DNA of 64,000 bases from Chrysoperla carnea (lineage: Eukaryota; Arthropoda; Insecta; Neuroptera; Chrysopidae), in assembly GCF_905475395.1 (NCBI RefSeq), contig NC_058339.1, positions 76,164,520-76,228,519 on the forward strand, written 5' to 3'. Below are positions 1 to 64,000 of this stretch, one piece after another. The notes under the pieces are model-generated. The model was not told the origin of the DNA. It searched no databases and saw only the letters and a list, made by a program, of their open reading frames with translations. The stretch's first letter is position 1, and each line of letters starts with the position of its first letter. The translations under genes were made by a program, and so were the position numbers.

Positions 1-216
1 GAGCATGACGTGTACATTACAAAACTGTTATCCAACGCAAGGAAATGTGGAGGGAGGGGTGCAAGTGGGGATGTTGCCCAGCAAAGCGGGTAGTTCACAG
101 CTAGTAATGTTTATAAAATTAATATCGAGAAAATCTGCACAATACCCATTTCCAGTGTTTCCGTATAAGCACTCTCAAAAATAAGGTCTGGTAGACCAAA
201 TACTGCATAAGATTTG

Positions 217-509
217 TAATAATGGGGTTTAACCTCCGTTTTTCTAACATACACGTCTATAACAGGGGCCATCCCCATCATTATTTTTTAGTCTTTATTA
301 AACTACATCCGTATACAATTAAATTTACTATGTGGGTGGAGTCGTTTACTTAGTTCTTATCCAAGGGACGACAGTCCGATCAATTTTACCGCCCCATTAA
401 TTATAATTGTTCACACTGCCGTTGCTTGGATTCGAGCCCGTAACCTTAGTCTCAGTAGACAAACGGTAAAAGTTAATTGCGTTTTAACTCGGTCGGCTAC
501 TTAGCCTCT
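217..509 (-). mobile_element. tRNA-Leu-derived SINE, copy 1
   Basis: Read on the minus strand, this starts with a decayed tRNA-like head, continues with a body that contains the GTGGGTGGAGTC segment (plus-strand view), and ends in GGTTAAACCCCATTATTA. The same head, body and tail occur at 11497-11788, 22394-22710 and 57066-57373. The head is more diverged than in the 57066 copy: the B box reads as GGGCTCGAATCC. Clear flanking duplications were not found, so the insertion is probably old. It should have been mobilised by a LINE in trans, which is general SINE biology and not visible here. Confidence 0.75.
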
Positions 510-1641
510 TTATTAATTAATAAAAAACGCAAAATGGCCGACATGTCCGATTTTGTTGATCGAATTTAGGTCAGTTTTAATACAAACTTTTGGACAAGCG
601 CTTATGCAAATGTTAGTTCTCATTAATATTTATGCTCATTCGGAGTTGGAAGTTCAAAAAAATGCCACAGAATGTCGCAAATCTCTTATAAGAATGTAGT
701 TAATCTGTTTAAATAATTCCAAAATACATGGATACAATAATTCAAGAAAACTGTCCATAGGACCTTTTCTTGAGCAGAAAAAAAAACCGAAAGAAATTGT
801 TATTTTTTACTCTTAATTTGACTATAACAATAGAACAGTAAAAGATAAAAAGTCGCAAATATTAGTCTTAAACGACGTATTTTGTTAAAATCGTAATTTT
901 TGGGCTCCTATTTTATGGTATTTTGATTTCTCCAGTTTTTTTCAGTATTCAAGTTCAATAATTGTTCTTGTGTCAATGAAAAACTAAAATAACTTTTAGT
1001 CAAAGATAACTTAAATTGTCATTTTTTCGGATAAGTGTCCATACCTAAAGGGCTCATATCATTGCTGTCAGTGGTAAGGTAGTTAATACGCTTCTGACTG
1101 CACGGTAGCTAAAACAAATGTCCACTCATGTGAAATACAGTGTTCGTTCAACTTTAACTACAAAACCACATAAATAATATGTCTAGATATGTCTGGGTAG
1201 TCCAATGCAGTGTGCATTGTAATGTGTAAGGTAATCTATAGGTCTTGGTTACATATCCATCCATTCATTCATTGACTCAAAAGACCTTTACTTTAGTTTT
1301 TGTTTTGTTTTTAACTATAATAATAATAAAAGATAGTTAATAACATGGTTTCGCTTTTAACTTTGTAGGTTTGTTATTTCGGCATTTGTTGTTAATGTGA
1401 TTTTACCTTTACCTTTAATTATTTGTTGTTTTTAGGCTTTTTTTTTTATTTGTTTATGGGTTTTGTTGTACCCAGCGTATATTTTAAAAAATAACAAGGT
1501 CACAAACATACTACTGTACCGATTACATTAAAAGATCTTTATGCATGCGTGCATTTTTTTGAATTCGTGGCGGGATGCTTCAACTTGAACTCATTTTATC
1601 CCAGGTGCTTCCGAGATTCAAGTGTTATCCGACCGGGTAGC
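510..1641. other. AT-rich stretch, nothing recognised
   Basis: No open frame of note, RNA gene or recognised repeat was found. It holds homopolymer runs and a short ATA/ATAA microsatellite near 1316-1330. Confidence 0.5.
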
Positions 1642-1931
1642 AAAAATCGTGCCTAAGTTTACGACCTAAAGGTTTATGTGAAAGATGACACTTTTCGCCC
1701 ACTGTGCAAATTGAAATCCGTCGGGAAAAAATAGTATACACACCATGCAAGTAGAAAATGTTTGTTGCCGAGGGTGGCAAACATGAGATCTGAGATATTC
1801 TTTACTTGCGTAGTGTGTATACTATTTTCCTCCCCGAAGGAAATGGAAAGCGGCAACTTAATTTTGCACAGTGGGCAGAAAGTGTTAACTTTCACACAAA
1901 CCTTTAGGTCGCAAACTCTGGCACGATTTTC
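1642..1931. repeat. foldback (inverted repeat) element with short open frames on both strands
   Basis: The left arm begins AAAAATCGTGCC at 1642 and the right arm ends GGCACGATTTT near 1930. Inside, GACCTAAAGGTTT, GCCCACTGTGCAAA and ATAGTATACACAC occur on both sides in inverted order. The right arm is about 30 bp longer. A minus-strand frame at 1674-1964 (96 codons) shows a C-x4-C-x7-C-x2-C cysteine pattern in CDLKVCVKVNTFCPLC, but the mirrored arm gives the same words on the other strand. I therefore treat it as repeat-derived and not as a gene. The outer end (1919-1990) is partly duplicated at 2075-2150. Confidence 0.7.
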
Positions 1932-2341
1932 GGACGATATGACAGAATCCGAGTTGTCTGACATCGGTTTCGTAATCAGCGACCGAAAGTCCCCCCCTGC
2001 CTAGGAGACATATTGGACGATAAATAATTAGTTTGCAGTATTTGTGCCAAAAAGTGGAATTTCCTGTCAAAAATGGCACGATTTTCGGAAAACGTATTAG
2101 AATCAGTGTAAGTTGACATCCGATTCGATTTGAGCGACCAAAAGTACCTACTAGCTGCCATTTTTAAGCCAAAATAAGTATATAATTTTGGCCTATATAT
2201 GCAATCAGATGGGACACTGTATTTTTCATTATGTTTACTGAATATTTCTTGGAGTCCTATAAACACTTTACAAAAAGTTTCATTAAAATCGGTTCTGTTT
2301 CCCAATTTTTCCACTATCGATGCTTTTTTCGGCTTATTCAA
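1919..2341 (-). repeat. repeat-derived open frame and diverged direct duplication
   Basis: GGCACGATTTTCGG occurs at 1919 and again at about 2076. In both places a diverged 70-bp stretch ending GCGACC(G/A)AAAG follows, so this is a direct duplication with a period of about 157 bp. A 121-codon minus-strand frame (1976-2341) covers the second unit. It has no recognisable domain. The phrase TTTCATTAAAATCGGTTC, common in insect transposon tails, lies at its 5' side, which favours a repeat over a gene. Confidence 0.45.
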
Positions 2342-4340
2342 TTTATTATTTATTTCTAGTATATAAAAACATGCATTTTTTTAGGTAGATTCGGCTAAAA
2401 AAAACATTTGGAAAATGGTTGAAGTTAGAGGCTTATGAATATTGGTTTTTAAAAAAAAATGTACACAGGGTATATTTCAAGTAATTATTAAAGAAACAAA
2501 TTTGTTTATTTATTTTTTTAGACTTTTAATATGATTTAAATAATAATTTATTTATATTTTAAATTAAAATTATCTTTCTCTCTTAAAATTTTAATTCTTC
2601 GACTATCAGTGTGAGAAAATTTTTTGAAAAAATGATAATTTGTACAACAACAAAAATAAATGTGGTTATTATCTATTACTCACTTTACCAGACAAATTGG
2701 TTATTTTATTTTTCATTAAACAAAAAAAAAGTAATTGTTTTAGACAGACAATGTATTTAATTTTATATGCGTAGGTCAAAGTCAAGATAATTGTACAAAA
2801 TACCTGTTAAGGACAAGCTTTTATTGTACTAAAAAAAAGAAAAAAAATTATTTCTATTAGTCCCTAATACATCAATATTTGTAATAAAAGCTTGAGGTGC
2901 TGCGAATCATTCTTATAATTTTTAATTGAGTGCCTTCAGCTATATCCTATAAGTGACTGATAGTAGTAATTTATATTCTACTTTTTAGTATAATACAAGC
3001 TTGTCCTTTAAAAAGTGTTTTTTATTGAAAAATCTAATATTTTCTAATACACCCTAGTGGGTATAAAATAAAAGGGCAAGATGTATTAATTACAAAAATG
3101 TAACTCCCGTAGCAAGAGGATATGTGAAGGGTGGAACTGGGAATGAAAAAATTAAATATTATCAAAACTGTAAGTTACTTGAAAATCAGTTGAGTCGCTT
3201 AAAAGTTGTGAACTCTTTTATCGGGGGTTTGCCAAATTTTTGGAACAATGTTCCTTATCGCACGATATTTGTTTGCTGGTTGGAAGTTAAAACTAAAAAA
3301 ACTGTAACAGACACAAAAAATCGACATCTAGGATACTCTAGGAAAATAAAACTATTTCAATCGATTCAGGTTGCCATGAAATTCGAGAAATTGCAAAAAT
3401 CTTTTTATAACTGTCCATCTGTATTTTTCGTCAAAATTTTATGCTTCATCATTCAAGAAAATTGAGTTGTGAAAGTTATCAGAAGTTAAAGAAAGCAGAG
3501 ATACTTTAAAGTAAGTACAATGCAATTTTTTAATTATGTCTATAGTAAATATCCTAATCTAACCAAACGTAATGTACTCACGTATTGGGTTGGGTATCAA
3601 ATCAGAAGTATGTCTTTTTTAAACTAATACTAAAATTATTCCATACAGCAAAAACTAAAAGTAGCTATAAAGAATCAAACAAGTTTTTAACTTCTTAAAT
3701 TAATATCTTAAATTTTCAGAAAATATCTTGTAAATAAAGAAGCGCTTACTCTTCAATTATAATGTACTAAGATACGAAAGGAATATAGTTCCTACCGGGT
3801 GTCCAACGACGTCGTTCTTTTTATAAAATTTACTAGCTTTTAAATTTGTCATCTATTTCTTTGTATCCATAATGTGCTACAACGAATTGCGAATTGTGGC
3901 AGAATATCGCTAGTAAGAAAATAAATATTTAAACGTCAAAACAGTTAATTATCTTAAAATTAAGTTTTCTATATTTTCGGTTTAAAAAATCACAGTTTTA
4001 TATTATATACTTTCTCGAAAGAAAATAAATAAATTTAGCGGCTAGTTTCTTATAGTCTACTATACGTGTAATATTTATTTAATCATATTAAATATTGTTT
4101 CTAACTTCACAAGTCACAACTCATAACAAATCAAAAGTTTTTTTTAAAACATTTAAAACACTAATTTTCCACTAATTATAATAAAATATATATTTTTAGT
4201 GTGACATAATGAATCGTAAAATATTCAAGTTTATTATTGTATGCTTAAATACGTATTTGAACAATTTTTACAACAATTTATACCAATATTATTACTATTG
4301 CTATGCAACAAACGAATACGTTGCGGCTATATATGCTACA
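2342..4340. other. AT-rich stretch, no supported gene
   Basis: A 113-codon plus-strand frame at 3124-3465 starts MKGGTGNEKIKYYQ and is rich in Lys, Phe and Asn, as expected for chance frames in AT-rich DNA. I recognise no domain, signal peptide or neighbouring exon. The rest is low-complexity A/T. Confidence 0.45.
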
Positions 4341-5036
4341 TATACAGGATGCGTCATTTAAATCAATAATGGCTAATAGCTCGTTTTGTAATTAACAAAT
4401 CAAAAAATAACTTAAACAAAAGTTGCAGAGTTTGATGGGGGGCATCATGTTCTGTTATCAGATTGGACATAGTTTTTCGAGTTGCTTTAATTGCCAATAT
4501 AGAACTTAACACTTTAAATTAGAAAGTTGATCCTCTTAAAAAGACTAACAATTTTTGCTTTCGCTGGAAATGCGAAAAATATGTTTACATTATTTCATTT
4601 AATCGAAACAAAACATGGAAAAAAGATTCAGCCAAAAGTTGTCAAGGGACAATAGAGGATATTCGCCTGTGTCCATTACTTTGACCTACAATTATCGATA
4701 AACTATAAGCGAATTTTTTCAAATAAATGTAATAATGACATAGTTTTAAGTCGCATTTCCTGCGAAAGCTAACGTTTTTTGAAAAAATGTTTTAAACAAA
4801 ACTTGTTAGTTTTTTTTTATGAGAATCAACTTTCTAATTAAAAGTGTTGTTCTATTTCTTACCGTTTAGAATCTAAATTGGTTATTAAAGAAACCCGAAG
4901 AACTAGGTGCTATCTGATGGCAGAACTTGAATATGCCCCCTTCAAACTCTGATACTTTTGTTTAAATTATTTTTTGGTTGGTTAACTACAAAACGATATA
5001 CTTAAGTGTACAGATCCAAATGACCCACCTTGTATA
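4341..5036. mobile_element. family C foldback element, nearly complete
   Basis: The left end is TATACAGGATGCGTCATTT and the right end is its near-complement, AAATGACCCACCTTGTATA. The arms (about 4341-4600 and 4720-5036) mirror each other through TTAAACAAAAGTTGCAGAGTTTGA, the segment around the AGTTGCTTTAATTGCC phrase, and CTTTCTAATTTAAAGTGTT. The middle (about 4600-4720) holds GACCTACAATTATCGATAAACT. No transposase frame is present, so it is non-autonomous. Related pieces lie at 22936, 56597, 58054 and 61545. The ACAGGGTG-type end resembles that of the DUF4817 transposon at 8504. Confidence 0.8.
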
Positions 5037-5108
5037 TAATGCTTTATACATATAATATATGCTATATGCTTTAGTCCGAGAGACGATCATTGGATATTTT
5101 TCTGAATA

Positions 5109-5170
5109 CAGTCAAAAACCAGATATAACGAGGAACCGGTTATAACGACGAAATGGAAGGCCTGGACCAT
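5109..5170 (+). repeat. pogo/Tigger-like terminal fragment
   Basis: The stretch CAGTCAAAAACCAGATATAAC followed by GAGGAACCGGTTATAACGACG has the CAGT...GATATAACGA layout of the element end at 26072. No matching opposite end was found nearby, so this is at most a solo terminus. Confidence 0.3.
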
Positions 5171-5200
5171 ATAAATTTTTGTTTTGATTGATTGAAAACA

Positions 5201-5376
5201 GTTTCGAACGAAAGTTGTTTATTTTTTTATAAGGAACATTTTTTATATTGTGTTCTATCTCTAACGTTTTACAAGATGAGTCCTATATACCCAAGGCCGA
5301 ATTGACCTATGTTGCTCATTTATGAACTTAAACACACTTTTCCCTGTGCAGGCTATAAAAATTTCAGCTTGAAATT
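5201..5376 (-). repeat. family A fragment
   Basis: It matches the middle of the full copies at 25062 and 53133 in inverted orientation: AAAGTTGTTTATTTTTTTATAAGGAACATTTTT, then TCTATCTCTAACG, ATTGACCTATGTTGCTCATTTA and TATAAAAATTTCAGCTTGA. Both ends are missing and it is more diverged than most copies. Confidence 0.7.
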
Positions 5377-6280
5377 AGGGTCTCCTTACATTCATCAATT
5401 TTATTGAATATGGTGTCATTATGGAGCAATAACAGAGAAGAGGCAAGCTATTTTTTCGAGTCGAAAAACATAATTAAACAAATTTTAGAAACTTAATGTA
5501 CTATTGCTACTTTTAACATATTTACGCAAAAAATTGTCTGCTTTGGGGTAAATCGGATACACCACCGCCAGGTGGTGCCTACTTGGAGGGTGCGAATGTT
5601 CGAATTGATCATTTAGTAATTGTATTTGTATTTACAATTTTTATAAATCAACTTTTCGTAAGCAACAGGATGGGGCGTTCCGAAAAAAATAATGCCAATG
5701 GAATGAATGTGGCATGGACAAATTACGAAGAGAGAATTGCGTATTTTTTTGTGTCCACTTTCCATAATCTCTACTATGATGAAAGTGGTACTTGGATCGC
5801 TATGGCTCAATCATCGTTAATTGGCTGTATCACATCTTCTGTAACCATAACAAATAAAATTCCCCTAAAGTGAAGTCAAAATGCTCGTGGACTAACTAGC
5901 ATATAATTAAAATATGCTAATATATAAACAATAATAATATGTTTTATTTTTTAAGCTTGGTTATTAAATATTATTTTATTTCTATAAATATTTTAGTAAT
6001 TTATATATTTTATTTTATTACATTTTTAACAATTTATTTGTAAATAGTTATTTTTTTAATCTCGTTCAGGCTGCGCGTCCCAGCGTGACTTCTAGACTTC
6101 TGGACTTTAAACAAAAAAACTTGAATTTCTTAAGAAACCAAGGGTTTGGGATTTTTTTTTGAAAATTTTTATTTTTATTTATGAAGAATATTTGCATTCA
6201 CCGTTAAATCACAGTTGCTATACAACGACGCCGTAGCTTTTCCTTATTTTACATTTTCCAGGGATGCCATTTTTGTTTAT
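5377..6280. other. AT-rich stretch with a small GC hairpin
   Basis: It contains a perfect 7-bp hairpin, CACCACC-gcca-GGTGGTG, at 5560-5577. A 96-codon plus frame follows at 5583-5873, with a hydrophobic stretch near residues 9-27 and no recognised domain. I do not call it a gene. The rest is A/T-rich. Confidence 0.4.
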
Positions 6281-6660
6281 CTATTCGCTCCGTGCGTGAG
6301 TTTCGTTTCCATGGTAACGATACACTACTTTAATTATAGAATTGTATGGATGCATAGGTATATAATTGTATGGATTGCATTTAAGACTTACATTGAAAAT
6401 TTAATATTTTTTTCTCACAAATTTAAATAAATAATTATGATAATTTACATTTGAAAAATAATATTTGTGCAATTTGATTTCTTATTTTCACAATTTTTAA
6501 TGCATTAAGTTTAATTAATTCTTGTTTTACAATAATTTTAATTTGACTTCTCTATAACATTAACATGTAAAGAACTGCAAATTAGTAATAACAGCCTCCT
6601 TTAACGCCAAAATTTTTCACTGGAAGCGCTGGCATCGATTTTATTGTCCCTACCATGACT
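6281..6660 (+). repeat. family I dispersed repeat, copy 1
   Basis: It pairs with 30955-31312 in the same orientation. Shared anchors are CTATTCGCTC, ACACTACTTTA, ATAATTGTATGGAT, CATTGAAAATTTAATA, ATATTTGTGCAATTT, ACGCCAAAATT and CCACTGGAA/CACTGGAAGCGCTGGCATCG, with CCATGACTA near the end. There is no long open frame or obvious terminal repeat. It is probably an old non-autonomous transposon. Confidence 0.65.
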
Positions 6661-7324
6661 ACGCACACAACGAATATTGCAGTTTATAAAAATTAAAAGC
6701 TTCATTGATCTGCCTTAGATTTTAATATTCAGAAATAAATAAAAATAAAACATTTTGCAAATTGAGGTTCCTGTCCCGATTTTTTGCATAAAGGTGAATG
6801 TAGCGAAAAACTTACACCACAGACAAAAAGAGTAATTCAAAATTAATGACTTTAAAAACAAAATCCATACTAACTGGATAAAATTTGGCTGTGTTATCCT
6901 TTTATTGTTATTTATCTTTGTTATCCTTTTATTGTTGATTTTAGTGTTATTTATTTTTTTGAACTTTATGATGTCACCAAAATCCAAAAAATTTAATTTT
7001 GCTCTACCATCTCCAAATTATTTCCAATTTTGATAAACCAGGTATGTAATCCAACTATATTTGGGCCAAACTTTTCAAATTTTCCGACTTTTGGTACATA
7101 GGTGATTTTAGCGAAAAATTTGCAACACAAATGAAAAGAGAAAACAGTTATTTTATACGTTTGAGCTAGCAACTAATAACAAATAAAAAATTCCGGTTTT
7201 ATCTATACATTGCCTAAATGTGGATCAACTTTAATGATTGGTATTTGAAACTTTTAAAAAGTTAAAAGAAGATTCGTTACTGATATTGATAGCTTATTAA
7301 AAAAAACACACAACTTTATTAATA
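6661..7324. other. AT-rich stretch, nothing firm
   Basis: TTATCCTTTTATTGTT occurs twice in tandem near 6894-6937 (about 29-bp period). Phrases such as AGGTGAATTTAGCGAAAAA recur diverged at about 6791 and 7100, which suggests an old local duplication. No gene is supported. Confidence 0.4.
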
Positions 7325-7876
7325 ACAAGTAAAAACAAACAATCGAATGAGTGAATTGTTGAAATACCAAACATAGACAGTGTTGATTACTCGATCGCAT
7401 TACACATACATACATGTCACACATACATAACTGATATTCCCATATAATACATACTATACAATTTACGCCTAATTTGCACCCTCACAGGTAAACACCGATG
7501 TTTACGAAAAAATGTTTCAAACAAAAGTTGTTTATTTTTTGATAAGAAACATTTTGTTCTATTTAAACATCTGTTCTATCTCTAACGGTTTACAAGATGG
7601 GCCCTACAGACCCAAGACCCAATTGCCTATGTTGCTCATTTACGAATTCGACCTCACTTTGTGAGTCCTGAGTACGTTGTAAAAATTTCAGTGTGATGCC
7701 TTTTTTCGTTTTTGAGTTACCGTGTCCACAGACCGATAGAATCGAAAATCGACTAATTATGTGATTTTATGAACACCTATACCAAAATTTTGTTCGTAGC
7801 ATCAATATTTTCAAGTGTTACAAACTTGGGACTAAATTTAGTATAGCTTGCATATTACATACATGCATGGTATAAA
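7325..7876 (-). mobile_element. family A, nearly full-length copy
   Basis: It runs from ACAAGTAAAAACAAACAATC at 7325 (the family's ACTTGT end, inverted) through TGAATTGTTGAAATACC, CGCCTAATTTGCACCCTCAC, GTTTACGAAAAAATGTTTC, TCTCTAACGGTTTACAAGATGGG and GAGTTACCGTGTCCACAGAC to GCATGGTATAA. Internally the (CCGT)n stretch is almost lost. Many substitutions mark it as older than the copies at 29883 and 53133. Confidence 0.8.
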
Positions 7877-8503
7877 AATTTTTACGGTCGCGATTTTTGT
7901 TTGGATCGTCTTACGTGTCTCTATAAATTTTTATAAATAATTTACGATTATTTTCTGTCGTGTGTTTTGCTGGTGATATAAAATTTATTTATTTTAATTT
8001 TTTGAGTAAAAAAAACCACACACATATAATTCCATATTTAAATATGTAAATTTTATTAACAATAATTTATTTGCAAATTTGTATTCTGGCATATTTTCAA
8101 ACTTCACAATCAGACATCTTTATTTTATAAAACTTGTCAAAAGTTAAGTGGCGAAAGTATATCATTTACTTTAAGGCCATGTAAACTTTTTTTTTATATT
8201 CTGTATCTAGAAAGTCTTATGACTCGACGCTAAAACGTATAAACTTGGGTTAGAACACTTATTATTGTGTGTGTATACCTCATTTCACTACAAGCTTATA
8301 TACTCTTACCGTGCATATAATCAAAATAATTTTGACAATATTAGAGCCCCAACCTTTAGAAGAAATTTTCATAAAATTGACTTAGTCCTCGGTCCTTCAG
8401 ATTCCCTATAGAATAATAACTAAAAACGATCATACAAATATATAGTCAAAGAGTTTTAACTTTCGCCTTATTCACTCGAAAAATTTTTTTAACTAGATGA
8501 CTG
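7877..8503. other. AT-rich stretch, nothing recognised
   Basis: No frame, RNA gene or self-match was found between the family A copy and the DUF4817 transposon relic. Confidence 0.45.
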
Positions 8504-8963
8504 TATACAGGGTGTCCCGTGTCTCGATGGAAATAAAGAGCATATTCTTTGGGTAATTTTAAGTCGAAAGTGTCGCATATACCTTTATCCAAAATCCAAT
8601 CCTTAAGCAGTTATGGGCACTGTTGAATCTAGTCAGTAAGGAAAAAACATTTTTGGGTAAATGTTAGTATAATGTTTTATTAATTAAAAATTTTTCATCT
8701 TGAATTACTAGATTGACTATTTTGGAAGTTAGAATATCTTCTTCGTCTGAAAGTTCTTGCTGTACGAGACGTTTTGTATTCGCTTAAGGAAAATAACCTT
8801 TCACTGCCAAATGACGATCTGCATTTAAGAACACTTGTGTCTTGGGAATTTTTCGATCGGGAAACTGCCGCTTATATTCGCGCACTGATGCTCTTTCATT
8901 TTCGACACAACATCCCTAAATAAAGTGAATATCGGTATATTCTTCATTTTTAAATGTAGCCAT
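8504..8963 (-). mobile_element. DUF4817-type DNA transposon relic
   Basis: One end is TATACAGGGTGTCCCGTG at 8504, a typical terminus of insect transposons. On the minus strand a relic of the transposase N-terminus begins at 8963. The opposite terminus (reading ACGGGACACCCTGTATA on the plus strand) was not found downstream, so the element is truncated or rearranged. Family C elements share the ACAGGGTG-type ends. Confidence 0.6.
8690..8963 (-). pseudogene. broken transposase N-terminus (DUF4817-like)
   Basis: From the ATG at 8963 the minus strand reads MATFKNEEYTDIHFI, a stop, then GCCVENERASVREYKRQFPD, RKIPKTQVFLNADRHL and later TKRLVQQELSDEEDI. The layout MATF..EEY.D.HF...C..N...A.REY...FP.R..P...VF matches the N-terminal helix-turn-helix region (DUF4817) of insect DDE transposons, recalled from family knowledge. 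In-frame stops follow HFI and KGYFP. The catalytic DDE part is absent, so there is no activity. The product would have been a nuclear transposase. Confidence 0.65.
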
Positions 8964-9032
8964 AACATTAATCTTAAAATTACAACTTACAAAAATAAAT
9001 GGCTCAAACATAAGGAATAAAATTAATCTACT

Positions 9033-9517
9033 ATTAAGGATTTAAGAGGAGAATGTCCAATTAATTAAATTAATAAATGACTTCAAAAGTAGGTATATTT
9101 AACATTAATGGGAAAACGATAGACGGATGATATGTTTTCATAGATCCTCAAACTGGTCGGTGGAAATTAAAAAACCTATTTAAATTTAAAAAAATCGGTA
9201 TGCCCGGCTAATTAAGGGTGTACGAGCACGGTAGAAGGGACATAAATTAAAAAAAAAAATATATTGTTAATTTTGATGGTGAATTTTGTTATAACTTGAG
9301 AATATAAAACGAAAAGTAAGAATAAAATTTTTCGATATCTGGAGTAATTTTCAAAATATCGAAAATTGTAAATTTTTTTTATTATTTATCTTTCGATATT
9401 TTTTAAGCCAAGGCAGATTTCGAAAAATTTTATTCTTATTTTGCGTCTAGATTCATGATAAATAAATAAATTCAAATACAAGTCAAAACTTGCCTTGACG
9501 CTCGTACTATCTAAAAT
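9033..9517 (+). mobile_element. family E element, copy 1
   Basis: It starts ATTAAGGATTTA and ends GCTCGTACTATCTAA; the two ends are imperfect inverted repeats of the type TTAAGGATGTACGAGC. Anchors shared with 24600 and 34769 include ACTTCAAAAGTAGGTATATTTAACATT, CGGTGGAAATTAAAAAA and AGAATAAAATTTTTCGATAT. The right half is a local palindrome (AGAATAAAATTTTTCGATATC... ...TTTCGAAAAATTTTATTCTT). Short open frames here are chance products of the palindrome. Confidence 0.7.
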
Positions 9518-10151
9518 ATATATCCATCGAGTCACGGACACTCTGTACATGAAAAGCAAAAGTATAATTGTTTTTGATATGCTACCGAAAATGGATCTTA
9601 TGTATTTACCTACGGATCCTCGGTTTAAGTTTAATTCCTTTGTGTTTAAAAGAGTTTTTTTTTCTTCCATTTTTATCTCTGTTAAAACAAAAGAACATTA
9701 ACAAGTGACATAATAAAATATATTTTATGTGTAAAGTACAACCGAGGAACTGTTTAAAGTAAGGCGCAAAAAACAAAAACAAAGAAGTTCGAAAAAAAAT
9801 AGAAGTGGAATGATTATTAGTCATTTTTATTAAGACAATAAGTTATCAAAACATACGATTTTTATAAAATATATCTGTTCAATTTAATTTTTTTTTTAAG
9901 TTTTTTTATCTAACAATATAATTGATTTATGTATTGATATCACGTAAAAGTTGTAATAATTATTGTGGAGCCTCAAAAAGGGGGCAATTGTTTTTTGTGG
10001 TTAAGTTATAACAATAAGGGGCGCCAATTAGGTTTTTATTAATATGTTATTGACAATTCATTTAGTCGTTATTAATCACTGCTACATCGAAAGAAGTGCT
10101 TACAAAATTCAAAAAAACGCCGACAATCGATAGCAAATTTATATATATATT
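9518..10151. other. AT-rich stretch, chance frames only
   Basis: Frames of 60-95 codons overlap one another on both strands around 9386-9824 without any domain. They lie partly in the family E element, and no gene is supported. Confidence 0.45.
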
Positions 10152-10153
10152 TA

Positions 10154-10922
10154 CAGTGTGTCCCCGGATAGAGGTAATTATACTTGTAAATTTTCTTATT
10201 TTGCATTTTAAGAAAAAAAGACATTCTTTATAACAAATTTTGCTTATTCTGAAAAGTATGTAGGAAAATTTAAAACTTCTAAATAATGTACAGGGTTGCC
10301 GAAAATTTGGTATCACTATTTTATTTATTTTTTGATAAACTACCCATCCTTTTTATAAGTTGACAAAATGTTACTAAAAAAAAGTAGCTCGAAATTAACA
10401 ATTATGACTCAAGATTCAAATTCATGACTGAATTTCAAGAAGATCTTTCCAACTTTTACAATTCCATTCTTAGTGAATGTTTATCCGAGAAAATAAATTT
10501 TCTTTTTTAATTTTCTAACCTAGTCCACAAAAGAATACACTCTCGAATAGTACATGTTCATTGATTTGTTATTATTTTCTTTGTTACGTTTTTTTTGTAA
10601 TTACAACTTTTGTTCAAATAAAAAATGATGCTATAATTAAAGTACACGGATCTTTTTGATATTTTGTATGGAGTCATAATTGTTAATTGCGAGCAACTTT
10701 TCTTAGTAACATTTCGTCAACTTATAAAAAGGAAGCGTAGTTTACCAAAAAAAAAAAATTGTGATTTAAATTTTTTGGCTATCCTGTACATTATTTAGAA
10801 GTTTTAATTATTCCTACATACTTTTCAGAATAAGCAAATTTTTTTATAGAGAATCCCTTTTTTCTTAAAATGAAAAATAAGAAAATTTACAAGTATAGTT
10901 ACCTGTATCCGGGGGCACACTA
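10154..10922. mobile_element. family J foldback element, 250-bp arms
   Basis: The arms are 10154-10410 and 10671-10922. The left end reads CAGTGTGTCCCCGGATA and the right end CCGGGGGCACACT. The arms mirror each other through TACTTGTAAATTTTCTTATTTT, GCTTATTCTGAAAAGTATGTAGGAA, CTTTTTATAAGTTGAC and GCTCGAAATTAACAATTATGACTC. The 260-bp spacer (10411-10670) has no coding potential. A collapsed relative lies at 46803-47009. No transposase is encoded. Confidence 0.8.
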
Positions 10923-11361
10923 TATATTTTCAATCTTGAATCTAAAAGTGTAAAAGTTGTAAAATTTCTCGTGTCAGAACCAAATGTGAAGCTCAGGGAT
11001 ACTCAAAATAAATATTTCTGTTGAAATATTAAAATTAAAAGTTTTTCATATTTCTACGAACTACTTTGTTATCGATATTAATTTTAAGAATTTTACGAGT
11101 AATATTGGAAAAATCGAAATTTTATTAATAAGCAAAGCTGAAGTAAATAAAGTTATCAAAATATTTTTTTGGCTTTCATATTTACAGAAAAATTGTTTGA
11201 ACGTAAATTTTCTATGTTTCATAGTAAATTGTTACAATCTTTATTTTCTACAAGTTTGCTTATTATAAAAATTTAGTTTGTTTTGGTTTTCGAAAATTTT
11301 CGAAAGTATTTTCTTTCATTTTTCAAGAATCTTTCACAAAACCACTAGTTGAATCTAATCA

Positions 11362-11435
11362 ATGTTTCGAAGCGTCACAAACTTGAGACTAAACTTGAGT
11401 ATACCTTGATATATATTTCATATATACAGGGTATA
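11362..11435 (-). repeat. family A end fragment
   Basis: It carries GTCACAAACTTGAGACTAAACTTGAGTATACCTTGATATATATTTCATATAT, matching the inverted 5' end of family A (TATACC...TTTAGTCCCAAGTTTGTAACGC). Only this tip remains. Confidence 0.6.
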
Positions 11436-11484
11436 ATTAGGGTTGATACAAAACTAGAAATTCGCTGCAATTTTCTAGAGGTTC

Positions 11485-11496
11485 TTTATAGCATTA
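11485..11496. repeat. target-site duplication of SINE copy 2, left
   Basis: TTTATAGCATTA here is repeated exactly at 11789-11800 on the other side of the SINE. Confidence 0.85.
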
Positions 11497-11788
11497 CACA
11501 ATAGTAATAATAATAATGAACTTCGACCTCCGTTCCTGTGACAAACTTCTATAACAAAGCCACACGTCATTATTTTTGTAACTTTTATTTATTTAAACTA
11601 CACCCGAATACACATACAATTAAATTTTTATGATGTGGGTGGAGTCGATTATTTAGTTCTTATCCTAGTAACGACAGTGTGATCAATTTTACCACCCCAT
11701 TAATTATAATTGATTAGACAGCCGTTACCATCATTCGAACTAGCAACCTCCATGTCTAAGTAATCAAACGCCGGTAACCTTAGCCGGT
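11497..11788 (-). mobile_element. tRNA-Leu-derived SINE, copy 2, with 12-bp duplications
   Basis: On the minus strand it runs from a worn tRNA-like head (B box GTTCGAATGATGG) through the ATCATAAAAATTTAATTG / CCACCCACATCA body to a (TTA)n-like tail at 11501-11516. It is bounded by perfect 12-bp duplications (11485-11496 and 11789-11800), the signature of LINE-machinery integration, which fixes the true element ends. The body is diverged from the 57066 copy, but the duplications are intact. Confidence 0.85.
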
Positions 11789-11800
11789 TTTATAGCATTA
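11789..11800. repeat. target-site duplication of SINE copy 2, right
   Basis: TTTATAGCATTA, identical to 11485-11496. Confidence 0.85.
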
Positions 11801-12240
11801 AATGAAGAAAATAGATCGAATTAATTTTGATCATTTTGTTTTCATGAAATATCATTAATTTTTGTAGCCATTTAAAGAATTTCATTTGAAAATAGACATG
11901 AGAAAGATTTTAAAATATAAATAATTGTCATGGGTTTTCTATATTTTTTATAAAAAAATTACAATATTAAAAAGTTAATATATTCCAATCATTAAAATAG
12001 ATAGGCCTACGTAATGCAGGCTCACTTAGTTAAAAACATAAACTATAGTAAATGGATAGTTTGTGATATCAGTCAACAAATCGATGATATTAAAAAATCT
12101 TTTTTTTATTGTAATCCAAACTATTTTTATTGATTATAAACTTTGAAACTGTATTGTATGATTACGCGAAACTGGATTTAATTATGTTAATTATGTTAAT
12201 CGCACATCAATGTCGACTGTTTAGTACAACTATGACATCA

Positions 12241-12510
12241 GCCCTATCCCTTACCCCTTTCACAAACGTGGAGGTGTCTCATTTAAATGTAAGAAGTGCA
12301 TTTTTACATACATTCTCTTACACCAAATACTCTTACGTTGTACACACGGGGTGGAAGAAGGTTCCGCTAACCAAGATTATTGTTGTAATTTGCTGTTTCC
12401 TTATTTCATGTGTGTAGAACGTAAGAGTATTAAGAGAAAAGGTTTTCCAAAAATACACTTCTTACATTAAAATGAGACATCTTCACGTTTGGGAGAGGGG
12501 AAAAATTGGG
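12241..12510. repeat. foldback element with about 85-bp arms
   Basis: The left arm is about 12264-12347 and the right arm 12410-12491. AAACGTGGAGGTGTCTCATTT on the left mirrors AAATGAGACATCTTCACGTTT read on the right. ATGTAAGAAGTGCATTTTT and ATACTCTTACGTT are mirrored too. Outside these, CCTTACCCCTTT and GGGAGAGGGGAAA extend the arms. The loop (12348-12409) holds GGGGTGGAAGAAGG. The overlapping frame at 12130-12417 follows from the palindrome and is not a gene. Confidence 0.75.
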
Positions 12511-15500
12511 GAAGGAACATTTTTCGGCTATTTTTTTACATTCCAACTAACTTTGATCGGCTGTATCTTCGTTATTTATCCTCTATTTACGAGCTATAAA
12601 CAAAAAACTGAAAGAAATCCGAATATTTTGAGGTTTTTGGTCCCTAGCCCTCAAGTTAGCAAAGAGTCCTCGAAGTCGAAAATAGGTCAGACATCCTAGA
12701 GTACCCCCAAATATCTTGTAAAAATTTCAGTAACTTCGGAATACTTTCCAGCTACCCCACCTCCCTATTTTTGAATATTTCTACTGGATTATTAGCTCTC
12801 ACGACAGATATAGTTTATATAATATTTCATAGCAAACCGTATAATTTCATAATACACTTATCTACATTTTAATGGCTTGTTTAAAATGACTGTTATATGT
12901 GGTTGTATCTATGATATTTATAAAAAATTAAACCGTATAAAATAACTATATACTTACATAGATATCGATTGAATTGAGATACGAGATCAAATATTTGTTA
13001 TTACTAAAGTAATAATATCAAAAGCATAAAGTCTAATTAAAGCATTACCTTATTATACAAGTACTATTCGTATCAAAAATATTGAAGCAATTAGTAACGA
13101 AGCGATCTTACACCAATAAAATTAAGATTAACATGTTCAAATTGATGAAATATAGAAATAACGGTCATCAAAATAGGTGTGATAGCTGGTTGGATTCGGA
13201 ATGATGTCTAGAAAAATGTGCCAGAAGCGTTTTTCAGCACATAAAAAATGGCAAAAGTTATAAACAATTAAAGATGTAAAAAGAAACGATATTTCGTTTT
13301 TTGACAACATTTCATAAAATATTAATATTTAAGAAATTTAAAAAAAAATATATTCTTAAAGAGAAGGAAATTTCCAAAAAAAAAAAAAAAAACGATTATA
13401 ACATTATTTATCATTTCAACGAACATTATTTATCATTTTTATTTAACGCTGAAAATAGATTTTCTTGTGTCATTTTTAGATTGTTGTAATATTGTCAAAA
13501 GAGTATATCTTATTAAATAAATTTTTTAAAGTATTAAAAATAATTTAAAAATTTGAAAAAATTTTGGTCTATTCTGAACTCTCTAAAAATACGATCTTAT
13601 ATACGTCCACTATTTGTGACAACAGTGTACGATACTACGGCATTTTATGTATACATATACACAATACACACAAACAACTGCAAATTTTATTCAATTTAAG
13701 TGTTTTTTTGTGTTTTTTTGTGTTTATCTTTTTAACAAGACGGGCAAGAACCTTGGTACCAAAAAATTCATCATAAATTAATGTTTCATTACCTCGTGTT
13801 TGAAAAAATAGTACTCTGTAAGGAATTTTTTTGCCAATATCACTATGTAAGATAGGCATAAAAGCAAAACTGTATGGTTTCGATGATTTTGATTTGGTAT
13901 AAAATTTTAAATATATATGATTTAAATGTTTCGAAGCATGAGTAAAAGTTAGGGTGCATGAGCCGATGTCAGCATGAGGCCAGGCCCATAATATTTCTGC
14001 CGAATAGTATTATTTAACACCGTAATATCACTGATGCTACTAATGGCATACTAGCAATTTTTTATTAAAACTACAAAATAGGTTAAAAATAATAGAGTGA
14101 CGAGCAGTGTGACAACAAACATATCGTTTACATCTATACCGAATTGGATCGTAGTTCTGGAACAATGTAGTATGGAACTTATGCCCATAGCGTCGAGTTG
14201 AACTTGCTATTTACTTACATAAACTAATTCTAATATACTTTTTAAACCATACTTGTTTCATTTTTTTTGAACACACTTATACACAGTTATAAAACAGAAA
14301 TCAGTACATAAAATCGCATTTTATAAGTACCTAAAGTTATTTTAATATAAATGATTGTAGATTTTACGTTTAGTTACGTTCAAGTCAATTCAGTTCGTTT
14401 TGATTTTTTATTTTTTTTAAATAAAATAAATTATGCATCATGATTTTAAAATAATAATAATAATATGTTGTTTCCTTTAGTAGATTAACTAACTAGTAAG
14501 AACTAAGAAACAGTAATAATAAATGTTTTGTTATTAAAATCAATGACTACAAAAATTAATAATAATCATAAAAATATTAATGTTAATCTAACTTAACTTT
14601 ATTTAAAGTAGAGTAGAGGGGGCAGCAAAAACTATACACTGTGTTCTGTTATTGACTGCCGAAACTCAGCTTAAAAAAATAAGCTCATCAAGAGCAACAA
14701 AAAAACTCCTTTTCCAAACTCCTAGTCCTAATTTGGGAGATATGGCTACGCCAAAAATTGATAAATGTGTTCATTCACTGACTGTTCGATAATCAGTAGC
14801 AAATGACAATCAGTAGATATTAGTAAATTTCACTGAATAAAGGAAGGGATTTAAAAAAAAGTATAAAATTATTTAATTGGATTTGGTCAAAATATCCCAC
14901 TTTTTATATTTTTATTATATTTTTGTAGTAGTGTACACTACATTAAGCAGAAAAAAGGTTAGTTGTATGCAGTGTAGTTATAAAGCTATGTATATACGTA
15001 TAAAATGTGTTATAAGCTCATAATTTTTTACTGGTTTGCAGATGAAGAATTGTATAAAGAATCATTAAAAAATCTTAAATATTTTTCGTGGATTTATGCG
15101 AATAAAATAAAAAATAATTCATTAGTCATTCGTAAATTGATAGAATGATTTATTCTCGCATAAGTTATTGTTTATTCGAATAATTATTCAGATAAAAAGT
15201 TATTCGAATAAAGCCCATTCACTGCTACTCATAGAGTGAGACCAATGTAGCCTAAATTAGTGATTTGTAAATTCATTTGTTCAAAGCTTTCCTTTCTCCT
15301 CTAATTTTTGTACGAATGCAACAAATGCAAACATATAAATTATTATTTAAATTAGTAATGAAAAGTTCATCTTGATAATATACGGGTTGTCTATTAAAAT
15401 TATTAGAAATATACATTCACAGCCACTGTCTGTTACCACCAACACTGGAAAATCATCTATTTAACTAATATCGTTATACAGAGTATCAATAATTATCGCA

Positions 15501-16213
15501 GGAATAAATAATGGTTGATAAGATATGAGTTATACATTTTAAAATAAGAATTAAAATAGATCGGTATGAGATATCAATGTTTTTTTAAAGATTGATTCAT
15601 AGCATTTTATTTAAGGTAAAATTCCATTGGAAGATGACATCTTTGGGACTAATGAGCTGATTTTCGTTGCCCCAAAAAGTTGATGGGTTTTGGTGGAACG
15701 ACAGAATATCCTGTATGGGCGAAAATTGATTGTCCACCTATCTGTTTTATAAAGAAAAGATGATCCCATTTAAATTCAACAAATTATTTAAAAGACAGAC
15801 TGTATTCAATGAGACTTCTTTGCATATTAATTATAGAATAATGACTTAAGTTCATCTCTGTTGAAATTTTAATAGTGCAGAACTTCCAATAATGCAGATT
15901 TAGTGCAGGGCTTTCACAAATGGCTTCAAAAATACCTCTGTTAATATATCTTTTTTAAAATATGACCTTATCTTAAGTTCAGAATTCAAAAATTTTCGAT
16001 GTAAGAGTTTTGAGTAACATGTATCTCGAAAACTAAATGTCAGATCTTTATTTCGAGAGGTTTTTCGTAATGTTTGGGCCGAAGATAACTCTGTTACTAA
16101 ATTTAGTTACAGTTTAGTTTTTATCAAAATCGGTAATTAACCCAATGCTAATGGAGACTTAACTATTCAAAGTTCATGAAAACTGATTTTAATACTTTTA
16201 TACAGTAGTCATC
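12511..16213. other. long AT-rich stretch without a supported gene
   Basis: It contains a 17-A run (13376-13392), a GTGTTTTTTT tandem (13700-13725), (TAA)n near 14450-14463, and ATTCGAATAA-type words near 15170-15210. The segment 12600-12780 is less AT-rich and contains GTAAAAATTTCAG, a phrase seen in family A, so it may be an old transposon. No frame shows a recognisable domain. Confidence 0.4.
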
Positions 16214-16285
16214 GTTTCCGTGGTGTAGTGGTTATCACATCCGCCTAACACGCGGAAGGTCCCCGGTTCGATCCCGGGCGGAAAC
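16214..16285 (+). tRNA. tRNA-Val-AAC: tRNA-Val(AAC)
   Basis: This is a complete 72-nt cloverleaf. The acceptor stem GTTTCCG pairs with CGGAAAC, the anticodon stem TCCGC with GCGGA, and the T stem CCCGG with CCGGG. The anticodon loop CTAACAC gives AAC, which reads GUU and (as inosine-34) other valine codons. The internal pol III promoter is visible as the A box (TGGTGTAGTGG) and B box (GGTTCGATCCC). No intron is present; CCA is added after transcription. The TTTT within TTATTTTAAA just downstream can serve as terminator. TCATC sits directly before the gene, as in the copies at 36220 and 46061. Confidence 0.96.
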
Positions 16286-16984
16286 ATATTTATTTTAAAT
16301 AAAAATAAAGATTGTTTTTAAACGATCAATCTTTTTTTTTTTCTAAACTATTATAGAAATAATAAATGCATAGCGAAAATGTTTTAATAGACAGTTGCTT
16401 AAAAATTTTATTCCAATCTGATTGAACATTTTCGAGAATTACTAATACAGAAAGGCGATGAATTTTCGAGGAAAAAACGGTAGAAAAATGTATTTTTGTA
16501 TGCCACATTTGGAAACGAAAAACGTCTAACTTTTTGGCTCGATTACAATTATTTGTATTATATTATTAATATTTTGAAACTAATATTGTGGGAAAAACAT
16601 TTTTTATGACGATTTTATCTTAAAAATTCTTTGAATCATTGCACACTAATTAATCGTTGATTGCCAGAACAAAGACATTTTAAGTAGAAAATACGTATCC
16701 TCTCTCCATATCTAAAAACACATAAAATTATAGAGATCCACTTAAAAAATATATAAATATTTTTATGATGAACTACTATATTATCGTTTCTATTAATTCT
16801 CGAAAAAAAAAGTTTCTTTGTTTGTAATAAGTACAAAAATATGGTGTTATCGCATCAGATAACCTCCATGCTTTGGCTAAAGTAAAGTATAATGTAATCT
16901 AAAAAGGGCCAATATTTCATTGATGCTCAAGACCAAATTGTCAAGGCGTCAAAGTTTTTATATAATACAGTTTTGTAAAGAACG
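16286..16984. other. AT-rich spacer between tRNA gene and LINE relic
   Basis: There is a nine-T run at 16331-16341 and otherwise only short chance frames on the minus strand (16326-16508, 16636-16836). Confidence 0.45.
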
Positions 16985-17915
16985 CAATATAGTTATGGAT
17001 TTTACTTAGCTCTAAGGCTAAATCTTGTCTCACTTTGGACTGAGACACATTATGGTCATGCACGGATATTAAGAAGGTACTCACTTCCAAGATCCGTTGA
17101 CTACGTTTTCCCTCTCCTAACTTCGGGAACATGTTCTCAATAAAGATCACTTCCAGACAGGAGTGGGATGAAAACCTGGTGAAGCCAAAGGGCGTCGTAT
17201 TTTATACCGACGGATCTAAGTGGGTAGAGTGGGTTGTGAGATCTTCTAAGAAAATCTCGATCTGCGTCTATCATATCGGCTGCCGGATCGTTGTAGCGTG
17301 TATCAAGCGGAAGTGATGGCTATTCATGAGGTATACACGAGAACGTACAGGACGACCGTGCATCCTTAAATGAGCTGGCGGATCAAATGAATGTAAACCT
17401 GGCATGGGTACCGGGACACAGGGACATTCCAGGAAATTGGGAAACCGACGAGCTCGCTAGAAATGGAACAATGCTGCCAGACACAAGCATATATAAATAT
17501 CCGGGAGTTCCATTTGCGAACTGCAAGTTGCTCTTCAAAGAGGATATCTTAAAAAAGGCCAATCTTAGATGGAAGAAGGAACGTACTTGTGATAATACAA
17601 AACACATATGGAGTATAATCGTCGGCGTTCCGAAGATCTTATATCACTTTCAAGGGCCTCTGTTAGCAAAGTTGTGGCGGCTATTACAGGACACTTGTTG
17701 GGCGGCAGGCATTCTGAATCCCTGGTTCTGGCAGTGTATCACTACTGCAGAAACTGACTACTGCAGGAGCTGTCACAGAGGTGAGGAGGAGGAGACAATG
17801 TCTCATCTTGTCATTGTCCAGCTCTTGCCATGAGTAGATAGACTTAATGAGCCAGCCTCTTTTTGACGGCTTCTCCGACCTAAAATCCGTCGACGTCAAA
17901 GGTATCACTCTTTTT
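16985..17915 (+). pseudogene. 3' end of a non-LTR retrotransposon (RNase H and C-terminal zinc-knuckle region), frameshifted
   Basis: This is the tail of a Jockey/I-type LINE polyprotein. HYGHARILRRYS (about 17047) and then QEWDENLVKPKGVVFYTDGSK (from about 17156) give the first catalytic Asp of the RNase H fold in YTDGSK. After a frameshift, VYQAEVMAIHE (about 17296-17330) supplies the Glu. In a third frame, NLAWVPGHRDIPGNWETDELAR supplies the later Asp. The 148-codon frame 17387-17833 ends near DYCRSCHRGEEEETMSHL, the cysteine/histidine motif usual at the C-terminus of these proteins, and decayed coding continues to about 17915. The reverse transcriptase and endonuclease are absent (5' truncation). 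It is not functional. Confidence 0.85.
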
Positions 17916-18326
17916 AGGTATCACAACGGAACCTATGGTCTAAGTGTGTCCCACTCCAGGACATCCACTTTAACTTAACCTATGGATTTTACGGCAATAT
18001 TATATATCAAATACTTTTTCAGTATCTGTCCCTTTACCATACCAGCATGGCAATAAATACTATGGTACTCATATTCAAGACAATTAAGTGTGAATGAATC
18101 TCAACTGTTTTGCCTAAAAATTTTTAAATATCGATTTGCTCAGAAAAAAAATCTGTACATAGGGGTAAAATTAACAAGATAATATAAAACTTATGCTTCC
18201 ATAATATCAAAAACAGAACATTTCATAATAAAATCATAATTTTAAACATTTTTAAGTGCGTAAAATATAATTATAGATTGGGAGCCAGTGATGTAAAAAA
18301 GTGTGGATTGAAGAAAAAAAACTATT
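17916..18326. other. AT-rich stretch, LINE 3' flank
   Basis: It probably includes the retroelement 3' UTR, but no poly-A tail can be placed with confidence. Nothing else was recognised. Confidence 0.35.
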
Positions 18327-18412
18327 CAGTACAGTCTTGATAATCGGAACAGTCGATAAACGGGAACGTTCAGTAATCGGAACACTATTTGCCCACAATC
18401 GGTCTGTACCGA
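18327..18412 (+). repeat. pogo-like terminal motif fragment
   Basis: CAGTACAGTCTTGATAATCGG is followed by AACAGTCGATAAACGGGAACG and CAGTAATCGGAACACT. The last word recurs exactly at 54416-54431. The style (CAGT... gATAATCGGAAC) resembles ends of pogo/Tigger transposons. No partner end or open frame is present. Confidence 0.35.
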
Positions 18413-18825
18413 TCAAATGATATTGTTTGCTTGTATATACTTCTAATATGATTAATTGTTATGTTTATAATAAATAATAGTTTAAAAACACTAAAAAACA
18501 CGCTGATTGTAACTAGCTGAACTACAAAGCGTGGGGTGTTAAATTTCAATTATTGTAAATGTTTTATAGGCAGATATTGGTAAAAGTAAAGTCATTATAA
18601 AATTTTTTTTGTATTTTTTTTAAACTATTATTTATTTGGTGTTTTTTAGTTTTTTAGACTAACACTGATAAGTCCCCGGTCTGACAGATAAATGGCGTCG
18701 CTAGTATTAAATGCATATTATTTTTATATAGTACCAACCTTCAAATGATTCGTGTCAAAATTTGACGTCTGTAAGTCAATTAGTTTGTGAGATAGAGCGT
18801 CTTTTGTGAAGCAACTTTTGTTATT

Positions 18826-18894
18826 GTGAAAAAAATGGAAAAAATGGAATTTCGTGTTTTGATAAAATACTGTTTTCTGAAGGGAAAAAATACA
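18826..18894 (+). pseudogene. mirrored mariner transposase N-terminus
   Basis: The inverted arm repeats the first 23 codons (MKKMEKMEFRVLIKYCFLKG, then KNT). One substitution turns Lys-7 into Met relative to the minus-strand copy. After codon 23 the frame leaves mariner homology because it enters the loop in antisense. Confidence 0.88.
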
Positions 18895-19004
18895 GAGTCC
18901 GGAAACTCATTATCAAGCCAAGTTTTTGCTTCCACTGTATTTTTTCCCTTCAGAAAACAGTATTTTATCAAAACACGAAATTCCTTTTTTTCCATTTTTT
19001 TCAC
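18895..19004 (-). pseudogene. N-terminal fragment of irritans-like mariner transposase
   Basis: From the ATG at 19004 the minus strand reads MKKMEKKEFRVLIKYCFLKG, then KNTVEAKTWLDNEFPD, about 36 residues. This matches the first helix-turn-helix (paired-like DNA-binding) segment of irritans-group mariner transposases, which are about 340 residues long. The catalytic D,D34D domain is missing. The last 13 codons lie in the palindrome loop and the frame then runs into the inverted arm. A mirrored start exists on the plus strand at 18826. Confidence 0.88.
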
Positions 19005-19161
19005 AATAACAAAAGTTGCTTCACAAAAGACGCTCTATCTCACAAACTAATTGACTTACAGACGTCAAATTTTGACACGAATCATTTGAAGGTTGGTACT
19101 ATATAAAAATAATATGCATTTAATACTAGCGACGCCATTTATGTGTCAGACCGGGGACTTA

Positions 19162-19700
19162 TCAGCCAACCTATTATTATTTATTTATAAAAAATTCAGT
19201 ATAAATGTGGTGGGAGCGCAAATAAATGAATATTTGTTCAGATATGGAAATCGTTAATCCTGAAAATCATGATCAGGATAATCAAATAAACTTATGAAAT
19301 TATTGTATTACCATCGATCCTTGGTAAGTATGCCAATATTAGAGTTAATCTATCATTTTGAAGGGGGTCAAAATCATGTTCAAATTTTGGTTACATACTA
19401 GCATACTAACATACTAACATACGTATGAAGCTAATAAAAGCGTGTAAAAAAATACAATAGAATTCACAACAAATTTAGGTTGAATTTTAATCTCTTTGGC
19501 TTCAAATCATAGAAGTTCTTAGCTTTCGAGTTATTGTACCTAGAATTAAAAAACACACTTGTGATAGTAACACTAAAATTTCCCGAAGTTTCAGAAAATT
19601 TGACTGGGGGTTACCTTTACATAAGACATGCGCTCAGTACTTTATAATCATTTGGAAATTTCTCAGTACCTTTATATTCGAGGTAGCCATAAAACCCTAA
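19162..19700. other. spacer with a small CATACTAA tandem
   Basis: CATACTAGCATACTAACATACTAACATAC (19394-19422) is a short 9-10-bp tandem. Otherwise nothing was recognised. Confidence 0.45.
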
Positions 19701-20267
19701 GAGACGATATAAGGTCGCTCTTCACCCATTTGATAACTATAGATAAGACATATTTTTTATGAAATTTTATTGATTTTTAAACATTTGTATAATAGTTTTC
19801 TATCGAAAAGTGTTCATGGCTATTAAATTAATTTTAATCAATTTTTTCCAAGAACGGTTTTGTCAGGCAAGCATTTACCACTATTTTTGTTATTAAATTA
19901 TCTTTCTTCTGTTATCAAGCCTGGGCCCGCCGTACTTTCCTACATGGGAAATTTTGATTGGTTAAGAGATCGGTGTAGTTACCTATATTGACTTACCTGT
20001 TCATATAGTATGAACAAATCTATATCGATCTGTTAACCAACCGAAATTGGTATCAGAAGAAAGATAAATTAACTACGTAAATAATGGTATAAGCTAGTCT
20101 GAAAAAAAAACCTCATAGAAAATATTGATTAAAATGGATTAAAATTGCCATGAAAATTTTTCAATAGGAAAACTATGATTGAACTGTTTAAAATTCAATA
20201 AAATTTCATAAAATATATGCCTCATCTGATTATCAGATGGGTGAAGATCGACCTTATACTTTCTCTC
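19701..20267. repeat. foldback element, about 240-bp diverged arms
   Basis: The left arm begins GAGACGATATAAGGTCG and the right arm ends CGACCTTATACTTTCTC. The arms mirror each other through TCACCCATTTGAT, TTTATGAAATTTTATTGA, TTTTCTAT and AATTATCTTTCTTCTG. The centre near 19995-20012 is itself palindromic (GTTCATATAGTATGAAC). No frame is present. It is a separate family from the other foldbacks here. Confidence 0.75.
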
Positions 20268-21011
20268 GTACTTAATCAATTTTCGGCCCATTTGATGTCA
20301 CAGGCTCTCAGTCTAACTATACATATACATCCATAAAGAGTCTTTCTAATTAAAATATATTACAGTTGTCACATTTATTAGTTTAAAAGTAAAGTAAAAG
20401 GACAATTTTTATTTTTAAAAACGATTAGTTGTTGTGACTGAGTTGGTTCTTGAGTTGTGACTGTTTATTGGCGCCTGCTGCATTCTAGTGCATTTATATA
20501 TTAGATAGAGTAAAGTATGTCTGTCTGTCTTGACTTATAACTAGCTAATGCTGTTGTTGGTGCTCTTAAACAAAGACGACGCGGACGTCGACGATTGACT
20601 ACTTCAAGACTTCAATTCTTTAATAATAATACGTATTACACAACATTTTACAAAAAATAGTTAAGAGCATTTGTTTTAATTGTACAAAAAGTTTTGAAAA
20701 AATTGTAGGTAAAAACATAACAACAACAAGACAACATCATAATACTATTTTGTACCATTTCAACTCTATATTGAGCCTTATTAAGTTTATTTTGGTCCCT
20801 TTCCCTTTAACCCTATATTTTAGTTTCAGTAAATTCTTGAAAAAATTGGGTTTACGACCAAGCAACCTAAGTGTTGATTGTCAGTGTTTGTATTATTTTT
20901 TATAAATAAGAAAAGTTTAAAAAACCAACACAATTGCGGCCACCACTTGTTTTGGTTTTCGAAAGTTCTGAAAATTTTGAGAATATTTCACCATTAGTTG
21001 AAGCTACTTGT
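20268..21011. other. spacer with a CpG-dense patch and possible unique sequence
   Basis: 20440-20600 is less AT-rich than its surroundings and matches no repeat in the window. It holds GACGACGCGGACGTCGACG near 20575 (five CpG in about 20 bp) and, on the minus strand, a TATATAAATG word near 20495-20505. This could be a promoter remnant or unique DNA, but nothing decides it. Confidence 0.3.
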
Positions 21012-21060
21012 AAATTTTTAACTCCCTCTACTATAGTTTTGTAGAGGGAGTTAAAAATTT
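21012..21060. repeat. perfect 20-bp inverted repeat, 9-nt loop
   Basis: AAATTTTTAACTCCCTCTAC (21012-21031) pairs perfectly with GTAGAGGGAGTTAAAAATTT (21041-21060) around TATAGTTTT. It abuts a truncated family A copy that starts at 21061. It may be a MITE core or a rearrangement footprint at the junction. Confidence 0.9.
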
Positions 21061-21417
21061 CGTAGGTAAACCATTATGTTTACTAGAACATGTTTCAAAC
21101 AAAAGTTGTTAATTTTTTTATAAAAAATATTTTTTATATTTAAACTTTTGGTCTATCTCTAGTGGTTTACAAGATGGATCCTACGAACCCAAGATCCAAT
21201 TGACCTATGTAGCTCATTAACGAACTCATACTCACTTTTTACATCCTGAGCACGCTATAATTTGATCTTCAAATCTCTTTTCGTTTTTGAATTATCGTGT
21301 TCACGAACGTTCGTTCGCACACACGGAAATGGACTAAAAAGGAGATTCTATGAACACTTATAGCAAATTTTTTTTAGTATACCTTGATATACATTTCATA
21401 AAAACTGGGTATACAAA
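21061..21417 (-). repeat. family A, truncated copy
   Basis: It carries, inverted, AACATGTTTCAAACAAAAGTTGTT, TCTAGTGGTTTACAAGATGG, CCCAAGATCCAATTGACCTATG, GTTTTTGAATTATCGTGTTCACG and TATACCTTGATATACATTTCATA. The ACTTGT-side terminus is missing: the copy begins exactly at the hairpin end. Confidence 0.75.
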
Positions 21418-22393
21418 TTATGAGATATTGAAGAATTGCATTTTTGGTTTATGAAAATCAGATAAAATATGTCTGTAGCTCTAAATTTGTTTTTAATTTT
21501 TGATAACGTCACCAAGTACAAATTATTAATTTTACCCATTATCTGTAATTCTTCCTTCAATATTTTAGGAACTTCGCATATAAATATCTGTGTATGTTCA
21601 GTGAGTGTTGAGTATAATTTTTAATCTAGATATTGTCTTGTAATGTAATAATAAATGTTTTTAATTTGTAAAAAAGCATAAAATTTGTGTTGAAAGATGT
21701 CATTCTTTATATAAGTTTATATTTTACTTTTCTTGTTAAAAGTTTTACAATCATAACTATTTCCTTTGAAAACATAGAGAATTTTGAGGTCAAATTTTTA
21801 TAAAAGTGCTTGGGAAATTTTTCTGAATGTGAGTTTCAGAATTCAGTTTCAGGAATAAATAATCTATATATAAAAAACTATATCCCGTAAACATAATCTA
21901 AATAGGCTTCATTGTTTTTAAGGTAAACTTTTAATTAAAAAATCCAAGAATAGGGCTCATTCAGATTCAAAAGATCACGTGCCGTCAAAAACTAGAATGA
22001 TCGAGTTACCATCAACAATACACGCTTAGTTCCAAGATTTGATGATTCGAATTCTTGACGTGTGAACTCGAATTTAATTTTTTTACCTATTCGTCAAATG
22101 ATGTGAATTATTTGTTGCCCAAAGCCAAATTACAGTGAAAATCGCTTTCAATAACTCCACTCTCAACCATTGCTTTGAATGACCCTGATTTACATGATCA
22201 AATCAGTGAAGTATTTTTTCAAAAAGCGTAGGAAGAGAGTGCCCAAAGCGATATTTTATGACTTAGTTTCTCGTCTTATCCGACTTTGTTGTGATAAAAA
22301 ACGATATTGTGTTTACCTTCAGTGACATTCTTTAGTCATTAGAATGACTTAAGAGTATTTATAATGTACAATCGATGGGAAAAGTATTAAAAG
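21418..22393. other. AT-rich stretch, nothing recognised
   Basis: No self-match or domain was found. A short ATAAT run leads into the SINE at 22394. Confidence 0.4.
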
Positions 22394-22710
22394 TAATAAT
22401 AATAATAATAATAATAATAATGGGGTTTAACCTCCGTTTCTCTGACATATACGCCTATAACAGAGGCTACCCACATCATTATTTGTTAATCTTTATTTAT
22501 TTAATTACAAACATATTTACAATTACATTTTGATGTAGGTGGAGTCGGTTACTTCGTTCTTATCCAAGCGACGACAATGTCATCAATTCTGCACTCCCAT
22601 TATTTATAAATTGTTCACACTGCCGCTGCCTGGATTCGAACCAGCAACCTAAGTCTAAATGGACAAACAGTCCAAGGCAAACGCTTAGACCGCTCGGCCA
22701 GTTAGGCTCT
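22394..22710 (-). mobile_element. tRNA-Leu-derived SINE, copy 3 (well preserved)
   Basis: On the minus strand it starts AGAGCCTAACTGGCCGAGCGG (A box TGGCCGAGCGGTC-like) and has the B box GGTTCGAATCC. Its body reads CAGGCAGCGGCAGTGTGAAC, and it ends in GGTTAAACCCCA followed by (TTA)n at 22394-22421. The GGCCGAGCGG and long variable-arm layout point to a tRNA-Leu/Ser ancestor, with Leu more likely. It directly abuts a second tRNA-like segment (22713-22797). Confidence 0.85.
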
Positions 22711-22712
22711 AA

Positions 22713-22797
22713 AAATGTTAAACCCCATCGGGATGCGAGCCCGGGTACCTTGGTTTCGTAGGCTAGTGCTATACCCACACAGCCACCTGACTTGTTA
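22713..22797 (-). repeat. second tRNA-like segment next to SINE copy 3
   Basis: On the minus strand it reads GTCAGGTGGCTGTGTGGGTA, TAGCACTAGCCTACGAAACC, then AAGGTACCCGGGCTCGCATCCCGATGGGG. An A-box-like TGGCTGTGTGGGTA and a B-box-like GGGCTCGCATCCC are at tRNA spacing. Stems are imperfect, so this is not a tRNA gene. It may be the head of a different tRNA-derived SINE or the outer half of a dimeric SINE. Other SINE copies here lack it. Confidence 0.55.
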
Positions 22798-22935
22798 AGT
22801 ATTGAAAATATAAACAATAAAAATACCTTCTTATTTCTGCCTACCCAAATGTACTAAAGCTGCTTAATGTACAGTATACACGAGTTGATTTATCGAATAT
22901 TAACCAAGTTTCCGATTTATTATTAATTTGTTCTT

Positions 22936-23360
22936 TATACAGGGTAGGCCATTTTAATCTATTATCGCTAATAGTTCACTTTGTGGTTAACAAATCATAA
23001 ATAACTTAAACAAGAATTTGATGGAGGACATCAAACCTATTTGGGTCTAGTTCTTCAAGTTGCTTTAAAAGTCAATTTAGATCCTAGAAGATAAGAGATA
23101 GAATAACACTTTGAAGTAAATAGTTGACCCTCATTCAAGAAATTAATGGAAATGCGACTTAAAAATATCCCATTATTGCATTGAAAAAGGCTTTTGCCAA
23201 AAGTTGGCAAAAGAGAACATTCGCTTTGTGTTCATGACCTACAATTATCCATAAACTTTCGATTAAATGCAATAATGAAATATTTTTGAAAGCTAACGCT
23301 TTTCGAAAAAATGTTTTAAATAAAAAATGTTAGTTTTTTTATGAACTTTCTCATTTAAAG
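22936..23360 (+). mobile_element. family C, copy lacking its second terminus
   Basis: It begins TATACAGGGTAGGCCATTTTAATC and carries ATAACTTAAACAAGAATTTGATGG, GTCAATTTAGATCCTA, GAGATAGAATAACACTTT, GCGACTTAAAAATATCCC and GACCTACAATTATCCATAAACTTTCG. It fades near 23360 after TTTTTTTATGAA; the mirrored arm is cut short. Confidence 0.75.
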
Positions 23361-24140
23361 CACGAAGCGAGTTCTTTTAAGTCGAAGTCACTATTGTTAT
23401 ATCTTTATTGTGTGCCATAAATTTTATTGTGCGTCTCTTTATCCAAGTCCACATCATAGAGGAGGAAGCGAGATGGGTATATGACTCTTCTACCTATCTC
23501 AGTTTCTCTAATAGTAATGAGTTAGGTAGAAAAAAATGTTGTCTCTCTGTCTTACTCGTATTATTGGTTGAGACTAGTTATGTTGTAGCTGTCTTGCTCG
23601 TTATTTAGTTACAGAAGTCTGAGGGACTTCTCTGAGTCACATTTTCCCATGCCTGATTTAAAGTGTCCTTGTAAAATTACTGTTTTTTAAAATTAGAATT
23701 GCTTTTCAACGGTTTAGCGAATTGTTTTAAAATTTTCACGGTTTGTTTTTGTATCATTTTGATATACCTTCTCAAACACTTTTAAGAAAATATCGTTAAA
23801 TCTATTAGGCAAGATATTTTTGAATAAATTTATCTCTGCATTCATATGATTGGTAAAGTAAAAAATTTTAATTTAACAAACTTGAATGAGACATTTTAAT
23901 AAATCGAAATATATTATGTATTCAACACACAAGACACAAATGTACGCAACGAAACGTTTTTTTTTAGCTTGAAGCTAAAAAAGTGTATTTACTCATGCAC
24001 ACAGCTCTTGTCAAGCAAAAAAACTACTTATACCTATTTTTCAATATTATGGCCGCAGCTTTCAGTATTTTAAAGAAATATTTACAGCACGTGAATACAG
24101 ATCATTTAAAAACCTTCCTTGAGGATGAATAAAATTCGTC
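23361..24140. other. AT-rich stretch with small hairpin
   Basis: TTTTTTAGCTT-g-AAGCTAAAAAA at 23960-23982 is a near-perfect 11-bp inverted repeat. The 66-codon frame at 23408-23608 has no recognised domain. Confidence 0.4.
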
Positions 24141-24599
24141 AAAACTCCGGAAATAGGTATTTTAGGAAATTTTGACCAAAAAAATACAAAAATCGAATTC
24201 ATTAAACGATTAGACAAGTAGTTTTTGAGATATGACCTAAAATTGTAATTGATGACGATATCCTGGGGTAATTTTTGACGATGTTTCGTAGACCACTCGC
24301 CAAATCATTAAATAAATCTGATTTTTGTATTTTTTTTTGGTCAAAATTACCTTATAGAGTTAAATCGAAATGGGAATAATTTTAGATTTTTTTGTAAATT
24401 TCTTAAGGGGTACCTCTTTTGAAAAATCGAAAAATCACAAAAATAATATTTATTTGGAATTCGATAAGATCGAGTATATTAGGTAATTTTGACACAAAAC
24501 AAACAACAAATTGGGTTCACTTGACCATTGAACCACTAGTTTTCCAGATATTTTCAAAAATCAGTTATGAAGCCTATATTTTGATGGAGCGATTTTAGC
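24141..24599 (+). repeat. diverged relative of the 51-kb satellite-like palindrome
   Basis: It repeats the phrases of the 51.1-52.1 kb array in worn form: GGAAATTTTGACCAAAAAAATACAAAAATCG, GTCAAAATTACCTTAT, AATTTCTTAAGGGGTACCTC and TTCGATAAGATCGAGTATAT...GGTAATTTTGAC. Phrases appear on both strands, so it is palindromic too. It directly precedes a family E element. Confidence 0.6.
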
Positions 24600-25061
24600 A
24601 GATATCTAATAAACTTAAGGATGTAGGAGTGCCAGGGCAATTTTAGAAAAAAGGCTTGATTTTGTTTATATGAAGTTGGAATAAGTCTAATTCAATTCTC
24701 ATAAGTGGCGGTTGCCCGATTATTTAAATAAATAAATCACTTGAAAAGCAGGTATATTTTACATTGACCTATGGGAAAACGATATATGGATGATATATTT
24801 CATTAATTTCTCCAAAACTTGTCAGTGGAAATGAAAAAACTATTAAAATTAAATTTATTGAAAACAAAAACACCCGTTGTACCCGACTAAATAAGGATGT
24901 ATGAGCACAGTAGTGGGGACATAAATTTAAAAAAAATATATTTTCAATTTCGATTATGGTGAATTATGTTAAAAATTGACAATATAAGACGAAAAGAAAG
25001 AATAAAATTTTCGATAACTGGATTAATTTTCAAAAAATTGAAAATTTTTTTAAAAATTCTA
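24600..25061 (+). mobile_element. family E element, copy 2, left part
   Basis: Starting at AACTTAAGGATGTAGGAGTGCC it carries GCTTGATTTTGTTTATATGAAG, TTGGAATAAGTC, GCCCGATTATTTAAATAAATAAAT and AAGACGAAAAGAAAGAATAAAATTTTCG. It is interrupted at 25062 by a family A copy and resumes at 25661. Confidence 0.75.
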
Positions 25062-25660
25062 ATTATACCATGTATATATGAAATATACATAGTATATTAA
25101 GTTTAGTCCAAAGTTTGTAACGCCTAAAAATAATGATGCTAGGAAAAAAATTTTGTCATAGGTGTTCATAAAATCACCTAATTAGTCCATTTCCGGTTGT
25201 CCGTCCGTCCGTCCGTCTGTGGACACGATAACTCAAAAACGAAAAAAGATATCGAGCTGAAATTTTTACAGCGTACTCAGGACGTAAAAAGTGAGGTCAA
25301 GTTCGTAAATGAGCATCATAGGTCCATTGGGTCCTACGGACCCAAGACCCAATCGAGAGTTTACAAGACTCCATCTTGTAAGCCGTTAGAGATAGAACAA
25401 AAGTTTAAATGTAAAAAATGTTCCTTATCAAAAATTAAACAACTTTTGTTTGAAACATTTTTTCGTAAACATCACTGTTTACCCGTGAGGGCGCCAATTA
25501 GGCGGAAATTTTATAATATGTGTACAAACTATACACTAAATGTCGGTCGGTAATGCAGAAACAGTCACATGTTTGTTTGTGTAATGTGATAAAGAAATCA
25601 ACACTGACTATGCATGGTATTTCAACAATTAACTCAGTCAATTGTTTGTTTTCACTTGTT
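25062..25660 (+). mobile_element. family A, full-length copy nested in family E
   Basis: It runs from AATTATACCATGTATATATG (25062) to CAATTGTTTGTTTTCACTTGT (about 25660). In order: TTTAGTCCAAAGTTTGTAACGC, GTCCGTCCGTCCGTCCGTCTG (25198-25218), ACACGATAACTCAAAAACG, TTAGAGATAGAACAAAAGTTTAAA, CATCACTGTTTACCCGTGAGG, GTGTAATGTGATAAAGAAATC and AACAATTAACTCAGTCAATTGTT. The last is a 7-bp hairpin near the end. Because it interrupts family E, its boundaries are defined by the host element. The 118-codon frame at 25197-25553 is just the repeat read through. A small local inversion lies near 25327-25371. Confidence 0.88.
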
Positions 25661-25735
25661 TTTCATCTACTTTCATGAATTTATAACAAAATTCATCATC
25701 AAAGTTGAAAATAAAGTGCTCGTACTACCTTAACT
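25661..25735 (+). mobile_element. family E element, copy 2, right part
   Basis: After the family A insertion, CATCTACTTTCATGAATTTATAACAAAATTCATCATCAAAGTTG and GTGCTCGTACTACCTTAA complete the element in the same order as at 35268-35363. Confidence 0.8.
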
Positions 25736-26069
25736 CATCCAATCGTATTGTTTTGGGATTTTGGATAGAAGACTCCTTACTTTTGAAGATGCTTGTACTT
25801 GATAATATACAACATTTAAAATAAATGACTGTTATAGAAATGACAACCCTTAAGCAATTTTTAAGACTTTAGTTAGTTGTTGTATATAATAAAATATTCT
25901 GACATTAAGTACACATACATACATATACAAACTATTTTGCATAATTATTCGTTCAAATAAATATGTTTTAGGGTTCCGTCATCAAATTAAACAACGTGTT
26001 CGCGTAACTGTGACTCTTGACCAGATGATGAAAATAACTTCTTTAACTATTTTTTACTAATTATTTTAT

Positions 26070-26496
26070 TACAGTGCAACCTCGATATAACAAATATGAA
26101 GGGAACCAGTAAATATTCGTTATATCAAGTAATTCATTAAACTGAGGTTTGTAATATTGAGGTTAAGTTGGTCTAAAATTCGTTATAAAGAGGAAAAAAG
26201 TGTCGGAACCTCTCGCAACATGAATTACATACTATGGAGCATACTAACTGTCATATATTGGTGGGACTTTATACGTTATACAAAGGTTTTGAATTGACGA
26301 ATTTCGTTATTTAGAGGTATTTAAATTTTTTATTATACTTGAAAATTCGTTATAAAGAGACTGTTCGCAAAAAATATTCGGAATGTAGAGGTATATTTTA
26401 TATTGACTCTTATGGACAATTCAAGGGGATTGCGAAAAATTTGTTAAATCGAGGAATTCGTTATATTGAGTTTCGTTATATTAAGGTTGCACTGTA
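26070..26496. mobile_element. pogo/Tigger-like MITE with TA duplications
   Basis: The element spans 26072-26494 with TA on each side (26070-26071 and 26495-26496). Its terminal repeats are CAGTGCAACCTCGATATAAC on the left and CAGTGCAACCTTAATATAAC (complement of the right end), 18 of 20 identical. CAGT ends, TA target and GATATAAC words are typical of the pogo/Tigger branch of Tc1/mariner elements. At 423 bp it encodes no transposase. The interior repeats (A)TTCGTTATA about six times, perhaps subterminal binding sites. Confidence 0.85.
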
Positions 26497-26585
26497 TAAC
26501 AAAAGATGTATAATTTAGAGGCTTAACACGTGCTTTCTATGCAAAAAGTCCTAAGGTAATAGCCTCGCACTTGCAAAAATATTTT

Positions 26586-26827
26586 TGTATACCCTGTATC
26601 TATGAAATATTTATCAAGGTATACTAAGTTTAGTCCCAAACTTGTAACGCTTAAAAATATTAATGCTCCGCCGATACAATTACTCAAAACGAAAGAAGAT
26701 ACCTAGCTAAATTTGAATAGCATACTTTGAATTCGTAAATGAACAACATAGATCAATCGGGTCTTGGGTTCGTAGAACCCATTTTGTAAACCATCAGAGA
26801 TAGAACAAAAGTTTATAAAAAAATTAG
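26586..26827 (+). mobile_element. family A, copy split by family B, left part
   Basis: It begins GTATACCCTGTATCTATGAAATATTTATC and continues with GTATACTAAGTTTAGTCCCAAAC, ATCGGGTCTTGGGTTCGTAG and GAGATAGAACAAAAGTTTA. It is interrupted at about 26828 and resumes at about 27267. The (CCGT)n stretch is deleted. Confidence 0.75.
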
Positions 26828-27266
26828 AGTGATACCCACCCGCTTCACTGGGTTTAAAAGTAAAGATTAATAAAGATTGCTCTCGCTTATCCCCTTTCTA
26901 TAACACTCGAAATAATGGTAAAGATTGTCTTACACAGGTAAAATATATGTATGGTTTTCTATTTTTGTAAATGTATAATAGTCGTAATTATTCATTGAGT
27001 AGATCAGAAAAGAAGGCCGTGAAATATTTTATATTGACAATTTTTACAGAAATCTATGGCAATGTCAAATTAAATTAATTTCTAAATTTATTTTATTTTT
27101 TATTAATATATCTTTATAAATTATATCTCATGTGTTATTCTGAAGTATGAGCTATATTGCTGTACAGTTTCATTAAAACCATTCGCTAGTTTTAGCGTGA
27201 AAGCCAAACAAACAAACAAACAAACATGCTTACTTTCGCATTTATAATATATAGAGAAGATAGAGA
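26828..27266 (+). mobile_element. family B element nested in family A
   Basis: It starts GTGATACCCACCCGCTTCACT and ends CCAAACAAACAAACAAACAAAC (about 27207-27226), ATGCTTACTTTCGCATTTATAATATA. GTGTTATTCTGAAGTATGAGC and CATTAAAACCATTCGCTAGTTTTAGCGTG are anchors shared with 36567 and 52497. This type of sequence is common in insect genomes. The class (LINE tail, SINE or Helitron-like) cannot be decided here. Confidence 0.75.
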
Positions 27267-27318
27267 TAAACAAGTTTTGTTGGAAACATTGTTTCGTAAA
27301 CTTTACTTATTACAGTAT
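27267..27318 (+). mobile_element. family A, copy split by family B, right part
   Basis: AAACAAGTTTTGTTGGAAACATTGTTTCGTAAAC continues the family A order right after the family B insertion; the remainder is lost. Confidence 0.6.
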
Positions 27319-28077
27319 CACGAAGGAACCCTTTCCACGTATGTTCGATTCGCACTTAACCGGTTTTTCAATGAATATTTACTTAGGTAGTTACATATAC
27401 GTAGTTCATGTTCAATTTAAAATTATTATGTGACAAGTCCGATATGATAATAATCAATAAACCGATTACTTATCTATCTATTTTATAAATAAATAATAAT
27501 AGACTTAGATAATCTTGTTATAAATAGATTTAGATAAATTAGGATATTCGAAGATTTTTATGTAAATCATAAATTTATTGAATGAAATAATTAAATTGAA
27601 TTAAATAATTGGACATTGAAAAATGAATATATAATAAAAAATTATTTTTAATTTTGAAGACCCTGTATTTATAAATATAAGTACAGGAACTTTCATGGTG
27701 GAATGATAAAATTTTTTGGAGGAAAATTTGCATTCCTTTATTCGAGCTCGTAGGAAGTATAGAATTTTCTTTAAAATCTTTCCTTTGGAATAGTTTCTCT
27801 ATTCTTAAGACTACTACAGTTGTAATAGAGATTGCAATACGATAATTTGTTATCGATTATAATCCAAATAATTCATAAATTCCGAAAATTAGTTAGTTAA
27901 AATGGTATGACAGACAAATATGGAGATACCAAATTTTTTTTCATTATATAAGTAAAAGAATTGTATTTATCTACATATTTATAAATTTTTATATAATTTA
28001 TGTTGAAAATAATGTTTACAATACCTACTGATAAAAAATTAATGTTGTCACCTCGAAAATCAAAGTTTACATTTTTT
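27319..28077. other. AT-rich stretch, nothing recognised
   Basis: No frame of note. TAAATAGATTTAGATAAAT-type low-complexity sequence is present near 27480-27540. Confidence 0.4.
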
Positions 28078-28172
28078 ACTATTTTGAATTATTAAAAAAG
28101 GTTTACTATTTTGAATTTATAAAAAAGTTTTACTATTTTGAATTAATAAAAATTCAAATTTACTATTTGAAT
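28078..28172. repeat. short tandem repeat, about 30-bp unit
   Basis: TTTACTATTTTGAATTATTAAAAAAGG is repeated about 3.5 times with small changes (TTACTATTTTGAATTTATAAAAAAG, TTTACTATTTTGAATTAATAAAAA, TTTACTATTTGAATTG). Confidence 0.85.
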
Positions 28173-28418
28173 TGTAAAGTTAGGATTTATGTCGCCGAAG
28201 ATCAAATGACCCATAGTTTGAAATTTCGACTGTTCATATATGGTACCTTTTTTATTTCTTTGCAGCTAAAGTTGATCGGATAGTACACTGCAATTTCACA
28301 GAACACTCAAAATTTTTATTAACAGTAATTAAAATTTTTTATCTGAAATTTAGTTCTAAATTAAATCGAATAATATGCAATAATACTTAATATAAAAATG
28401 TTCGTGATATTTTTTCTT

Positions 28419-28776
28419 TTTAATCTTCATATAATTTTGTGTATTTTCGAATTAAGAATTTTGACACCTATTTACAGTTTATAAAATTTTAATTTTTTTC
28501 AAGTTCTTCAGGTTGTGAGAATTGTTAGAATTCCTGTCATCACGAGAGTAAAGGTGCAAGCAACAGATATTAACTTCGAAAATTTTCGAGTCGGTTCGTG
28601 TACTTTCGTATAAGATAAGTCCTACTCAGTAAATTAAAAAACTTGTAATAAAAATATGGTGAAATTAATTAAAATGAATTAAATTATTTAGATTATTTCT
28701 ATGGTCGAAAATTTCACTTTCAAATATCATTCAATAATCACGTAATCAAACTATTTTTAATTAAATAGTGCATTAA
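28419..28776 (+). repeat. family G, left inverted copy
   Basis: This is mirrored at 32025-32351. Shared words (this strand) are TTTTAATCTTCATATAATTTT, ATCACGAGAGTAAA, TTAACTTCGAAAATTTTCGAG, TACTCAGTAAATTAAAAAACTTG, AATAATCACGTAATCAAACTATT and TTTAATTAAATAGTGCATT. No open frame. It is either one side of a 3.9-kb inverted structure or one of two independent insertions in opposite orientation. Confidence 0.75.
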
Positions 28777-29882
28777 ATGTGCAGAATGCAAGATTACTGA
28801 ACGGTTGGCGCGAGTTCTGGTAGGTTAAATTGGGATTTAGAAAACAAATTGGCACAATATAGAATGTTTCACTTTATGTTTGTAAAATAGATTTAATTTC
28901 CATAAAATATAGAAAATAAATTTTACTAGAATATGTCAGTAGACAAAAAATCAGAAGGACATTCGACTGACCTCTAAGTGGTATACTCACCTTAGCTCTT
29001 TTTTTTTTTTTGAAATGTAATAAAAATTTGCCATTGAAATATTTCATAAAATACTTCTCTCAACGCCATTTCTTGAAGTTCATACTTCATTCTTCAGTCT
29101 TCTATAAATGTCTACTTAGCTAAAAACTAAAAGGTAGAATGATTTTAAACAATACCTTTAAATGTTTAAAACAATAAAACTAAACGGCTTTATTAATTTA
29201 TGTATTTATTTATTTGAACCGATAGCAATATGTCTAGATGCTTGAAAATCCACCAAAAAATTCTTTTAATATTTTTAGAAGTATATTATTTTTTATTTTT
29301 TATTTATTCAATGACAAACAACGAACGCAATGACATTGCTTGCAGCTTAGAGTTAAGCTGTCTATATGTATACGAAATATTCTCATACCATTATTTTGTT
29401 TTAAGAAAAATATGTTTGTCAATTGGTGTATATTTTTTAGAAGTTAACCGCATGCAACCAAATATCTTTTAGAAATGTAAAGCACCTTTTATATGTAACA
29501 AAAATTCAATAGAGAAGTTCTATTGCATATAGGTGCTTAATTTATACCGGGCAGTTTTCTTAAAACTGGTGGTTTTTATCCGAAATCTGACGATCAATTC
29601 ATAAAACTTCCCTGTTACGTTTTTGAGCCTGATAGCTTAAATATGACTTTATCATGCTCATTCGAAAACACAGCACTCGACAAAAAGCCACTCACGGAGT
29701 TTCCAGTATGTAGTAATCATTTAACAAAGGACCCTTTCTGTCCCACGGCCTGACAATATTTTAAATTAATTGTAGAGATTGTTTTGAATTTTCCAAAATT
29801 GTACCATGTTTTCTAAATGGTACCATTACAAAGTTACTATAAACGCACCTACATTTAAATTTCTATACGAACAACACAAATT
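28777..29882. other. AT-rich stretch, chance frame
   Basis: An 80-codon frame (29230-29472) is rich in Ile, Leu, Phe and Tyr and lacks a recognised domain. A 14-T run lies near 28999-29012. Confidence 0.4.
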
Positions 29883-30529
29883 ATTATACCATGTATATAT
29901 GAAATATACATAGTATATTAAGTTTAGTCCAAAGTTTGTAACGCTTAAAAATAATAATGCTAGGAAAAAAATTTTGTCATAGGTGTTCATAGAATCACCT
30001 AATTAGTCCATTTCCGGTTGTCCGTCCGTCCGTCCGCCTGTGGACACGATAACTCAAAAACGAAAAAAGATATTGAGCTGAAATTTTTACAGCGTACTCA
30101 GGACGAAAAAAGTGAGGTCATGTTCGTAAATGAGCATCATAGGTCAATTGGGTCTTGGGTCCGTAGGACCCATCTTATAAACCGTTAGAGATAGAACAAA
30201 AGTTTAAATGTAAAAAATATTCCTTATCAAAAATTAAACAACTTTTGTTTGAAACATTTTTTTGTAAACATCACTGTTTACCCACGAGGGCGTTAATTAG
30301 GTGCAAATTTTATAGTATGTATTAATATAGGAATATCAAAGTGAATATCTTTTGTTATTTACGTGACGTCAAAAAAACAAACGATCGCGCATCAACACTT
30401 GCGCATTATATGAGAATATCAGTTAAATATGTCAGATATGTATGTATGTGAAATGTGGCAGAGTTATCAACACTGCCTATACATGGTATTTCAACAATTA
30501 ACTCAGTCAATTGTTTGTTTTCACTTGTG
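29883..30529 (+). mobile_element. family A, full-length well-preserved copy
   Basis: It starts TATTATACCATGTATATATG and ends CAATTGTTTGTTTTCACTTGT. It holds TGTCCGTCCGTCCGTCCGCC (about 30018-30037) and GGGTCTTGGGTCCGTAGGACCC in the normal orientation. It therefore serves as reference for the local inversion in the 25062 copy. The 3' third carries about 60 extra bases (30320-30400, with TGACGTCAAAAAAACAAACGATCG). Confidence 0.88.
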
Positions 30530-30954
30530 TTTATTTAAGTCCTGCAAGAGCATTAATTGTATCGTGGAAGCGTAGATTTCTATAACTTCGACTGTCTCTT
30601 GCCTTTCACCTCTATAATTATTGTAACTTTAATATCGGGATTTTTTAAAGGTTTTTACAACTGTAAATGCAAGAAGCGATTACCTACTTGGATAAGTGAG
30701 AAGCACCTTCAGAAACTTGTTAAGGTTAAGATTCAATCGAGAAAAGGTAGTAAATCTGCAATATATTGCTGACAATTTATATCTTCTATTTTCTTGAAAA
30801 CTTGCTTATACTGATTTAGCTTTACTGAATCTTTATGAGAACTTAGGTACGCCCTCTTACAACACGTAAAAGAAAATATTATTTAAGATCTTTAAGCCAG
30901 AAATTATGTATTCACTGTTGATAACATTTACTACAAGATACAGGCTATTCGCTC
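30530..30954. other. spacer with an unrecognised 71-codon frame
   Basis: The frame at 30557-30772 includes a hydrophobic segment (FTSIIIVTLISGFF) followed by Lys/Cys-rich sequence (YNCKCKKR). There is no known match and no flanking exon signal that I trust. Confidence 0.3.
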
Positions 30955-31312
30955 AGACTATAAGCTTAGTTACCATATTAACGACACACTACTTTATTAA
31001 TATAATTGTATGGATAGACATATAACTTAATAGTTTATATATATGGATTACATTGAAAATTTAATAGTATTTTCTAACAAATTATAATAGGTAATTATAT
31101 GTTAATTTACATTTAAAAAATATTATTTGTGCAATTTCGTCTTTTTTTTACAATTTCACAACAAGATTAATTAACTTTTTTTTAAATAATTTTTATTTGA
31201 CATTTATTATACCATTTACATGAAAAAAGTCATAAAACCTTTTTTTACCGCCAAAATTATCCACTGGAATCGCTGACATCGGTTTGATTTTCCCGACCAT
31301 GACTATTACAAT
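30955..31312 (+). repeat. family I dispersed repeat, copy 2
   Basis: It is collinear with 6281-6660 (CTATTCGCTC to GACCATGACTA) and somewhat shorter through small deletions. Confidence 0.65.
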
Positions 31313-32024
31313 GTGTAAATAAAACGCAAAATACTTCTATGTTTTGCAATAACCATGGAATTCATTTTGCAAAAAAGAAATATCTTTAAAAATTCATCAA
31401 TGTTTTTTTTTGATTATTGTATTCTTTTTGCCCCAATAAAAGTAAAAGAATTCTTGTAAATGAGACTTTAAAGATTTTAAATTGAATGTTAAGTATGTGT
31501 GTTCTATTGTTCTATCAAAATGTTTATGGTACCATATACATCCAACAAGCCCATTAATTTCTTTTGTTTTTGGATAGTTTTATTTGATGGAAGAATAGAC
31601 TTGAAATTATTGACATATATAGATTTTTAATGTAATGTATGTTTATTGTTTTTGTATTTTTTTTTTTCATCTAAACTTTATGGGCAAAACTAAAAGAGTC
31701 CAGGTGAATAAGAAATTGATTTTAGAGTATAATTGTGTTCAGAAAAAATTGTGGCAATATGACAAATGAAAATGTGGTATTATTGTGGTAATATTACATA
31801 TTAAATGTAATAAGAAATTCTAGGAGTATCATGATTTAAAATTTAATGGTATGCACAGCTCAGGATTTGCAATTGGTTTTAGCACTCTCGGCCCGTTAGC
31901 GCTCACGGCAGCCTTTCGGTAATCTTTAGTCGCGTTCTGCACATGCGCCAAATATATCACGCGTTAAATATTCTTTAACTTTGTTAATCATATCCTCTAC
32001 ATAATTTTATTTCAATTTATTTTT
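31313..32024. other. AT-rich stretch with a GC-richer patch
   Basis: At 31880-31970, CGGCCCGTTAGCGCTCACGG and CGGTAATCTTTAGTCGCG are GC-richer. Weakly similar wording (GGTGATCTTTAGTCGGATG, TTCGCGTCAAATATTTAGCGCG) lies at 40685-40760, so this is probably an old repeat joined to family G. Confidence 0.35.
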
Positions 32025-32351
32025 GAATGCACTATTTAATTAAAAATAGTTTGATTACATGATTATTGAATGATTTTTGAAAATATTACAGCAAAGAAAT
32101 AATCTAAATAATTAAGTTAATTTTAACTAATTTCAACATATTTCTATCACAAGTTTTTTTAATTTACTGAGTACGACTTATACTAACGAATTTACACGAA
32201 TAGGCCTGAAAATTTTCGAAGTTAATATTTTTTACCTACACATTTACTCTCGTAGTGAGAGAAACTTTCAACAATTTCTCTCAGGGATTGAAAAAAAATA
32301 TTTATAATTCATAATTCGAAATTAGATAAAATTATATGAAGATAGAAAAAG
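32025..32351 (-). repeat. family G, right inverted copy
   Basis: It is the mirror of 28419-28776, separated from it by about 3.25 kb. It is diverged by substitutions and small gaps. The central CTCTCGTAGTGAGAG at about 32246-32262 is a small hairpin. Confidence 0.75.
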
Positions 32352-33330
32352 GTTCAACCATTTGAGAAATGAAAGTAATTTATGTTTTAAATCGAGCGTG
32401 TTTATCAACATATTTTCTATCTTGTAATCTAAATTTGGTTTCTATCTTTTAATCGAGTGAAAACACTCCAAAAATATACATTCTCCAAAATATATTTCAT
32501 AAATTATAATAACATTATTATTACAAATATTTATAATTAATTAATAAATAATTAAAATTAATGATATTTAATATCGGCATTGTTTTGTACATAAATACGT
32601 ACTTACAAACAATACAGAAGATTTATCTAAATAATTTTGATTGATTGATTATTTTCAATCAATTGTTTTTTTTATGGTCTGTATAAAAAAAAAGCAATTG
32701 AACGGAATATGTTAATGAAATTTATATCTGTTACATCTTTTATTTCAAAACCTTTTGTAATAATGAATGTCATACTGTGCACTTTTAAATACTGCGCCGC
32801 GTCGGTCGGGCGTGCTATTGTCAAAAATAATAAAATATTTAGTCGGTTTTTTTTGTCGCTGTGAGATATTAATTATTTTAAATATGCAAAGGCGTTGATA
32901 AAATTTTGTATACACCACAACTCGGGAGGTTTGCTCCAGAAAATTCTAGAGTTAAATATTTATCGGATTATAACAATAAAAAATTGGCAGTAGATAGTCG
33001 GTGTGGCACTGAAGTCGTCTGAGTGCGATCCCTGTAGTCCACACGACTTACTTCCCAGAAGAGGGAAAACATTAAAAAAAATGTCTTGTTAGCCTCCATA
33101 GATTATTCCTCGAACATATACTGCAGCTTACGATGGAACGATCATTATCTCCATAGATAAGTGATGTATTTTATCCACTTCTGTTTATTCAGTTTTTTTC
33201 AGTTTTTTTATTATCATTAAAAACGGCTGAACTAATTCTTTGAGCTCATAAATACACGATTACGCGTCGAATAAGCCCAGCCACGTATGAATGCCATAAC
33301 TGGTTCGCGAGATAATGGAAGTGAAAGAAT
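32352..33330. other. AT-rich stretch with a GC patch at 32800
   Basis: CTGCGCCGCGTCGGTCGGGC at 32793-32812 is the most CpG-rich stretch in this part of the window. About 33000-33065 (GTGTGGCACTGAAGTCGTCTG onward) is also less AT-rich. No gene can be attached to either. Confidence 0.35.
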
Positions 33331-33361
33331 CACACACGTACTCACACACACACACACACAC
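33331..33361. repeat. (CA)n microsatellite
   Basis: CACACACGTACTCACACACA continues as CACACACACACAG to 33361. It falls inside a 128-codon plus frame (33315-33701), giving its SHTHTHT stretch. That frame has no other recognisable feature and I do not call it a gene. Confidence 0.85.
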
Positions 33362-34768
33362 AGCCATCACACTAAAAAGGTTTGATTCGGATATTTCGGC
33401 CTTGAAACCGTGGAAATATGTAAAACTGAAAGTTTTCAACATCGACCCCATTACATTAACTTCCTCTGGGAAGTTAAAAACGTTGATTTGTGATTTTTTT
33501 AGGAAATCAAATTTCCCTTATAATCATCTTACGATTTCAACTAGGAATTTAACGAATAACCTAAATATTTGTACAGATCATTATTTTGATAGTATCTACA
33601 AATGTTGTCTCAAAAGTCACAAAGACAAAAGTCAGTTTTTTGAGAATATCTCGTTTCGTTTGCCTTCAATGGTGTATTTACAATTATTAAAAAAGTTGTA
33701 GCAAACAAAATTCTCTTCTAATACCGTCTGATAATGAAACCTTTTTTATACATTGAACCGTTTTTTGAAATAGAGGGTGCAAAAGATGGAGCGATCAACA
33801 ATACGTACGAGAAAAGGAACATCTCTCTCTTAATAATTGAGCTGGGCCTCATTAAAATTCTTTTCCAAATTCGGACTGGGAAAAATCTTGCTAAGTTGAT
33901 TGAAAGATAGTTTCAATTTAGGTATGGAGAGTATTAGCAAAGTCCAAATAAAAGACCTAATAAAGACCTACACTTTATACCCCATTGTGTACGATACACG
34001 AAGGAATATTTGAGGGAAATCCAATTTACACATAAAAACTGTGATGTTCTTTGATATAAGTTCATGCCAAAATTGTTTTTCCAAACTACCTCTAATTTGC
34101 AATAACCTTTTTCGTGGAAAAGAAACCAAAAAGAAAAAGATCATTAAAAAAGTGTTGGCATGACTTTAATATATATCCTCTAATTATTTCTTCCATTAAA
34201 TTATTGTCAAATAATTCTCACGCAATATAATTCTCTCCAAAATTACAACCCAAAAAAATAATTAATTATTAGTATATGGAGACACAAGTATATAATTTGT
34301 CCAAAAAATATAATAAAAAAATAAACACTTTTTGAATGTTATCAAAATATTAGTTGTCCCCTGCAATGGACTAACGTTGCTGTGAGTCTTTGACTGGTCG
34401 GTTGCCAGTTGGATGAAGTTCCTTATTTTTTTTTAATGAGTTTCAAGAATTTATTAAAACACATAACATCATTATGCACTTAAGTTGTAATCTTAAAACA
34501 TAAAATCATGAAACACCGCATCATCGCTTTACCATTTTTATGAATTCAAAGTATTTCATCCATATTATTTTACGAAAATATTCTTTTGAATATCCGATGT
34601 ACCATGTTTGAAAAAACAAAACGTTGGCATAAAAATTAACAAGTTGAATCTTTACCCTTAAAAAAAGCACAAACAAGTTTTTGTTTATAAATTATGAATG
34701 TTTGAAATCAATGTTTAAAAATAAAATTAATTTCTTAGTTATTTTAAATAAATTTTATGATGACAAAT
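33362..34768. other. AT-rich stretch, probable old repeat at its start
   Basis: CTTGAAACCGTGGAAATATG ... TTTTCAACATCGACCCCATTAC ... CTTCCTCTGGGAAGTTAAAAA (33401-33480) has the look of a transposon tail. The inverted word ACTTCCTCTGGGAAGT at 33460-33475 is a small hairpin. Nothing else was recognised. Confidence 0.35.
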
Positions 34769-35363
34769 TTTAAGGATGTACAAATTTTTCATTAAAGGCT
34801 TAATTTTTTTTATATGAAGTTGGAATGAATCTAGATTAATTCTGAAAATTTTAGGGGCGGAGGGGGGTTTGTCCGATTATTTAAATAAATAAATAACTTC
34901 AAAAGTAGGCATATTTAACATTGGTCTTATGGAAAAACGGTAGATGGATTATATGTGTCCATAGATTTCTCCACAACTTTTCGGTGGAACACAACTTTCG
35001 GTTTTTCGGTGGAAATTAAAAAAAAAAAAACTATTTAAATCAAGTGGCACGTAGTGGGACACAAATTTAAAAAAATATATTTTTTCAATTTTGATGGTGA
35101 ATTATGTTATAACTTGACAATATAAGACGAAAGAAAAGTAAGAATAAAATTTTTCGATATCTGGAGTAAGTTTCAAAATATCGAAAATTAAAAATTTTGT
35201 TTAATTATTTAGCTTTCGATATTTTCAAGTCCAAGGCAGATATCGAAAAATTGTGTACTAATTTTTCGTCTACATTCAGGAATAACAAAATTCATCATCA
35301 AAATAAGGTACAAATCATTTCAAGCACAAGTGTAAATTTGCTTTGCTGCTCGTACTATCTTAA
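34769..35363 (+). mobile_element. family E element, copy 3, uninterrupted
   Basis: It runs from TTAAGGATGTACAAATTTTTC to GCTGCTCGTACTATCTTAA. It carries GTCCGATTATTTAAATAAATAAATAACTTC, TTAACATTGGTCTTATGG, a local duplication of CTTTTCGGTGGAA, CACGTAGTGGGAC and ATTCATCATCAAAATAAGG. This copy shows what the copy at 24600 looked like before family A entered it. It encodes no protein. Confidence 0.8.
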
Positions 35364-35439
35364 AATGCGATAAAGTTCCGAGAATCCAGAAGGTTTAATA
35401 TTTTTAAGGCTTAGAAATTTTTATTGTATTATAAATAGA

Positions 35440-35574
35440 TATTTCGACTACAAAGTAGTCGTCATCAGTGTGAATTACCTCTTGGGAGTGAAGTCATCAA
35501 ATTAACGACGAATAAGATCTCTAAATTACAATTAGCTAATTCGTAATTATGATGACTATATTGTAGTCGAAATA
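35440..35574. repeat. short foldback with TATTTCGACTACAA ends
   Basis: TATTTCGACTACAA (35440-35453) is mirrored exactly by TTGTAGTCGAAATA (35561-35574), with GTCGTCATCAG / ATGATGAC words just inside. This kind of tail is often seen near retroelement ends in insects (family knowledge, not proven here). Confidence 0.7.
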
Positions 35575-36219
35575 CGTATTATCTAGGTTTTGGGTCGAAT
35601 TTAAAATTATTATTACAATTACCCAGAGTTCTCATAAATTATCATTGATAATTTAACATTCACAAATAAATATCATTGATTTTACAATGTGTTTCTTTCT
35701 CTCATTTAATAATAATAATTATTGTGTATGGTCAAAAAGGCATAATCATTTTTATTTTATTTTAACAAAACATAAAAATAAAAAACCGCGTAATGTATAT
35801 AATCATAATTTGTAATTAATGTGTTACCAAAGACAAGAAAGATTCAAAAAAAAAAATTGTTTAAGTAATTTTATCATAATTTTGTTTTGGTATTCGTGCG
35901 TTGTTTTATTATTTGGGAAACCTTTAATTTACCCACAAAAAAATGCGCCTATTTTTGTAAAGTTCTTAAAGTGGTTTTTATATATTTTTAAAAAAGATAA
36001 TTTTTTACTTAAATATATTACTTAAATACTATCTTTTGACTTTAAAAACGAAGTTAACATTATTATTGTAAAATAAATATATATGTTAATACAAGTTGAT
36101 CTATTTATTTTGACACGAAACCGAAAGTTGCAGTTTTTATTTATGAAGATAAAAAATTGTATAATAAGAAGTTAAGCTAACGAAACAGTAATCTTTAGTT
36201 AAGTGCCAAAAATTAAAGT
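35575..36219. other. AT-rich stretch
   Basis: A 68-codon frame at 35819-36025 with Phe/Leu/Lys bias is likely chance. The T run complementary to AAAAATTAAAG at 36209-36219 serves the tRNA gene on the minus strand. Confidence 0.4.
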
Positions 36220-36291
36220 GTTTCCGCCCGGGATCGAACCGGGGACCTTCCGCGTGTTAGGCGGATGTGATAACCACTACACCACGGAAAC
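36220..36291 (-). tRNA. tRNA-Val-AAC: tRNA-Val(AAC)
   Basis: The 72-nt sequence is identical to the 16214 copy, on the opposite strand. All four stems pair. On the coding strand the gene is followed within 10 nt by TTTAATTTTTGG, whose T runs can terminate pol III. The five bases before its 5' end read TCATC on the coding strand, as in the 16214 and 46061 copies. The flanks otherwise share no similarity with the other copies. Confidence 0.96.
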
Positions 36292-36566
36292 GATGAAATC
36301 ATATGCATTATACATTGATTTTACTGACTGGCCAAAATAAATTCATGACTAACTTTCACTATTAATAGCTTCCAAATAACTTGTTTCAATGCCAATAAAT
36401 ACGTAAGAAATATGTGTTATCTACCTGTTAAAAATTAATTTCTTGCAACATAGTACTTTTAAAAATTGAGAATAAAATTTAATGTAAATCAAAAGTGTTA
36501 AAAATTAAAAGGAATAATTTTCGAAGCATAATATTTTGTGTTCCCGAGCAAGCTCTTCAATTTGTT

Positions 36567-36972
36567 TCACTTTCAAGCGAAAAATACTGAATGGATTTGA
36601 AAGAAACTTATAATATAGCTTATAAATCAGACTTACACATGAGCTATAATTTATAAAGATTTATTTAAAAAAAAATTAAAGCCTTTAACATTTCACTGCG
36701 CCATCTGTGAACATCATTTTAAAGCTAAATTAAAGCTTTCTGTAAAAATGGTGAACGAGATACTATTTACGGCTATTTATTCTGATATACTTAATGAATT
36801 TTGATTATTTTATATTTAAAAAAGAAATTGTAAACTGTACATATATTTTACTTGTCTAAAACAATCCCTATACCTATCTCCAGTTCAATAAGTGAGAGCA
36901 AGGGAGACGAAGGCTATAACGTGATGGTCTTTTCTTTTAAGCCCAGCGGAGCGGGTGGGTATCAAGCTAGTC
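36567..36972 (-). mobile_element. family B element, copy 2
   Basis: In inverted order to the 26828 copy it carries TTCAAGCGAAAAATACTGAATGG, ACATGAGCTATAATTTATAAAGAT, TTTCTGTAAAAATGGT, TTATTCTGATATACTTAAT and, at the end, AAGCCCAGCGGAGCGGGTGGG then TATCAAGCTAGT. The (CAAA)n end is missing. The GAGCGGGTGGGTATC end defines the family boundary. Confidence 0.7.
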
Positions 36973-37558
36973 TTTAATAAAAGCTCATTTATGTAATAAA
37001 CAGTAAGCAAGAATTATTTTTCGAATAACTATAGAAAAAACAAAGATAAAAGCCATCAAAGTCTTGTTTCTATTTCATTCTTGCTAAACAGGATTTAACA
37101 TGGAGTTCTTATGGCAAACTTAGTATATGACGGCAAATTTCTTTTAATCTCTATTAGTGTCTTTCTGCTTTTTTACGATGATTTACTCAACACTGTTATT
37201 TTGTGAAGACTTTGGAACTGCTCGATCATCCTATACAATCCAATATATCCTTACATACTACATTAAGGCAAATATTTGCCTCTTGTTTTAAGAGTTAAAA
37301 AAAAGACTTTTAAATTGTACACGAGATAAAATTGCCTCCGGGTTGACGAAGTAGTTACCTTAAAGCAGTAAAAAAATTAAAAGGGATAGACTATAATTCA
37401 TCGGTGGGCACCGGTTACTCTATTTACTCAGTAAGCTCTACAGATAGTTTTTGTATCCTCCAATGAGAGTAAGCAAGAGCGCGTATTAGTCGTGTCATTT
37501 TAGCATTTTAGAATTTTGTGTACCTCAACCTATCGAGCCAGTTTTTTTTAAAAAATGG
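36973..37558. other. AT-rich stretch, nothing recognised
   Basis: There is moderately complex sequence around 37320-37500 but no open frame of note and no self-match. Confidence 0.4.
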
Positions 37559-38030
37559 TCAGGAAGGTCCATATATCAGAATCTACATCTAACTTTTTGC
37601 CGCTAGAAAGTTTTTGTTTTTGTTATGGGCCACAGAAGCAAATCATTTGAATCCATTTGTGAGGTGATTTGGAAAATTTTAAAACCTTGAAAATATGGGC
37701 CAGAAACGTATCCTCGGGGATTTTTGCGGTCACCGATCATGATTCCGAAGTTAGAATGAGGATATACTCCCCCCATTCTTGGGGTTTTTCGCCCTTCGTT
37801 GGTTGAACTAACATTGCAATTTTCTGCAAATGTTGTAAATTTGGACCAGCGAGGTGAATTACCCCAAGAGGGAGGGAGTATATCGAAATTCATTTTGTTG
37901 CATATTTTTAAGGTTTTGAAATTTTCAAAAATTATCTATTATAATAATGGGCTTTTTTGGCCCATAGCAATGGCCAAACTTTCTAGCGGCAAGAAGTTAG
38001 ATGTAGATTTTGAAATATGGACCTTCCTGA
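37559..38030. repeat. foldback element, about 75-bp conserved arms
   Basis: TCAGGAAGGTCCATAT at 37559 mirrors ATATGGACCTTCCTGA at 38015-38030. Inside, CTACATCTAACTTTTTGCCG and GCTAGAAAGTTT are mirrored as AAACTTTCTAGC and CGGCAAGAAGTTAGATGTAG, and GGGCC(A) as (T)GGCCC. Further in, GGATATACTCCCCCC mirrors GGGAGGGAGTATATC. Frames of about 96-100 codons on both strands are products of the palindrome. Confidence 0.8.
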
Positions 38031-38123
38031 ACAATTCCATCCCCAAACCTTATCATTGGCATGTGTATAGTAAATTGCAAGTAAAATTAACAAAAATTTA
38101 AAAGCCCTCGACAAATTTTTCGT

Positions 38124-38319
38124 TAACGGAACCCTAAATTCGCAACTGAAACATATCTAAGAACACTCTCCATTAAATTACCTTTCAAACAAAATGAAAA
38201 AAATCAAAATCGCTTCATCCGCTTAGATGCTACCATGCCACACACAGAGAGACAGACATACACACACACATAGCGGTCAAACTTTTAACACCCCATTTTT
38301 GGTTCGGGGGTTAAAAATT
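38124..38319 (+). mobile_element. family F element tail, copy 1
   Basis: It carries ACGGAACCCTAAATTCG, AAGAACACTCTCC, TCAAAATCGCTTCATCCGC and TTAGATGCTACCATGCCACA. It continues with a CA-rich GACAGACATACACACACACA, then AGCGGTCAAACTTTTAACACC and TTCGGGGGTTAAAAA. Three other pieces lie at 47755, 49425 and 60880. It starts about 94 bp after the foldback at 37559. Confidence 0.75.
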
Positions 38320-39120
38320 CTTCTTGTAATTCTTTTAACAACAGTAAACTATTTTCTGTTTAGATTCTAAACAGACTCTGTATTTAAACTATTTGTAACA
38401 CTTAAGAACATACCTTTCTTGTTAAAAGCCATAAAGAGTAAAATAAAGTCAAAGCTTGCCCAGCACTGGACTACATCATGGATGGATGTTTTTACTTATC
38501 ACCCAGTTATTTTAATGCAATTACAATCAGGTAGACACACACTCACCACACACAAATAAACAAATATAGACCTTTTTAAAAATACTTTTTTTTTTACCTA
38601 TTATTTTTCATGGGAAGTTGAAGACAAATGGAATTTCTATTAATGCACTTAAGGTATACTTAGATATACGGGTAGATGCGGTGAAGATGTTATAATTATC
38701 TTCTAAAACAACTCTGATGGAGGTCTTCTTCATGTGTTTTGAAATGAGTAATAAGATGTTTTGTTTCTATCGTTGTGGCAAATCTTTGTAAAAAAAAAAA
38801 TCGAAGAAATGTTTTTTAAAAACTAATAAAAATACCATGAATATTATATGGGTAAAACAATTGAGATTGTTTCTCAAAAGTTTTTTTTTTTATGGCTTGC
38901 GAAAAAATTTGTAACGGTAAATTCTGGAATCGTAAAAAAATGCAAACTGTAGTATTTTTAATTTTGCTTAAGTTTGATAATAATAATTAATAATAAATTA
39001 ATGTTTAAAAAAACTTAAAAATGTAAAAAATTATGTCGTGTGGTGGTCAATATCTGAAAAATTACCTAATTTAAAGAATGAATGAAGGGAGCACCCCACG
39101 TTTTGGATGTTACATCATTG
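38320..39120. other. AT-rich stretch, nothing recognised
   Basis: Short ACACACTCACCACACACA near 38535 and poly-A/T runs. No gene. Confidence 0.4.
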
Positions 39121-39278
39121 TAAAATTGGGTCTTGGATCCGTAAGAATCTTGTAAAGTGGTAGAGATGGAACAAAAGTTTGAGTGTAAAAAGTGTTCCTT
39201 ATAAAAATAAACAACTTTTGTTTGAAACATTTTTTCATAAACATCACTGTTTACCCGTGAGGGTGCAAATTAGGACAA
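39121..39278 (+). repeat. family A, internal fragment
   Basis: TTGGGTCTTGGATCCGTAAG, AGAGATGGAACAAAAGTTTGAG, AACAACTTTTGTTTGAAACATT and CATCACTGTTTACCCGTGAGG match the middle of the full copies in order. Both ends are missing. Confidence 0.75.
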
Positions 39279-39756
39279 AACTTTCAATTTTTTCGACGAT
39301 TTCTTGCCGAAATTAGAAAACTATGCAAAAACAGTGCCATTCTGATTGGTTGTCATTATGGAAAGTAGCAATCTCTTCTTTTAGGTATTTCGCGGATTTG
39401 GCACGAGATTGAGAGTAATTATATCTCAAAAGCTATTGGTCCCGACAACACAAACTGGAACTCAGACTATGCTATACCATCTGCGTATAGAGCTTTTCAT
39501 CGATTTTCTTTTGTTTCGGACATTTTTCAAAAAACTATTCAACCTAAGAAAGTTAAATATATTTTATCTTTTTCAAGCAGGTCTTTTGACAAGGATAGAA
39601 GATATAATATATGTCTTTACTTGATTGCAAACGGTCCGCAACAAAAACGAATCATTTTGTAAATGAAAAGCCTTATTAATTTGTGTTTAGCCTAAAAGAG
39701 AAACGATGTCGTACCGCTGGATTGATATATGGTTATTAAAGATTAAAAAATAGTTT
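39279..39756. other. spacer with an unrecognised 71-codon frame
   Basis: The frame at 39409-39624 (MRVIISQKLLVPTTQTGTQT...) has no known domain. Nothing else was seen. Confidence 0.35.
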
Positions 39757-39827
39757 GTGTCCGCTCGGGATCGATCCAGGAACCTTTCGCGTGTTAAACG
39801 GAAGTGATAACAACTACACCACGAAAT
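39757..39827 (-). pseudogene. tRNA-Val(AAC) pseudogene
   Basis: It aligns along its whole length with the tRNA-Val genes on the minus strand: TGGTGTAGTTGTTATCAC, the TTAACAC loop and GGATCGATCC. It has about a dozen substitutions. The acceptor stem no longer pairs, the anticodon stem has a mismatch (TCCGT opposite GCGAA), and the B box is GGATCGATCCC. It is an old decayed member of the local cluster. Confidence 0.85.
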
Positions 39828-42126
39828 TGATACTCAAACGTGCTCTAGATATAAAACTGAAATATTCGTTTTAAAACTATCTGATAATGATTCTAAAGAA
39901 TTATGAAAGATTTATTGCACTGCATATGTAATATAGAAAATGACTTAATTAAGTTTTTATGAAATTCATTGAAATGATAATAAAATTAAGTACACGGAAC
40001 ATGTAAGTATGATCATGTAATTACAATTTATACTTTTTAAAAAGTAATTCATGCAAAACAAAAAGAAATGTAGAAACATTCATTGCGGCGGCAATGCATC
40101 TTATATACTTAAATTAACACCAACTACTTACAGCCGTTGAATAAAAATAATTGAAGTTGGTGTATACTTATTGCAATATGTTTTAATTTTTTTAAATAAT
40201 AATGGCACTGATTATAATTATTAACTGCAAAGTTAGCAGTCATGTGAACAACTTTTCTATAATATTTATTATTATTATCTTTTTAAAATAAAATAGAGTA
40301 ATTTATATTATTTACAAGATGGCATACAAAAATGTTCCATCAAGTTAGCAAAAGGTATCTCTACAATGTCTGTACAATACTCTACCAGATATATTTCAGT
40401 TCAAAATTAGTCAATTTCCAAACTCCAAATGCGAAACTCTATTTTCTTTTGTTAAAATTATATTTTTTGGCATTGTTTTATAGTACGAAAACACCTACAT
40501 AAAATTAAGTTTATCAGCAATTCATTGGCTTTAAATCGAGGGTTTTAAGATTTTAGTTTTCAAGGTGTTGAATTTAGATTCATGAAATTGTCTGCTGCAA
40601 ATGATCAAGTTCAAGTCAGACTCCCACGCAAAGGGTTCCGTACCATTGGCGATATATAACCCATCCACACCCGCGCCAGCTATTTGGTGATCTTTAGTCG
40701 GATGATGAGAGATTAGCTACTCGTTCTGAACATATTTCGCGTCAAATATTTAGCGCGTATAATATTTTATCCCTTCTCCTCTGCTCTGTTTCCGAGAAAA
40801 AAAATTTGCCAAATTCAAAACTTCAATTGCTTAAAACTAGAGATCGGATAAAGATGCAGGGTCGGGTCATTTAATGTTATCAACAATTTTTTGAAAATAG
40901 GGAATATTCATATCTTTTTTTTATATTTTCAATTCATTGTTTGCACCGTTATAATGAAGCAAAAAATATAAATACTGCTTAAAAATGCTGTAATTAAGTG
41001 TAAAAAAATATTTAAAATACATTATATTTTTGAGATGTTTAAACGCAGTTTTTTGGCGCTTTCTATTGATGACGTATAAGTACGTGATCTGTCAATTGGT
41101 GACAGTTCAATCTATAATTTACACTTAAAAAAAAAGAATTTACACTCGTTATTATTAAGTTTTCTAATAAAAAGCCGTAGAATAATAAAAATTAATGTAA
41201 TATCATACCAAGTGTAAATGTCATACAGTATGCCAACCAATTTGACAAGCCAGTACTATGAAGTCACGTCCGTTTAAAAATTTGAATTTCCCGTTTGGAA
41301 ATTTTGAATTTTTGTCACTGAAAGTTGCTTTCCAAATTGAGGGTCTGATCTAATAATTATCGATTACTTTATATTAAAACCAATCCAAGCTGATTGTATT
41401 TTGTGAACCTTTGGGTATTTCAATACCAAGAAAATATCATTCAATCTTGATCAAAAATATATTATGGCATAATAAATCTCTCATTGTATTTATCATTCAT
41501 TTATTATATTACTTTTAAAAAAATTTTTAAATTTAATTTAATTTAAATTTTACAATTAATTATTTTTTATTTATTAATATGCAATGAAATTACAATTTTA
41601 ATGATTTTATCGTACGTTCAGATCATCAGCATATATATGCATATGCATAGCAGCATTATTAAGGCATTAATTTTAAATTAAACCAGTTTGATTTGTTTTA
41701 TAAATGAATTTTTTGTATAATATTTTATTTAAATTAACCTCATAATTTGATTTATAATTAAGTTTTTATATATTTATTGACAATCACTAATTAATATTTA
41801 TTATTCATTTAATTAAGGCTTAAGGCTGTTACAATATTATCTAAAAGTTTTGGACAATATGCACAATAGGAGTATATGAGATTGTAGTGAAATGAGGTTA
41901 TATTTTGTCTAATACTGTTAAACTACCTGACTAGAAAAACCTGTGAGGCATTTCAAAAGATCAGTTCGGGTTTAGCGAAGCTTTCCAAAGTGAGCCAAGC
42001 TTAATTCAGGCCTTATTTTGTTTTTATAAGAAAAAACGATCCATTACATGCCGTAAGGATTTCAAACTAGGCTGCCGTTAGGAAAATCAATAGTAAAGCC
42101 CAATTTATTAATATCTTTGAAATTTT
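39828..42126. other. long AT-rich stretch, nothing firm
   Basis: The patch 40640-40790 (CACACCCGCGCCAGCTATTTG onward) weakly resembles 31890-31980. 41490-41830 is extremely A/T-rich. No frame of interest. Confidence 0.4.
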
Positions 42127-42258
42127 CGACTCCAAAAATAACAATAATTTTAACTACATTATATTATCGTTATTTTTGTACTATTTAGTGCATATTAATT
42201 TGTTTTGAAAAAGTTTTTCTTTTGAAGTCGGTTTTCTTTTTGTTAAAAGTTTTTTTAT
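42127..42258 (+). repeat. family D, right-arm fragment
   Basis: TCGACTCCAAAAATAACAATAATTTTAACTAC, GTGCATATTAATTTG, AAGTTTTTCTTTTGAAGTCGG and TTTTCTTTTTGTTAAAAG match the right arm of the copy at 61721 (61918-62055). The left arm and body are absent. Confidence 0.75.
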
Positions 42259-43001
42259 TTATTTCATGCAATCAGGTTTAAAAAAAATGTGAAATCCTCA
42301 AATCGTTTATATTATGATATAGTTAATAATGGGCAAAAATAGATTTAGAAATAGAAAATTTAATTGTTCATAGCGATTTAGTCTGGTTAAAGTTTGACCA
42401 AGCTCTAATAATGATAGTGAGGTTACTCCAAAAAAAAAAAATTGCTACAAAAATTTACACGTGACCCTACTCAATCAATTATTCCAACGTTTTATTAAAA
42501 ATTATTATAATAATAAAATGTAGATAATAAAATTTTTTTCGAAAAAGTTAATTTAGGTCTGCTATCTAATCTTTTGTTCCAAACGCACACACAATAGAAT
42601 TACAATATGACGTATATAATTATGCTCCTTCTTTGAATTTCACATTCAGAAAAAAAAAGGAAATAATAACAATAATATAATTTGATTATAAAGAAATTGA
42701 AAGGCCATTTTTTTTTTAGTTTTATTTTTGAATAATTCGGCCAGACCTCAACTCAAACATTATAATTTTCTATTCTGATGTCTGTTGTTGTGCTTTAAAA
42801 CGAAGAAATGTTTATAATAATGCATATTATTTTATATAATATAAATAAATATTATTTAACCCTCGATTTACATGGGTCGACAACGGCTATACACGATAAG
42901 AACTGCATCCCGTAAAATGCTGGTATGGTAGAAGGACGGATACTCAAAAAGTATCTGATAATATATTATTGCCTTAAGATTCATGTAAAAAACAAGTGAA
43001 T
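42259..43001. other. AT-rich stretch
   Basis: CGATTTACATGGGTCGACAACGG near 42864 is less AT-rich. A 60-codon minus frame (42868-43050) runs into family H and has no known domain. Confidence 0.4.
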
Positions 43002-43305
43002 ACAAAAATTGTTGGCCCTTAGCGTAGGATATGGCCGAAAACTCAAGCAAAACAACAAAAGATAAATGAACAATAAACGAACAACATACAGTTTATTCGC
43101 AAAAGTAAATTAAAGTAAATCCAATACATTTTTTTTCTTTTACAAGAATAATGAAAATTCCAAGCGAAGTTATTTGAGTACCACTGCTTATAATAAGATT
43201 ATATGCTATAAATGGGGAGTACTTTATATTTTATGATAGGGCGGGCTAAGATTTTTATTGCTCTTGAAGTCTTGACCATACCTTAAAATGCATATAGACC
43301 AGTCT
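43002..43305 (+). repeat. family H dispersed repeat, copy 1
   Basis: It is collinear with 50759-51072: ACAAAAATTGTTGGCCCTTAGC, GATATGGCCGAA, TCTTTTACAAGAATAAT, TATAAATGGGGAGTACTTTATATTTTA, GGGCGGGCTAAGATTTTTATTGCTC and CCATACCTTAAAATG. The two copies differ by gaps in the first third. Confidence 0.8.
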
Positions 43306-45639
43306 GCGCAGTAAAAAACGAATTTCGGAGGAAAAGAAGACCAATAATAGCTATGGCGTTATTTACAATACTGTATGATATAAAGACTTTGGGACCACTT
43401 ACATTGGTGCAGTATTGCGTTCACGCCTATAGTGATATCGGAAAAAAATTTCTTACCGTGTACTAATATCTCAGATTACGTTAGTTCTAACACTTGTTTC
43501 AGATTGAACACAAAGAATCGGAAAGAATCTGGTCATAGATTATGCCTGGTCTATCACTTGATGGCGATTGGTGAAAAAATATGAAGAGATAAAGCTTCGG
43601 AAGGCATAAATTGAGAAATAAATGTTCATAAATCGACGAAAAAGCTATACAAAGCATTGAAACTTGATAAAACCATATTCTGAATTTAGAATCCTTTTTT
43701 TTTGTTTTGAAAAGGTTGGGAAATTATGGGAATTATCAAATGTTTCTGACCAAAACATTCCCTTTTCTTACAAAACAAACATTCAAAAATTCATAATCAT
43801 TTCTAAAACAATACTTATTTGCTCAAATTATTCTTCCTTGATTTCTAATAGTCGAAAAAAGTGTTTTATTGCTTTGGGTGGATTCCACAAAAATGTGCCA
43901 TAGTCGACTTGTAAAGTCAAAAACGTTGAATATCATACGATTTAAAAAAAAATCGTATTTTAAACCATTGAAAAGTTTGTAGAAATCAGGAAACTTAAAT
44001 AACTTAAAACCCTCAAATATTTACTTTACGATCGTTTACATAGGGTAAAATCTGTCTATAAGTAAAATATGTTGATGACAATGATATTAAACAGAATTTC
44101 TATATTTTGTTCCCTAATAAAACAGGATATTAAAAGAAATATACAAATACAGACTGTCCCACAAGGGTGGTTATGAAATCGTATCATAAAATATCATTTT
44201 AATATTAAAAGAAATTATGAAGGTTTTTATTTTCAAAAGTATTCGTATAATGTTTACTCGTATAAAAGTCTTTATTTTAGAGATATAGTAGTTTCCTTGT
44301 GAACAAAATTACGTTTTAAATTTGACGCTAACGCATGTACGCTGCCAGGATTACATCCAGGGAGGTGCATCTGCATCTACACTAGAGTTAGTCAAAACAG
44401 TCTACTTTCTTTTTACTTCCAATATCGAAATATTGGTTGCAATGCACCTCTAGAAAACTATCTCCAAATACAAGTTTTTCATTTTTACGTCCCCTATGGA
44501 AAAAAATATGTGGCGCAGTAGCTGCGTTAGCTAAACGAATTCCTTCGGATGCTAGATATGCTACAGACACATAAACTATAGATATAGATATATATAGATG
44601 AGAATTCTTGAAAAATACAAAAATTGAATTTTTAATTTTTCAAGAATTTTATTTCGGAAACTAAGCATATAGAGCAAAAATCACAATAGTACTTTTTTGT
44701 TTTGTCGAAACAATTCATAATTTTGTACTTGGCGTCTTTTCTACTTTCCTTCAGAAATTCGCTAATAATATTTTGCCATTAAGTGAATGTATAGCAATCT
44801 TTACTAATATTTTTAGGAAATTTAACGCTCTAAGCTTACACTTTTTCCACTGATATAACCATTAAAAGATATTGAAAGAACTCATAAAATGAGCAATACA
44901 TATTTTTGTAGGAAATTAATTTACCACAAAAATGGTATCATTTGTTTAATAGATTATGTAAGTGTTGAAAAAATATTCGTAAACCAAAGCTGAAAGTTTA
45001 CGGATTTTCGAAGTTTTTAATAATTGGCTTAGAATTATATGATTTTATCTCATTTATTTTTATTCAAACGGTGCTTAAAAAAATTTCTAATCTTTTACTG
45101 TGTATTATCTTTTACGCGTGGGGCAAAAGTATCCCCAATCTTATATCAGGGTTTTCGATGTCGAAAAAATCCACAGAGGAAAATAAAAGCTTCTTACCAA
45201 CAACAAAATCGTTTAATGTGGGTTCCAATCTGTATTTATAACATGACTCAAAAAAAATCGTTTTTAAGAGATATATTTTTTAACGATTTATAAAAACCTA
45301 ATTATGATCACATGCAATCTTTTTCCCTTCAAAAATATTATTATTATTATTAGTCATTCATCGAAAAAAGTCAAAAATAACAACACTCAAAATGTATAAA
45401 AATAGAATTGAAATGCTGTTTAACCCTATAATTATTAAAAGAGACCTAATTTAATTATACAGTCTTTGGATTTATTCTTTTGTATCTTTTTCAATATGGA
45501 TAATAAATTGTCTATTCATCAAAATTTTATACGTTTAAACCTAGATTGAAATAAATATAGAAATACTAAAAAGACATTTAATGTTTGAAGTTTTTATGTG
45601 AGCTGGAGATTTAAGTAGAGGTTTGGGAGAAGGTGCCTT
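43306..45639. other. AT-rich stretch with one faint exon candidate
   Basis: The minus-strand frame 44388-44570 (60 codons; AYLASEGIRLANAATAPHIF then FHRGRKNEKLVFGDSFLEVH) has more balanced composition than its neighbours. An acceptor-like TGTGTCTGTAG lies upstream on the same strand (about 44567-44577). No partner exon or family match is known to me. A hairpin lies at 44604-44647. The 84-codon frame at 45039-45293 is not recognised either. Confidence 0.25.
44604..44647. repeat. short inverted repeat
   Basis: AATTCTTGAAAAAT is mirrored by TTTTTCAAGAATT with an A/T loop. Confidence 0.7.
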
Positions 45640-45912
45640 AATCTATATGAAAGCTGGTTCTTCCAGTGTGGTCCTAATTCATTTTGGCCCAGTTCTGACA
45701 ACGACATCCATGAGAAAACCATAAAAGTCTTAAATTTGCATTAAGCATGCACGACAAGAGGTCGAATAACTCAATATCACGCCAACCAATTTCGATGATT
45801 CTTGTTTTAGTGACAAATTAGTTAATATACTGCAGATTCACTAAAAATCACAAAATAAAAAACAAACAAAAAGAAAACCGACTTCAAAAGAAAAACTTTT
45901 CCAAAACAAATT
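45640..45912 (-). mobile_element. family D, body and head fragment
   Basis: Inverted relative to 61721: TGAGAAAACCATAAAAGTCTTAAATTTGCATTAAGCATGCACGACAAGAGG, CACGCCAACCAATTTCGATGATTC and AACAAAAAGAAAACCGACTTCAAAAG. One head arm remains; the other arm of the palindrome is missing. Confidence 0.8.
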
Positions 45913-46060
45913 ATAAGGGACTACTGACATGAGTTGCTTTTCAATCCACTGCAATTGAATGTTGCCCTATTTGTGTCACTTTTTCCACTGGTAACAAAAT
46001 GTTTTAATTTTGACTAATTTATCCAGATTGCTTAAATTTTTTAAACTAATGATACTCATC

Positions 46061-46132
46061 GTTTCCGTGGTGTAGTGGTTATCACATCCGCCTAACACGC
46101 GGAAGGTCCCCGGTTCAATCCCGGGCGGAAAC
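46061..46132 (+). tRNA. tRNA-Val-AAC: tRNA-Val(AAC)
   Basis: 72 nt with intact stems and anticodon AAC. One base differs from the 16214 copy: the T loop reads TTCAATC where the other has TTCGATC, so the B box is GGTTCAATCCC. This purine change is tolerated in eukaryotic tRNAs. A strong TTTTTTT terminator begins two to three bases after the gene. TCATC precedes it. Confidence 0.95.
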
Positions 46133-46769
46133 AATTTTTTTACGCAGAATATCATGTAATGTTAGCCATCAGTTATTTTGCCTTTCACGCGTCCAATAAA
46201 ATTTCATCCCCTCTATGAAATATTATTTTATGACTTAACACCAGCAAATTTTGAAAGTATAAAAATCGCGTTTTCACTAAAAATTGTATTAAATTCAATT
46301 CATTACAGTTTTCCAAAATTTAATTTATAAAACCTATATTTTTGCTTTGCTTATAAACGGAATAATTATCATATTTAGATCAAAAATTTAATTTATAACT
46401 TGTCAAAATTTATGATAATATATTTCAAACATCCAATCCATCCCGGAAAAGAATTATTATATGTAAATTAAATACTTACTAATAAAATATCTGAGGCATA
46501 AAGTCGGTATCTTTTTTTTTTAAATAAATGATAAATGCTTTCAAAAAATTGATTGTTTTTTCTCTTGCGTTATTCTTAAACTAAATATTATTCAAAAAGA
46601 AGTATTTAAAAAAAATCACCTGAAGATATATTTTGATTCATTTACACGTCTGCGTCTTACAGTTAACAAATATAATTTAATATACATTAAGAAAGAAATT
46701 AACTATTGTTCAATCGCTATAGTTTGAACTACTTCAAACTACGCAAGTAGAAGATCAGTAATTTAAGCC
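46133..46769. other. AT-rich stretch
   Basis: The tRNA terminator T run lies at its start; otherwise nothing was recognised. Confidence 0.4.
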
Positions 46770-46792
46770 AGGGTTGCCAGATGGGCAACCCT
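46770..46792. repeat. GC-rich 9-bp perfect hairpin
   Basis: AGGGTTGCC-agatg-GGCAACCCT. The word CAGGGTTGCC also occurs inside the left arm of the family J foldback (about 10291), whose relative starts here at 46803. Confidence 0.85.
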
Positions 46793-46802
46793 TCTTATTT
46801 TT

Positions 46803-47009
46803 TCTATAATTGATAATTGCGAGCAACTTTTCTGAATTACATTTTGTCCACTTATAAAAAGGAACGGTAGTTTACCAAAAAGAAAAATAGTGATTTACAT
46901 AATTTTCAGAATAAGCAAAATTTTTAATAAAGAATGACTTTTGTTCTTAAAATGAAAAATAAGAAATTTTATAAGTATAGCTATCTCTACCCGGGGACAC
47001 ACTATAAAT
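46803..47009. mobile_element. family J, single-arm relic
   Basis: ATAATTGATAATTGCGAGCAAC, CACTTATAAAAAGGAACGGTAGTTTACC, TTCAGAATAAGCAAAATTTTT and ATAAGTATAGCTATCTCTACCC then GGGGACACACTAT match the right arm at 10671-10922 with an internal deletion of about 45 bp. Confidence 0.75.
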
Positions 47010-47013
47010 GATA

Positions 47014-47225
47014 GTTTTAAATTTACAGACAGTTTAAAAAGAACTTTTCAAAAGAGAAATGAAAACGCCCGATCGTTGTGACGTAATAATGTTAATTGAA
47101 TGGTATACACCGAATATAATTATTAATTAACATTATGACGTTACATGATCTTTTACGAACATTTTTTTGTAGGGCGTTTCGTATCCCTTTTGAAAAGTTC
47201 TTTTAAAACTGTAACTTTAAAATTT
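47014..47225. repeat. foldback element, about 90-bp arms
   Basis: CAGTTTAAAAAGAACTTTTCAAAAG (47030) is mirrored by CTTTTGAAAAGTTCTTTTAAAACTG (to 47211). AACGCCC mirrors GGGCGTT and GTGACGTAATAATGTTAATT mirrors AATTAACATTATGACGTTAC. The arms extend outward into TTTTAAA/TTTAAAA. It lies directly against the family J relic. Confidence 0.8.
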
Positions 47226-47754
47226 TCGAAAAATAAGTTTAAAATTTTTTTTACAAAATCCCAATTATTTTAAGTTCAAACTATAGTGAATGTAATATAT
47301 AAAGTCATATTACAGTAAACGATACAATGCATTCGTATATAACAGATGAATATTATTATTATTATATTATGATGAGAAAGTTTAAAGTTAAAAATCTGTC
47401 TATTAATATTGTTATTAATATCAAATTAATAACTCAATAGATATTATTTTATAAAAAAATAGTATATATTTAATATTAATGATAGTAAGTTACTTAGCTT
47501 ATAGCTCATGTTGTTAGCTTACTTAGCTGTTGGTAAGTTGTTTTTTTGGTTTAGGCTATATAACACAGGTTTTCGTGTTGTTTTGTTACTTAATTAACAT
47601 TTATTACAAAAGAAGTATTCTGTCAAGTCTGTGATGGAAAGCACATGTCCGTGGATAGTAATGGTTCTGTATGTCTTGCGTGAATTATTAAATTATTGTT
47701 TTATCAAAAACCGATATATCGATTGTAGTCCACATGTTAGGTGACGATTATTTT
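47226..47754. other. AT-rich stretch
   Basis: A (TAT)n microsatellite lies at 47351-47369. No gene was recognised. Confidence 0.4.
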
Positions 47755-47870
47755 TTAACCCCCGAACGACAAAAAAGGAGCTTATGTTTCCGTACACGAA
47801 AAACTAAAAAATTGGCCATGATCTTCAAAATTGATTCAGTTTGGAAAAGTAATGACATATAATTTTAACA
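47755..47870 (-). repeat. family F fragment
   Basis: TTTTAACCCCCGAACGACAAAAAAG, CGTACACGAAAAACTAAAAAATTGGCCATGATCTTCAAAATTGATTCAG matches 49580-49640, where the same words read CCGTAATCGGAATAACTAAAAAATAGGCC. Confidence 0.65.
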
Positions 47871-48812
47871 TATAAATAATTACTATGGAAATGAATGGTC
47901 AAATAAACCTGGTTCAATTCATTTCGAAAAATGAAATGGTAAAATACTTAGGTAATTTAAAACAATATAGGTACGACAGCTGAAAATACTTTCGAGAGTA
48001 TATTTTAAGATGGCTGAATTTCGGATATTAGTTTTCTTAATAAATTTAGGTTAAGATGAAGTAAGTCTTGCATATGAGAACAGTGGCATTAATTAACACG
48101 GGACGCTTTCTGTAAAGTAACCAAATTTCTGTCCGGAAAATTTACATAATATTATCGAATTATAAAACCAAATCCTATTAAAATTACAGCCCTACTAAAA
48201 TGGTTTGATTTTTTTTTTAAATTTAATTTTTAGAGCTTTTTTCAAGAATGCGAACTACTAAATGCAATCCATTTCAGCTAGCAGACTTACTTTAACTAAT
48301 GAAAATTTCAAAAGGAAAATTAATTTTCAAAATCCAGCCAGAAATATCTATAATCAACTTTTCCTGATTTCATTGACTCTTTCCGCTGCCATCAGTGCCA
48401 TCAATTCAGTTGTTTTTACTATTAAATTTGTCGGTACCGCAGATACAGGATCCTAGAAAAAGAAAAATATTATAATTATCAGTAAAAATATAAAAATGTA
48501 TAATTTATTACATTTTGTGTTATATTATAGATGATAATAAATATAAATAAATATATTTTTAATATTTTTTTGCTATGAATATTAAAAATTATTATTATTT
48601 TATAATTTATTTTTATTTACAACACTGACAACTAATTACCTTCTTAGTTCTTTGTTTTTCATTTCTAAGAGCTACAAAAATAACTTACAAAATAATTACA
48701 TTTACATTTTCTCCTTGTTGGTATAAGTTTATCTCGAAGTAAGGATAAATTCGTTCTAAATTTGGATAATATTCTCATATTCAACCAATTAAAATGTGAA
48801 AAAAAATTAAAT
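47871..48812. other. AT-rich stretch, chance frame
   Basis: A 64-codon frame (48262-48456) has no known domain. The eight-T run (minus strand) at 48800-48807 can terminate the tRNA gene that follows. Confidence 0.4.
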
Positions 48813-48884
48813 GTTTCCGCCCGGGATCGAACCGGGGACCTTCCGCGTGTTAGGCGGATGTGATAACCACTACACCACGCAAAC
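48813..48884 (-). tRNA. tRNA-Val-AAC: tRNA-Val(AAC) with acceptor-stem mismatch
   Basis: The sequence is identical to the 16214 copy except that the 5' acceptor strand is GTTTGCG where the others have GTTTCCG. Position 5 (G) therefore faces G at position 68. The anticodon AAC, A box and B box are intact, so pol III could still transcribe it, but folding and RNase P/Z processing may suffer. A second GTTTCCG stands at 48902-48908 (minus strand), just upstream. A family A insertion begins about 47 bp upstream of the 5' end. It may be on its way to becoming a pseudogene. Confidence 0.88.
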
Positions 48885-48930
48885 GGTATATTTTTAATAA
48901 ACGGAAACAGCCATTTGCAGTTTTAATAGA

Positions 48931-49415
48931 AACAAGTGAAAACCAACAATTGACTGAGTTAATTGTTGAAATACCATGCATAGTCAGTGTTGATTTCTTT
49001 ATCACATTACACATACAAACATGTGACACATACATAACTGATAATCAAGTATGGTACATATTGAAAAATTTACGCCTAATTGGCGCCCTCACGGGTAAAT
49101 AGTGATGTTTACGAAAAAAGTTGTTTAATTTTTGATAAGGAACATTTTTTACATTTAAACTTTTGTTCTATCTCTAACGGTTTACAAGATGGGTCCTACG
49201 GACCCAAGACCCAATTGACCTATGATGCTCATTTACGAACTTGACCTCACTTTTTACGTCCTGAGTACGCTGTAAAAATTCAGCTCGATAGACGGACGGA
49301 CTATCGGAAATGGACTAATTAGGTGATTTTATGAACACCTATGACAAAATTTTTTTCCTAGCATCATAATTTTTAAGCGTTACAAACTTGGGACTAGACT
49401 TAATATACTATGTAA
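48931..49415 (-). mobile_element. family A, copy next to a tRNA gene
   Basis: It starts ACAAGTGAAAACCAACAATTG and ends with TTACAAACTTGGGACTAGACTTAATATAC. The (CCGT)n stretch is shortened and the two flanking phrases (CAGCTCGATA...GACGGACGGAC) are joined by a deletion of the ACACGATAACTC segment. It otherwise closely matches the 53133 copy. Confidence 0.85.
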
Positions 49416-49424
49416 ATGTTTTCT

Positions 49425-49742
49425 GGGATAAGTTTTTCCGCTATGTGTGTGTGTCTGCCTGCATGCCTGTCCGTCTGTGGCATCGTAGTGTCTAAACGGA
49501 TGATCCGATTATTATTCTTTTTATTTCGTTTGAAAGATAACTTAATGTAAAGTGTTCTTACCTATATTTAGGGTGGGTTCCGTAATCGGAATAACTAAAA
49601 AATAGGCCATGATCCTCAAAATCGATTGAGTTTGAAGAAGGCTCTAAGGAAAAGGCAATTTAATGTAGAGTGTTCTTATCTATGTTTCAAGTGCGAGTTT
49701 AGGGTTCAGTACCCAAAGTTTTTTTGCGGGGGTTTTTAAAAT
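49425..49742 (-). mobile_element. family F element, longest copy
   Basis: Inverted relative to 38124: CGCTATGTGTGTGTGTCTGCC, CCGTCTGTGGCATCGTAGTG, GTTTGAAAGATAACTTAATGTAAAGTGTTCTTACC, GGCCATGATCCTCAAAATCG and GGGTTCAGTACCC. The AAAGTGTTCTTA and TAGAGTGTTCTTA blocks occur twice about 115 bp apart, a partial internal duplication. Confidence 0.75.
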
Positions 49743-50758
49743 ATTGTAAATTTCACTTGTAACATGAAATATATCTGATTAAGGTAGTTCCTCCGCGACA
49801 GTCCAGTCAAAAAGTTTTGGACTAATACTATCATTCAATGCATTAACTGTGCTATGACTATTATACATATACCATATATTATTTTCACAAGACTGTAGTT
49901 ACACACTAATTTATCTCCTATACGTATACAGACACACACAATGATATATACGTTTACCATTAGTTTCTGTATCCTCTCCACAAAAAACATCGCTAAAACG
50001 AGTTATTTATTTAAGTTTTTTATCGAAACTATATGGTAAATAATTTTTATTTTTTTTATATATTTTCTAAATATAGTATTCTTCATTATATTAGTTTTTC
50101 ATAGAGATGGTGAACGTCATTCATTGATAAATAAATATAATATTTGTAAATTTGTGTATTTTTATACACTTCTCCCATGTACACGTACAAATTGCGTCAC
50201 TTTTAATTGCTAATATCTCATGTATGACATGGTAAATCATCTTCTAATTTTAACAGCATGTGTATTATGAATTAAATATTTTATATTCTGAGTTTTGAGA
50301 AATTCTTGAAATATCACTTTCGTGTAGGTACTACCTTAATAATAATAACTTTGTATAAATAAATAGATAAAATGATTAGAATATTTTCTCATATAATATA
50401 AGTAAGTACCTACATAAATATTTTACATATTTACATACATTTTAGATATAAATAAGATTTAAAATAGTTGGTAACATTTTAATAATATAAATAAATCTAT
50501 TTTGTATTTTGTAAGAACTTATTTGAATCTATTTGATCGATAAATATGTCAATATGAAGAAAATAACTATTAAAACAACATTACAAATGTATTAATTATT
50601 ATATTTTCATGTATATAGAATTTATTGTATGTTGCAATAGAAGGTATTTATTCACTGCCATTATGCAGGAATTAATTATAAAATAAGAAATCGTGAATAT
50701 ATCTCCTTCTTAAACTTCGAAGAAATCGGTTATATTAGTTTGAATTCCATTCAAAAAG
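49743..50758. other. AT-rich stretch, nothing recognised
   Basis: A/T-rich DNA with dyad words such as TATATACGT; no frames of note. Confidence 0.4.
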
Positions 50759-51072
50759 CAAAAATTGTTGGCCCTTAGCGCACGATATGGCCGAACAATG
50801 TAATTGAGGGGGGTTTTATTTAATTGTCACTATTAAAAAATTAATAAGCTAGACCGATCGATTGCTTAATAATTCTCGTGTGTAGTATTAACTACTTACA
50901 ACCAAAATATTTTCTTTTACAAGAATAATAAAAATTTCAAGTGAACTTATTTGAGAGCCACTGCTTAAAATAAGATCATATGTTATAAATGGGGAGTACT
51001 TTATATTTTAGGATAGGGCGGGCTAAGATTTTTATTGCTCTTGGCCATACCTTAAAATGTATATAGACTAGT
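50759..51072 (+). repeat. family H dispersed repeat, copy 2
   Basis: It is collinear with 43002-43305 and ends CCATACCTTAAAATGTATATAGACTAG immediately before the satellite-like array. Confidence 0.8.
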
Positions 51073-51090
51073 ATATACATTTATAAAACC

Positions 51091-52083
51091 GATACAAATT
51101 TATCGTCTCCAATTTCGATAAAACTCTGTATTTAGGGTAATTTTGACCCAAAAATCGAAATTGGAGACGATAAATTTGTATCGATTTTTTGCAATTTTTT
51201 CAAGGGGTACCCCCTAGAAAATTTCGAAAAAATCGTAAAAAATTATTTGTTTCGGAATTTGATGAAACTCAGTTTATAAGGTAATTTTGACCCAAAAAAT
51301 ACAAAAATCGGTTTCATTTAACGATTGGGCGAGTAATTCTCGAGATAATACCGGAAATCGATCCGAAATATCGTTTTTTTCGAAAATTACTCGGCCAATC
51401 GCCAAATAAACTCGCTTTTTGAATTTCTTGGGTCAAAATTACCTTATAAACTGAGTTTTATCAAATTCCGAAACAAATAATTTTTTACGATTTTTTCGAA
51501 TTTTTCTAAGGGGTACCCCTTGAAAAAATTGCAAAAAATCGATACAAATTTATCGTCTCCAATTTCGATAAAACTCTGTATATAAGGTAATTTTGACCCA
51601 AAAAATACGAAAATCGGTTTCATTTAACGATTGGGCGAATAATTCTCGAGATAATATCGGAAATCGATCCGAAATATCATTTTTTTCGAAAATTACTCGG
51701 CCAATCGCCAAATAAACTCGATTTTTGAATTTCTTGGGTCAAAATTACCTTATAAACTGAGTTTCATCAAATTCCGAAACAAATAATTTTTTACGATTTT
51801 TTCGAATTTTTCTAAGGGGTACCCCTTGAAAAAATTGCAAAAAATCGATACAAATTTATCGTCTCCAATTTCGATAAAACTCTGTATATAAGGTAATTTT
51901 GACCCAAAAAATACAAAAATCGGTTTCATTTAACGATTGGGCGAATAATTCTCGAGATAATACCGGAAATCGATCCGAAATATCGTTTTTTTCTAAAATT
52001 ACTCGGCCAATCGCCAAATAAACTCGCTTTTTGAATTTCTTGGGTCAAAATTACCTTATAAACTAAGTTTCATCAAATTCCGA
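51091..52083. repeat. palindromic satellite-like array, 306-bp unit
   Basis: GATACAAATTTATCGTCTCC starts units at 51541 and 51847, a period of 306 bp. A third start at 51091 switches after about 45 bp into the reverse complement. Each unit is internally palindromic: GGTAATTTTGACCC mirrors GGGTCAAAATTACC, GATTGGGCGA mirrors TCGGCCAATC, and CTCGAGATAATACCGG with ATCGATCCGAAATATCG sits at the centre. The two complete units are nearly identical, so homogenisation or duplication is recent. GGGGTACCCC is a perfect 10-bp palindrome in each unit. Diverged relatives lie at 24141-24599. Confidence 0.88.
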
Positions 52084-52496
52084 AATTTAAATTAAATTAA
52101 ATTAATTATTTAAAACATAATTTTAAATAAATAAAAATAAAAATGTTGATTAGTATTTAAATAATTTATGAAAACCTTTAACATTACACATTATTAACAT
52201 TGCATTACTGCTCAGCATACTTAAAAAAAAAAATACCGTTCGAAAACATTAAAATTATTTTTATATATATATTTAAATAAATTGTATTAAAATTTATTAC
52301 TTAAAAGTTAATAAATAGTTAAGACAGGTACTCAACTTTTAACGAATGTAGGTACATTAAAATTAAACATAAACATAAATTAATCTTTGAGTTATTCAAT
52401 AAAAAAATTGAGTTAATTTATTTGCTGAATTTGTAGTAATTAAGAATAAATTCCTTCAATTATTTTTGTATCATTATTTTTTATACCATGTACATC
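52084..52496. other. AT-rich stretch
   Basis: Runs of A and T; TTATACCATGTACAT near 52481 looks like a family A tip at the border of family B. Confidence 0.4.
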
Positions 52497-52812
52497 TCTA
52501 TACATAAATGCAAAAGTAAGCATGTTTGTTTGTTTGTTTGCTTGTTTGTTACGCTTTCACGCTTAAACTAGCGAATGGTTTTTAATGAATCTGTACAGCA
52601 ATATAGCTGATATATCAAAATAACACATGAACTATAATTTATAAAGATATATTTTAAAAAAATAAAAAAAATTTAATTTAATTTGACATTTGAAATTACC
52701 ATAAATTACAGATTTCTGTAAAAATAGTCATTTTACATTACCTTAAATTACAGATTTCTGTAAAAATAGTCAATATAAAATATTTCATGGCCATCTTCTC
52801 TGATATACTTAA
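52497..52812 (-). mobile_element. family B element, copy 3
   Basis: It begins TACATAAATGCAAAAGTAAGC and (TTTG)n at 52524-52551, and carries CGCTTTCACGCTTAAACTAGCGAATGG. It also holds an internal 40-bp duplication: ATTACC(A/T)TAAATTACAGATTTCTGTAAAAATAGTC at about 52696 and 52738. It ends near CTTCTCTGATATACTTAAT; the CCCACCCGC end is missing. Confidence 0.8.
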
Positions 52813-53132
52813 TTTGTTATAACACTCATTGAAACTAAAAGTAGACGATTTATAAGAAATATTTTATGTATTTGAATATAGCAATGAGCATGTTGACTTA
52901 ATTTTCTTTATAACTTTAGAGGAAGAATTCTCACTACACGAATAGAAAAGTGAAGCTGCTTTTTGAAAATCTTTAGAAATGTGCAAAATATGAACGTTTA
53001 AAGCTCCTAATTAAACAAAGAGGAAAATATTGACTAGTGACGTCATTGCATGGTATCGCCATAGACATTACAAATAAATGTTTGTTTTTCAAAAAAGAGA
53101 CAGCAATATCTTTGAATGTTTGTAACTTCTTC
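52813..53132. other. AT-rich spacer
   Basis: Minus-strand frames at 52973-53243 overlap the family A start and have no domain. Confidence 0.4.
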
Positions 53133-53701
53133 ATTATACCATGCATATATGTAATATGCAAGGTATACTTCCAAGTTTAGTCCCAAGTTTGTAACGCTTA
53201 AAAATATTGATGCCACGCACAAAATTTTGGTATTGGTGTTCATAGAATCAGCTAATTAGTCCATTTCCGGTTGTTCGTCCGTCCGTCCGTCCGTCTGTGG
53301 ACACGATAACTCAAAAACGAAAAAAGATATCGAGCTGAAATTTTTACAGCGTACTCAAGACGTAAAAAGTGAGGTCAAGTTCGTAAATGAGCATCATAGG
53401 TCAATTGGGTCTTGGATTCGTAGGACCCATCTTGTAAACCGTTAGAGATAGAAGAAAAGTTTAAATGTAAAAAATGTTCCTTATCCAAAATTAAACAACT
53501 TTTGTTTGAAACATTTTTTCGTAAACATCACTGCTTACCCGTGAGGGCGCCAATTAGGCGGAAATTTTATAATATGTACTATACTTGATTATCAGTTATG
53601 TATGTGTCACATGTTTGTATGTGTAATGTGATAAAGAAATCAACACTGACTATGCATGGTATTTCAACAATTAACTCAGTCAATTGTTTGTTTTCACTTG
53701 T
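53133..53701 (+). mobile_element. family A, best-preserved full copy
   Basis: It runs from ATTATACCATGCATATATG to CAATTGTTTGTTTTCACTTGT. TCGTCCGTCCGTCCGTCCGTC lies at 53275-53295. Segment order matches the copies at 25062 and 29883 with no internal rearrangement. At about 570 bp with no frame longer than chance, it is non-autonomous. The two ends are not inverted repeats of each other, so it is not a simple TIR MITE. Confidence 0.88.
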
Positions 53702-54415
53702 TTTTTTAATTTTTAATTTAACTTTCAAGTTTTGTTATGGTATCAAGTCTACTTTTACAATTTCACATCAGAAAACTACCCTATTGTTCAGAGGAGGTCG
53801 TCTATTTTTAACATCTATTTAGAATTTTATTTCATTCTGTAAAAAATGGGTTTACGATGGACAATCTTCCTTAAATATTATTTTATTCAAATAATCATTT
53901 TATGATTATTACTTGTAGATTTTTGATATTGACTTTTTTGTTGTTGTTTATAAACTGAAGACAATAATTTTTCGTATATTTCATGCTGTGTTATTATATT
54001 TTATTGGTTCTTTATTTAAGCATAATAAAAAAGTTATTTATTTCATTTTTATTCTGAGATGTGGTAGTCATTCATACTTTAATTCCATTGTTTTTATTGT
54101 ATTGTTTTTGTTTGTAACAGACGCAATAATGTCAACCAACAAAATTTATAAATATAAAAATTATTATCCGAGACAAATGTTTCATAAACTTGTCTACAAT
54201 TTTTTCGATATTATTATCTTATAAATAAATATTCATTTCCTTCGGGATTTTCATCGCATAAAAAGACTCTTTGCAAGCATTTTCTACATTGTTCTCTATC
54301 AATCACTCAAAAGTGATATTAATTCTTTGTATGTACATTTAACGTGATTCATTATTCCAATGCTGTTTTTGTAATGCCTTATTTTTATAATAATGAATTT
54401 TTCCAAACAATTCCA
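53702..54415. other. AT-rich stretch, chance frames
   Basis: A 78-codon frame at 53988-54224 is very rich in Phe, Ile and Tyr. Nothing was recognised. Confidence 0.4.
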
Positions 54416-54465
54416 GTAATCGGAACACTCGTGATTTTTATGGAGTTCTGATTATCGAGAATGTG
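54416..54465. repeat. pogo-like terminal motif, second site
   Basis: CAGTAATCGGAACACT is identical to 18371-18386 and is followed by GGAGTTCTGATTATCGAGAA, which resembles a mirrored GATAATCGGAAC end. Confidence 0.35.
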
Positions 54466-55689
54466 GTAAGTGTATTGTGAAAAATGATTGTAGCAAGAAA
54501 AAAAATGCTTTTTCAAGTTTAAATTTTTTATTTTTCAAAAGTGTCCATGGGCTTTATAATTCCTTATCAATACTGAGATCATTTAACCAAATTTATTTAG
54601 TTCCAGTAAACCAAAGATCGTACAGCGAAAATGAAATGGGTTTTGATAACTTCAAACAATGCTTTTGAAGTGCTTTTATGTATTTAGCGATTAAAAATTT
54701 TTTATTCAATATTTATTGTAAAGCTAAAGAAGCAATTTTAAATGTTTTTACATGTTTGTGAATCGTAGTAGCAGCTATGCTGTTGTTATTTCGTTGATTT
54801 CCAAAGTACTTTAGTCCTCTCGCTAATGGTATGTTGAATGTTAATATATATAAAGTACACCTTCCTATACAATTATTAGCTTTGCGCAGTGGCAATATCG
54901 TAACTAATGAGGTCCAACCGAGGTGCGATTATTGCTAGTTGAAAACTTTAACCAATACCCCGCTTTGTGGTCATGAAAAACTGACCGCTACGGCAATTTT
55001 TGTAAGTCCCTACGGGGATTGTTAAATATAATCAAAAAATTATGTAAATGATATGTTCATGTGTAATAATAACAGAAATAATTGATAGACAGTAAATTCA
55101 TAAAAAATTATCCCGTTTGTACAAGTATTGTTGTGAGGGTCCCTGATTCAAAAAAAGTGGTTTTTAAACTTGGAACATAGGGTCAATTTGGTCATAATTC
55201 CAGGCGATTTTTTCACTAAGCTTTTTTTCAAGGGTATTCCCTCTAAGCCAAAACAAGATTATTGGTATAAGCCATTAGGATTGGTATAAGCCACATATCC
55301 AGGACAATTCGAGAACCTCGAGTACCTTTATACAAATTCTAGGTAGAGGCTGAGGGGAGAGCAGTGAAACTTCGTATCAGGGTTTATATCAACAAGGTCC
55401 TAGATTTGATATAACTCCCCTCTGGGACCCCCTTTCCCTGGAGCCGTGGAGCTGGAGTGGATGAAATCGTCAAAAGTGGTTAAATCAACCCTACCCAAAA
55501 TTGTCTAAATCAAAAACTATTTAAAATGTCTTACCAAACTACATCCTTCTAAAGCCAAATTAGTGAAGTTAAGAAACTGAAGCTTTTCCTTCTTTTTAAA
55601 TAACTCTTACAATTGGCTGCTTTCAATAAAACTATTACAAGAATAATATATTAATTTTATAATATAATCTGTTCATATTATTTTATAAT
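54466..55689. other. mixed stretch with a GC-richer part
   Basis: 54900-55500 is clearly less AT-rich than the surroundings (CCTAGATTTGATATAACTCC, GGACCCCCTTTCCCTGGAGCC). It has no self-match in the window and no recognisable frame. It could be unique sequence or a repeat represented once here. Confidence 0.35.
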
Positions 55690-55872
55690 ATAATAGTCTT
55701 GTCCGATGTTTCGGCCCGTAAATTTTTTTTTGTTTTCAATAATTTAAGGTTTTAATAGTTTTTTTTTTTTTTCTTTTTAATTTCCACAGGCTAATTTTGG
55801 AGAAATCTATGAAAACATATCATCCATCTACTATTTCCTTATAAGACCAATGTTAAATAGGCCTATTTTTGA
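55690..55872 (-). repeat. family E fragment
   Basis: Inverted: TTTTGTTTTCAATAA, TTTAATTTCCACAGGC, GGAGAAATCTATGAAAACATATCATCCATCTAC and TAAGACCAATGTTAAATAGGCC match the first half of the 34769 copy. Confidence 0.7.
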
Positions 55873-56596
55873 ATAGGTAATCATGTCAAGATCAATTGTT
55901 TGTCAAAATTTTGTTTCTACATTCAATACATTTTGATTTGATCTAAACTTATAATACCTTTATACATAATAAATGAGATGACAGAAAATGTTAAAACAAA
56001 AGTCAAAATCCATAAAATATAAATATTTATCTTATCCACAAAATGAATTTATGCAGTAACCATTTATTATTAACAACAACAAAGATGATTTCACCGATGT
56101 GAAACAAGACAAGAGAAAGACGGATGTTTAATGACTTCTTTCTGTTTTTATTTAAACAGTCATGGACAAAAAAAAAACCTTTTAGACCTCAATTAGCACT
56201 AACCATTTTTTTTCTTTTAATTTAAAACAAAAATGAATGAGTTCCATCATGTTGAAACCTGTTTAAAGGGTCACATTGTCTTTTTTGTGCAGTTTTTTTT
56301 TATTTTTATTTTAGTTTGTTTGAAGATAAGATCGCCTTTTAAAAGTCAGTCAATATAAATTTTTTGTAATAGCTAATAGACTTAAGGAGATCCTTGTAGT
56401 TTTGTCTTGCTTATAAATAAATTGGTTTAAAATAAAGTCGGGATCGATAAATCCCTTAATCGAGAGTTCTTTACAACAATTTTTTTTTTTGTCGAATAAA
56501 TCGTTCGATCAAATTTAAGCATACAGATAACCATTTTTTACCGGGAACTCGTAAAATTTAAATTAGCTACGAATATTTAACCTTCGAATTCTTTTA
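55873..56596. other. AT-rich stretch
   Basis: Poly-A and poly-T runs; nothing recognised. Confidence 0.4.
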
Positions 56597-56862
56597 TACA
56601 GGGTGGGCCATTTTAATATAAACACCTAAATATCTCGTTTTGAAGTTAACCAATCCGAAAATAACTGGAGCAAAAGTTTTATGGGTGTATCCTGTTCTGA
56701 CATCAGATTGAACCGAGTTTTTTGGGTTTCTTTAATAGCGAATTTAAATCCCAAACGGTAAGGGATAGAATAACACTTTAAATTAGAAAGGTGATCGTCA
56801 TAAAAAAATTGACAATTTTTGTTCAAAACATTTTTTCGAAAAAAATTAGCTTTCGGAACCTT
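56597..56862 (+). mobile_element. family C, left-arm copy
   Basis: It begins TATACAGGGTGGGCCATTTTAAT, the cleanest example of the family terminus, then carries TATCTCGTTTTGAAGTTAACC, CTGTTCTGACATCAGATTG, AACGGTAAGGGATAGAATAACACTTT and AAAACATTTTTTCG. It stops after TTAGCTTTCGG; the second arm is absent. Confidence 0.75.
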
Positions 56863-57065
56863 AAAACCAGGTTACCAAAAAAATTTAACACGAAAGTCTG
56901 TCAATACAAAAAATATTTATGAATTACCTGATTGAATTATAAAAGCCCTAAATTCCAAGACAATTATGCCAAAATCAATATCTTAGATCATTTCTGAGTG
57001 ACACTTCAATTTTACGTCCTTGGGTACATTTTTGGGTGATTCTGATGTACAACAATTTACTTTTT

Positions 57066-57373
57066 AGAGCTTAAATGGCCGAGCGGTCTAAGGCGTTACA
57101 CTCCATTCGTCTATTTAGACTGAGGTTGCGGGTTCGAATCCAGGCAGCGGCAGTATGAACAATAAAAAAAAATTTATGGGGCGGTAGAATTGATCACATT
57201 GTTGTCGCTTGGATAAGAACGAAGTAACCGAATCCACCCACATCAAAATGTAATTGTAAATATGTATGAAGTTAAATAAATAAAGATTAACAAATAATGA
57301 TGTGGGTGGCCTCTGTTATCGGTGTATATGTCAGAGAAACGGAGGTTAAACCCCATTATTATTATTATTATTT
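57066..57373 (+). mobile_element. tRNA-Leu-derived SINE, copy 4 (best preserved)
   Basis: The head GAGCTTAAATGGCCGAGCGG then TCTAAGGCG gives a clean A box, and GCGGGTTCGAATCCAGGCAG a clean B box. The variable region between them is long, as in tRNA-Leu. The body holds GCTTGGATAAGAACGAAGTAAC, ATCCACCCACATCA and AAATAAATAAAGATTAACAAATAATGATG. The end is GGAGGTTAAACCCC followed by (ATT)n. The internal pol III promoter looks intact. The anticodon region is degenerate, so this is a SINE and not a tRNA gene. Confidence 0.92.
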
Positions 57374-58053
57374 TATTACTGCTAAATGATTTTTGAGTTA
57401 TTATTCAGGGGCACCAGCTCAGAAAAGGCTTTTAAAATGAAAATATAATAGCTTTTTATCTGGAGCGTACGTTATATACGAATTCATCAGAAATCGCTAT
57501 AATGCAAGTCGTTCTTGGATAATTCACAAAATTGGATGTTTGTTCAATAACCAAAAATTGAATCCTTGATTAACTGTACTGCAGATATTTTTAAATAGTT
57601 CTCCTTAAGATTTACCTCTTCATCTACCTGACAGAAATGCCAATACCAAATTCTTTGTTTTTTGTCAAAAATAAATTACCAAAATAGTAAAAAGTTTCTT
57701 GTGATATTTTTATCTTACAAAACATGAACCGCAATAATTCAAAGAATGTATTTAAAAGATTGATTTGAAATTTACAATCAAAATTTGCAAAATTTGCTTT
57801 GGCATTATTAAGATACTTTATGTGTCTCATACTATTATCCACTTAAAGTACCCCGCACTAATCTAATGGAACTTCGATCTCGGACAAATTTTGCTCATAT
57901 TGCGAGATTTTGTAGGTCTTGATATCCAGGTCAAAAGTTCCAATGAAAGCGTTATGAGTTATAGACGTTAATATATGCGTTATTGAAAGATATTTTTCAA
58001 AGGTTTTCTTCTTCATTGTTTTGAAAATCGCATATATTTTAACACAGTGATTA
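57374..58053. other. AT-rich stretch, chance frames
   Basis: Minus-strand frames at 57624-57842 and 57858-58109 have no recognisable domain; the second runs into the family C element. Confidence 0.4.
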
Positions 58054-58505
58054 TATAGGGTGTCCCATTTTAATCTATTATGGTTAATAGCTCGTTTTGT
58101 AGTTAGCAATCCAAAAATATTGTAAGCAAAAGTTGCATTGTTTGATGGGGGACATCATGTTCTGACATCAGATTGGACCTAGTTCTCCGGGTGGCTGTAA
58201 TAGTCAATTTAGATCCTAAAAGGAATAACATTTTTACTAGAAAGTTATCATCCTACTATTTTCAAAAATCGTTAGCTTTCGAAATGCGACTTAAAACTAT
58301 GCCATTATTCACCTCTGCGTCCAAGACTTTGACAAGAAATTCTAGTTTAAAGGTCAATTGACCTTCAAATGAGCTTCGAATGTCCATAAACTAGCCAATA
58401 TTTTTTCGATTAAATGCAATAATGGGATATTTTTAAGTCACATTTCCTCCGAAAGATAACGATTTTCAAAAACATGTTTTCAATAAAATATGCCAGTTTT
58501 CAACT
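58054..58505 (+). mobile_element. family C, copy lacking the right end
   Basis: It runs from TATATAGGGTGTCCCATTTTAATC through AGTTGCATTGTTTGATGGGGG, GACATCAGATTGGACCTAG, GTCAATTTAGATCCTAAAAGG and GCTTTCGAAATGCGACTTAAAA. It then enters the mirrored arm with TTTTTAAGTCACATTTCC and TTTTCAAAAACATG, fading near 58505. Its GGGTGTCCC end is identical to that of the DUF4817 element at 8504. Confidence 0.75.
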
Positions 58506-58848
58506 ATGGCTGAATGTTTGCATTTTCAATTTATTGCTAAATACTAAATTTATTTGAAAGACTCTGTACCTATATTTATTTATTAACAATAGAATAACTT
58601 GATAACAATAGCACTCTCCTATTATTTAAAAATTAAATATTCATTGTCTGAAATGTAGGTGGACTATATGGACAATAAAATGCAAGTTTAATAAAACTAC
58701 AAAAACGTGAAGCGAACGAACAAAGTTAACAAACAGGTGAATTAAATTATAATATTATTTATATTAGTTTATCAATTATCATATTTACTTATATTCAAGT
58801 TACAATATATTCTTGGTTTGTTCAATTTTGGCACGATCCATGTACACA
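58506..58848. other. AT-rich spacer before tRNA gene
   Basis: Nothing recognised. Confidence 0.4.
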
Positions 58849-58920
58849 GTTTCCGTGGTGTAGTGGTTATCACATCCGCCTAACACGCGGAAGGTCCCCG
58901 GTTCGATCCCGGGCGGAAAC
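58849..58920 (+). tRNA. tRNA-Val-AAC: tRNA-Val(AAC)
   Basis: 72 nt, identical to the 16214 copy, with all stems paired. The terminator ACTTTTTTTT starts directly after the gene. The upstream bases (TACACA) differ from the TCATC of three other copies. Confidence 0.96.
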
Positions 58921-60879
58921 ACTTTTTTTTATATTTGACCTTTTTTTAGGAAGATGTTTTCAAATCAACCGGTATTTTTTCGAATACGTACAGTATATAT
59001 TAAAGAAGAGAAAAATAGAGTATGCTTGATTATTCACCCACTAAGTTTGCATCTGTGAACTGATTCTTTTCTTTGTTCACCGTTTTCTGGGCCAATTATG
59101 GACCGATTTTGAAAAATTTTGTTTCAAAGGGTATACTCTCTACGTGGTTTCATAATTGTGTTATAAAAATTGGTTCAGTAGTTGTTAAGAATTACAGTAA
59201 TTCGTGATGACCTTGTTTATTATTTACGAAGGTATGACCTAAGCTCACTAAAAAGTACAAAATAAAATTTTTTTGCAAAAAATAGAATCGGCGAAAAAGG
59301 CACAAAATAGTAACAAATAACTTTTAAAGTACTTGATTCCAATCAATAATTTCCTTGTGATGCAATTACGCTTTGAAGTGGAAGCCAATGAATCGATTTT
59401 TAGCTAAGTATATGGTTGATTGTAGTCTTTACTTTAAAAATTAGTTTTTACTTATTTCATCGATTTTATTAAATTTTTGATTGTTTCTATTTATGACATT
59501 ATAATAGAACAAAGAAAAGTTTTTTCTGAATTAAACAAAAGTACCTGAATACGAGAAAATTGACTAGATATTAAACTCCCCCCTATTCCAAGTTGTAAGG
59601 GATGACAAAGGACGACGTTCTGAATACCTAGCTGCTGGGATTAGCCAACGATTAGAATGTAAGGGGGTATAGTTGTAACCAAAACATTTACCAAAAAAAA
59701 AAAGAAAATTTTTTTTGAAATTGGAGACACAAATCTCTTAATCTTAATTTGACGGCGAGCTGTGTCTCATGTTTCTAATTAAACAGGTCAACGGATACTG
59801 CAACAAAAATAATATACCTAGTATTTACAGGCGCCATTAAATCAAGACGACAAAAATAAAAGTTGTCTAGTCAAAAATTAGTCAACATACCTAATTATTG
59901 CAATTCCATTCATCATTTTTGTGTGGTCATTTTATGTCGGAAATTATTGGAATTTTGAATAATTATAGTATTATGTTTTACCGAATCTGTATGTCGGAAC
60001 TTTCAACATAGAGTAACTTCTACAATCACTAGTCACTACGAAGAAATACTTAAATTGTTTTTGTTTTTTTTTCTATTATTTTATATAATTCCTTTTTGGG
60101 CAAAAATATTATTAAACTAAAATGGACTATTGTAATAAAGGTATTCCGAGTAAAAAATTTCAAAAACAGACGGAATTTCAAACCAGAAAAATATATTAGG
60201 GCCTATCATAGCGATAGTATAATATAACTATTAGTATAAATAGAAGCAGAACTTAAATATAATTTTTTTGTTTGAAAATGTCTTAAATCAAGACGAAACA
60301 TATGTAACAATAGGTTTTTATTAAAAAATCTTAAATTTTATAGAGGATTACTGCAAAGTAAAATTAAAAATATATTACGTGTATATTTCAATTACAAAGT
60401 AAAGCTCGGCACAATCGATTATGATAAAAATTATTTGAAAATACAAATAACTATACTAGTAATCAATTAAGAAAGTTATGTATTGTATTAATGTATTGTA
60501 GCTTAATAATTTACTTGCTGTAAGTTGAAAGCTTAATAAAAAAAAAAAAAAAAAAATCAATTATGAATACTAGTTTTGTGGTACGCTACCTTGCAGTTTT
60601 TTTTTTTTTTTTCTCTCACGATACAGTTTGCGTTTCTGTGCATTGGTTTAAATTATCTCTATAATGTTTAACTTTTTCTGACAACTCATTGTTTTGAATG
60701 AAAAACATTAACTTTGGATAAAAAATATAAATTGACAAATTGTAAATTATTTTTTAAATATTCCCAAAATTCATGGCAAACTGAATCGATTAAAAAAGTT
60801 TTAGTTTCCTAGGTAACATCGTCGGATTTTAGGGTCGTTTAAACTTGTTGCACATTTTTTGGTTTTACCTCCCAACCAG
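58921..60879. other. AT-rich stretch with a 20-A run and a 16-T run
   Basis: A run at 60538-60557, directly preceded by AATAAA-like sequence, and T run at 60597-60612, facing each other 40 bp apart. About 59100-59200 has transposon-tail wording (TTATAAAAATTGGTTCAGTAG). No gene. Confidence 0.4.
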
Positions 60880-61034
60880 CAAACAAATTATAATGTGCGA
60901 TAAGGAACATAGTCCCAAAAACAAAAAATCAAAATCTGTTCATCCTCTTAGAAGCTACGATGCCAGACAGACAGAAACACACACGCGGTCAAATTTATAG
61001 CATTATATCCTCTTTATGATTCGGAGGTTTAAAA
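60880..61034 (+). repeat. family F, worn copy
   Basis: AAATCAAAATCTGTTCATCCTC, TTAGAAGCTACGATGCCAGACAGACAG, CACACGCGGTCAAATTTATAGC and GATTCGGAGGTTTAAAAC follow the family order. Confidence 0.65.
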
Positions 61035-61544
61035 CAATCTTTGAGAAACTTAAATCGAAAACTTCCCAAAAAAAAAAATCAAACCATTATAAACTATTAA
61101 CGAATTCCCCTATTTCATATTTAAAATAAAAAAAATTTGTACGTAATTACGCATTATGATTTGTAAATGTCTAAACAACAAAGAGAAAAAAAACTAGAGA
61201 TTGCATGTTTTATGCTTAAATTGATGGTACTTACCAATTTAAAAAGGAAATCCTGTTGACAATGGGTTATTATTATAAATAATATCAGGGAAGTTCCCAA
61301 CGGACAAATTTATTGTTAAATGCAATTCTAAAATCACCCTTCGTCAATTATTGTTACTTACATTATTCGATTATTACCTGAAACTAAGTCACCTGTAACG
61401 TATATTTTAATATATTTTCAAACTGTTTAAAAATATTGTTTTTGTAAACTTCATTCACAAAATTGTTTGTTATTCGGGACCCGGGGGTGTCATTATCTGA
61501 CATCAAAAGTCTCAATGGGTACGCCAATCCAAATTTAACAAAAA
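61035..61544. other. AT-rich stretch
   Basis: CGGGACCCGGGGGTGTCATT at 61475-61494 is a short GC-rich island; nothing else. Confidence 0.4.
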
Positions 61545-61690
61545 TAACTTAATCAAAAGTTGCAGAGTTTGATGGGGGTGGGGCCATCATGTTGAACCTA
61601 GTTCTCGGTGTTACTATAATAGTCAATTTAGATCCTAAAAGGTAAGAAATAACTCTTTAAATATGGAAGTTAATTCTCGTATAAACTCTT
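61545..61690 (+). repeat. family C, internal fragment
   Basis: ATAACTTAATCAAAAGTTGCAGAGTTTGATGGGGG, CCATCATGTTGAACCTAGTTCTC and AGTCAATTTAGATCCTAAAAGG follow the arm order; the terminus is missing. Confidence 0.7.
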
Positions 61691-61720
61691 TAAATAAGGA
61701 AGTACCCGTATAATTTAATA

Positions 61721-62360
61721 AAAAAAACTTTAACAAAAAGAAAACCGACTTCAAAAGAAAAACTTTTCAAACCAAATTAATATGCACTAAAAAGTAAAAA
61801 AAATAACGATAATATAATGGAAAAAAAAATATTGCTAAATTATTGTTATTTTTGGAGTCGGTGTCAGTCAAGGAAACAACTGTGATAGAACAGTTTGCTA
61901 CATTAGCTTGGCTGACACTGACTCAAAAAATAACAATAATTTTAACTACATTAGATATATTATCGTTATTTATTTTTTACTTTTTAGTGCATATTAATTT
62001 GGTTTGAAAAGTTTTTCTTTTCAAGTCGGTTTTCTTTTTGTTAAAAGTTTTTTTATTTTTTTATTTTTAGTGAATCTGAAGTATGCTAACTAATTTGTCA
62101 CTAAAAAAAGAATCATCGAAATTGGTTGGCGTGATATTGAGTTATTCGTCCTCTTGTCGTGCATACTTAATGCAAATTTAAGACTTTTACGGTTTTCTCA
62201 CGGCCGTTGTCAGAGCTGGACCAAAATGAAATGGGATCACACGGGAAGCACTAGCTTTCAAATAGATATAGAATCATTAAAATCGGCTCACCCAGTTTGA
62301 AGTTCTGAGGTAAGAAACATAAAAAAAAAAATACAGTAGAATTGAGAACCTCCTTTTTTG
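61721..62360 (+). mobile_element. family D element with foldback head
   Basis: The head (61721-62055) is a palindrome. AACAAAAAGAAAACCGACTTC mirrors AAGTCGGTTTTCTTTTTGTT. AATTAATATGCACTAAAAAGTAAAAAA is mirrored on the right, and GTGTCAGTCAAG mirrors CTTGGCTGACAC at the centre. The body (62070-62360) continues with GATTCATCGAAATTGGTTGG (as ATCATCGAAATTGGTTGGCGTG), TTTAAGACTTTTACGGTTTTCTC, ATTAAAATCGGCTCACCCAG and AGTAGAATTGAGAACCTCC. The fragments at 42127 and 45640 belong to the same family. No protein is encoded. Confidence 0.82.
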
Positions 62361-63276
62361 TTTGTCTGAAGTCGTTTAAAAAATGAGGCGAGTTTTTTAT
62401 TATCTGTTTCATATACAGGTAAGTCCGACAATTCTGAGCAGCTTTTATTTTTAATTATTTGATTAATAGTTTATTTAAATATTTAATTATGGAAAAACTG
62501 GGTAAATATAAAAAATATCGTTCTGTATTTTGATTCGGTGTTATAATTATAATAATTTCACAATCACCAGACTTCCCGGAACTTTAAGGTGATAACTTTA
62601 TTATAAAGTTATTTGCATCGCTGCAGCGGTTTATACAGGCATATAGTTACAAACACATTACAAGATTACATCACACTTTCCCAGTAAAAATGTTGCTCCA
62701 TAAAACCACAAAAAAAAAAAATTATAAAAATATTAAAAATAAATAAAAATTAAATTTTATTATTTATGCAGGTATATATAAATATATTATAATATGATTA
62801 AATAATGATTATGGCTTTGGTTCGATGAATACATTGCGTCCGAGGCGCCAGCTAGACCATTTCCGGTTCCTGTATGCTGTAACTATAATGTTTACTAAAC
62901 CAACCATTTGCAAACAACAACAACACAACAAAACAATATAATAAACAAATAAATACATATGTATTACGTCTTATTAACTCCCCCCACAGAAATTCTTGAA
63001 GGGGATTCGAAAATTGAAATTTTTAACATGTCTTTATTTCATAGTTGGGAAAATTTACTTATTCCACTTCATATAAAAAAAATCATGCATTTTATCCAAA
63101 ATTGGAAATTTTCAAAATTAGTAAAGTTGTACAAAACCATTTAACCAAAAATTTATCATCTGATCATTTTTTCTGTAAAACTAATATTTACAGAATTATT
63201 TACGAAAATTGAATGTCATAATTTTTTTAAAGTGGCAATTGATCCCGACACGACGGGAGCTCTAATAAAACAATAG
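62361..63276. other. AT-rich stretch
   Basis: GCGTCCGAGGCGCCAGCTAG at 62837-62856 is a short GC-richer patch. A 61-codon frame (62959-63144) has no domain. Confidence 0.4.
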
Positions 63277-63783
63277 AAAAAACAATTGACTGAGTTAATT
63301 GTTGAAATACTTTGTATAGAAAAAGTTGATGCCAATGCTTGCATTATTTATTATAAATCAGATCTTTCACTCGCCATTTATTTGGTTTTCGAAAATCTAA
63401 GAAACTGTTTTCTAGAAGTTTTTTTTGGATTGAGAATGTTTCACAATATTACTAGTTGTTCAACAATCTTTTTGTTCTAATTTATGCCCTCACGGTTAAA
63501 CCGTAATGTTTTCGAAAAAAAGTTAGACAAAAGTTGTTTCTTTTTTTATAAGGAACATTTTCGTTTGGTATACAAGATTGTAAATCAAGATCCTATTGAT
63601 ATAAATTTCAGCTTGATATCTTTTTTCGTTTTTGAGTTATCGTGCCCATAGGTAGACGACAGACAGGCAGACTGGCATTAGGTGATTTTATGAACTATAC
63701 AAAGCATAATTAATTCTCAGCGTTACAAACCTGAGATTAAAGTGCGTATACCTTAATATATATTTCATATATATATATAAATT
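63277..63783 (-). mobile_element. family A, diverged or rearranged copy
   Basis: AACAATTGACTGAGTTAATTGTTGAAATAC at the left gives the family end, inverted. From about 63480, TTTATGCCCTCACGGTTAAACCG, GTTTTTGAGTTATCGTGCCC and CAGCGTTACAAACCTGAG follow the normal order. About 170 bp in between (63310-63475) do not match other copies. Confidence 0.7.
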
Positions 63784-64000
63784 ATAATAATTAATATGGG
63801 AGTGTTTTTTGGGTAGTTTTGGCAAGTTATTTTCATTATCTAGGTGAAAGTTGATGGTGTGGACTATAAGGGTCGCACTCACATGAATCGCTTATTTTAA
63901 AATGTAATTTTATATATATCATAATTTAAAAAAAGAATAAATTATATTATTTATATTTAAATAAATAAAAATGTACTGTTTTTTTTTATCATTGTCTATC

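What the first reader, a model, noticed from the sequence alone, without database searches (positions are those of the whole stretch)
18671..19159. Nearly perfect 224-bp mariner palindrome bounded by TA
Two inverted mariner 5' ends, each with terminus, leader and first 23 transposase codons, differ at only two positions and face each other across 41 nt. The minus frame continues through the loop, so the direction of the duplication can be read. Such a locus, if transcribed, gives a long hairpin RNA matching active mariners. That is a plausible source of endo-siRNAs that silence the parent. It could also be a new non-autonomous mobile form, because both termini survive. The young arms imply a recent origin.
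Basis: partly seen in the sequence, partly recalled or inferred. Interest (0 to 1): 0.75.

Follow-up and report, generated by a model that had tools for sequence, protein, structure and literature searches.

The report
Young palindromic mariner MITE in lacewing
A green lacewing genome carries about 500 copies of a tiny mirror-image jumping gene built from two copies of the front end of a Himar1-type mariner, and the copies record how such mirror-image DNA keeps its two halves alike and suggest that the transposase often cuts only one of its two ends.

Summary
The palindrome is real but is not a lone locus. It is one copy of a very young non-autonomous mariner (MITE) whose junction occurs 517 times in the Chrysoperla carnea assembly (493 exactly). 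The parent, a Himar1-type mariner, has about 20 copies, some with an intact 348-aa ORF, and is similarly young. The element is the parent's 5' end folded back on itself at a 3-nt microhomology. One end carries the parent's 5' tip (ATAGG), the other its 3'-type tip (ACAGG). Full element here: 18662-19174; the right end is intact, the left is TA-ACA followed by a 6-bp deletion. Of 99 sampled copies, 46 have an altered end; where the tip base is readable, 27 of 72 C-ends and 5 of 99 T-ends are altered. Breakpoints fit a mariner 3-nt staggered cut at one end healed by end joining. Nine of 10 near-full-length parents have altered 3' ends. The arms evolve together, as expected from template switching in inverted repeats. 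The mobile-form reading is supported; small-RNA silencing is untested. Palindromic mariner MITEs are known (Made1); long arms, hybrid tips, one-end scars and visible arm homogenisation make this a notable variant.

The parts
18660..18661 (.). left TA (target-site duplication)
   Evidence: sequence; intact copies have TA at both ends
18662..18664 (.). ACA, the outer 3 nt of the 3'-type tip; the next 6 nt (GGTTGG) are missing between 18664 and 18665: one-end scar
   Evidence: comparison with intact copies (L001 'TAACA+del6')
18665..18895 (+). arm 1 ('M-arm'): inverted duplicate of the mariner 5' end, with a truncated transposase start (ATG at 18835; 20 codons, MEKM...)
18896..18934 (-). 39-nt spacer; the minus-strand mariner frame continues through it (VEAKTWLDNEFPDS)
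18893..18895 (-). CTG microhomology at the fold-back junction
   Evidence: parent continues CTCTG|CCCCAGG; the MITE continues CTG|TATTTTTTCCC
18935..19165 (-). arm 2 ('K-arm'): genuine mariner 5' end, 5' UTR and first 20 transposase codons (ORF start 18995, MEKK...)
   Evidence: family K-arm (L002) differs from the parent majority at one base in 250
19166..19174 (-). intact 5'-type tip ATAGGTTGG
19175..19176 (.). right TA (target-site duplication)

Best explanation
A palindromic MITE of an active or very recently active Himar1-type mariner in Chrysoperla carnea. Origin (inferred): during repair or replication of one full-length element, synthesis from the 5' end switched strands at a CTG microhomology about 34 codons into the transposase gene, copied the 5' end backwards, and rejoined the element within the 24 nt shared by its 5' and 3' terminal repeats, so the second end kept the 3'-type tip (ACA). 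The parent's transposase then spread it to about 500 sites (copies shown; trans-mobilisation inferred). Because the arms are nearly identical, template switching keeps correcting one arm from the other and sometimes flips the middle (pattern shown; mechanism inferred). The transposase tends to cut the C-tip end alone; end joining then leaves TA-ACA plus a small deletion and probably locks the copy in place (scars shown; one-end cutting and locking inferred).
For: Copies: 493 exact and 517 with up to 3 mismatches, control 0 in both. A 5'-UTR probe (up to 1 mismatch) has 1057 hits, close to 2 x 517 plus about 20 parents. Parent: 20 places, up to 2 mismatches; 348-aa ORF in 7 of the 11 loci L010-L020; 95.5% nt identity over 1044 nt to a stretch of a bacterial plasmid record; Mos1 structure match E 1.1e-52. 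Arm versus parent: 1 difference in 250 nt. Both ends TA plus intact tip (one inner substitution allowed) in 46 of 99 sampled copies; empty site with one TA for L030. Youth: mean 0.505 substitutions per copy outside the three polymorphic pairs, 0.106%; parents 0-3 differences from their majority in 1267 bp over 7 equal-length copies. Scars: C-ends 45 intact / 27 altered, T-ends 94 / 5 (Fisher 1.4e-7); 19 of 34 scarred ends keep all 3 outer nt, 6 keep 2, 9 keep 1; parents' 3' ends altered in 9 of 12 read (9 of the 10 near-full-length copies), 5' ends in 0 of 14. Arms: pair 20/468 AA 48, TT 8, GG 87, unmatched 6 of 149; pair 147/341 changed on both arms in 7 of 149; pair 174/314 in all four combinations, n 142; 2 double changes at partner positions among the other substitutions, expected 0.013, P 1e-4.
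Against: No transposition was observed. Scarred copies carry no more substitutions than intact ones (0.41 v 0.46, P 0.51), so the lesions may be tied to insertion rather than to later cutting. Ends that lost the diagnostic base cannot be called C or T and were left out of the C/T counts. Four scarred T-ends exist, and three of them sit opposite a C-end that has lost its TA. Ectopic gene conversion between copies could also produce matched arms. The 99 copies are all on contig C1 and were chosen by an exact loop, so degraded copies are under-represented.
Confidence: 0.88

Rival explanations
1. The tip lesions arise at insertion: the 3-nt gap at the non-transferred strand of one end is filled or ligated wrongly, and nothing is cut afterwards.
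For: Scarred copies are not older than intact ones; 15 of 34 scars lose part of the outer 3 nt, as partial gap filling could do.
Against: 19 of 34 scars keep all 3 outer nt and delete 1-10 nt further in, and two truncated copies keep TAACA beside deletions of about 100 nt or more (L136, L114). Loss on both strands needs a double-strand break.
Confidence: 0.3
2. The palindrome works as a hairpin-RNA locus giving siRNAs that silence the parent mariner.
For: 231-bp stem, -392 kcal/mol; Made1, a mariner MITE palindrome, feeds a human miRNA family (PMC1784062, abstract and passages).
Against: No small-RNA or transcript data were available. The family reached 517 copies beside about 20 parents of similar youth, so silencing has not prevented mobility.
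Confidence: 0.2
3. Paired changes in the two arms come from repeated independent founding of the palindrome from different parent copies.
For: Parents exist in about 20 copies, and the G state at pair 20/468 matches the parent majority.
Against: Copies of all three base states share one junction and loop. Seven equal-length parents differ from their majority by only 0-3 nt. Unmatched states exist (6 of 149 at pair 20; 112 of 142 at pair 174).
Confidence: 0.05
4. Assembly artefact (false palindrome).
For: Perfect inverted repeats are a known failure mode of some libraries (recalled).
Against: 517 copies of the junction, varied flanks, TA at both ends of intact copies, HiFi long reads.
Confidence: 0.01

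Closest known systems
Made1 (MITE of Hsmar1, human)
   Same: Mariner MITE that is a near-perfect palindrome and would fold as a hairpin RNA (PMC1784062, abstract and passages).
   Different: Made1 is 80 bp with 37-bp arms. This one is about 519 bp when intact, with 231-nt core arms holding the 5' UTR and coding start; it is very young, and a parent with intact ORFs is in the same genome.
Himar1 / Cpmar1 (irritans-subfamily mariners; Cpmar1 from Chrysoperla plorabunda)
   Same: The parent here is a Himar1-type mariner by ORF length, Mos1 homology and 95.5% nt identity to a plasmid-borne stretch. Cpmar1 U11641 (Chrysoperla plorabunda) and Himar1 U11646 appear in one list of mariners in PMC4777549 (passage). 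The name Himar1 itself rests on recall.
   Different: The MITE has two 5' ends and no complete transposase.
Mos1 and Mboumar-9 end preference
   [quoted passage not shown]).
   Different: That is test-tube work; here the evidence is genomic scars, in an element whose two ends differ mainly by one tip base.
Template switching in inverted repeats (quasipalindrome correction)
   Same: Homogenises arms and inverts spacers (PMC8604942, abstract and passages): both patterns are seen here.
   Different: Reported there for short repeats in yeast genes; here in a transposon family of about 500 copies.
Rhodnius prolixus mariner MITEs
   Same: Non-autonomous mariner derivatives.

Membership tests
MITE of a mariner | short, non-coding, terminal inverted repeats | tested here: met
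   about 519 bp when intact, 231-nt core arms plus tips, transposase frame cut after 34 codons
MITE of a mariner | TA target-site duplication | tested here: met
   46 of 99 sampled copies have TA plus intact tip at both ends; empty site with a single TA for L030
MITE of a mariner | high copy number of uniform elements | tested here: met
   517 copies of the junction, 493 exact; 149 of 163 loci read are full-length
MITE of a mariner | shares ends with an autonomous partner | tested here: met
   one base in 250 differs from the parent 5' end; 348-aa ORF in 7 of 11 parent loci
MITE of a mariner | moved by the partner's transposase | not testable with these tools
   needs an excision or transposition assay
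Himar1-type mariner (parent) | mariner transposase of about 348 aa, related to Mos1 | tested here: met
   phmmer to 3hos E 1.1e-52; PF01359
Himar1-type mariner (parent) | near identity to Himar1 itself | tested here: inconclusive
   95.5% nt identity to a plasmid stretch of which only the first 378 nt are annotated as a CDS, 'hypothetical protein'; no record named Himar1 was compared
hairpin-RNA endo-siRNA locus | long inverted repeat | tested here: met
hairpin-RNA endo-siRNA locus | transcription and 21-22-nt reads | not testable with these tools
   no RNA data

The most novel reading that the evidence does not exclude
One tip base (C versus T at position 2) decides which end a Himar1-type transposase cuts alone in the living animal. 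Healing of these one-end breaks freezes about half of the MITE copies and most full-length parents within the same burst: a built-in brake on the invasion, readable in the genome.
Probability: 0.3. Interest if true: 0.68.

Novelty: new variant of a known kind. Interest (0 to 1): 0.52.

Why it matters
Himar1 is a workhorse of genetics (recalled), yet what its transposase does at each end in a natural host is largely unknown to me beyond test-tube work on related mariners. About 500 young copies, plus parents of similar age, make a replicated natural experiment on three questions: how palindromic MITEs are born, how inverted repeats homogenise, and how often a mariner is cut at one end only.

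Tried and rejected
Single silencing locus: rejected as the main reading, since the junction occurs 517 times. Assembly artefact: rejected. Other large families made from the parent's 5' end: not implied by the counts (1057 5'-UTR hits v 2 x 517 plus about 20), though truncated copies blur this sum. Fold-back copying into flanking DNA at L162 (T/T tips; 81 matches in 83 flank positions): not secure, because the copy lies in an older inverted repeat family. A strict rule of unlike tips: weakened, since 3 of 99 sampled copies are T/T; no C/C was seen, but ends with lost tips cannot be judged. 'Scars follow the tip, not the arm': few cases. In the 99, two swapped copies with a retained C are scarred at it (L065, L152) and one is intact (L081); L174 was called swapped by inference only, so the Fisher value of 0.003 is partly circular. 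Lesions increasing with age: not seen. Plasmid record H1 served only to identify the parent. No paper describing this element appeared in the listings; most listings were capped (for example 25 of 49, 12 of 74), I saw titles and abstract beginnings, and only open-licence papers are held.

Full report
What is there. The window lies in an assembly that I identify as Chrysoperla carnea inChrCarn1.1: contig C1 has 139,979,878 bases, exactly the longest scaffold in the genome note, which also reports 337 scaffolds and HiFi reads (PMC10116181, first of two parts of the text read). Not everything agrees: C3 is 94,120,854 bases here against 94.41 Mb there, and the total is 559,487,470 against 560,248,701; I did not resolve this. 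The palindrome has arms 18665-18895 and 18935-19165 and two arm mismatches. The whole element is 18662-19174.

Copy number. A 41-nt pattern across the fold-back junction has 493 exact copies (267 + 226) and none for the reversed control; a shifted 41-nt junction pattern with up to 3 mismatches has 517. A 5'-UTR probe with up to 1 mismatch has 1057 hits, which two per palindrome plus about 20 parents nearly accounts for. A DNA search scored 40 of 570 candidates; all 40 match over the full 489 nt at 100% after rounding. The seven of them that were read (L002-L008) agree with each other over these 489 nt once turned the same way, and the window copy differs from them only at 18687.

Parent. A PF01359 search (150 of 532 candidates scored) led to near-identical mariners. 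Of the 12 loci it returned, L009 is another mariner; of the 11 loci L010-L020, 7 hold a 348-aa ORF. The parent sequence across the fold-back point occurs at 20 places and the 3' end at 18. The transposase matches Mos1 structures. Its gene is 95.5% identical over 1044 nt to a stretch of a bacterial plasmid record, annotated there only in part, as a hypothetical protein; from recall I take this to be a laboratory Himar1 vector. The K-arm differs from the parent majority at one base in 250. Seven equal-length parents differ from their majority by 0-3 bases in 1267. The 99 sampled MITEs carry on average 0.505 substitutions outside the three polymorphic pairs, 0.106%. Parent and MITE copies are thus of similar youth; with an insect mutation rate recalled as about 3e-9 per generation this is a few hundred thousand generations, a rough figure.

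How it was made (inference). The minus-strand frame runs through the spacer to codon 34 and then turns back at CTG, present on both sides of the junction. The parent's tips differ: 5' TA-ATAGGTTGG, 3' TA-ACAGGTTGG where intact. In most palindromes the genuine 5' arm keeps ATA and the duplicated arm carries ACA. The simplest account is a fold-back inside one full-length element, rejoined within the shared 24 nt of the two terminal repeats.

Mobility. Of 99 copies (99 of the first 100 places listed on C1, chosen only by an exact loop), 46 have TA plus an intact tip at both ends (one inner substitution allowed), 46 have an altered end and 7 are truncated. Joined flanks of copy L030 match unoccupied repeats; in L185 and L186 the match crosses the site without a gap and with a single TA, while L184 and L187 have 2-nt length differences there.

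One-end scars. Where the diagnostic base is retained, C-ends are 45 intact, 21 scarred and 6 without TA; T-ends are 94, 4 and 1 (Fisher on altered v intact 1.4e-7; scars alone 21:4, binomial P 0.0009). By arm, in 92 copies not counted as swapped or T/T, the K-side is altered in 7 and the M-side in 48. Among 34 scarred ends, 19 keep all three outer bases and lose 1-10 inner ones, 6 keep two, 9 keep one. Mariner transposases are known (recall) to cut one strand 3 nt inside the element, so these are the expected products of a break at one end healed by end joining. Parent loci show the same: 9 of 12 3' ends read are altered, among them 9 of the 10 near-full-length copies, and 0 of 14 5' ends. The window copy is a case (TA-ACA, 6 bp lost). 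Against a slow post-insertion process, scarred copies carry no more substitutions than intact ones (0.41 v 0.46, P 0.51). Three of the four T-end scars lie opposite a C-end without TA, which a simple one-end model does not explain. End preference itself is established for Mos1 and Mboumar-9 in vitro (PMC4505599, abstract, passages, sections 23 and 27).

Arms evolving together. In 149 full-length copies of 163 loci analysed (99 sampled without regard to tips, 8 best hits, 56 picked by an intact G-TA-ATA tip), the pair 20/468 is A-A in 48, T-T in 8, G-G in 87 and unmatched in 6; 147/341 is changed on both arms in 7; 174/314 is A/T in 111, T/T in 21, A/A in 9 and T/A in 1. The states of 174/314 recur on different backgrounds, so several changes are needed unless copies recombine. 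Among 62 other substitutions, two double changes fall on partner positions, against 0.013 expected (P 1e-4); most of the rest affect one arm only. Tips are explicitly swapped between arms in 3 of the 99 (L065, L081, L152) and in 10 of the 163. Arm homogenisation and spacer inversion are known signatures of template switching in inverted repeats (PMC8604942, abstract and passages); ectopic conversion between copies remains possible.

The hairpin question. The RNA would fold with -392 kcal/mol. Made1 shows that a mariner palindrome can feed small-RNA pathways (PMC1784062, abstract and passages). No expression data are available here, so silencing is neither shown nor excluded.

Judgement. Ordinary in kind (a palindromic MITE), unusual in quality: very young, one junction, long arms, a parent with intact ORFs, and two mutational processes readable across many copies (163 of about 517 were read). 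The one-base end bias is the boldest reading that survives, and it can be tested with an in vitro cleavage assay.

Noticed in passing
L010-L020, L177-L180 (parent mariner copies): Nine of 10 near-full-length parents have an altered 3' end (9 of 12 3' ends read in all) while all 14 5' ends read are intact, so most transposase genes read may sit in elements that can no longer leave.
   Followed up: partly
L162 / L181 (C1:37285700-37293700): A copy with two T tips sits in the middle of an older foldback repeat with units of about 160 bp; the inner 83 nt of flank match at 81 positions across the palindrome, better than the outer part.
   Followed up: partly
L027 and L030: Two copies inserted 2 bp apart in different members of the same dispersed repeat family.
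   Followed up: partly
L038, L060, L061, L079, L118, L140; L133: A shared 9-bp deletion at core position 310 marks a sublineage; L133 has a 9-bp deletion at about the mirror position in the other arm.
   Followed up: no
window 17387-17833 (+): 148-aa ORF that reads like the RNase H end of a non-LTR retrotransposon (name by eye, not tested).
   Followed up: no
window 18469-18498 / 18607-18636: A 30-nt, 90% inverted repeat in the left flank of the element.
   Followed up: no
NZ_CP135988.1 3551-4592: A plasmid record from Proteus mirabilis carries a stretch 95.5% identical to the lacewing mariner transposase gene, on a record with predicted resistance genes; it looks like a laboratory delivery vector (the last is a guess).
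   Followed up: no
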